A DNA stretch of 35,815 bases from Deltaproteobacteria bacterium (GTDB lineage Bacteria > Desulfobacterota > Desulfovibrionia > Desulfovibrionales > Desulfomicrobiaceae), in NCBI GenBank assembly GCA_009929795.1, contig RZZR01000012.1:1-35815 (forward strand). The letters are read 5' to 3'. How positions within the stretch are numbered: the first letter of the stretch is position 1; every line of letters starts with the position of its first letter. The position numbers were made by a program, and so were the translations under genes. Shown piece by piece: positions 1 through 35,815 of the stretch. The notes beneath the pieces were generated by a model. It did no database searches and was not told the origin of the DNA. It saw only the letters and a program-made list of their open reading frames with translations.

Positions 1-1952
1 TCCATGAGTTCATAGATGATGTCGCCGTCGGGGCGGGTGTCGCCCAGCGGCCTGGGGCCCTGGTAGCGCCACTGCATCCAGCGGCCGGAGTTGATGATGG
101 ATCCTTCCTTCTCAATGGATACCGCGCAGGGGAGCATGAAGACCTCGGTCTTGATCTTTGTGGGATCCATGTCCGGGCCTTTCCAGAAGCTGGCGGTCTC
201 GTTGTCGAAGATGTTGACGTTGACCATCCAGTCGAGCTTGGTCATGGCCTCGCGGGTCTTAGTGGAGTTGGCCCCGCCGCAGGCCGGGTTCTGCCCCCAG
301 GCGAAAAAGCCCTTGAACTGACCCTTGAGCATCTCATCGAAGAGAACCAGCCAGCTGTAGTCACGGGCTGATCCGGATTCGAGCTTGGGCAGATAGTTGT
401 ACGAGGTGGCCGGGTCGACATCCATCCACATGGATTTGAGCAGGCTGGCCATGTACTTGGGTTTGTTCTGCCACCAGTTGGCGGACATGGGATCAGTGGA
501 AGACGGCGTGTTCTTGGCGTTGTAGTCGGTCAGGGAAGCCAGACTGGAGGTCGGCGTTCCCAGGTATCCCGGCAGGATGTGGTAAAGCAGAGCATGGTCA
601 GTGGAGCCCTGGACGTTGGACTCGCCGCGCAGGGCGTTGACTCCGCCGCCGGCCACGCCGATGTTGCCCAAGAGAAGCTGGATAATGGCCATGGTCCGGA
701 TATTCTGGACGCCCACGGTGTGCTGGGTCCAGCCCATGGCGTACATGATGGTCCCGGACTTGTCCGGGGCCCCGGTGGAGGCGTAGGCCTCGTAGACCTT
801 GATCAGATCGGCCTCGGGGGTCCCGGAGACGTTGGAGACGTCCTTCATGTTGTAGCGGTCGAAATGCTTTTTCAGAAGCTGGAAGACGCAACGGGGATTT
901 TGCAGGGTGTTGTCCCGCTTGGGCACACCGTTGGAATCCTTTTCAAAGGCCCAAGTGGACTTGTCATAGTTCCTGGTCTTGGGATCGAAGCCGGAAAAGA
1001 GACCGTCCTTGAACCCGTACTTCTCGTTCACGATGAAGGAGGCGTTGGTGTAGTTGATCAGGTAGTCCTGAAAGAACTTTTTCTTTTCAAGGATGTACTT
1101 GATCATGCCGCCCAGAACGGCGATGTCGGCCCCGGACCGGATAGGGGCGTAGATGTCGGCCTTGGTCGAGGTTCTCGTGAACCTGGGGTCGACGTGAATG
1201 ACCGTGGCCCCGTTGTCCTTGGCCTTCATGACCCATTTGAAGGAGATGGGATGGTTTTCGGCAGCGTTGCTGCCCATGATCAAAATGCAATCACTGTTCT
1301 TGAGGTCGATCCAGTGATTGGTCATCGCACCGCGCCCGAACGACTCTGCCAGAGCCGCAACAGTGGCGCTGTGTCAGATACGCGCCTGGTGCTCCACGAA
1401 CACCAGGCCAAGCGATCTGAGGAAGGTCTGGTAGGCCCAGCACTCCTCGTTGTCCATGGCCGCCGAACCGACCGAGGCCATGCCCATGGTCCGGTTGACG
1501 GTCTGCCCCTTGTCATTCTTCTCCAGAAACGAGGCGTCCCGGGTGTCCTTGATCAGATGGGCGATGCGGTCCAGGGCCCAGTCCCAGGATTTGACTTCCC
1601 ATTCCTTGGCATAGGGAGCCCGGTAGAGGACGTTGGTGATGCGGTCCTTGTTCTCGGCCAATTGCCAGAGAGATGCACCCTTGGCGCACAGGGACCCTTC
1701 GTTGATGGGATGGTCGGGGTCGCCCTCGACGTTGATGGCCCGGCCGGCGTTGTCCTTGGACGTGTGGACAACGAGTCCACATCCGACGGCACAGTAGCAG
1801 CAGACCGAAGTGGTCTGCTTGGCCCAGCGCAACTTCAAGAGTTGGGCCTGGGCCACGGTGGGCTTGACCAGATCGATGCCCAGGCCGCCGAAGGCTGCGA
1901 CAGCCGCGGTGGCACCGGTCAGTTTGAGAAATTTTCTTCGACAGATTTCCAT
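1..1952 (-). CDS. fdnG: Formate dehydrogenase alpha subunit, selenocysteine-containing, 3' part cut by window edge
   Basis: Catalytic subunit of a periplasmic molybdo/tungsto-bis-MGD formate dehydrogenase (formate to CO2). The N-terminus carries a twin-arginine signal (RRKFLKLTG, residues 5-13) and a hydrophobic stretch. A CCYCAVGCG motif near residue 55 binds the 4Fe-4S cluster, followed by the SLCAKG motif. An in-frame TGA (complement 1374-1376) is codon 193 and reads as selenocysteine in the context EHQARI-U-HSATVAALAES, the conserved active-site position of this family. The frame stays open from there to base 1, giving FDH-N-like sequence such as GRGAMTNHWIDLKNSD and the IMYAMGWTQHTVG region. 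Start chosen at 1952 because AGGAGG lies just upstream. About 650 codons are visible; the C-terminal part, and any beta subunit, lie outside the window. Identity is very secure; metal (Mo or W) cannot be told. Confidence 0.96.
1332..1376 (-). promoter_or_regulatory. UGA selenocysteine codon and SECIS hairpin of fdnG
   Basis: On the minus strand the TGA at 1376-1374 is followed after four bases by GCGCC (1369-1365), which pairs with GGCGC (1336-1332). Inside are ACT/AGT and TGC/GCA pairings around a GGCTCTG apical loop. This matches the layout of bacterial SECIS elements, a bulged stem a short distance 3' of the UGA with a GG-containing loop, which bind SelB. Pairing was done by eye. Confidence 0.75.
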
Positions 1953-1978
1953 GCATTCCTCCTGAACGGAAAGGTTGC

Positions 1979-2200
1979 TCAGCGTCCCCGAATTTCCCGC
2001 CCCAGCCGGACAAGCCGGTCGTACCCGGCCAGAAAGGTGGGGGGGATTTCGGGAAACCATAGCCGGTCGTGAAGCCGGTCCTGCCTTGGGCAGGGCCGTA
2101 ACTTCATGCGGGCGGCCCCGGTCAGGACCGATCCCGTCAAGGCCGCACCAAGGCCGAAAAATGGCAGTGGCGCGGGTTGGAGTGTAGATTTGATGGTCAT
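1979..2200 (-). CDS. Small putative membrane protein upstream of formate dehydrogenase
   Basis: A 73-residue reading frame ending 26 bases before the fdnG start. The start at 2200 (MTIKST) is chosen over an in-frame ATG at 2212 because GGGAGG lies 5 bases upstream of it. Residues ~10-30 form one hydrophobic segment rich in Leu, Gly and Ala, followed by a basic tail with several Arg, so a single-pass membrane peptide with a cytoplasmic C-terminus is plausible. No family is recognised. Its position suggests co-transcription with fdnG and perhaps a role in assembly or export. It could also be only a translated leader. Confidence 0.5.
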   Translation of the reverse strand: MTIKSTLQPAPLPFFGLGAALTGSVLTGAARMKLRPCPRQDRLHDRLWFPEIPPTFLAGYDRLVRLGREIRGR

Positions 2201-2289
2201 AGAACCTCCCATTTCAAAAGACGATCACTTCGATATCTTTTGATATGATCACTCAATAGGACTGGGGGGATATACGGACAACAAAGAGA

Positions 2290-3804
2290 CTATTGCTTTT
2301 GATCTGGCACCAAAGCGCAGAGGGCCTTGGCAAAGAGGGGGAAGAGGTCCTGTTCACGATGGTTGTGACGGAACTCGATTTCCTTGAGATAGAGGGGAAA
2401 GCGGTGCGGCGTGATGCCGTTGTAGCTCATGAGGAGTTGGCGGGCTTCAAGCCAGAAGGGGGAAGGGAAGGCGTCCAAATGTATGGGGCGAGGATTGGCC
2501 CTGATGGAAAAGTACGGCAGAGTGTCGTTGCCGAAAAAGAGGAGACCGTTGTAGTGCTGGTAGCGGTCGGTGTAGACCAGATGGCCCATGCGTTTGATGC
2601 TCAGGCTGAAGTTCAAGTTGAAATGGAAGATTGTTTCGGCGTCCAGGTTAGGGAGATAGTCGAGAAAAACGAAGGAACTGCGGTCCAGAAGGCCGAAGAC
2701 GGGGATGAAATGGGGATCGCGGTCCGTCCGGTCCATTTTCAATTTCGTTCCGGTCAGGCCGATCTTGGGGGCCAGTTCGGGCGAGAGCAGGATGTCGGCG
2801 TCCAGGGACTGGGCCAGAATCGAGAAGCGCAGGATGGTCAGAGCCTTGTAGACGGTGTTGTAGACCAGATCCATTTCCCGGGCCACGGCGTTGGCGGTGG
2901 GCAATCGCACGTAAAGTCGCAACAGGCGGACCCAATTTAGGGGGCTGATACTGCAGAGGTTGAGCCAGCGTCGGGAAAAGGCGTGGAAGGTGTAGCGGCA
3001 GCGGCCGCAACGCATGCGTCCCTCTGACAGTCGGTAGACGTTTTTATGGCCGCATCGGGGGCAGAATGGTCCGCCATCGGGCCAGCAGAAGCCTTCCATC
3101 CATTGTTTGGCCTCATTCTCGTTCTCGAAAACGGCCTGGGGAACCGATTCGTCCGTTTCGGGGTGTCCGGCGATCAGTCCGGTCTGGCTGGCCTGCTTGA
3201 GAATTCGCCGGGCCTTGGCCAGATCGTTGGGGAAATTGATATTGAAGAAGGCGATGCCATCGGGGCCGTCGGGATTGTAGGGAACGTGGCAGCGGGTCTT
3301 GGGTGGAAAGATTGACCACAGGCTGCGCCGGCCCTGGGCCAGGGCCTTACGAATGAGTGGCAAGGCCTCGGGTTCGTACACGGACACCAAGGACTCGACG
3401 TATCCGGTGCCCGGCTGGAGAAATGTGGTCATCAGGGTGCCCGGGGGACGCTTGACCCATGCCTCGATCAGGCGCTGAAGGGTGTTGCTATCCATGAAGG
3501 GCAGATCGCAGGATGTTACCAGACAGGGGCGGCCCGTCCGGTCCAGAATGCTGGCCACGCCCCCGGCCGGGCCGAGACCGGGGACGGCGTCAGGAATCCA
3601 GGGAACGTCCAAGCCGTGGGACGTCGCGTCCCGGCCGACAACCCAGACTTCATCGACTAGGCCTTCCAGCCTCCGGACACTGGCCACGAGCTGGTCGTCA
3701 ACACCGAGACGAATCCGGGCCTTGTCACGGCCCAGCCGTGAGCTGCGGCCTCCGGCCAGTACAGCTCCGATCAGGGCAGGCGGTTCCGAATGCGGGTCTG
3801 GCAT
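2290..3804 (-). CDS. mobA: MobA-type molybdenum cofactor guanylyltransferase fused to a degenerate IS1595/ISXO2-like transposase
   Basis: Two-part protein of 504 aa; ordinary MobA is about 200 aa. Residues ~10-205 are MobA: the nucleotide-binding LAGGRSSRLGRDK motif, the metal-binding VTSCDLPFMD and the terminal NINFPNDLAKA. This domain would attach GMP to Mo-molybdopterin for the bis-MGD of the adjacent formate dehydrogenase. Residues ~230-504 resemble an IS1595-family transposase: a zinc ribbon (C248, C251, C266, C269), a helical region, then a DDE-like fold ending in an NGI...FPLYLKEIEFRHNHR block. Only the middle acidic position is evident (TDRYQHY, D413). The usual DE near the first strand reads SPELAPKIG, and the Glu before FW reads SPFW, so transposition activity is unlikely. 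There is no frameshift or stop at the junction. It lies 23 bases downstream of fdhE, with a possible AGGAG before the start. Confidence 0.85.
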   Translation of the reverse strand: MPDPHSEPPALIGAVLAGGRSSRLGRDKARIRLGVDDQLVASVRRLEGLVDEVWVVGRDATSHGLDVPWIPDAVPGLGPAGGVASILDRTGRPCLVTSCDLPFMDSNTLQRLIEAWVKRPPGTLMTTFLQPGTGYVESLVSVYEPEALPLIRKALAQGRRSLWSIFPPKTRCHVPYNPDGPDGIAFFNINFPNDLAKARRILKQASQTGLIAGHPETDESVPQAVFENENEAKQWMEGFCWPDGGPFCPRCGHKNVYRLSEGRMRCGRCRYTFHAFSRRWLNLCSISPLNWVRLLRLYVRLPTANAVAREMDLVYNTVYKALTILRFSILAQSLDADILLSPELAPKIGLTGTKLKMDRTDRDPHFIPVFGLLDRSSFVFLDYLPNLDAETIFHFNLNFSLSIKRMGHLVYTDRYQHYNGLLFFGNDTLPYFSIRANPRPIHLDAFPSPFWLEARQLLMSYNGITPHRFPLYLKEIEFRHNHREQDLFPLFAKALCALVPDQKQ

Positions 3805-3827
3805 GGTGTACGGACTCCTGCGGGCTT

Positions 3828-4715
3828 TCAGAAGCCCCAGGCCGAAAGGGTTGGACGCTGAAACCCGTTTTCGCGAGCCAGGATGTCCAAGGCCAGGGAT
3901 TCAAGGTCGTCCAGAACCGGAACCGAGACCTTGTCGAAATTCCGGAAGTCGGCGGTCTTAATGTACCTCATGCATGACCGGCAGACTTCGACCCTGAAGC
4001 CCGGTACTTCCTTGGCCTCGAAGTATTCGAGGCGGGCCGTGTTCTCCTCCCGACAGAAGGGGCATTGGAGACGTTTGGCCCGGTAGTCGGTCAGACAGAA
4101 GGAGCAGGTCAGAAACCGGTGCCCTTCGATTTGCCTGAGCGATCCTATCAGGGGTGGTGAACCGCAAATGGGGCAATGGCCGTGCTGCCAGGTTTTCAAG
4201 GAGTCGTAGTGGAGGGCGATTTTGGCGGCGAAGGCCATGAGCCCCGGGGTGAGGGCCGACTGGACCAGGAAGTTCAGAAGCCTCGGGGCCTGGGGCGTAC
4301 GCTCACCGTATGAGGCCAACCAGGAGTCGTCAGCCTGAACGAATTTGATGAAGGCTTCGTCAATGACAATTTCACCGGAATTCAGCATTTCGTTCAGGGT
4401 CGATGCGGATGTTGCCAGTTCTCCTTCCCGCTCCTTGAGCATGCCCAGCAATTCCCGAAACAGGGCCTCGGATCCTTTCGGATCGAAGCCGAAGGCTTCT
4501 CGAGGGCAGAGGGGGACACCTTGAAGGTTTCGCTCGGGAGATTCGATCGTTTTCGGATCGGGGTCACCAGGGGCGATGGTCTCCAGGGCCTTCATCTGTC
4601 TTGAAACTGTCTCAGTGACGAGGGTCAGGAGCTGAGCCGGAAGAAGATCCCCTGAGGACAGGGCCTTGATCTTTTTTTGCCACAGGCGGCGAAGGTGTTC
4701 GTAGTCGATGGTCAT
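3828..4715 (-). CDS. fdhE: FdhE-like formate dehydrogenase accessory protein
   Basis: About 295 aa, close to the usual FdhE length of ~300. The C-terminal half carries four paired-cysteine motifs in order, CPIC, CSFC, CPFC and CRSC (residues ~165-245), which form the rubredoxin-like iron-binding part of FdhE. FdhE proteins interact with formate dehydrogenase catalytic subunits and are needed for their activity. The start at 4715 (MTIDYEHLRR) is preferred over an upstream in-frame start at 4751 because AAGGAG lies 5-6 bases ahead of it. It is first in the minus-strand run fdhE, mobA-fusion, small protein, fdnG, and is divergent from the binding-protein gene at 4896. Family assignment is firm. 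Confidence 0.9.
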   Translation of the reverse strand: MTIDYEHLRRLWQKKIKALSSGDLLPAQLLTLVTETVSRQMKALETIAPGDPDPKTIESPERNLQGVPLCPREAFGFDPKGSEALFRELLGMLKEREGELATSASTLNEMLNSGEIVIDEAFIKFVQADDSWLASYGERTPQAPRLLNFLVQSALTPGLMAFAAKIALHYDSLKTWQHGHCPICGSPPLIGSLRQIEGHRFLTCSFCLTDYRAKRLQCPFCREENTARLEYFEAKEVPGFRVEVCRSCMRYIKTADFRNFDKVSVPVLDDLESLALDILARENGFQRPTLSAWGF

Positions 4716-4801
4716 GTTGACTCCTTGTAAGTGGTATGTAGGGCAAATCACGGGAAGGAGCAGGTGAGCATATATTACTCATGGTATGGCACAAAATCTG
4801 A

Positions 4802-4838
4802 CTCAATCATTCGATGGACCGAAAAAAAATGAGTTGAG
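4802..4838. promoter_or_regulatory. Imperfect inverted repeat in the fdhE / binding-protein divergent region
   Basis: CTCAATCATT (4802-4811) and AATGAGTTGAG (4828-4838) are inverted copies apart from one extra base, separated by 16 bases. They sit in the 180-base gap between divergently transcribed fdhE and the binding-protein gene. An operator for a dimeric regulator is possible. No known consensus was recognised. Confidence 0.3.
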
Positions 4839-4895
4839 CACCTATTTCCAGTTGATTATTGACTTTGCCCAGAAAAGGAAAGAGGGTGAAACATC

Positions 4896-6215
4896 ATGAA
4901 GTTCACGGTCCTTCAGCTGGCCCGGCTGGCCGGATTTCTCTGTCTTCTGGGGCTTGTTTTGTCTGTTCTGGCCTGCAACGGCCCGAGCCCTTCGCACCGA
5001 GACGATCATTCCTCTCCGGGGGTATCTCCGACGGAGATCCTGCTCGGTTCTTCTCTGCCCCTGACGGGCCATGCCCGGTATCTTGGTATCCAGACCCTTC
5101 GGGGTGCCATGACCTACATCGACGAGGTCAATAACAAGGGTGGAGTCCATGGGCGAAAGATTCGGGTTGTGGCCTACGACGACCGGTACGACCCGCCCAT
5201 GTGCCTGGCCAACACCCAACGTCTGATCATCGAAGAACAGGTTTTCGCCCTGTTCTGCTATGTGGGGACTCCGACCACCGTCAAGATCATCCCCATGGTC
5301 GAGGACGCCAGAATTCCCCTTCTGGGCATGTTCACCGGAGCCAACGCACTTCGAGAGCCCTTCAACCGCTATATCATCAATGTCCGAGCCTCGTACTACC
5401 AGGAAACCAGAGCAGCGGTCCGGCACCTGGTCAAGGATCTGGGTATTGAAAATATTGCAGTCTTCTACCAGTACGACGCCTACGGATTTGACGGTCTGAC
5501 CGGCACTGAGCTGGCCCTGAAGGAGTTCGGGCTGGCTCCGGTGGCCAGGGGGACCTACGTCCGGGGAACCATGGACGTGTCCGACGGCCTGCAGAAGATC
5601 ATGCATTCCGGGGCCGAGGCTGTGGTCATGATCGGGACATACGACCCGTGCGCCAAGTTCATCCAGGAGGCACTGACTCAGGGGTTTGATCCCATTTTCT
5701 ACACGGTTTCCTTCGTGGGAGCCGACGAACTGGCTAGGCATTTCACCGAGGACGGGGACGAGGTCATCCTCATGTCCCAGGTGGTGCCCCCGCCCGAAGG
5801 GCCCGAAACTAGACAGCTTCTTGGGAGCGCGGCGGAATATGTTCAACTCATGGCCCGGGACTATCCCGACGACAAGCCCAACTTCGTGGGCCTCGAAGGA
5901 TACATCAACGCTCGGGTTTTGGTTGAGGGTCTCAGGCGAGCCGGTCCGAACCTGACCCGGGAGGGGTTCATCCAGGCCATCGAGTCTATGGATCAGTACT
6001 CCCTGGGCGGTGACACGAGCATAAGCTTTAGCCCCAGGGATCATCAGGGGATGGAGAGGGTTTATTTCACCAGGTTGCGGGGAGGTCAGTTCGTACTGGT
6101 CAGCGAACAGGATTGGCAGGACATGGCCAACGAAATCGAGATCAAGCGGCACAATCATGAGAGATTTGATCACGGGATGGAGGCTGCGGCTCTCCACGAT
6201 CAGCCTGAACAATAA
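4896..6215 (+). CDS. Lipoprotein periplasmic solute-binding protein (branched-chain amino acid type, Peripla_BP_6)
   Basis: A 439-aa secreted binding protein. The N-terminus is a lipoprotein signal: basic start, hydrophobic core, then VLAC with Cys27 as likely lipid-modified residue. The mature part begins with the family pattern TEILLGSSLPLTGHAR and continues through a two-lobed LivJ-like fold (GAMTYIDEVNNKGGVHGRKI; GTYDPCAKFIQEA). It would bind a small ligand at the outer face of the cytoplasmic membrane. No permease or ATPase gene is near. Instead its 3' end overlaps the start of a sensor kinase by 59 bases, so it probably delivers a ligand signal to that kinase rather than feeding a transporter. 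RBS: AAAGAGGGTG upstream. Ligand unknown. Confidence 0.85.
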   Translation: MKFTVLQLARLAGFLCLLGLVLSVLACNGPSPSHRDDHSSPGVSPTEILLGSSLPLTGHARYLGIQTLRGAMTYIDEVNNKGGVHGRKIRVVAYDDRYDPPMCLANTQRLIIEEQVFALFCYVGTPTTVKIIPMVEDARIPLLGMFTGANALREPFNRYIINVRASYYQETRAAVRHLVKDLGIENIAVFYQYDAYGFDGLTGTELALKEFGLAPVARGTYVRGTMDVSDGLQKIMHSGAEAVVMIGTYDPCAKFIQEALTQGFDPIFYTVSFVGADELARHFTEDGDEVILMSQVVPPPEGPETRQLLGSAAEYVQLMARDYPDDKPNFVGLEGYINARVLVEGLRRAGPNLTREGFIQAIESMDQYSLGGDTSISFSPRDHQGMERVYFTRLRGGQFVLVSEQDWQDMANEIEIKRHNHERFDHGMEAAALHDQPEQ

Positions 6216-8178
6216 GATCTTTTTCTCCACCCTCTTCGTTATTTTGGTCATCAGCGCGGCCATTGCCCTGCTGGCCAGGTGGATTCTTGTCTCCAGTCTG
6301 GAGTCCGAACTCCAGACCCGCGGTGTGGCCATCGCCCATAGCATCGCCGAGCGGGGCAGCGGGTTCATCCTGGAAAACAACAAGCCCATGCTCCTGAGCC
6401 TCATCTACGACGAGGCCACCCTCAGGGAGCGCCGCCAGCTCATCAACTACATCTTCATCACCGATCGGGAAGACAACATCCTGTCTCATACCCTGACCAA
6501 GCCGTTCCCGAAGACTGTCCCAGAGGCCAATCCGCTCCGAGACGGGGCGGCCAGCAGCATGGCCCTTCTGGACGTGGACGGGCGGCCGACCTATGACATC
6601 GCCGTACCTATCCGCGAGGGTATCTATCGGATTGGATCGGTCCACGTCGGTCTGAGCAAGGTCCACATGGACCAGTTGGTGGCCACCCTGAGGACGACCT
6701 TCCTGGGCTTCATCTCGGCCGTTGTCGTCATCATCTTCATCATCAGCCTCAAGCTGGCCAAGTCCATCACCCGCCCCCTGACCCAACTGACCAAGATTTC
6801 CGACGAGATCAGTCGGGGCAACTTCGACTTCAAGTTCGACTCGCTGAAGCACGGGGTGGACTGGGACGTGTCCAAATGTCCGGCCTATCGTGATACCAAC
6901 GTGCCCTGTTGGCATGTGGACGATCAGATTCAGGCCCACGATCTGCCCCCTGAGGCGTTGCACAACTGCAAGGAGTGTTTGTTCTATTCCAAGCGCCAGG
7001 GTGACGAGGTCGTCCAACTGGCCGACTCGTTCATGAACATGGTCTGGAGCATCCGCCTCTACCGACGCCGTCTCCAGGAGTCCGAGGCCAAGTACAAATC
7101 CTTGTTTGACAGCGGGCCGGACCCCATCTTCGTCGTCGACGCGTTCAGCGGTGAGATTCTGGACGGCAACCCCCGGGTAGAGGAACTGTACCTCTACACC
7201 AAGGGCGAGTTTCTGGGGATGAACTTCGTCGACCTGGGCCCTGAGCACAACAAGGATTTCCTGTCACATTTCGAGGCCGGATACGATACGACGGGCTTCG
7301 CCTATTTTCCAAAGATGCTTCATTACAAGAAGGGTGGCCAGCCCTTTTTCGTCAACATGCATGCCTGCCCCATCAGCTACAAAGGCAGACAGGCCATCAT
7401 CGTGGCCGCCACGGACATCACTGAGATGATAGAAAAAGACGCCCAGCTCATCCAGTCCAGCAAGATGAAGACCCTTGGTGAGATGTCGGCTGGCATCGCC
7501 CATGAATTGAATCAGCCCTTGAACGCCATCAAGATGGGAAGCGACTACCTTGCCATGGCCATTGAGCAGGATCTGGATTTGACTCCGGATCAGACCAGGG
7601 AGGTAGTTCGGGACATGAGCGTCCAGGTGGATCGGGCCACGGAAATCATCAACAACCTTCGGGCGTTCGGTCGGAAATCGAGCCTGATCACCGAGAGTTT
7701 GGACCTGAACAAACCGGTGCGAGGGGTCCTGTCCATCGTTCGACGACAGTTCAAGCTGGAGAACGTGGAGTTCGAACTCGACCTGGCCGAGGGCCTGCCC
7801 ATGATCCGGGCTCAGGATAACCGCTTGCAGCAGGTATTTTTCAATATCGTGACCAACGCCCGGGATGCCATTCTGGAGCGCGGACAGCGGCTTGCCCAGC
7901 CCTATGACGGCCTGATCAGGGTGAAGACCTTCCTCCAGGCTGACGGTCGGGTCGGCGTCAGCTTCACGGACAACGGCATCGGCATATCCAAGGAAAACAG
8001 GGACAAGATCTTCGAGCCCTTTTTCACCACCAAGGAGGCCGGGCAGGGCATGGGCCTTGGACTGGCCATCTCCTACGGGATCATCAAGGACTACGGAGGG
8101 GAAATCCAGATCATGGGCAAGGAGGGCGAGGGCACTACGTTCACCATCTCGTTCCCGGCTCTCAAGACCCAGTCATGA
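6157..8178 (+). CDS. Membrane sensor histidine kinase with HAMP, cysteine cluster and PAS domains
   Basis: A 673-aa kinase. TM1 at ~20-43, a periplasmic sensor region ~44-180, TM2 at ~181-203, HAMP ~200-235, then a cysteine-bearing linker (C241, C251-W, C271, C274), PAS ~310-425 and a kinase core. The core has phospho-acceptor H449 (AGIAHELNQPLN), N box (N567, FFNIVTNARD), G1 (TDNGIGI, D605) and G2 (GMGLGLA). It should autophosphorylate and pass phosphate to the receiver encoded next, whose start overlaps its stop (ATGA). The chosen start lies inside the binding-protein gene and has only a weak RBS, so the true start could be slightly different. The periplasmic region probably contacts the binding protein (inference). 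The four-Cys linker suggests metal or redox input. Confidence 0.9.
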   Translation: MRDLITGWRLRLSTISLNNKIFFSTLFVILVISAAIALLARWILVSSLESELQTRGVAIAHSIAERGSGFILENNKPMLLSLIYDEATLRERRQLINYIFITDREDNILSHTLTKPFPKTVPEANPLRDGAASSMALLDVDGRPTYDIAVPIREGIYRIGSVHVGLSKVHMDQLVATLRTTFLGFISAVVVIIFIISLKLAKSITRPLTQLTKISDEISRGNFDFKFDSLKHGVDWDVSKCPAYRDTNVPCWHVDDQIQAHDLPPEALHNCKECLFYSKRQGDEVVQLADSFMNMVWSIRLYRRRLQESEAKYKSLFDSGPDPIFVVDAFSGEILDGNPRVEELYLYTKGEFLGMNFVDLGPEHNKDFLSHFEAGYDTTGFAYFPKMLHYKKGGQPFFVNMHACPISYKGRQAIIVAATDITEMIEKDAQLIQSSKMKTLGEMSAGIAHELNQPLNAIKMGSDYLAMAIEQDLDLTPDQTREVVRDMSVQVDRATEIINNLRAFGRKSSLITESLDLNKPVRGVLSIVRRQFKLENVEFELDLAEGLPMIRAQDNRLQQVFFNIVTNARDAILERGQRLAQPYDGLIRVKTFLQADGRVGVSFTDNGIGISKENRDKIFEPFFTTKEAGQGMGLGLAISYGIIKDYGGEIQIMGKEGEGTTFTISFPALKTQS

Positions 8179-8888
8179 ACAGAATCCTGGTCATCGACGA
8201 TGAACGGCCGACGCTGAAGATGTTTTCCCTTTTTCTGCGGGCCTACGGATTCGACATGCTGGCGGCCGAGAGCGGTCGGGAAGGGCTGGAGATCTTCGAG
8301 CGGGAAAAGCCCCCTCTGGTGCTGACGGACGTCAAGATGCCCGGAATGGACGGACTGGGCGTACTCAAGCGGATCAAGGAGATTTCTCCGGAGTCCGAGG
8401 TCATAGTGGTCACCGGACATGGGGACATTGATCTGGCTTTGAAGACCTTGCGTCTTGGGGCGGCGGATTTCATTGCCAAGCCTATCGATCGCACGAGTCT
8501 GGAGGCGGCACTGAGCAGGGCCCGAGAGCGATTGGATTTGGCCCGGGAGAAGCGGGAGGAGATTCAGGTTCAGGAGACGGATCACGCCCTGATCCTTAAC
8601 TTCCGGGGCCATGTCAATGCGCCGTCGGAGCCTTTTCTCGCTCGGGCTATGACCAGGGCTTTGGAGGCGAACAAACCCCTTGTGCTTTTCAATTTCAATC
8701 CAAACATCTCGGTCAACGGCGTTGGCATGACCCTGCTGAGCGGGGCCATCGACCGGGCCGAACAGGCCGGAAAAACGGTTCGAATCGCCGGCCTTCCGGG
8801 ACATTTCCGCCAGGTTTTCGAGGCCGTGGGCATAGCCTCCAGGGCCGAGATTCACGACAGCCTGGATGCGGCCATGGCCTTGCCCTGA
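8175..8888 (+). CDS. Response regulator: receiver fused to a STAS domain
   Basis: A 237-aa protein. Residues 1-120 are a canonical receiver: acidic pair in VIDDE, phospho-acceptor D52 (LVLTDVKMPGMDG), and K102 (FIAKP). After a charged helical linker (~115-135), residues ~137-235 look like a STAS/anti-anti-sigma domain (HALILNFRGHVNAP ... SVNGVGMTLLSGAIDRAEQAGKTVRIAGL). In SpoIIAA-type proteins the phosphorylated Ser sits in a D-S-S-G motif; here the motif reads S-V-N-G, so control by an anti-sigma kinase on that residue is unlikely. Output is therefore probably protein-protein interaction rather than DNA binding. Start overlaps the kinase stop by four bases. The receiver call is firm, the STAS call somewhat less so. 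Confidence 0.85.
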   Translation: MNRILVIDDERPTLKMFSLFLRAYGFDMLAAESGREGLEIFEREKPPLVLTDVKMPGMDGLGVLKRIKEISPESEVIVVTGHGDIDLALKTLRLGAADFIAKPIDRTSLEAALSRARERLDLAREKREEIQVQETDHALILNFRGHVNAPSEPFLARAMTRALEANKPLVLFNFNPNISVNGVGMTLLSGAIDRAEQAGKTVRIAGLPGHFRQVFEAVGIASRAEIHDSLDAAMALP

Positions 8889-8926
8889 TTCGATTTTTTC
8901 TCTATATTCCTCCGAAATGGCCCCCC

Positions 8927-9673
8927 TTATGTCGGGCCTGCCCCCCCGAATACCCCCAAAGGATCGGCAAAGACCGAGAATCGTCCTTCCCGGGCAAAGG
9001 CGGCCAAGGACATGGATTCGTCCCGGATGATGGACATGGCTCCGGTGGTCGTGGCTGATCGGCTGACCACGGCGCGAAACCCTGCCCTGGCGGCCTTGGT
9101 GGCTAGAGAGGCGGTTATCCGGGCTGAAACGAACAGGACTAGTGAATCGGGAGTCCGGTGTTTCCGAAGGGCCCATGCCGCCAGACGATCCAGGCAATTG
9201 TGGCGGCCAATGTCTTCGACGGCATGGACCATGGCCCCTGTACCGGGATCAAAGAGCCCGGCCCGGTGAAAGCATCCGGTTCGGTCCCATTGTCCTCCGA
9301 CGGTCATGAAGTTGCGCATGGCTGTCAGGACACGATCCGGGGCCATGGGTTTCAGCGCCCCGATGGACCTGGGCCGGGGGTCGGGACCAGGCCGAAAAAA
9401 GAACTCGGATCGGCCGTTTTCGTCATGAGTATCTATCCCGTCCGGGACTGGCATCTCTCCCGGAGTGCAGTATTCGATCAGAGCGTAGCCGCTGGCCAGG
9501 TCCTCAAGGTCGCAGGGAAAGGCCCAGAGCCTTTGTGGAGGCCTTTGAGGCCAGTGTACGGTAATCCGGACTTCCGGGGCTATCCAGTCCTCGAAGGTTT
9601 TCCAGCGGCCATCCTTGAACTGACGGCATAGACCTTTGTCCGGACCTGGCCCCTGGGAGGCGGTGCTGGTCAT
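8927..9673 (-). CDS. fdhD: FdhD-like formate dehydrogenase accessory / sulfurtransferase family protein
   Basis: A 248-aa FdhD-family protein, a little shorter than E. coli FdhD (~277 aa). Family signatures: DRTGCFHRAGLF, then VEDIGRHNCLDRLAAW, then an SARITASLATKAARAGF block and SRSATTTGAMSI. FdhD transfers sulfur from IscS to the molybdenum cofactor of formate dehydrogenase. The CxxC motif whose cysteines carry the persulfide in E. coli is not visible; single Cys residues occur in TGCFH and HNCLD. It is last in a four-gene minus-strand run, and its ATG overlaps the stop of the upstream gene. It converges with the receiver-STAS gene. Confidence 0.85.
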   Translation of the reverse strand: MTSTASQGPGPDKGLCRQFKDGRWKTFEDWIAPEVRITVHWPQRPPQRLWAFPCDLEDLASGYALIEYCTPGEMPVPDGIDTHDENGRSEFFFRPGPDPRPRSIGALKPMAPDRVLTAMRNFMTVGGQWDRTGCFHRAGLFDPGTGAMVHAVEDIGRHNCLDRLAAWALRKHRTPDSLVLFVSARITASLATKAARAGFRAVVSRSATTTGAMSIIRDESMSLAAFAREGRFSVFADPLGVFGGAGPT

Positions 9674-10233
9674 GGTCTATCCTCGTCAAGAGAACATGAG
9701 TCGCCGCAGCATGGGCCGGAAAGACTTGCGTAGGCCAGAAGAATCCTGGCCTCGCGCTGTTTCCGGATTTCGTCCGCGGGCCAGGCCGGAGCTTCGGCGG
9801 CCATGGCCAAGACAGTTCTCCAGGAGGGAAACTCCGAGGAGCCCTCCAGAATTTCCTTTTCGTCGGCGGTCCTTGTCAGAAAGAATTCTTTTGTGTCCGT
9901 GACCAGAGTCAGGGGAAAGGGGCCGTCGGGGCCCAGACGGGCCGCGGCCACGCTTTGACGGAGAAATGTGCCGGGCTTGCCGAAGCAGAAGAGTACGGCC
10001 ATGAGGGGCTTGCCGTCAGGCTTGAAAGCGGCAATGTCGATGGTCTGTTCTGCGGTCTGGCCATCGACGATGACCCGGATTTGGGTTCTTGGCTTCAAGG
10101 ACTCCTTGGGAAAGCCGCATTCCTCGGTCATGAGCCGGGCCAGGGCCTGACGGAGGTCCTCGAAGGTCGAGTTTCGAATTTCTTGGCCGGTCAGATAGTC
10201 GAGGATGGTGCCCTCAAGGCTAGTCTCGTGCAT
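9670..10233 (-). CDS. HSDR_N-like protein (type I restriction R N-terminal-like domain), probably not a nuclease
   Basis: A 187-aa protein starting at 10233 (MHETSLEGTILDYLTG), supported by AAGGGG seven bases ahead; a longer frame upstream overlaps the amidohydrolase and is rejected. The pattern of a helical start (TFEDLRQALARLM), a strand region (KPRTQIRVIVDGQ ... IDIAAFKPDGKPLMAVLFCFGKPG) and a following helix resembles the HSDR_N domain. The usual catalytic E-x-K on the last strand reads F-C-F, so the PD-(D/E)xK site appears lost. The C-terminus has a cluster of three cysteines (GPCCGDSC). No restriction partner genes are near. It is translationally coupled to fdhD. Function unknown; family call moderate. 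Confidence 0.6.
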   Translation of the reverse strand: MHETSLEGTILDYLTGQEIRNSTFEDLRQALARLMTEECGFPKESLKPRTQIRVIVDGQTAEQTIDIAAFKPDGKPLMAVLFCFGKPGTFLRQSVAAARLGPDGPFPLTLVTDTKEFFLTRTADEKEILEGSSEFPSWRTVLAMAAEAPAWPADEIRKQREARILLAYASLSGPCCGDSCSLDEDRP

Positions 10234-10241
10234 TGTACCCC

Positions 10242-11417
10242 TTACGACGACTGGCAGGTTTCGAGGACGTCGTCCGGGACCCGGGTCAGGGCCGCATTCT
10301 TTCCCGAAACAACCTGCCCCAGGTTTTCCAGGCCGAGGACTCGGGCCGGAACGGCGGTCAGCATAGGTACGAGCCGTTCCAGACCCAGAGGGTTTTCGAG
10401 ATGGCTCTGGAGGAACACGGCCTCGGACCAGAGCCGAAGATCGTCGTTGGATGCCAGGCTGTCGGTCCCCATGCAGAGCGGAATTTCTGTCTGCAGCAGA
10501 TCCGTCCATCGGGCCTGACCGACTCCGATGTAGGCGTTGCTCCTGGGACAGAGGCATACCGTGGCCCCGGAGTCAACCAAAAGAGCGATGTCCCGATCGT
10601 TCAGATGGACACAGTGCACGGCAAGGGTCTTGGCGTCGAGAAGACCGAGGCGCTGGGCATGGTCTACGGGGGAATGTCCCGGATGGGCGTAGCCGGAGGG
10701 CAGGATCCTCTTGGCCAGGAGTTGGCGAAGTGGTCCTGAGCCGGAAAGAAGAAGTTCCGTCTCACCCGGATGTTCGGCCAGATGGATGCTGAAGGGCTGA
10801 TTTCGTGCCCGGGTCTCGGCCTTGGCTGCAGAGAGGATCGTCGGGGCAGTGGAATACAGGGCGTGTCCGGACGGGATGGCGTGCGCGGCCGTTGTCGGCA
10901 ATGGCGTCTCGACGTCCGGACAGCGGTCCTTGAAGCCGATTCGCTCCATCAATAGATGAAAACTCAGGCCGGCCCGGGTCAAGGCCTCGGCGACGGGTTC
11001 GGGCTGCCGAGAGCAGGTGTCGGCCACATGGACCACGCCGCTGTCTCTCATCTCGGCCACGGCCTGGTCCAGCGTCCCTGAATCCTGATTCATGAGATTC
11101 AGCTCTACAAGTGAGGAGACCCAGACCTCGAATCCCTGACCCCTGGCCACCAAGCCACGCAGGTGGGAGAGCTCGAGGTGGGAGTGGGCGTTGATCAGCG
11201 CCGGGCAGACATGGCCAGGGACGTTCACGATCGGTTCCGGCAGGGTGGCCGAGCAAATTCTTGGCCATGACCCTGCCGAAACGATTGTTCCCTGTCGGCA
11301 GACCACAGCGGCATCGTCCAAGCATATCGGAAGCTTGGGACTCGCAGGCCAGAGATGCTCGGCCCGGAGCGTGCCGGACCAGTCGGGAGGAGGGAATACA
11401 GCATCCGAAAATGGCAT
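10242..11417 (-). CDS. Amidohydrolase-superfamily deaminase (aminofutalosine deaminase-like)
   Basis: A 391-aa metal-dependent hydrolase of the cytosine deaminase/chlorohydrolase group. Metal and catalytic residues are in place: H78 and H80 (NAHSHLELSH), H212 and E215 (SIHLAEHPGE), H268 (AVHCVHLND) and D319 (MGTDSLASNDDL). This pattern matches the deaminase used for aminodeoxyfutalosine in the futalosine menaquinone pathway, which fits a menaquinone-using anaerobe, but S-adenosylhomocysteine or other purine-like substrates cannot be excluded. It starts 5 bases after the LytTR gene ends and is followed after 8 bases by the HSDR_N-like gene, so it is likely in one transcript with them. Confidence 0.8.
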   Translation of the reverse strand: MPFSDAVFPPPDWSGTLRAEHLWPASPKLPICLDDAAVVCRQGTIVSAGSWPRICSATLPEPIVNVPGHVCPALINAHSHLELSHLRGLVARGQGFEVWVSSLVELNLMNQDSGTLDQAVAEMRDSGVVHVADTCSRQPEPVAEALTRAGLSFHLLMERIGFKDRCPDVETPLPTTAAHAIPSGHALYSTAPTILSAAKAETRARNQPFSIHLAEHPGETELLLSGSGPLRQLLAKRILPSGYAHPGHSPVDHAQRLGLLDAKTLAVHCVHLNDRDIALLVDSGATVCLCPRSNAYIGVGQARWTDLLQTEIPLCMGTDSLASNDDLRLWSEAVFLQSHLENPLGLERLVPMLTAVPARVLGLENLGQVVSGKNAALTRVPDDVLETCQSS

Positions 11418-11422
11418 GGGGT

Positions 11423-12283
11423 CTAGAGCATGAGGAGCTGCTTGAGCTCCCCGATTCGCCGGCGGCTGACCGGGAGTTCGATTTTCTTGCGGCCAACGGT
11501 CCTGAGCATGAAATTACTGCCGGGCATGGAGGCGATTTCGGTGACCATGTCCAGGTTGACGAGGTATTTACGGTGGACCCGAAAGAAGCGGTGGGCCCGA
11601 AGCCGTTCCTCGAGATTCTTGAGACGGTAGGAGGTCAGGTATTTCTGAGTCGTGGTATGGACGTAACTGTAGTCCTCATAGGCCTCAACGAAGACGATCT
11701 GGTTGTAGGGAATGAGGTACATCCGCCCGTCCTGGGTGATGGGCAACTTCTCGATGTCCAGAGGGCGCCCACCCTTGCGGTCCCAAGCATGGCGAAGGGC
11801 CGAGAGTAGGCGGTCCTCGTCGTCGTCCTTGAGAGCGAGGTGGAGGGTCTCCTCCTCGGAGAACGGCCCGTCGGATCCGGAGAACCTGGATCCTTCAACA
11901 GGAGGGCGGTCCGGAACAATTCTCCTGATCCGGGCAATGGTCGTCTTGATGCGTTCTCCGTCAAATGGCCAGAGCAGATAGTCCAGTGCCCCGAGTTCGA
12001 AGGCCTTGAAGGCCGCTTGTTCTTCTTGGGCTATGAATACCAGACCGGGCCTTTGCTTCCGTTGGTTGAGAATCTGGGCCAACTCTAGGCCGCTGACACC
12101 ACCTTCAAGTTCGGTGCCCAGCAGGAAGACGTCATAGGGAATGTGTTCAAGGAGCTCCAGGGCTTCGAAGGACGAAACGGCCTCTCCGAGGATGGTGATT
12201 TCCGGGGCCGTATAGAAAAGTCGTCTTGTCTTGGCCCGAATTTCGGGCGAAGGATGGATGATGAGCGCTCTGAGCTTGGCCAT
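11423..12283 (-). CDS. LytTR-family transcription regulator with a degenerate receiver domain
   Basis: A 286-aa protein. Residues ~1-120 fold like a receiver, but the chemistry is missing: the acidic pair near the N-terminus reads H10-P11, the phospho-acceptor position reads G56 (VFLLGTEL), and the conserved Lys before Pro reads W105 (DYLLWPF). It should therefore not be phosphorylated in the normal way. Residues ~180-283 are a LytTR DNA-binding domain (YNQIVFVEAYEDYSYVH, LEERL, FFRVHRKYLVNLDMV, ELPVSRRRIGELKQLL). It heads the minus-strand run with the amidohydrolase, HSDR_N-like gene and fdhD, and faces away from the hdrA operon. It could regulate either through the intervening AT-rich region (inference). 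Confidence 0.85.
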   Translation of the reverse strand: MAKLRALIIHPSPEIRAKTRRLFYTAPEITILGEAVSSFEALELLEHIPYDVFLLGTELEGGVSGLELAQILNQRKQRPGLVFIAQEEQAAFKAFELGALDYLLWPFDGERIKTTIARIRRIVPDRPPVEGSRFSGSDGPFSEEETLHLALKDDDEDRLLSALRHAWDRKGGRPLDIEKLPITQDGRMYLIPYNQIVFVEAYEDYSYVHTTTQKYLTSYRLKNLEERLRAHRFFRVHRKYLVNLDMVTEIASMPGSNFMLRTVGRKKIELPVSRRRIGELKQLLML

Positions 12284-12307
12284 GTGCTCTCCCCAGTGGA
12301 ATGAATC

Positions 12308-12329
12308 CTCCGGACGGCATTTTCCGGAG
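12308..12329. promoter_or_regulatory. Seven-base-pair inverted repeat upstream of the LytTR regulator
   Basis: CTCCGGA (12308-12314) and TCCGGAG (12323-12329) form a perfect 7-bp inverted repeat with an 8-base loop, 25-46 bases ahead of the LytTR gene start on the minus strand. It may be a leader hairpin or an operator, possibly autoregulatory. It does not have the direct-repeat layout usual for LytTR sites. Confidence 0.4.
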
Positions 12330-12389
12330 TGTCGCTGTCTGCTTGACTGGAGCGAACGACGGTCGGACCGGGTCGTCGATCCGCGGTCA

Positions 12390-12745
12390 CTCTAAATTAT
12401 TTTTTTTAGTTAATTCAAAGTAGGACCGGTGGCAAATGGCCGCCGTCAGCCGGTCGTGAGGGAAATGGAATTGACTGAACATGGCAATTTATAATTTTTA
12501 AAATTTAAAATTTCTATTTTGAAAAATTTCCCTTGCAAAGGATATATTTCTTAAGATATTGTTTTATAAATATATTTTTTTAAATCGTTTGATAATGCGA
12601 CTATTTTATAATACTATTTAACAAAAAATAATATTTTTTGTTACTTTTAAATTTTTTATATGTATCGAAAGTTTTGATTGCTGGTTGGAGGTTCTAGCAA
12701 TTTTTTTGAATACGGGGTATGGAGAAAACAATCTCTAAGCGCAAA
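12390..12745. other. AT-rich intergenic island between the LytTR gene and hdrA
   Basis: The gene-free stretch 12284-12860 contains a core at about 12390-12745 made very largely of A and T runs, unlike the GC-rich surroundings. No coding frame is convincing in it. It lies between divergently transcribed genes, and -10-like TATAAT-type words occur in several places, too many to choose one. It probably contains the hdrA operon promoter and could be bent DNA or a target for an AT-binding nucleoid protein. From 12750 to 12860 composition returns towards normal in what is probably the hdrA 5' leader. Confidence 0.6.
12677..12707 (+). terminator. Weak hairpin followed by T-run upstream of hdrA
   Basis: ATTGCT (12677-12682) pairs with AGCAAT (12696-12701) and runs into seven Ts (12701-12707). 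The stem is short and AT-rich with a 13-base loop, so it is a poor terminator. It could be a leader attenuator about 155 bases before the hdrA start, or chance in AT-rich DNA. Confidence 0.25.
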
Positions 12746-12860
12746 TTTTCAATACTCAAAGGAGCGTAATCACCCAGTCTGACCAGATCATCTTCAGCAA
12801 AACACAATTTGCAGGGATAGTCCTGACAATCCTTACAACCCAAGAGGCAAGGGGGTTAGT

Positions 12861-15800
12861 ATGTCCAACAAAAACGTGGGCGCAGTAATGGTTGTTGGCG
12901 GTGGTATCGCCGGCATCCAGTCTGCACTGGATCTCGCGGATGCGGGGTACTTCGTGTACCTGGTCGAGAAATCGGCTGGCATCGGCGGCGCCATGGCCCA
13001 GCTTGATAAGACCTTCCCCACCAACGACTGCGCGATGTGAATACTCGCGCCCAAGTTGGTTGAGTGCGGTCGGCACTTAAACATTCAGTTGCTCACTCTG
13101 AGCGAGGTACAGAAGGTCAAAGGCGAGGAAGGGAATTTCACCGTCACAGTGAAGCAGAATCCCCGCTATGTTGACATGGACAAATGTATCGCGTGCGGCC
13201 TGTGCGCGGAGAAGTGTCCCAAAAAAGTCAGCGATGAATTCAACGAAGGTCTGAGCAAGCGCAAGGCCGCCTATATCCCGTATGGGCAGTCCGTGCCGCT
13301 TAAGTACGCCCTGGATGGAGAAAATTGTATCTACATTCAGAAGGGAAAGTGCGGGGCCTGTGAGAAGCATTGCCCCACTGGGGCCATCAAGTTCGACGAC
13401 AAGGAAACCCTGCTCGAAGTCAAGGTCGGCTCCATCATTGCCGCTCCGGGTTTCAAAGCCTTCGATCCAGTTTCCTATGACATGTTCGATTTCGGCCACA
13501 ATCCCGATGTGGTCACAAGTCTGCAGTACGAGCGGATTTTGTCGGCTTCGGGGCCGTGTATGGGCCATCTGCAAAGACCCTCGGACAGCGTTGAGCCCAA
13601 AAAAGTGGCTTGGCTACAATGCGTGGGTTCGCGGAACACGAATCAGTGCGCCAACGGCTATTGCAGTAGCGTCTGCTGCATGTACGCCATCAAGCAGGCC
13701 ATCGTCTCCGCCGAGCACGCCTCTGGCGACCTGGAGTGCACCATCTTCTACATGGACATGCGCACTCACGGTAAGGAATTCGAGAAATACTACGAACTGG
13801 CCAAGGAAAAAGGAATCAAGTTCGTCCGCAACCGCATCCATACCGCCTATCCCAAGGAAGGCGGAGGCGTACTCCTGGAGTACATGGGCGATGACGGCAA
13901 GCTGACCCGTGAACCCTTCGACATGTTTGTGTTGTCCGTGGGCCTTGAAACCGGCCCCGAGGCACTGCAGCTGGCCGAGACTCTGGGCATCGAACTGGAC
14001 GCCTACAAGTTTGCCAAGACCACGAGCTTCGAACCGGTGGCCACCACCCGGCCGGGCATCTATGCCTGCGGCTGCTACCAGGGGCCAAAGGACATCCCCC
14101 AGTCTGTGACCGAGGCCTCGTCCGCAGCCTTTGCCGCGGTAAAGACCCTGGCTTCCGAGCGGGGATCCCTGACCAAGGCCAAGACCTTCCCCCCAGAAAA
14201 AGATCTGGCGGCGGACGAACCCAAGATCGGTGTCTTTGTCTGTTCTTGCGGGATCAACATCGCTGGAACGGTAGATGTGAAGAAAGTCTGTGAATATGCT
14301 GAGACGTTGCCTAACGTGGTTTACGTCAAGAACAACATGTTTTCCTGCTCGGCGGACACTCAGGCCCTCATCGCTCAGGAAATCAAGGCCAACGACCTGA
14401 ACCGGATCGTCATCGCGGCCTGTACGCCCAGGACTCACGAACCCCTGTTCCAGGAAACCATTCGTGAAGCGGGTCTGAACCCCTACCTGGTGGAGATGGC
14501 CAACATCCGTAACCAGAATAGCTGGGTCCATCAGAAAGAGCCTGAAAAGGCCACGGAGAAGGCCATCGACCAGGTCCGCATGGCCGTTGCCAAGGCCCGT
14601 CTGCTCCAGCCCCTGGACGCCTTGTCGGTTCAAGTCAATCAGACCGCGTTGGTCGTGGGTGGCGGTGTGGCAGGCATGACTGTGGCATTGGGCCTGTCCA
14701 AGCAGGGCTTTGACACCGTTCTGCTTGAGAAGACCTCGACCCTGGGTGGAAACGCTTTGGCTTTGAACAAAACATGGAAGGGCGAGGAGATCTCCCCCTA
14801 TGTGAAGGAATTGGCCGCCAAGGTTGAAGCGACCAAGGGCATCAGGGTCTACAAGAACGCCGCCTTAAAAACCTGCAAGGGTTCGGTGGGCGATTTTGTT
14901 AGTGAGATCGACGTAGCCGGGGAAACCAGAGCCATCAAGTATGGTGCAGCAGTCATCTGTACAGGAGCCAAGGAATCCAAGCCCAGCGAGTACCTCTACG
15001 GGCAGGATGACCGGGTCTTTACACACCTGGAGTTTGATAAGGAGCTTCGGGAGCACGGGCCGGCCATAGCCAAGGCCGGGAGCACGGTGTTCATTCAGTG
15101 CGTGGGCTCCCGCGAGCCGGGACGCATGTGGTGTAGCCGGGTGTGTTGCACGCACACCATGGAATCGGCCTTGGAAGTCAAAAAGGCCAACAAGGATATG
15201 AACGTCGTGGTCCTGTACCGAGACATCAGGACCTACGGAGCCCGTGAGGATCTCTTCAAGGCCTGCCGAGACCAGGGCGTCATCTTCATTCGCTACAGCC
15301 TGGACAAGAAGCCTCAGGTCACCAAGCGGGGGAACGATCTGGTCATCACGGTCGAGGATCACATCCTGAAGCAGAATGTGGAGATCAGGGCCGACTATCT
15401 GGTGTTGGCCTCGGCCATTGAGCCCAGAGACAACAAGTCCTTGGTGGAACTCTACAAATGTGGTCTGAACGCTGACGGGTTCCTTTCAGAGGCACATCCG
15501 AAGCTTCGTCCGGTGGACATGACCGTGGATGGCATGTTTCTGGCTGGCATTTGCCACTACCCCAAGCCTCTGGACGAAACCATCGCCCAGGCTCAGGCGG
15601 CTGTGGCCAGGGCCACATTGATCTTGTCCAAGTCCGAGATGACCCTCGACTCAATCAAGTCCTACCCCACGGAGAACTGCGATGGGTGCGCTCTGTGCGT
15701 GGACACCTGTCCCTATGGGGCAATCACTCTGATCGAGTATCGGGCCGAAGACGGAAGGACGGCCAGAAAGATAGAAACCAACAAGGCCCTGTGCAAGGGG

Positions 15801-15905
15801 TGTGGTATCTGCGAGGCCACCTGTCCCAAGATGGGCGTTTTTGTCAGCGGCTTCACCAATATTCAGCTCGAAGCCCAGCTTGGAGCGGTCTTGGAGAATA
15901 TATAG
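12861..15905 (+). CDS. hdrA: HdrA-type FAD/iron-sulfur subunit, tandem architecture, with selenocysteine at residue 60
   Basis: Read through the TGA at 13038-13040 as selenocysteine, the gene gives 1014 aa. Start at 12861 ([18 protein letters not shown]) follows a GGGGG-rich RBS. Residues ~7-450 are an HdrA FAD module: the Rossmann GGGIAG, the [10 protein letters not shown] motif (Sec60 at a position where related proteins have Cys), ILAPKLVE, and ferredoxin motifs [11 protein letters not shown] and CGACEKHC. Residues ~450-1014 are a second HdrA, beginning with the usual N-terminal domain ([22 protein letters not shown]), then GGGVAGM near 597, then C-terminal [11 protein letters not shown] and [11 protein letters not shown]. 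The second copy lacks the TFPTNDC motif. HdrA binds FAD and bifurcates electrons between ferredoxin and a second acceptor; the MvhDGA genes downstream supply electrons from H2. No hdrB or hdrC is present. Confidence 0.93.
13038..13077 (+). promoter_or_regulatory. UGA selenocysteine codon and SECIS hairpin of hdrA
   Basis: TGA at 13038-13040 is followed after 22 bases by AGTGC (13063-13067), loop GGTCG, and GCACT (13073-13077). The perfect 5-bp stem with a GGUC-type loop at this distance fits a bacterial SECIS. Strong protein similarity on both sides of the TGA supports recoding. Confidence 0.8.
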
Positions 15906-15964
15906 CCCGAAGCCATGGACCAACCGTGGCCTAACAATTCGACACCAAGAAAGGAGACATATCG

Positions 15965-16402
15965 ATGACTGGTAATTTCGAGCCGGTAATCGTTGGATTC
16001 CTCTGCAACTGGTGCGCCTACGCCGGAGCCGATCTGGCAGGGGTTTCCAGGCTGCAATATCCACCGAACATGCGGGCTATCCGGGTCATGTGCTCCGGGA
16101 TGGTTCATCCCAACCTTGTCGTGGAGGCTCTGGAAAAAGGCGCTGACGGCGTCATCGTCATGGGCTGACACCTCGGCGAATGTCATTACCTGGATGGTAA
16201 TCACAAAGCATTGGCAAGGGCGCAGGCCATTACCCTGGTTCTTGAGGACATGGGGATCAATCCGGAACGCTTCAGGATCGAGTGGGTTTCTTCGGCAGAG
16301 GCCCCTCGCTTCCAGGAAGTGGTGACCAAGTTCACCGAGAAGATCAAGGAGCTGGGACCCAATCCCCTTCGAGAGGAGAAAAAACGAGCCGCCAGCGCAT
16401 GA
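15965..16402 (+). CDS. mvhD: MvhD-type [2Fe-2S] subunit with selenocysteine at residue 68
   Basis: A 145-aa protein when the TGA at 16166-16168 is read as selenocysteine. MvhD carries the 2Fe-2S cluster that passes electrons from the hydrogenase to HdrA. Family motifs are [10 protein letters not shown] (C14, C17), MCSGMV (C43) and GUHLGECHY (U68, C73), where U68 sits at a conserved cluster-ligand cysteine position; selenocysteine at this place is known in VhuD of methanococci. AAAGGAGACATATCG before ATG is a strong RBS. It lies 59 bases after hdrA and 54 bases before mvhG. Standard gene calling would split it into two fragments (15965-16168 and one starting near 16211). Confidence 0.93.
16166..16205 (+). 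promoter_or_regulatory. UGA selenocysteine codon and SECIS hairpin of mvhD
   Basis: TGA at 16166-16168 is followed by a hairpin: TGT (16181-16183) with ACA (16203-16205), one C-C mismatch, then ATTACC (16185-16190) with GGTAAT (16196-16201), loop TGGAT. It lies 12-16 bases after the UGA, within the range expected for bacterial SECIS elements. Confidence 0.8.
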
Positions 16403-16456
16403 TGACGCCCGGTTCGTCCCGGGCCAGACCCGGATCAAGAACCATGGAGGTAGAAA

Positions 16457-17389
16457 ATGGCCAAAGTTAAGATAGCGGAAGAATGGTTGAACTCATGCTC
16501 AGGCTGTGAGATCGCCATTTTGAACATCGGCGAAGTCCTGGTTGACCTTCTGGTCAACAACCTGGATTTCGTCCACATCCCGGTGATCATGGATCACAAG
16601 TATTACGGCCAGACCGGGGAGGAGCAAAAGCTCGACATCCCCGAGGCCGTGGTCGGGATCATCAGCGGAAGCGTCCGCAACGAGGAGCACAAGGAAATCG
16701 CCGAGGAAATGCGTAAGAAGTGCCAGCTGATTATCGCTCTGGGCACCTGCGCCACTAACGGCGGCATCCCGGCCCTCATCAACATGTATAAGGACGAGGA
16801 CATGCTGGATTTCGTTTATCGGCAGTCCCCCACCACCGACCCGGGACCAAACCCCACGTCCCACATCCCACCACTTCTGGAGCGTTGTTACGCCCTGGAC
16901 GAAATCATCGACGTGGACATCTATCTGCCCGGGTGCCCCCCACACCCCGACTGGATCGCTGCCGCCGTCCTGGCCCTGCTGGACGGCAAGACCGAGTTCG
17001 CCATGCCCGAGCGTTCGGTTTGCGACATGTGCCCGACCAAGAAGGAGGGCAAGAAGGGCCTGGAAGACATCAAGAGAATGCTCAAGACCCCGGATTTTAA
17101 TCCGGACAAACCCCTGGACGAAATGCGCTGCCTTTTGGAGCAGGGATTCCTTTGCCTGGGGCCGGTGACCAAGGCCGGATGCGGCGGCAAGGGCAAGCCA
17201 CCCCGTTGTCTGAGCACCCGCATGCCCTGTCGCGGCTGCTACGGGCCGATCCGAAAGACGTCCAAGCCTCTTATCGACTACATGGGTGCCCTGGCGTCCA
17301 ATGGATTCGACACCTCGAAGATGTTGGACCGTCGCGGATACCTGGGGCGTTTTTCAGGGGCTCACGGCGTTCTCAAAAGATTGGGTTAG
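16457..17389 (+). CDS. mvhG: MvhG-type [NiFe] hydrogenase small subunit
   Basis: A 310-aa iron-sulfur subunit that relays electrons from the NiFe site to MvhD. The N-terminal proximal-cluster motif is CSGCE (C14, C17), with further ligands in GTCATNGG and YLPGCPPHPD. The C-terminal half adds Cys-rich stretches (CDMCP, GCGGKGKPPRC, MPCRGCYGP) for the other two clusters. There is no signal peptide, so the enzyme is cytoplasmic, as expected for a partner of HdrA. RBS GGAGG lies close before the ATG. It is followed 9 bases later by mvhA. No TGA occurs inside the frame, unlike its three operon neighbours. Confidence 0.93.
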   Translation: MAKVKIAEEWLNSCSGCEIAILNIGEVLVDLLVNNLDFVHIPVIMDHKYYGQTGEEQKLDIPEAVVGIISGSVRNEEHKEIAEEMRKKCQLIIALGTCATNGGIPALINMYKDEDMLDFVYRQSPTTDPGPNPTSHIPPLLERCYALDEIIDVDIYLPGCPPHPDWIAAAVLALLDGKTEFAMPERSVCDMCPTKKEGKKGLEDIKRMLKTPDFNPDKPLDEMRCLLEQGFLCLGPVTKAGCGGKGKPPRCLSTRMPCRGCYGPIRKTSKPLIDYMGALASNGFDTSKMLDRRGYLGRFSGAHGVLKRLG

Positions 17390-17398
17390 GAGGAAACT

Positions 17399-18847
17399 AT
17401 GGGTAAGACCTTAAATATAGCCCCGGTCTCCAGGATTGAAGGTCACGCCAGCGTGACCATCCACCTGGACGATTCGGGGAACGTCACCGACGCAAGGCTT
17501 CATGTCTTGTCCTTGCGAGGATTCGAGAAATTCGTCATCGGCCGGCCCGTCGAGGAAGTCTGCCGGATCGTGAACCGCATCTGTGGTATCTGCCCCTGGC
17601 AGCACCATCTGGCCTCCAACAAGGCAGCGGACGGCTGTCTGAACGTTACTCTGCCGCCGGCGGGCAAAAAACTCCGGGAACTTTGCCAGATGTTGGCCTA
17701 CATCCCGGACAAGATCCTGCACTTCTACTTTCTGGCCGCCCCGGACTTCGTTCTTGGACCGACCTCGGACTACGCCAGCCGAAACGTCATCGGCGTGATC
17801 GGCGCGGCACCGGATCTGGCCAAGAAGGTCGTGCACATGCGCTACAAGGGCCAGATGATGCTCGAGAAGTTTGCGGGCAAAGTCATCCACCCCATCGCTG
17901 CGGTGGTTGGAGGGTATTCCAAGCCCATGAGCGAGGACGAGCGCAAGGAGCTCCTGGCCGGAGTCCTGGAGCTCAAGGACTTCTGCCTGTTCACAATGAA
18001 ATTCGCCCGCGAAGATGTGTTCCCGAAGTATCTGGACGCGGTGAAAACCTTGGGCGTGTTCCCCTCAGGATATCTGGGTACAGTTCGTCCCTCAGACGGC
18101 GCTTTGGAACTCTACGATGGAGAGCTCAGGCTCATGGATCAGAACGGAAAATTTGATCAGTTCAAGTACGCTCAATACGGTGACTTCATTGGTGAGCACA
18201 TCGAGGACTGGTCGTATCTGAAGTTCCCATACGCCAAGAAATGGGGCCCATTGAAACTCGACGAAAACGATCCGGTCGGCGTCTACCGTTCCAATTGCCT
18301 GGCCCGGATCAACGTCTGCGACAAGATGGCCACCCCCTTAGCCCAGGAAGAGCTGGACATTTTCCGAAAGAACTTCGGCCGTCCCGCCCATCTGACCCTT
18401 CTCTACAATTGGGCCCGACTCATTGAGTTGGTCTATTGCTGCGAGCGGGCCGAAGAGCTTCTGAACGATCCGGAGATCACCAGCCGAGAAATCAGGGCCA
18501 AGAACATTGAGCCTAAGGCCGGAGAAGGCGTGGGCTGCGTTGAGGCTCCTCGGGGGACTTTGATCCACCACTACAAGACCGATGAGAACGGCATGTGCTC
18601 CTTTGCTAATCTCATTGTCGGAACGACCCATAACAATGCACCCATGAACCTGTCGGTTAAGCAGGCCGCCAAAGCCGTTATCAAGGACGGCAAGTACGAC
18701 CAGGGCATCCTAAACTTGGTGGAGGTGGCCATACGTGCCTATGACCCGTGAATGAGCTGCGCGACCCACCGCCTGGACGGCGGTATCAACGTCGAGCTGA
18801 CCATCAAGGACCGGGACGGCAACGTGCTGGACATCATGAAAAACTAG
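17399..18847 (+). CDS. mvhA: MvhA-type [NiFeSe] hydrogenase large subunit with C-terminal selenocysteine
   Basis: Large, catalytic subunit, 482 aa when the TGA at 18749-18751 is read as selenocysteine (residue 451). The N-terminal NiFe ligand motif is RICGICPWQHH; the C-terminal one is DPUMSCATH, in which the first Cys of DPCxxC is Sec, so the active site is NiFeSe. After His457 there are 25 further residues ending ...DIMKN, the extension normally cut off by a maturation protease, and such a protease is encoded next. In methanococcal Vhu enzymes the Sec lies in a separate tiny subunit; here it remains in one continuous chain. RBS AGGAGG precedes the ATG. If the TGA were a stop, the protein would lack half its metal ligands. 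Confidence 0.95.
18749..18784 (+). promoter_or_regulatory. UGA selenocysteine codon and SECIS hairpin of mvhA
   Basis: TGA at 18749-18751 is followed after 16 bases by ACCGCC (18768-18773), loop TGGAC, and GGCGGT (18779-18784), a perfect 6-bp stem. The loop is almost the same as that of the mvhD element (TGGAT). Confidence 0.8.
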
Positions 18848-18871
18848 GTTAGACAGACGGGCTGAAATGCA

Positions 18872-18909
18872 CTACAAGGCCGTTGCCCCGCGGGGCGGCG
18901 GCCTTGTAG
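18872..18909 (+). repeat. Long GC-rich hairpin between mvhA and the maturation protease gene
   Basis: CTACAAGGCCG (18872-18882) pairs perfectly with CGGCCTTGTAG (18899-18909); between them GCCC and GGGC can extend the stem. It starts 25 bases after the mvhA stop. There is no U-tract, so it is not a classical terminator. A role in mRNA processing, 3' end protection of hdrA-mvhA mRNA, or partial termination is plausible. Confidence 0.65.
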
Positions 18910-18937
18910 CTTTCGGGCCGGAAGGAGGATATGGGGG

Positions 18938-19450
18938 ATGGATTGGTCCAAGATGTTCACCAGCAGGGTGGTTGTTTTTGGCTGTGGCAACGTGCTCTAC
19001 GGGGACGACGGCGTGGGCCCGGCCTGCGTGGCCGCACTGGAGCATGATCCGGAATTACCCGAAGACGTCGGTCTCATCGACGCCGGGACATCTATCCGTG
19101 CCCTGCTGTTCGATCTCTGCCTGGGCGAAACAGGGCCTGACAGGGTCATCGTCGTCGATGCCATCACAGAAAGCGGACGTCGGCCCGGGGAAGTCTTCGA
19201 GGTCGATCTGGACCGGATGGACCGGAAAAAGATCCCGTATTTTTCCATGCACCAGTTCCCGACCACAAATTTGCTGAAGGACCTGCGGGACAAAACCGGA
19301 ACCGACGTGCGGGTTGTGGTGGTTCAGGCCGAGAGCATCCCCGAGGCCATGTATGAAGGGCTCAGCCCGGCGGTCAGAGAATCGTTTTCCGACCTTCTGT
19401 CCTTGGTCAAATCCCTGGCCATGCCCCGAGGGTCAGACACTGTCCGATAA
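18938..19450 (+). CDS. Hydrogenase maturation endopeptidase (HycI/HyaD/FrhD family)
   Basis: A 170-aa protease that removes the C-terminal extension of the hydrogenase large subunit after nickel insertion. Signatures: VVVFGCGNVLYGDDGVG near the N-terminus, IVVDAITES (metal-binding Asp) in the middle and FSMHQFPTTNLL (metal-binding His). Length is normal for the family. The start at 18938 is chosen because AGGAGG lies 9 bases upstream; a nearer ATG at 18931 is out of frame. The neighbour mvhA has the expected uncut 25-residue tail. The lepA gene follows 9 bases after its stop, so transcription probably continues into it. Confidence 0.9.
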   Translation: MDWSKMFTSRVVVFGCGNVLYGDDGVGPACVAALEHDPELPEDVGLIDAGTSIRALLFDLCLGETGPDRVIVVDAITESGRRPGEVFEVDLDRMDRKKIPYFSMHQFPTTNLLKDLRDKTGTDVRVVVVQAESIPEAMYEGLSPAVRESFSDLLSLVKSLAMPRGSDTVR

Positions 19451-19459
19451 GATCAATCC

Positions 19460-21262
19460 ATGTTCGACCAGTCGCATATCAGAAATTTCAGCATCATCGC
19501 TCACATCGACCACGGCAAGTCCACCCTTGCCGACCGGATCCTAGAGTTCACGGGCCTCGTCCAGGATCGGGACAGAAAGGACCAGTACCTGGACCGCATG
19601 GACCTGGAGCGGGAGCGGGGCATCACCATCAAGGCCCAGTCGGTCCGGATCCCCTATTCGGGGCGCGACGGAATCAAATATCTTTTGAACATCATCGACA
19701 CCCCGGGGCATGTGGATTTCAGTTACGAGGTTTCCCGAAGTCTGGCCGCTTGCGATGGGGCTCTTCTGGTCGTGGATGCCACCCAGGGAGTAGAGGCCCA
19801 GACCCTGGCCAATGTCTACATGGCCCTCGACCATGATCTGGAGGTCCTGCCGGTTTTGAACAAGATCGATCTGCCCAGTGCCGATCCTGACCGGGTGGCC
19901 CACGAGATTGAGGAGGTCATCGGTCTGGATTGCTCAGACGTGACTCTAGTCAGCGCCAAGGCCGGAACCGGAGTTCCAGATCTATTGGAAAAATTGGTCA
20001 AGACCATTCCAGCCCCCAAGGGCAGTCCCAACGTGCCTTTGCGGGCTTTGATCTTCGATTCCTGGTACGATTCCTACCAGGGGGTGGTCGTACTGTTTCG
20101 AGTTTTGGACGGTGTCATCCGTTTCGGGCAGAAAATTCGGATGTATTCAACTGCCAAGGCCTTCGAGGTGACCAAATTGGGGGTTATCTCGCCAGATCCC
20201 ATGGACATCGACGCACTCGGGCCGGGCGAGGTCGGGTTTCTCTGCGCGTCCATCAAGGAGCTCAGAGAAGCCCAGGTCGGTGACACGATCACCGCCTCGG
20301 ATCGTCCGACCGCGAATCCCTTTCCGGGGTTCAAGCGGGTCAAGCCCATGGTCTTCTGCGGGCTCTATCCCGTGGAGTCGGCAGAGTACGAGATTCTCAA
20401 GGGGGCGTTGGAGAAGCTTCAGCTCAATGACGCCGCTCTGACCTACGAGGCCGAAACCTCTCACGCCCTGGGATTCGGTTTTCGGTGCGGTTTCCTTGGG
20501 CTTCTTCACATGGAAATCATCCAGGAGCGCCTGGAGCGGGAGTTTGGGGCCTCCATTATCGCCACGGCGCCGTCTGTCATCTACCGCGTCCACCGCAAGG
20601 ACGGCAAGATTCTCGAGATAGATAACCCGAGCAAGCTCCCGGTGCCGGACGAGATTGAAACGGTCAACGAGCCATTTGTTCGCATGGAGATACACGTACC
20701 CAACGAGTACGTGGGCAACGTTTTCAAGCTCTGCGAAGAAAAGCGCGGCATCCAGAAGGATATGCGCTATTTGACCTCGACCCGGGTGGTCATCACCTAC
20801 GAATTGCCCTTTCCCGAAATTGTCTACGACTTCTTTGACCGTCTCAAATCCATGACCAAGGGATATGCTTCCTTAGATTATGAAGTCATAGACTATCGTC
20901 CGTCGGATTTGGTCAAGTTGGACATTCTCATTAACGGGGATCCGGTGGACGCCATGAGCGTCATCGTGCATCGGGAGAATGCCTACCACCGTGGTCGGGC
21001 CCTGGCCCTGAAGCTCAAGCGGGTCATACCCAGACAGATGTTCGAGGTGGTCATTCAGGCGGCCATCGGGAACAAGATCGTGGCCCGGGAGCGCAACGCA
21101 CCCCTGCGCAAGGACGTTACGGCCAAGTGCTATGGCGGGGATATTACCCGGAAGCGGAAGCTTCTTGAGAAGCAAAAGGAAGGCAAGAAGCGGATGAAGC
21201 GCATGGGCAGCGTGGAGATCCCCCAGGAGGCCTTCCTGGCCGCATTGCAGGCGGACGAATAG
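19460..21262 (+). CDS. lepA: Elongation factor 4 (LepA), ribosome-associated GTPase
   Basis: A 600-aa translational GTPase of usual LepA length. G1 is AHIDHGKST near the N-terminus, G3 DTPGHVDF, G4 NKIDLP. The C-terminal half has the EF-G-like domains and the LepA-specific terminal domain ([26 protein letters not shown]). It acts on stalled or mistranslocated ribosomes in the cytoplasm. It is followed by lepB, as in many bacteria. Confidence 0.97.
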
Positions 21263-21311
21263 AACGCCCGGAGCTTCCCGGCGGCAACATCAAACAAGGC
21301 GGATAACTTCC

Positions 21312-21911
21312 ATGGAACCTCGCTGGCAGACGGTACTCAAGGACTATGCCGAGGCCCTGATCATCGCCCTGGTCTTGGCGTTTATCATCAGGTCCTTTGT
21401 GGTCCAGGCCTTCAAGATCCCATCCGGGTCGATGCTTCAGACCCTGCAGATTGGCGACCACCTGTTGGTCAACAAGTTTTTGTATGGATTGAAGATTCCT
21501 TTCACACACATCATGGTGGCCGAGTTCAAGGATCCCTCCTTCCAGGACGTGGTGGTTTTCGAGTTTCCCGAAGATCCGTCCAAGGACTTCATTAAGCGGA
21601 TCATCGGCCTGCCTGGAGACGTGATCGAGATCCGGGACAAGGCCGTCATCCGTAACGGCGAGTTGCTGGACGAGCCCTACATCCAGCACGTCGATTCCCG
21701 GATCATGCCCCGACGGGACGAAATGCCCCCTCTGACCGTGCCCGAAGGAAAGTATTTCGTCATGGGTGATAACCGTGACGAATCCTATGATTCAAGATTC
21801 TGGGGCTTCGTTGACCGCAACACCATCGAGGGCAAGGCTCTGATCATCTATTGGTCCTGGCAGGGCTTCGACAACATCCGCTGGGGCAGGATCGGGCAAC
21901 TCGTGGAGTAG
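21312..21911 (+). CDS. lepB: Signal peptidase I
   Basis: A 199-aa membrane protease that removes signal peptides from exported proteins. One N-terminal transmembrane helix (~15-32), then the catalytic box KIPSGSM with nucleophile Ser40, the general-base Lys in FIKRIIGLPGD, and the MGDNRDESYDSRFWG box. It lies 49 bases after lepA and 3 bases before the yifB-type gene, so the three are probably co-transcribed. Confidence 0.95.
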   Translation: MEPRWQTVLKDYAEALIIALVLAFIIRSFVVQAFKIPSGSMLQTLQIGDHLLVNKFLYGLKIPFTHIMVAEFKDPSFQDVVVFEFPEDPSKDFIKRIIGLPGDVIEIRDKAVIRNGELLDEPYIQHVDSRIMPRRDEMPPLTVPEGKYFVMGDNRDESYDSRFWGFVDRNTIEGKALIIYWSWQGFDNIRWGRIGQLVE

Positions 21912-21914
21912 ACC

Positions 21915-23450
21915 ATGGTTGTTCGGGTCCACACCGCAGCCCTGATTGGAATCGACGCCTTCGACGTCGAACTCGAGGTGGACTTGGCTAGGTCGGGCCT
22001 GCCTGCCTTCACCATGGTCGGCTTGGCCGAAGGAGCAGTGCGGGAGAGCAAGGAGCGAGTCTTCTCGGCACTCAAGAATTGCGGGTACAGAATTCCGCCG
22101 TCCCGAATCACGGTCAATTTTGCCCCGGCTGATCGGCGCAAGGAGGGCAGCGCCTATGATTTGCCCTTGGCATTGGGCCTGCTTGCGGCCTCAGGTGCCA
22201 TTTTTCAGGAAGCCCTGACCGGGTTTCTTCCCGCAGCGGAGCTATCCCTGGCCGGGGAACTTAAGCCCATCACCGGGGCGCTGTCTTTGGCAGTTCACGC
22301 CCGGTCCCGCAAAGCCACGGGCATGATTCTCCCCGTCGAGAACGGCCCGGAGGCCTCGGTGGTCAAAGGCCTGAATGTCTATCCCTTCCGGAGTCTTCAG
22401 GACGTTGTCGCCTTTTTGGTCGGTGAGGTTGAAGCCAGGCCTCTGGAAAATGATCCCGGCCGGTTGTGGCACAGACGAAACGAGTTTCCTCTGGACTTCG
22501 GCGAGGTTCGGGGACAGGAGCACGCCAAGCGGGCAATTGAGATCGCCGCCGCCGGAGGTCACAACATTCTGCTTATGGGGCCCCCAGGCAGCGGCAAGAC
22601 CATGCTCGCCCAGAGGATACCCACGGTCCTTCCCCTCCTCGATTTCGAAGAAGCCCTCGACGTGACCAAGATCTACAGCGTAGCAGGGCAATTGGAGCCG
22701 GGTCAGGCCCTGGTCGTTTCCAGGCCCTTTCGCAGCCCCCACCACACTATTTCCGACGCGGGCCTCATCGGCGGCGGACATATCCCCCGGCCCGGCGAGG
22801 TTTCCCTCTCCCATCGGGGCGTGTTGTTCCTGGACGAGTTGCCTGAGTTTAGAAAGCCGGTGCTGGAAGTCCTTCGCCAACCTTTGGAGGACGGCCGGGT
22901 GACCATTTCCCGGGCAGCCATGTCCTTGACCTATCCCGCTGACTTTATGCTCGTGGCGGCCATGAATCCCTGTCCCTGCGGGTTCCTGACTGACGACCGT
23001 CATCCGTGTACCTGCACACCTCAACAAATCCAGCGTTATCGCTCCCGGCTTTCAGGACCCCTGTTAGATCGCATTGACTTGCATGTGGAGGTTCCGGCCG
23101 TCCCGTATAAAGATCTGAAATCGGAGGTGGGTGGGGTCGATTCGGCGACCATGCGAGACCAGATCGACCGGGCCCGAAAGCTTCAGTCGGGCCGTTACAA
23201 TGGCCTCCCCATCAAGACCAACGCCGACCTCTCAGGCCGCTGGCTTCAGAAATTTTGTCCCCTTGGCCGGGGCGAACACAAATTTCTGGAAGAGGCCGTT
23301 TCTCGTCTGGGTCTCTCTGCCCGGGCCTTTACCAGGGTACTGCGCATCGCCCGGACAATTGCCGACGTGGAAGGAACAGAAATAATGGACATCGGCCATC
23401 TTGCCGAGGCCATCAACTATCGCACCTTGGATCGTCAGGAAAGGCCATAA
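21915..23450 (+). CDS. YifB/ComM-family Mg-chelatase-like AAA+ ATPase
   Basis: A 511-aa AAA+ protein of the YifB/ComM group. The N-terminal Lon-protease-like fold (FTMVGLAEGAVRESKERV) is followed by Walker A (GPPGSGKTMLAQ, ~residue 218), Walker B (GVLFLDELPEF), and the cysteine-bearing loop NPCPCGF ... CTCTPQQIQRYRSRLSGPLLDRID. In naturally competent bacteria ComM promotes branch migration during uptake of DNA; in others the role is unclear. The gene ends just before a strong terminator. Confidence 0.93.
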   Translation: MVVRVHTAALIGIDAFDVELEVDLARSGLPAFTMVGLAEGAVRESKERVFSALKNCGYRIPPSRITVNFAPADRRKEGSAYDLPLALGLLAASGAIFQEALTGFLPAAELSLAGELKPITGALSLAVHARSRKATGMILPVENGPEASVVKGLNVYPFRSLQDVVAFLVGEVEARPLENDPGRLWHRRNEFPLDFGEVRGQEHAKRAIEIAAAGGHNILLMGPPGSGKTMLAQRIPTVLPLLDFEEALDVTKIYSVAGQLEPGQALVVSRPFRSPHHTISDAGLIGGGHIPRPGEVSLSHRGVLFLDELPEFRKPVLEVLRQPLEDGRVTISRAAMSLTYPADFMLVAAMNPCPCGFLTDDRHPCTCTPQQIQRYRSRLSGPLLDRIDLHVEVPAVPYKDLKSEVGGVDSATMRDQIDRARKLQSGRYNGLPIKTNADLSGRWLQKFCPLGRGEHKFLEEAVSRLGLSARAFTRVLRIARTIADVEGTEIMDIGHLAEAINYRTLDRQERP

Positions 23451-23467
23451 ACTTGTATGATCAATAA

Positions 23468-23501
23468 AAAACCCGCCCCTTCCGAAGAGGGGGCGGGTTT
23501 T
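23468..23501. terminator. Bidirectional rho-independent terminator between yifB-type gene and RRM gene
   Basis: AAAACCCGCCCC (23468-23479) pairs with GGGGCGGGTTTT (23490-23501) around a 10-base loop. The T-run serves the plus strand and the A-run the minus strand, fitting its place between convergent genes. Confidence 0.9.
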
Positions 23502-23529
23502 GTCTCGCTATTTCGACCGCTCTGGATGT

Positions 23530-23793
23530 CTACCAGCGGGGCCGCTCGGCGCGGGGACGGGCCTCGTTGACCTTGAGGGTTCGGCCTCCAAAATCTTTTC
23601 CGTCAAGATTTTCGATGGCCTTGGCAGCACCATCGTTTTCCATCTCGACGAAACCGAAACCACGAGGACGACCGGTTTCGCGGTCTTCGATCAGGTTGAC
23701 CGAATTGACGACTCCGTACGCTTCAAAGGCTTCGCGGATGTCTTTCTCGGTAGCGGACCAGGGCAGATTGCCGACATAGATGTTCTTCGACAT
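23530..23793 (-). CDS. RRM-type RNA-binding protein
   Basis: An 87-aa single RNA-recognition-motif protein. RNP2 is IYVGNLPW and RNP1 is RGFGFVEM, with a short Arg/Pro-rich tail (ARPRAERPRW). Such small bacterial RRM proteins bind single-stranded RNA and are often cold-induced. RBS TTTGGAG lies ahead of the ATG. It converges with the yifB-type gene and shares its terminator. Confidence 0.95.
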   Translation of the reverse strand: MSKNIYVGNLPWSATEKDIREAFEAYGVVNSVNLIEDRETGRPRGFGFVEMENDGAAKAIENLDGKDFGGRTLKVNEARPRAERPRW

Positions 23794-23812
23794 TCAAAAA
23801 ACTCCAAAAAGT

Positions 23813-23835
23813 AAAAAAACAATGCGCATAGCGCA
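23813..23835 (-). terminator. Terminator-like hairpin in the 5' leader of the RRM gene
   Basis: On the minus strand TGCGC-TAT-GCGCA (23835-23823) is followed by TTG and seven Ts (23819-23813), only about 20-40 bases before the RRM start codon. The stem is only 5 bp, but the GC-rich arms plus T-run resemble an attenuator. A second small hairpin (GTTTC/GAAAC, 23864-23876) lies upstream of it in the same leader. Confidence 0.4.
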
Positions 23836-24159
23836 AAAAACCGTGGCCTCAGAGTGAACGCTTGTTTCGATGAAACCGAAACTGACCTGCCAGCTAAAGT
23901 CGCGAACAACTTAAACCACATATTGCCGTTCATCGCTGGTCCTGAATGAATATTCTTAATGATGGAGTCATGTCAAGGAGAATTTTGTCGTTTGAATGGA
24001 TTTGAAGCAAGGGGATAGATTTTCCTGGAGGCATCGTCGATTGGGGATGGGGACTCGACAGAACTGTCAAAGTCGGGCAAAGTGCTGTAGTAATCAGGCA
24101 AGCAGCAGGGTCAACGGGCACATGTGTCCGAGCAGGCCGAACAGAGGAGGCTGGGGATA
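23836..24159. other. Gene-free divergent region between RRM gene and CoA-transferase gene
   Basis: No convincing coding frame. The left part is probably the RRM gene leader and promoter, the right part the promoter and leader of the gene starting at 24160. Composition is more AT-rich than the coding DNA. No specific operator was recognised. Confidence 0.5.
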
Positions 24160-25470
24160 ATGAGTAGTCGTTTTCTGACCGAGTACAAGACCAAGCTTGT
24201 CAGCGCAGAAAAAGCCGTCGAGGGGATCTCCGATGGAAGCGTGATTATCCACGGGGTGACCATCGCCGAACCGCCGGCCCTTCTTCAGGCCCTTGCCGAC
24301 AGGGCCAGAGCCGGCGACCTTCGAGATGTATGCATCTATTCGTTCAATCCTCAGAAAACGGCTTCGAAAACGTATCTACAACCGGACCTGCTGGATGTCA
24401 TCAAGGCAAGATGCTGGTTTCTGAGTCCGGTCACCCGAACCTTGGCCTCGGCCGGGCTGGTGCAGTTCATCCCCTGCTATTTGCACCAAGTGCCGAAGTT
24501 CATCCGTGAGTATATGGATGTGGATGTGTGTCTGACCATGGTTTCGCCCATGGACAGGGCCGGTTTCTTCACATTCGGCACCGCCAATGACCTGACAAGC
24601 ACCGCTGCCAGACAAGCCAAGCGCTTGATCGTCGAGGTCAACCGGAACATGCCCCGGGTCTTTGGCGATTCTCTGGTTCATATTTCGGAAGTTCACTCAG
24701 TGATCGAGAACCATACCCAGCTGCTTCAGATCCCGGCTCCAGAGATCAATCCCCTGGATGCCAGGGTCGGTCGAAGAATTGCGGAGATTATCCCGGATGG
24801 AGCGGTTCTCCAGCTGGGCATCGGGACCCTGCCCAACGCCATCTGCCCTGAGCTAGGAGGTCACAAAGACCTTGGCATTCACAGCGAATTGTTCGGACCG
24901 GGGATGATGGATCTGATATTGAAAGGTGTGGTTACAGGTCGGAAAAAGGCTATCCACCCGAGAAAGCATGTCTTTTCTGTGGCCTATGGGACCGACGAGG
25001 TTTTTGATTTCATGGACGACAACCCGTCCATGGCCAGTTTCCCTTCGGATTATGTTATGGACCCGGCTGTCATCTCGCAGAACGATCACATGATCGCCGT
25101 GAACTCTATTCTGGAAGTGGACTTGACCGGGCAGTGCAACGCCGAGCATCTCGCTGGCTTTCAGTTCAGCGGCACGGGAGGGCAGCTTGACTTTGTTCGC
25201 GGGGCCTATGCGGCCAGGGGCGGAAAGTCGATCATGACTCTCTATTCAACGGCCAAAAACGGGACCATCTCCAGAATCGTACCCATGCTCGAACGTGGGG
25301 TGGCCGTGACCACGCCACGTATGGATGTTCACTACCTGTGTACCGAGCATGGCCTTGTAAACCTGAAGCATCGAACCGTGGGAGAGCGGGCTGAACTCAT
25401 CATCAGTATCGCCGACCCGGCTTTTCGGGGCGAGTTGACCCGTCAGGCCCAGGAGATGCGATTGTTCTAA
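24160..25470 (+). CDS. Acetyl-CoA hydrolase/transferase family protein (4-hydroxybutyrate CoA-transferase-like)
   Basis: A 436-aa family I-type CoA-transferase. The start at 24160 (MSSRFLTEYK) is preferred over 24124 because AGGAGG lies 9 bases upstream of it. Family features are the N-terminal CoA-binding part (GSVIIHGVTIAEPPAL), the DGAVLQLGIGTLPNAI glycine motif, HSELFGPGMMDL with the probable catalytic Glu, and the SGTGGQLDFVRGA block. It moves CoA between acyl-CoA and a free acid such as acetate or butyrate; the exact substrate cannot be read from sequence. It appears to be a single-gene unit. Confidence 0.88.
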   Translation: MSSRFLTEYKTKLVSAEKAVEGISDGSVIIHGVTIAEPPALLQALADRARAGDLRDVCIYSFNPQKTASKTYLQPDLLDVIKARCWFLSPVTRTLASAGLVQFIPCYLHQVPKFIREYMDVDVCLTMVSPMDRAGFFTFGTANDLTSTAARQAKRLIVEVNRNMPRVFGDSLVHISEVHSVIENHTQLLQIPAPEINPLDARVGRRIAEIIPDGAVLQLGIGTLPNAICPELGGHKDLGIHSELFGPGMMDLILKGVVTGRKKAIHPRKHVFSVAYGTDEVFDFMDDNPSMASFPSDYVMDPAVISQNDHMIAVNSILEVDLTGQCNAEHLAGFQFSGTGGQLDFVRGAYAARGGKSIMTLYSTAKNGTISRIVPMLERGVAVTTPRMDVHYLCTEHGLVNLKHRTVGERAELIISIADPAFRGELTRQAQEMRLF

Positions 25471-25494
25471 ACGGCTTCTGGAACGTCCGAGCCA

Positions 25495-25950
25495 TCAGCG
25501 GTGAAGGATCCGGCGCGAGATCGTCAACAGGAAGCGTAACAGAAGGAGCGCGGCAAATGATGCGACCGGAGTTAAAGCCAGAACGGTTATAGCGGTCCAC
25601 CACGGGGCTTGATCATGGAGCGAGGCGGCGAGGATGACAGGAATCCAGGCCACGCCGAAACCCACGTGCCAGTTGATTTCCGCCCCCATACGGTCGTGGT
25701 TTGGCCGGGTGGTGTTCACCCGGTAGTCCCAGACGTTTCGGGTCAGGAAGGCGGCGAAAAGACCAAGCAGAAAGGAGTAGATCTGGAAGTTCACGAGGAA
25801 GTCCTCCTTGTGATGATGATGCCTTTTCAGGGCAAACCGTTTAATCCCCCGCCAAACAGAGCGGATCGGCTCGGCGGAGGGATGCGGCATTATTTCTGGG
25901 ACGGTTTTTTGGGGCCATTCAGGAACGGAGGCCAGAGCACCATTTTTCAC
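25495..25950 (-). CDS. Small hypothetical membrane protein
   Basis: About 151 aa, convergent with the CoA-transferase gene. Three hydrophobic segments can be seen: FQIYSFLLGLFAAFL (~55-69), VGFGVAWIPVILAA (~96-110) and WWTAITVLALTPVASFAALLLL (split here as ~117-138). A basic, His-rich stretch (RHHHHK, ~43-48) precedes the first. No family is recognised and no strong RBS marks the start, so the N-terminus could be shorter (an in-frame ATG occurs near residue 21). The opposite strand has an overlapping open frame without family features. Coding status is probable because of the regular membrane-protein pattern. Confidence 0.55.
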   Translation of the reverse strand: MKNGALASVPEWPQKTVPEIMPHPSAEPIRSVWRGIKRFALKRHHHHKEDFLVNFQIYSFLLGLFAAFLTRNVWDYRVNTTRPNHDRMGAEINWHVGFGVAWIPVILAASLHDQAPWWTAITVLALTPVASFAALLLLRFLLTISRRILHR

Positions 25951-25976
25951 TTCGTCGATTTTTTTTGCAATCGAGG

Positions 25977-26005
25977 TTTACATTTTTTCAGGCATCGACT
26001 ATAGG
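25977..26005 (+). promoter_or_regulatory. Candidate sigma-70 promoter of the cytochrome-rnf operon
   Basis: TTTACA (25977-25982) and TATAGG (26000-26005) are separated by 17 bases, about 118 bases ahead of the cytochrome start. The -35 matches consensus at five of six positions and the -10 at four. It lies in the only sizeable gap ahead of the operon. Confidence 0.4.
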
Positions 26006-26122
26006 ACGCACATGCTTGACCAGCAAGCCTAATCCCATGGCGTTTTCATGCAGTTGTATTGATGCAGTCCGTTCAAGATCCAGTATTTCCGTTTTGCTCG
26101 TGTCTAACCGGAACACAAGGAC

Positions 26123-26878
26123 ATGGCCTTGAAAAATCGTTATACACCTATTATTATTGTCTGCGGCATACTGGCACTTTTGATCGTCGGCGGTCAGATC
26201 GTACCGGTCACATCTGAAGAGCTTCCTGTTCGTTTGTCACTGCAAAACAAGGGCGGGCGAGTCGTCTTCACCCATTCCCGCCATGTGGACTACGTCGACA
26301 AGATGGGCGGCAACTGTGTCGACTGCCATCACGAAAGCGAAACTGTCAGTCCCACTCCATTGCCTTGCGGTTCATGTCATGCCACCGAGTTCGACGCCAA
26401 GTTTTCATCGGATCATCAAACGGATTTGCCCGAGGACACCTGCACCCGCTGTCACCACGCCGAAATGGGCGGATTGACCTACAGTCACGACGACCACAGT
26501 GAGCTGTTCGCCACTAGCTGCACGGACTGCCACCACGACACTGACATAGAGCCGGAGCCCGGGGCCTGCAACCAGTGTCATGGTGAAAAGGCAGAGGGCG
26601 ACACCCCCTCGCTGCGGGAGGCCGTCCATGTCCGGTGCGAGAACTGTCATGCGGACATGTACGAGGAAAAGCTTGGCGGCTGCAAATCCTGCCATGAGTT
26701 TTTGCCCGGAAAACCCGGACTCAAACAGCCGTCTTGCAGTTCCTGTCACTACGAGACTGAGGCCGTCCCATTGCCTCATCGCATGGACTCCTTTCACGAC
26801 CAATGCATGACCTGTCACGAAAAGGTCGGAAAAGGGCCCTTTGGCGATACATCCTGCACCCGTTGCCACACCAGGTAG
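26123..26878 (+). CDS. Decaheme c-type cytochrome associated with Rnf
   Basis: A 251-aa exported cytochrome with an N-terminal hydrophobic anchor/signal (~8-28). Ten CxxCH haem-binding motifs are visible in order: CVDCH, CGSCH, CTRCH, CTDCH, CNQCH, CENCH, CKSCH, CSSCH, CMTCH, CTRCH. Several are followed directly by another His, as in class III cytochromes. It would carry electrons at the outer face of the membrane. It abuts rnfC (the stop codon is immediately followed by the next ATG), so it probably links Rnf to the periplasmic cytochrome c pool or to the quinone-linked complexes. I recall the same arrangement from Desulfovibrio Rnf operons. Confidence 0.93.
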   Translation: MALKNRYTPIIIVCGILALLIVGGQIVPVTSEELPVRLSLQNKGGRVVFTHSRHVDYVDKMGGNCVDCHHESETVSPTPLPCGSCHATEFDAKFSSDHQTDLPEDTCTRCHHAEMGGLTYSHDDHSELFATSCTDCHHDTDIEPEPGACNQCHGEKAEGDTPSLREAVHVRCENCHADMYEEKLGGCKSCHEFLPGKPGLKQPSCSSCHYETEAVPLPHRMDSFHDQCMTCHEKVGKGPFGDTSCTRCHTR

Positions 26879-28081
26879 ATGACCATGATAAAACCACGTC
26901 TGCACACTTCGGTCGAGGTCAAGGGCGGTCTCCAGGATGTCAAGACCCCCGCAACGGTCCGGATTCCCCTGGACGCCAAGCATAAAGCCACGGTCAAGAA
27001 GAAGCAGCTCGTGTCCCGGGGGCAGATTGTGGCCGAAAACTCCACCAAGAACGCCTACTGCGTCGGATACGTGCACGCAAGCATTGATGGGGCCGTGGAG
27101 GAAATCGGTCCGGGCGTGATCGTTATAGGCCCCGCCCCGGCTTCGAAAGAAGGAGAAGCGCCGCCTGAATTCAAATCTCCTGAACCTTGCGCCGAGCTGG
27201 GATCTTTGACCGGAGAGGAACTCGTTCGAACCCTCATGGAACTGGGCATCGACACCCATAGATTTCACCCCTCCCGGACCCTGATCGTCAACGGCCTCAA
27301 TCCCGAACCCGGGGTTTCGGTTAGCGAGTGTCTGCTCAAGCACGCTCACAAGACGCTTGAAAAAGGTGTCCAAGTCCTGGAGCGGGCGATTCGCCCCGGA
27401 TCAATCAAATTGGTGGCTGCGGCCGGGACCAATCCGACCCTGCACGGCTGCACCACGGTCGAAGCCAGTGATCTCTATCCGGCCACCATCGACCCTCTTG
27501 TTGTCCACGCGGTCACTGGCGCGGAACGGCCGGACAACGTCGACATCATTTCGGTTTCCGACCTCTACCGGGTTGGGCGGGTGGCTGAAACCGGGCAGCC
27601 CTTGGTTGAAGCCGTGATCACGGTCGGCGATCATTTCTTCAGGGTCCCCACGGGCATGGCCGTGAGCGAGATTTTGAGCGAGGCCGGGGTCACGCCGGCT
27701 GCAGGGTGGAAGGTGGCCTTGGGCGGGCCCATGAGGGGCCAGGCCATCGGAGACCTGGGTATGGGCATTCCGGAGAATGCCACAGCAGTGACCGTGGTTC
27801 CCGCAGGGGAGTTTCCCGAAGTCGCCCCCAACCCCTGCGTCAATTGCGGCGAGTGCGTTCTGGCCTGTCCGGCCAGGATTCAACCGGGCATGCTTTCCAG
27901 GAATGCCGAGTTCGGGTTTTTCGAAGCCACCCGAACCCTGCATGTGGAAGCCTGTCTCGAATGCGGCATGTGTACCTTCGTCTGTCCGGCCAATCGTCCG
28001 GTGATGCATTATATTCTCATGGCCAAGGCTCACCTGGCGGCCAGGGATGCCGAGGTTGCCACATGCAGGCTCCAAGATTGA
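26879..28081 (+). CDS. rnfC: Rnf complex subunit C
   Basis: A 400-aa peripheral subunit. The N-terminal region matches the RnfC barrel-type domain; then comes the flavin/NADH-binding-like and SLBB-type region, and two 4Fe-4S motifs CVNCGECVLACP (from ~residue 320) and CLECGMCTFVCP (~360). RnfC is the NADH-side entry subunit in Rnf complexes. It starts directly after the cytochrome stop codon; an alternative ATG lies two codons later. No gene for a separate ferredoxin is in the operon. Confidence 0.93.
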   Translation: MTMIKPRLHTSVEVKGGLQDVKTPATVRIPLDAKHKATVKKKQLVSRGQIVAENSTKNAYCVGYVHASIDGAVEEIGPGVIVIGPAPASKEGEAPPEFKSPEPCAELGSLTGEELVRTLMELGIDTHRFHPSRTLIVNGLNPEPGVSVSECLLKHAHKTLEKGVQVLERAIRPGSIKLVAAAGTNPTLHGCTTVEASDLYPATIDPLVVHAVTGAERPDNVDIISVSDLYRVGRVAETGQPLVEAVITVGDHFFRVPTGMAVSEILSEAGVTPAAGWKVALGGPMRGQAIGDLGMGIPENATAVTVVPAGEFPEVAPNPCVNCGECVLACPARIQPGMLSRNAEFGFFEATRTLHVEACLECGMCTFVCPANRPVMHYILMAKAHLAARDAEVATCRLQD

Positions 28082-28139
28082 ATTTTCGGTGCTCGTTTAT
28101 CCCCGTATCGTCGAAATGAACCAACAAGGGTGAGAGTTC

Positions 28140-29096
28140 ATGGCAAGCCAGGCAATCAGTAAAAATTTGTTCACCGTGACTTCGGCTCCCCTCTGGCATT
28201 GTGGGAGAACCATCCGATCCACCATGCTCCTCATGCTGGCCGCCCTTTTGCCGGCAGCGGCCATGGCCGTGTACCGGTACGGGTACGACGCCGTGCAGGT
28301 CATGGCCTGGGCCGGACTATCGGCCGTGATCACCGAGGCCTTGGTCCAGAAGTTGATGAAACAGGCCCCGACGTCGGACGATTTCAGCGCATTGGTCGAC
28401 GGCCTGTTGTTCGCCTTTCTGCTTCCTGCTACGGCCCCATGGTGGCTGGTGGCCTTTGGGAGCGCAGTGATGATTGTCCTCGGACGCATGGTTTTCGGCG
28501 GTTTTGGCGGAAGTCCGGTCTGCGCCCCGGCTGTCGGCTGGGCGGTATTGGCCATTTCGTGGCCCGACCTGATGGATCTCAACGCCATGCTCCTCAAATG
28601 GGACCTTATCGAGCCGTTGAGCGAGTTGAAGTATTTCGGTCTGGAGGCCATCTCCGAGGTGAGCACGACCGGACTGCTTCTTGGGGACAACCTGGGTGCC
28701 CTGGGTGCGTCACAAGTTCTGATGGTTCTGCTCGGGGGCATTCTATTACTGGCAACCAGGCAGCTCCGCTGGTACATCCCCGCTTCTTTTCTGGTCGGTG
28801 TCTACGCGACCGGTCTGATCTATAATCTGATCGATCCGCTGGTCTACGCATCCCCAATATTCCATCTCTTTTCCGGCAGCACCATGCTGGCAGCCTTCTT
28901 CCTCATGCCGTATCCATCGTCCTCACCGACATGGCGGATCCCCATGCTCGTCTACGGGCTCATGGGCGGGGCCCTTGTGATCATCATTCGAACGTACGGC
29001 ATTTACCCAGATGGCGTACCTTTCGCCGTTCTGCTCATGAATCTGTGCACACCGCTCTTCGACCTGATCCAACCCAAACCCTTTGGCGGGAGGTAG
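28140..29096 (+). CDS. rnfD: Rnf complex subunit D (membrane, flavin-binding)
   Basis: A 318-aa NqrB/RnfD-family membrane subunit with about nine hydrophobic segments. In RnfD an FMN is bound covalently to a Thr in an S-G-A-T motif; here the corresponding region (residues ~172-182) reads SEVSTTGLLLG, with T176/T177 as possible sites but no exact SGAT. RBS AAGGGTGAGAG precedes the ATG, 58 bases after rnfC. Confidence 0.9.
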   Translation: MASQAISKNLFTVTSAPLWHCGRTIRSTMLLMLAALLPAAAMAVYRYGYDAVQVMAWAGLSAVITEALVQKLMKQAPTSDDFSALVDGLLFAFLLPATAPWWLVAFGSAVMIVLGRMVFGGFGGSPVCAPAVGWAVLAISWPDLMDLNAMLLKWDLIEPLSELKYFGLEAISEVSTTGLLLGDNLGALGASQVLMVLLGGILLLATRQLRWYIPASFLVGVYATGLIYNLIDPLVYASPIFHLFSGSTMLAAFFLMPYPSSSPTWRIPMLVYGLMGGALVIIIRTYGIYPDGVPFAVLLMNLCTPLFDLIQPKPFGGR

Positions 29097-29102
29097 CGGG
29101 CC

Positions 29103-29681
29103 ATGATGGAAATTGTTCGCATGGTGGTCGTGCTTTCGGCCATCACCGGGTTGGCAGGGTTCGTCCTTTCCGGCCTGAAGGTCGTGACCACCCCCATCAT
29201 CGAGGAGCAGGTTTTGACCAACGTGCAGGGGCCGGCCTTGAAGCAGATTTTTCTGCACAGCACCAACGACCCAATTGCCGACCGCAAGGCCTTACCTCTG
29301 CCCGGAGGCGAGGAATCGGTCATGGTTTTCCCGGCCATGAAGGATGGCAAGCTCCAGTCCGTGGCCATGGAGGCCTCGGGCAAAGGATACGGAGGGGAGG
29401 TCAATGTCATCGTGGGCTTCGATGTATCAACTGGAAGACTGATCGGCATTAGCGTGACCACCCACAAGGAGACTCCAGGATTGGGCTCCCGCATTCAGGA
29501 GACCGCCTTTACAAAACAGTTTCGGGGCAAAGAGCCGGGCAAGGCCTCTCTCAAGAAGGATGGCGGAGACATTGACGCCGTCTCTGGGGCGACGCTTTCG
29601 TCCATCGCAGCGGCCGATGCGGTCAAGCAGGCCTCGGGGTGGTATGCGGCTCTGAAGGACACGATCTCAACGACTTGGTAA
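29103..29681 (+). CDS. rnfG: Rnf complex subunit G (covalent FMN)
   Basis: A 192-aa subunit with one N-terminal membrane helix (~5-25) and a periplasmic FMN-binding domain. The flavinylation motif SGATLSS has T164 as the FMN attachment site, placed by ApbE, which is encoded at the operon end. GGGAGG of the RBS lies in the last codons of rnfD. Confidence 0.93.
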   Translation: MMEIVRMVVVLSAITGLAGFVLSGLKVVTTPIIEEQVLTNVQGPALKQIFLHSTNDPIADRKALPLPGGEESVMVFPAMKDGKLQSVAMEASGKGYGGEVNVIVGFDVSTGRLIGISVTTHKETPGLGSRIQETAFTKQFRGKEPGKASLKKDGGDIDAVSGATLSSIAAADAVKQASGWYAALKDTISTTW

Positions 29682-29712
29682 TCGGCGCACGGTTCGCCCC
29701 AAGGAGAAATCA

Positions 29713-30432
29713 ATGGCCAGCATGATGCAGGAATTCACCAAAGGGTTGTGGAAGGAGCTTCCTCCCTTCCGACTCGTTCTCGGCCTCTGCCCGGTTCTGG
29801 CGGTGACCAATACCGCCAACAACGGTCTCGGCATGGGCGCTGCGGTCATATTCGTCCTTACGCTCTCCAACGTCATCATCTCTCTGGTCAGGAACATCAT
29901 TCCCAAGAAGGTCCGCATCGCGTGCTTCATCGCCATCGCGGCTTCTCTGGTAGTCACGGTCGAGATGCTCATGCAGGCCTTCGCCTACCCCCTATACCAG
30001 CAATTGGGCATCTTCGTCCCCCTGATCGTGGTCAACTGCATCATCCTGGGCCGAGCCGAGGCCTTTGCCGCCAAGAACCCTCCCCATTTGGCCCTTGCCG
30101 ACGGGCTGGGTATGGGCATCGGCTTCACCCTGTCCCTGACTTTTTTGGGCGGGCTCCGGGAGGCCTTCGGGGCAGGGACCTTGTTCGGCGCGGATCTTTT
30201 CGGCCCGAATTTCGAGCCCTTCACATTCATGGTCCAGGCGCCGGGCGCTTTTGTCTGTCTGGGGCTCATCCTGGCGGGCATGAATTTTCTCAACATCTGG
30301 CAGGCCAAACGAAAGGGCGTGGAGCTCGATCCTAACTTCGACGCCGGATGCTCCGGATGCATGGCCTGCAAGGGCTTGGAAAAGATCGTCAACCAGAAGA
30401 AGCTGGAACGGCTGGAATCGGCCAAAAGCTAA
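29713..30432 (+). CDS. rnfE: Rnf complex subunit E, with a C-terminal cysteine-rich tail
   Basis: A 239-aa integral membrane subunit of the RnfA/E (NqrD/E) family, with six hydrophobic segments. Conserved half-membrane cysteines are C26 (LCPVLAVTN) and C109 (VNCIILGRAEAFAAK), which with those of RnfA can hold an iron-sulfur cluster. The C-terminus extends into a hydrophilic tail with CSGCMAC (C213, C216, C219) of unknown purpose. AAGGAG is 6 bases before the ATG. Confidence 0.92.
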   Translation: MASMMQEFTKGLWKELPPFRLVLGLCPVLAVTNTANNGLGMGAAVIFVLTLSNVIISLVRNIIPKKVRIACFIAIAASLVVTVEMLMQAFAYPLYQQLGIFVPLIVVNCIILGRAEAFAAKNPPHLALADGLGMGIGFTLSLTFLGGLREAFGAGTLFGADLFGPNFEPFTFMVQAPGAFVCLGLILAGMNFLNIWQAKRKGVELDPNFDAGCSGCMACKGLEKIVNQKKLERLESAKS

Positions 30433-30450
30433 CCACGGGAGCCACGGCGC

Positions 30451-31026
30451 ATGGATACTTTTCTGCTCTTCATCTCGGCCATCTTTGTCAACAACATCGT
30501 TCTGGCCCAGTATCTGGGGAATTGTCCCTACCTCGGATGCTCGAAAGAAAAGAGCGTCTCAATCGGTATGGGCGCGGCCGTCATCTTTGTGACCATCATG
30601 GCCACGATTTTCACCTATCTTATTCAAAAGCACGTGCTTATCCCCTTTCATCTCGGGTATTTGCAGACCATCGTCTTCATTCTGGTCATCGCTTCCCTGG
30701 TGCAGTTCGTGGAGATGTTTCTGAAAAAGATGGTTCCGCCCCTGTACAAGTCCTTGGGAATTTTTCTGCCTTTGATTACCACCAACTGTGCCGTTCTGGG
30801 CGTGGCCATCCTCGTGCAACGCAAGGAATTCGACTTCGTCACCGCCCTTCTTTACGCTGTCGCGGCCGGGGCGGGTTTTATGCTTGCCCTAGTCATTCTG
30901 GCGGCCATCCGGGAACAGTTTGAGGTGACCCGGATTCCACGGGCCATGCGCGGTACCCCCATCGGCCTGGTCATGGCCGGGATCATGTCCCTGGCGTTCA
31001 TGGCATTCAAGGGCATGATAGCCTAA
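30451..31026 (+). CDS. rnfA: Rnf complex subunit A
   Basis: A 191-aa integral membrane subunit paralogous to RnfE, with six hydrophobic segments in inverted topology. Conserved residues: QYLGNCPYLGC (C25) and TTNCAVLGVA (C113). Length and motifs are typical. It lies 18 bases after rnfE and 18 before rnfB. Confidence 0.94.
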   Translation: MDTFLLFISAIFVNNIVLAQYLGNCPYLGCSKEKSVSIGMGAAVIFVTIMATIFTYLIQKHVLIPFHLGYLQTIVFILVIASLVQFVEMFLKKMVPPLYKSLGIFLPLITTNCAVLGVAILVQRKEFDFVTALLYAVAAGAGFMLALVILAAIREQFEVTRIPRAMRGTPIGLVMAGIMSLAFMAFKGMIA

Positions 31027-31044
31027 GGTTGTGGAGAACTCGCA

Positions 31045-31914
31045 ATGATCACGACATCCGTATTGACCCTGTTCGGCCTGGGATTTGTAGCGGCCAGCAT
31101 CCTGGCCATCGCCTCCAAGGCCCTTTATGTGGAGGAGGACCCCCGGGTCGAGGTGGTTCTCGACGCACTGCCGGGAGCCAATTGCGGAGGCTGCGGATTT
31201 GCCGGCTGCGAGGCCTACGCCATCGCTGTCCTGAACGATCCAGATGTCCCACCCAACAAATGCTGCGCCTGCAGTCCGGACGCAGTGGCCCGAGTAGCCT
31301 CGTTGACCGGAAAAGCAGCTGGGGATGCCGAACCGAAAGTTGCCTTCAGACGGTGCGTGAAAATCGAGGGCAAGGTGGCAAGAAAGTTCGAGTATGCCGG
31401 AATCATGAGCTGTGCCGCGGCCAAGATGATTCTGGACGGTCCTGACGCCTGCAAGTACTCCTGCCTGGGGTTTGGCGACTGCGTACGAGCTTGTCCCTTT
31501 GACGCCATGTGGATTGAGGACGGTCTGGTGCACATCGCTCCAGCCAAGTGCACGAGTTGCGGAACTTGCGTGCGGACCTGCCCGAATTCCATCCTGGAGC
31601 TTATTCCCAAGCGGGCTCGTGTCATGGTCTTTTGTTCGTCCCAGGACAAGGGCAAGGCCGTAAAAGACGTCTGCGAGGCCGGATGCATCAGTTGCGGGGC
31701 CTGCATCAAGAAATGTCCGGCCGAGTGCATCACCATGATCGACGAGCGTATCCATATCGACCACAAGGCCTGTTTGGCCTTCGGGCCGTCCTGTCAAGAG
31801 GTCTGTGTGGAAAAGTGTCCAAGGAACATCCTGCGCTGTTTGAGTCCCGAGTCTTCGACAAAGGAATCAGTCGGCTATTCCGAAGTCTCGAACGAGACGA
31901 ATCTGAACGCGTAA
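31045..31914 (+). CDS. rnfB: Rnf complex subunit B (polyferredoxin)
   Basis: A 289-aa subunit with an N-terminal membrane anchor (~3-25), then the NCGGCGFAGCEAYA 4Fe-4S domain of RnfB, followed by four ferredoxin-type motifs: CLGFGDCVRACP, CTSCGTCVRTCP, CISCGACIKKCP and a last one with atypical spacing (CLAFGPSCQEVCVEKCP). It is the likely ferredoxin-side electron entry on the cytoplasmic face. RnfB proteins vary in the number of ferredoxin motifs. Confidence 0.94.
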   Translation: MITTSVLTLFGLGFVAASILAIASKALYVEEDPRVEVVLDALPGANCGGCGFAGCEAYAIAVLNDPDVPPNKCCACSPDAVARVASLTGKAAGDAEPKVAFRRCVKIEGKVARKFEYAGIMSCAAAKMILDGPDACKYSCLGFGDCVRACPFDAMWIEDGLVHIAPAKCTSCGTCVRTCPNSILELIPKRARVMVFCSSQDKGKAVKDVCEAGCISCGACIKKCPAECITMIDERIHIDHKACLAFGPSCQEVCVEKCPRNILRCLSPESSTKESVGYSEVSNETNLNA

Positions 31915-31942
31915 CCCAGTCCAAATGCCACGGAGAAATGCC

Positions 31943-32965
31943 ATGAAGCGTGGAAATCTCAAACACGATCGCCGGTCCTTTCTGAAGGCGCTGGCAGTAC
32001 TGGTCGGCGGTACGGCTCTATCCCCGGCCCTGCGAGTTCTGCCGGCCCTGGCATCTCCCTCTCTGTTTAGGATCGCTGAACAGCGGATGCTTATGGGCAC
32101 CTTTGTGGGCCTGACGGTACTCGCGCCTTCCCGAGATCTGGGCCAGGAGGCCATGGGACGGGCCTTTGAGGAAATGGAACGCCAGATCAACATCTTCAGC
32201 CGGTTCGATGACTCAACGGCTTTGTCGGCCTTGAATCACGATATGCGCCTGAAGGGCGCTCCCGGGGAGTTACTGAAGGTCGTGGAATATTGTGACTGTC
32301 TGCACCGGATGACCTCCGGACATTTCGACGTGACCGTGGCTCCGGTGCTCGAGCTTATATCCCGGTCTAACGGTCGGCCCGACGCCTACGAATTGCGTGA
32401 GGCCCTGGACTTGGTCGATGCGTCAAGGCTTCGGAGGGATGGTGCAAACCTGCGTTTCGAGGCCAAAGGAATGGCCGCGACATTGGACGGGGTGGCCAAA
32501 GGATATATTGCCGACCAGGCCGCCAGTGTCCTGCAGGACAACGGAATTGAACATTTCATGGTCGACGCTGGAGGAGATATTCGGGTGTCGGGGTCTTCGA
32601 ACGGCCAGAGGAATCCGTGGCGGATTGCCATAGAAGATCCGGCCAAGGCCGGGAAATATCCGGCCGTGGTCGAGATGAAATCCGGGGCTATGGCTACATC
32701 CGGAGGTTACGAGGTATTTTTTAATTCGGCCAAAACCTCACACCATCTGATCAATCCCGAAACAGGGGCATCTCCGCAATATGTGGTCAGTGTCAGCGTT
32801 CAGGCTCCAACGGTCATGGAGGCCGACGCTCTGGCTACGGCCTTGGGCCTCATGCACCCAAGGGAGGCGCTGCGCCTCGTCTCATCCCTGCCCGGGCATG
32901 ATTGTCTGCTGGTGACTTCGACCGGAGCTAGGCTGACATCTTCTGGCTGGATCACTTGGACCTAG
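31943..32965 (+). CDS. apbE: FAD:protein FMN transferase (ApbE), Tat-exported
   Basis: A 340-aa exported enzyme that attaches FMN to Thr of RnfG (and RnfD). The N-terminus has a twin-arginine signal (DRRSFLKAL) and a hydrophobic stretch. ApbE features: MLMGTFVGLTV, INIFSRFDDSTALSALN, DGVAKGYIADQAA, VDAGGDIRVSG, and the metal-site region near MATSGGYE with HHLINPETG. The start at 31943 is chosen because GGAG lies 7 bases ahead; an upstream in-frame ATG (31925) has none. It ends the rnf operon. Confidence 0.94.
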   Translation: MKRGNLKHDRRSFLKALAVLVGGTALSPALRVLPALASPSLFRIAEQRMLMGTFVGLTVLAPSRDLGQEAMGRAFEEMERQINIFSRFDDSTALSALNHDMRLKGAPGELLKVVEYCDCLHRMTSGHFDVTVAPVLELISRSNGRPDAYELREALDLVDASRLRRDGANLRFEAKGMAATLDGVAKGYIADQAASVLQDNGIEHFMVDAGGDIRVSGSSNGQRNPWRIAIEDPAKAGKYPAVVEMKSGAMATSGGYEVFFNSAKTSHHLINPETGASPQYVVSVSVQAPTVMEADALATALGLMHPREALRLVSSLPGHDCLLVTSTGARLTSSGWITWT

Positions 32966-32991
32966 GGTTTTCATTTTGACCAACGCGGAAC

Positions 32992-33019
32992 AAAAGGCGG
33001 ACCTACGGGCCCGCCTTTT
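32992..33019. terminator. Bidirectional rho-independent terminator after apbE
   Basis: AAAAGGCGG (32992-33000) pairs with CCGCCTTTT (33011-33019) around a 10-base loop, with T-runs on either strand. It sits between apbE and the convergent glycosyltransferase gene and can serve both. Confidence 0.85.
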
Positions 33020-33048
33020 ATTTTGATCGAAAGAGGCCCCCGAATTTT

Positions 33049-34080
33049 TCATTCTTTCGTTCGAGGGTTAGCCGAGCGGTCGGTCTGAGGAGTAGCGTGG
33101 CGAAGATAGGCTTGTCTGAGATCTTCGGTGAAGCGTTGCTCGGCAAAGTGGAGGTAGGGGACCTTCAGATAGGTTTCTCGGATTCGAGCCGCATCCTTTA
33201 GTCGTTCGTGCATAAGTTCCTGGAGATCGAAAGAATCGAGCCAAGCAGCCAGTGTGGCGGCCCTATGGATGGGTTTGTGAGCTTCTGTGATTTTCTTCCA
33301 GGCATTGCGGCCAATGGTCAGGCGGAGTTCATCGTCGAAAAGAAGCCGTTCGGCAGCCTTGGCGGCCGATTTGGCGTCTCCGTGATGGTAGAGCCAGAAA
33401 TCTCGGCCGTGAACGAAAAGCCGATCCTGGCCATGCCCGATGTCCGGAGTCAACAGGCAGGATCCACAGCCCATGGCTTCAAAGACCCTGAAATTCATGT
33501 CCCCATGCTCGGCCACGTTGAGAACAATCCGGGCCTTGGGGTAGAGGGACCGGTAGTCGCCGCGCCGCAGGACGAGTTTCGGGAAGAGTTCGTTTAGCTC
33601 GGTCAGAAAGGCGGCTCGGCCCGGAGTCAGTTCCGGATCGACCTTGCCGACGAAAAGGAGATCGAATTCAGATTCGGTTATATGTGGCAAGTCCCCGGCC
33701 TTGGAGTAGAGGGGGAGCCAGAGAAAACGATCCCGGTGCAGGCGTAGGTTCAAAAAGGCGGGCAGATGGTCCCAAAGATTCATGGCCACGAGATCAAAGG
33801 CCTGTGCGTAAAATGGATACCAAGTATGGATATGGCTGTCGACGCAATAGAAGAGGGTTGGACAGGGAAAGGATTCCAGCCCAAGGATGGGTGGGATTAG
33901 GCTTCGATCGCCGTAGACGATAAGGTCAGGTATGGAACCGATGCGACGCACTATGCCGGCCCAGTCCATCCATGGCTTGGAAAGGTCAATGTGCCGAACT
34001 TCCCAACCGTGATCGGACATGGCCGATGAGAAATAGGAGTTTCCGACCCAAGCGAGAAGTCGACTCACGCTTTCCACCAC
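33049..34080 (-). CDS. Glycosyltransferase family 1-like protein
   Basis: A 343-aa predicted cytoplasmic protein. The C-terminal half carries the GT-B nucleotide-sugar region of the CgeB/Glyco_trans_1_2 type: SLYPKARIVLNVAEHGDMNFRVFEAMGCGS, followed by an HGRDFWLY loop and the region that closes the fold. The N-terminal half is consistent with an acceptor-binding Rossmann domain (DLIVYGDRS, CVDSHIHTWYPFY). It likely transfers a sugar in surface polysaccharide or glycoprotein formation; donor and acceptor are unknown. The start is a GTG at 34080 with a weak RBS, so a nearby start is possible. Confidence 0.78.
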   Translation of the reverse strand: MVESVSRLLAWVGNSYFSSAMSDHGWEVRHIDLSKPWMDWAGIVRRIGSIPDLIVYGDRSLIPPILGLESFPCPTLFYCVDSHIHTWYPFYAQAFDLVAMNLWDHLPAFLNLRLHRDRFLWLPLYSKAGDLPHITESEFDLLFVGKVDPELTPGRAAFLTELNELFPKLVLRRGDYRSLYPKARIVLNVAEHGDMNFRVFEAMGCGSCLLTPDIGHGQDRLFVHGRDFWLYHHGDAKSAAKAAERLLFDDELRLTIGRNAWKKITEAHKPIHRAATLAAWLDSFDLQELMHERLKDAARIRETYLKVPYLHFAEQRFTEDLRQAYLRHATPQTDRSANPRTKE

Positions 34081-34306
34081 AGACCTGAGATTTCAAACGC
34101 AGGGTCTTGAAGTATCTCGGACGATGTAATCATCCTGTAATTATAGCATTGTAAAAAAACTCTGCCAAGTGGATCGTTTCGAGGATTATTCAAGAAAATT
34201 CGTCTCGCGTCACGCAAAGAACGGCTTGCCAGTTCGTTTCGGGCTAAATAAAGATTTTGTTGGAATCGTAAAAACGCAACCCGAAAACGGCTGGAGGTCC
34301 TTGGTC

Positions 34307-35815
34307 ATGGAAAGTAAAAATTTTGCAACGGTGTTCGTGTTCATGCTTCTGGCATCTCTCATGGCCTCATGCCAGGGTAGCGGAGGCGACGATCCGAATA
34401 CGGCGACGCTGGTTCTGAACGGCCAGGTCACGGAAACGAAAGTCGATTGGCAATCCACTAAGGGTGGAGCGCTCTTGGACATCGCCCGGTTCATGGAGGG
34501 GGTGGGCGGCCGGTTTTTGCCCATCAACATGGATACGGGGATTGTCGCCCAGTACGGCAAGCGGATCGGGTTTGCCAGCAACGGGTATGCCTATGGCATG
34601 GTCCAGGTCCAGCTCTGTCCCATGGAACCGGCCTGCAAAGAGGATGGTGGTCGGTTATGGGCTCCGCTCGGATTCCTGGGCCAGGTCTTGAACGGCACCG
34701 TGACCGTGGACGAAGCGAAAAGACAGATCGTAGTGAATGCAACCCCGGCCCTGGGCATCGGCGATGTCGTTCCCGAGGCCCAAGGCGTGGCTTCGGCCCT
34801 GGAGGGGAGCGGGTACCAGGTTCAGCAGGGCGACATTTGTCTCAGCAATGCGGTGGAGATCTGCGCGGCCGGGTATTCACCCAACGCCAACGCCAACAAC
34901 GCCGGATTTCCCTATCTCTGCATCCAGGCCCCGTTGCCGCCGGATGCCGCGCACGCCATCCTGCCCGTGCAGTTCGCCTACTCTTTGCGGGAGGACGAGG
35001 GACTGGTGGTCATCGGCCGGACCCCGCCGACCTGCGACTACTACAGCTATCGAAGCTATTTCCTGAACATCTGTCTGAGTGGCGTCAACCCCTTTGACCG
35101 CCAGAAAATCTACACCCAGCTGGGCGATCCCATTAACGCCTACAACATCCAGGACGACATGTTTTATGGCAACCCTTCCGGGGCCAAGGTGGAGCCCTAC
35201 GAGTCATTCTTCGTTCTGGTTTCCACCGCAGACCGGCAGCTGTACGAAGATGTCCGGGCTGCCGTGTCTCAGGCCGGACTGGATCCGAACAAGGTCCTCC
35301 TGGACATCATGGACCCGAACCTGATCCGTCTGGGCAACGACGATTTTGCGGACATGATGAATTTCCTGCACCGGTTTTCCAATCCCAAGGACAAGGACGC
35401 CGGTCAGGTCTATACTCATCGGCCGACCCTGGAAGTCCTGCGCCTGACTCCGAATACGCCCCGGACGGCCGACTTTCTGACGCCGTATGCGCCACGCAAG
35501 CGCGGTTCGGGCACGAACGAGGAACAGTACCGGGCGGCCCTGGATTCTTTGCGCCAGGCCATTCTGGAGGAATACGGGGGTACGAACAGGATTGAGGAGC
35601 TGCCGACCTACGTCTGGATGGCCAAGTCTGGGGCAGAGGCTATCGACGCCGTGGAGGACGTGCTCGGTGAAACCCGGGACACATTGTATCTGAAATCAGG
35701 CCTCTTCCGTTTCGGCGCAGACACCCGAGTGCTCGCCTACGGCATCAATCGCACGGCCACGGGCAAATCCGTATACAATAACGTGAGCTGTTACGGAGCC
35801 CAGTACATCAACGGG
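34307..35815 (+). CDS. Large secreted lipoprotein of unknown function, 3' end beyond the window
   Basis: An open frame of 503 codons from ATG at 34307 (GGAGG nine bases upstream) to the window end without a stop. A signal peptide with a Cys at its end (LASLMASC, Cys23) suggests a lipoprotein. Residues ~30-145 resemble the copper amine oxidase N-terminal-like domain found in surface proteins (MDTGIVAQYGKR, WAPLGFLGQVLNGTVTVDEAKRQIVV), low certainty. The rest is rich in Tyr, Asn and Asp with several Cys, has no family I recognise, and contains an Asn-Ala repeat (PNANANNAG). An extracytoplasmic structural or enzymatic role is possible. Confidence 0.75.
   Translation, partial: MESKNFATVFVFMLLASLMASCQGSGGDDPNTATLVLNGQVTETKVDWQSTKGGALLDIARFMEGVGGRFLPINMDTGIVAQYGKRIGFASNGYAYGMVQVQLCPMEPACKEDGGRLWAPLGFLGQVLNGTVTVDEAKRQIVVNATPALGIGDVVPEAQGVASALEGSGYQVQQGDICLSNAVEICAAGYSPNANANNAGFPYLCIQAPLPPDAAHAILPVQFAYSLREDEGLVVIGRTPPTCDYYSYRSYFLNICLSGVNPFDRQKIYTQLGDPINAYNIQDDMFYGNPSGAKVEPYESFFVLVSTADRQLYEDVRAAVSQAGLDPNKVLLDIMDPNLIRLGNDDFADMMNFLHRFSNPKDKDAGQVYTHRPTLEVLRLTPNTPRTADFLTPYAPRKRGSGTNEEQYRAALDSLRQAILEEYGGTNRIEELPTYVWMAKSGAEAIDAVEDVLGETRDTLYLKSGLFRFGADTRVLAYGINRTATGKSVYNNVSCYGAQYING

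Follow-up and report, generated by a model that had tools for sequence, protein, structure and literature searches.

The window analyzed here is a 35,815-nucleotide stretch of a Desulfovibrionales genome (contig RZZR01000012.1) that carries a formate dehydrogenase gene neighborhood. Within it, the cofactor enzyme MobA is joined to a transposase-like protein, hereafter X. The original prediction placed this fusion at exactly 2290-3804 and named no strand; the ORF is real, encodes 504 aa and lies on the minus strand. The prediction also set it among formate dehydrogenase (FDH) genes, and indeed fdhE lies upstream, fdnG downstream and fdhD nearby. The features are:

1-1952, minus strand: fdnG, FDH catalytic subunit with a Tat signal, incomplete at the window edge and downstream of the fusion (Pfam Molybdopterin and Molybdop_Fe4S4; in-frame TGA at 1374-1376 read as selenocysteine, Sec; start set from the Tat motif)
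1979-2212, minus strand: small conserved ORF in the X-fdnG interval, with similar ORFs at other X loci
2290-3804, minus strand: fusion ORF, MobA plus X, 504 aa, start at 3804
3190-3804, minus strand: MobA half, residues 1-205 (Pfam NTP_transf_3, 3e-26; PDB 3ngw, MobA, 4e-11)
3136-3189, minus strand: linker, residues 206-223, without an in-frame ATG, GTG or TTG
2290-3135, minus strand: X half, residues 224-504 plus stop, very probably a domesticated IS1595 transposase (AlphaFold2 pLDDT 90.9)
2989-3123, minus strand: IS1595-type zinc ribbon, residues 228-272, with C248, C251, C266 and C269 (Pfam, 1e-10)
2362-2736, minus strand: DDE-like RNase H-type region, residues 357-481 (Pfam, 2e-8), with the D413 codon at 2566-2568
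3828-4751, minus strand: fdhE, 23 nt upstream of the fusion (Pfam FdhE_C and FdhE_central)
8927-9673, minus strand: fdhD, near the fusion

MobA had been predicted to be joined in frame to a zinc ribbon and a DDE-like region, and three Pfam domains are found in the one ORF, all exceeding Pfam's cut-offs: NTP_transf_3/MobA at residues 13-162 (3e-26), Zn_ribbon_IS1595 at 228-272 (1e-10) and DDE_Tnp_IS1595 at 357-481 (2e-8). The N-terminal half holds the whole NTP_transf_3 domain with the nucleotide-binding motifs LAGGxSxRxGxDKA and CDLP and, judged by its sequence, is a complete MobA domain (molybdenum cofactor guanylyltransferase). No second MobA match was found at E<=1 in this genome, which is roughly 96% complete, indicating that the fused MobA is probably its sole copy. 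The next ATG after the linker encodes M236, within the first helix of X. Given this position and the linker that lacks an in-frame start, X of the window is probably produced solely as part of the fusion. Alignment to intact IS1595 transposases identifies D413 as the middle Asp (VYTD), and the window copy has non-acidic residues in place of the first Asp (VDESYF motif) and the Glu (GIESFW/GLEGFW), in line with the expectation that the middle Asp alone would remain. Likewise, no pair of terminal repeats was found around the window gene.

The standalone X family, not the fusion, is the novelty. A MobA and/or X match is present in 93 of 101 genomes of the order, and the X proteins matched there stand alone, measure about 280-310 aa and are for the most part 38-48% identical. 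The genome of the window itself has three divergent X paralogs at separate loci, 30-39% identical to the window copy, and no near-identical mobile copies were found in it. One paralog, of subfamily B at C89, is a standalone X beside an FdhE-like gene and a second FDH; another, at C40 (L003/L052), is a standalone X beside ferredoxin and hybrid cluster protein (Hcp) genes. All four zinc-ribbon cysteines are present in 102 of 103 X copies, and the alignment contains a conserved HTH-like region and a LYLKELEFRYNHR motif. Structure prediction, which had been proposed as a check, gave a confident AlphaFold2 model of X (pLDDT 90.9, pTM 0.89) with the zinc ribbon and the helices of the HTH-like region; the accompanying Foldseek comparison with solved structures in the PDB returned no match at E<=0.001. 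Across 15 X pairs Ka/Ks is 0.007-0.30, the lowest values having saturated Ks. By this measure and by its conservation, X is under purifying selection across Desulfovibrionales and decay of the family is ruled out. Decay of the C-terminal half as a relic, which the original prediction had named as an observation that would speak against it, is thus not what is seen, since this half is conserved throughout the order. No paper on the X family was found in the open-access literature, the scope of that search. Automatic annotation may well call X genes transposases, thereby hiding them.

The origin of X was sought with one genome per species, in and beyond Desulfovibrionales. X was found in Desulfovibrionales. 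Its relatives outside the order, about 283 aa long and 33-41% identical, occur in Desulfobacterales, Syntrophaceae, Synergistota, Zixibacteria, Acidobacteria and others. Those of them that are intact belong to genuine elements about 0.9 kb long, whose 24-bp inverted repeats (GGTRATT...TTTGGCACC) sit tight against the ORF; in one such element (L160) an 8-bp target duplication, AACAATAA, is readable. A quick tree with SH-aLRT support separates all intact proteins from all X by a single branch (SH-aLRT 100). The canonical D-D-E triad is present in 17 of 17 intact outside relatives versus 0 of 103 X. It is therefore very likely that X is a domesticated family of IS1595 transposases, since its nearest relatives are intact IS1595 elements, the triad is gone in 103 X, and in several clades the inner half of the repeat survives beside X. 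With the IS1595 family (Zn_ribbon_IS1595 plus DDE_Tnp_IS1595, 'ISXO2-like') X shares the zinc ribbon, the HTH-like region, the RNase H-type domain and a C-terminal LKExEFRxN motif, and several X clades keep remnants of the inner half of the terminal inverted repeat (TIR). It differs in lacking the canonical triad, in that the outer TIR half and target site duplications (TSDs) were not found, and in occurring as single copies at recurrent loci. Exaptation, as originally proposed, is strongly supported, the C-terminal half being a conserved IS1595-derived family linked to FDH genes; the other observation named as speaking against it, a recent insertion with target duplication, is not seen at the window gene.

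Loss of the triad is not uniform in its details. Of 103 X copies, 72 retain the middle Asp and 31 have lost it. Acidic residues occupy all three aligned positions in 14 of the 103, in loops whose alignment is uncertain; these 14 may not all be inactive. A claim that every X lacks all catalytic acids was rejected as too strong on account of these 14. The same counts are what favors retention of nuclease or strand-transfer activity by X, at least in the three-acid clades, with X still acting on DNA ends, for instance as a rarely mobile or regulatory recombinase. Such activity is nevertheless very improbable: two of the three acids are missing from the window copy and from most others, no paired full TIRs or TSDs were found at X loci, and the synteny of X is fixed across genera. 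Two further observations concern IS1595-type proteins at large. L183 5989-6825 (Synergistota) sorts with the intact transposases and keeps the Glu, with the first and second Asp lost, and is possibly another inactive copy. The Desulfovibrionales genomes G013 and G087 harbor high-copy IS1595-type elements (16-27 matches) whose transposases have no zinc ribbon.

The flanks of X were scanned with a matrix built from the repeats of intact elements, with the palindrome TATGYCA-N4-TGRCATA masked and column-permuted matrices as the control. The inner 14 nt were enriched upstream of X in the left-TIR orientation (z about 3.5, 0/300 permutations) and downstream in the right-TIR orientation (z about 4.5, 0/300 permutations), whereas the outer 12 nt of the TIR and the wrong orientations in these flanks were not significant against the permuted matrices. 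With the two richest clades removed, the downstream signal (<=120 nt) stays at z 3.6-3.8 and the upstream signal is weak at z 1.5-1.8. In the flanks of hum1-clade copies, such sites are found 36-58 nt ahead of most X start codons and 37-70 nt past the stop, and among all 14-nt windows there they rank highest in conservation (0.75 versus a mean of 0.28 upstream, 0.91 versus 0.37 downstream). Members of clade hum2 have the remnant of the right end overlapping the X stop codon, an arrangement also seen in intact elements. The conserved TIR-derived sites beside X are of the GGTGCCAAAGCTTGCGCA type, and a candidate site of the GGTGCCAAA type lies in the X-fdnG intergenic DNA. Upstream of fdnG, a site above 10 bits on the relevant strand occurs in 20 of 55 regions with X versus 0 of 9 readable X-less regions, counts that come from related sequences and hence are not statistically independent. 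Clear TIR-like sites are limited to some X clades. The window copy has no recognizable TIR-like site, and mobA coding sequence now occupies the DNA upstream of its X.

In such elements the inner part of the terminal repeats is generally the part that is bound. An inner part kept and an outer part lost would be the pattern expected of a binding site that has outlived mobility. Two other readings of these remnants were rejected: full-length TIR fossils do not occur beside X, where the inner half alone survives, and a TIR-like 13-mer does not single out X genome-wide, most of its matches lying elsewhere.

The masked palindrome is a separate matter. This 18-bp motif was found de novo upstream of many fdnG genes, scoring 80-110 versus 25-35 in shuffles, and in three genomes it provides the sole exact site between X and fdnG. 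Genome-wide there are about 19 occurrences in 101 genomes (for example, L207-L223), at MoeA-like, AOR and FDH genes, sometimes beside modE-like genes, and also in two genomes without an X match. As an operator of X it was rejected, given its presence at Mo/W-type genes and in the two X-less genomes. It is probably the site of a ModE/TaoR-type regulator and thus a putative Mo/W-responsive operator. TaoR regulates tungsten aldehyde oxidoreductase (PMC11980592).

The gene neighbors of X bear on its function. X is usually found immediately upstream of fdnG. At 55 loci a Tat-type FDH gene follows X on the same strand, no more than 1.5 kb away, and the gene order is fdhE, fdhD, mobA, moaA, X, fdnG, fdnH, or a subset of it. 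These fdnG-type loci often include divergent genes for a periplasmic-binding protein, a histidine kinase and a response regulator. In the window, a conserved operon of this kind at 4896-8888 on the plus strand adjoins the FDH genes and encodes a periplasmic-binding protein, an sCache histidine kinase and a STAS-domain response regulator; it is a candidate sensor for the FDH genes. A second group of X genes has ModE-like and FmdE genes as neighbors, together with another FDH that in some cases has no in-frame TGA. Members of a third group lie beside Hcp and/or NrfHA (the C40 copy, L059, L061, L067 and L068), which suggests that these paralogs are a nitrosative-stress branch of the family. A fourth group is directly beside the topoisomerase I gene, topA (L045, L050, L069 and L156). 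The original prediction had tied the protein to cofactor synthesis, to FdhE or FdnG, or to regulation. The family as a whole shows no special tie to MobA or FdhE; what it does share is linkage to operons for FDH, Mo/W and nitrosative-stress enzymes.

Proximity to fdhE, fdhD, mobA, moaA and fdnG, together with the fusion to MobA in this genome and the fact that FdhE itself belongs to a zinc-binding protein family by Pfam, could point to X as an FDH maturation or assembly factor that binds FdnG or FdhE or passes on the cofactor, in which case the fusion would couple synthesis with insertion. This reading is unlikely. FdnG homologs also occur in genomes without X among the matches listed, so that the enzyme as such can do without X; Hcp, NrfHA and topA, beside which X paralogs lie, do not need molybdopterin; and a protein chaperone would have no need of TIR-derived DNA sites. 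A tie of X to selenocysteine was rejected, X also adjoining FDH genes without an in-frame TGA. In a related proposal, X would bind the fdnG messenger RNA, for example acting on selenocysteine decoding. The zinc ribbon of X is of a type that by fold and sequence also resembles ribosomal proteins, and window X is just upstream of a Sec-containing fdnG, but such RNA binding is most improbable given that X is also found with FDH genes that have no in-frame TGA (L038) and with non-FDH operons, and that the conserved sites lie outside fdnG and have a terminal-repeat origin.

We infer that regulation fits all of the gene settings of X most easily. The explanation favored here, with moderate confidence and from sequence comparison, is that X acts as a local DNA-binding regulator, most likely of fdnG, a reading that draws partly on guilt by association. 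An IS1595 transposase would have been domesticated in Desulfovibrionales with loss of its canonical triad and retention of its zinc ribbon and HTH-like region. X would still bind the TIR-derived candidate operators, both those beside its own gene and those in the X-fdnG interval, and would regulate itself and the adjacent FDH. A wider and more tentative version holds that the paralogs may be operon-specific factors for FDH, Mo/W and nitrosative-stress enzymes that use inner TIR halves as operators, one of which was then fused to MobA.

The fusion itself is rare. MobA and X are in one ORF in the window only, among 121 aligned loci. A search for the same fusion in other genomes, as had been suggested, yielded none among these loci or among the matches listed in 348 genomes of the order; fdhE is part of the gene order at fdnG-type X loci. 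Among those listed matches the only other one spanning both halves is G623, which shares its contig with L105 (Desulfovibrio sp. UBA6079). There mobA stops with TGA, X begins 27 nt on without a change of frame, and the genes run fdhE, fdhD, mobA, X, fdnG. Long ORFs at L036, L046 and L044 that hinted at further fusions were rejected, none containing a MobA match. A complete MobA domain is what the fusion has in common with other MobA proteins, and X as a C-terminal extension is so far seen in this genome only, among the matches listed. From an ancestral order fdhE-fdhD-mobA-X-fdnG, the neighbors mobA and X would have fused, most simply through loss of the mobA stop codon. An assembly error is unlikely because the join is in frame and at domain borders. 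In the tree, window X clusters with Desulfovibrionaceae copies, not with those of its own family, and L105 is the closest X to it; transfer of the operon carrying window X is therefore possible.

Fusion would put the presumed regulator onto the enzyme that makes the cofactor. A regulator tethered in this way is one possibility for the added role of the fusion, and a passenger is another. In the latter case the family would be functional elsewhere, the operator lost here, and MobA the only part that matters. The long branch of window X in the tree (0.96), the lack of a TIR-like site in the window and the separate subfamily-B copy that the genome retains at C89 are consistent with a passenger, which is nonetheless rather doubtful for a protein that still has every zinc and core residue, an uninterrupted frame of 281 codons and 46-50% identity to its relatives.

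If X is a regulator, as favored here, it would join TunR and TaoR as a mobile-element-derived factor around Mo/W enzymes in sulfate reducers. TunR and TaoR are said, in work attributed to Kazakov et al. 2013 and Rajeev et al. 2019, to be Mo/W regulators of sulfate reducers, and reportedly bind DNA through domains akin to those of mobile-element proteins (Xer recombinase, phage excisionase). They resemble X, whose role and DNA binding are predicted, in the bacteria concerned, in the connection with Mo/W transport and enzymes and in the tie to mobile elements; X differs in its DDE transposase origin and in having no recognized oxyanion-binding domain. TldR proteins are nuclease-dead, TnpB-derived repressors that are RNA-guided. 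The predicted role of X is similar in that a catalytically dead transposon protein is reused as a local regulator, whereas X is a relative of DDE-type enzymes and TldR is guided by RNA. To our knowledge, few cases of bacterial DDE transposases turned host proteins are well documented, and with X the ancestor, an intact IS1595 with full repeats, can be aligned with a descendant family that lacks the canonical triad. A regulatory role would also bear on the formate metabolism of sulfate reducers, whose W-formate dehydrogenases are studied for CO2 reduction.

Finally, the small ORF of the X-fdnG interval, about 72-120 aa long, is found in the window and again at L124, L109, L041, L043, L105 and other loci. 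Its product carries the motif LPFxGLGxDL, often together with a C-terminal LGREIRGR, and LPFxGLGxDL is similar to the AFGGLGxDL tail of the FdnG Tat signal.
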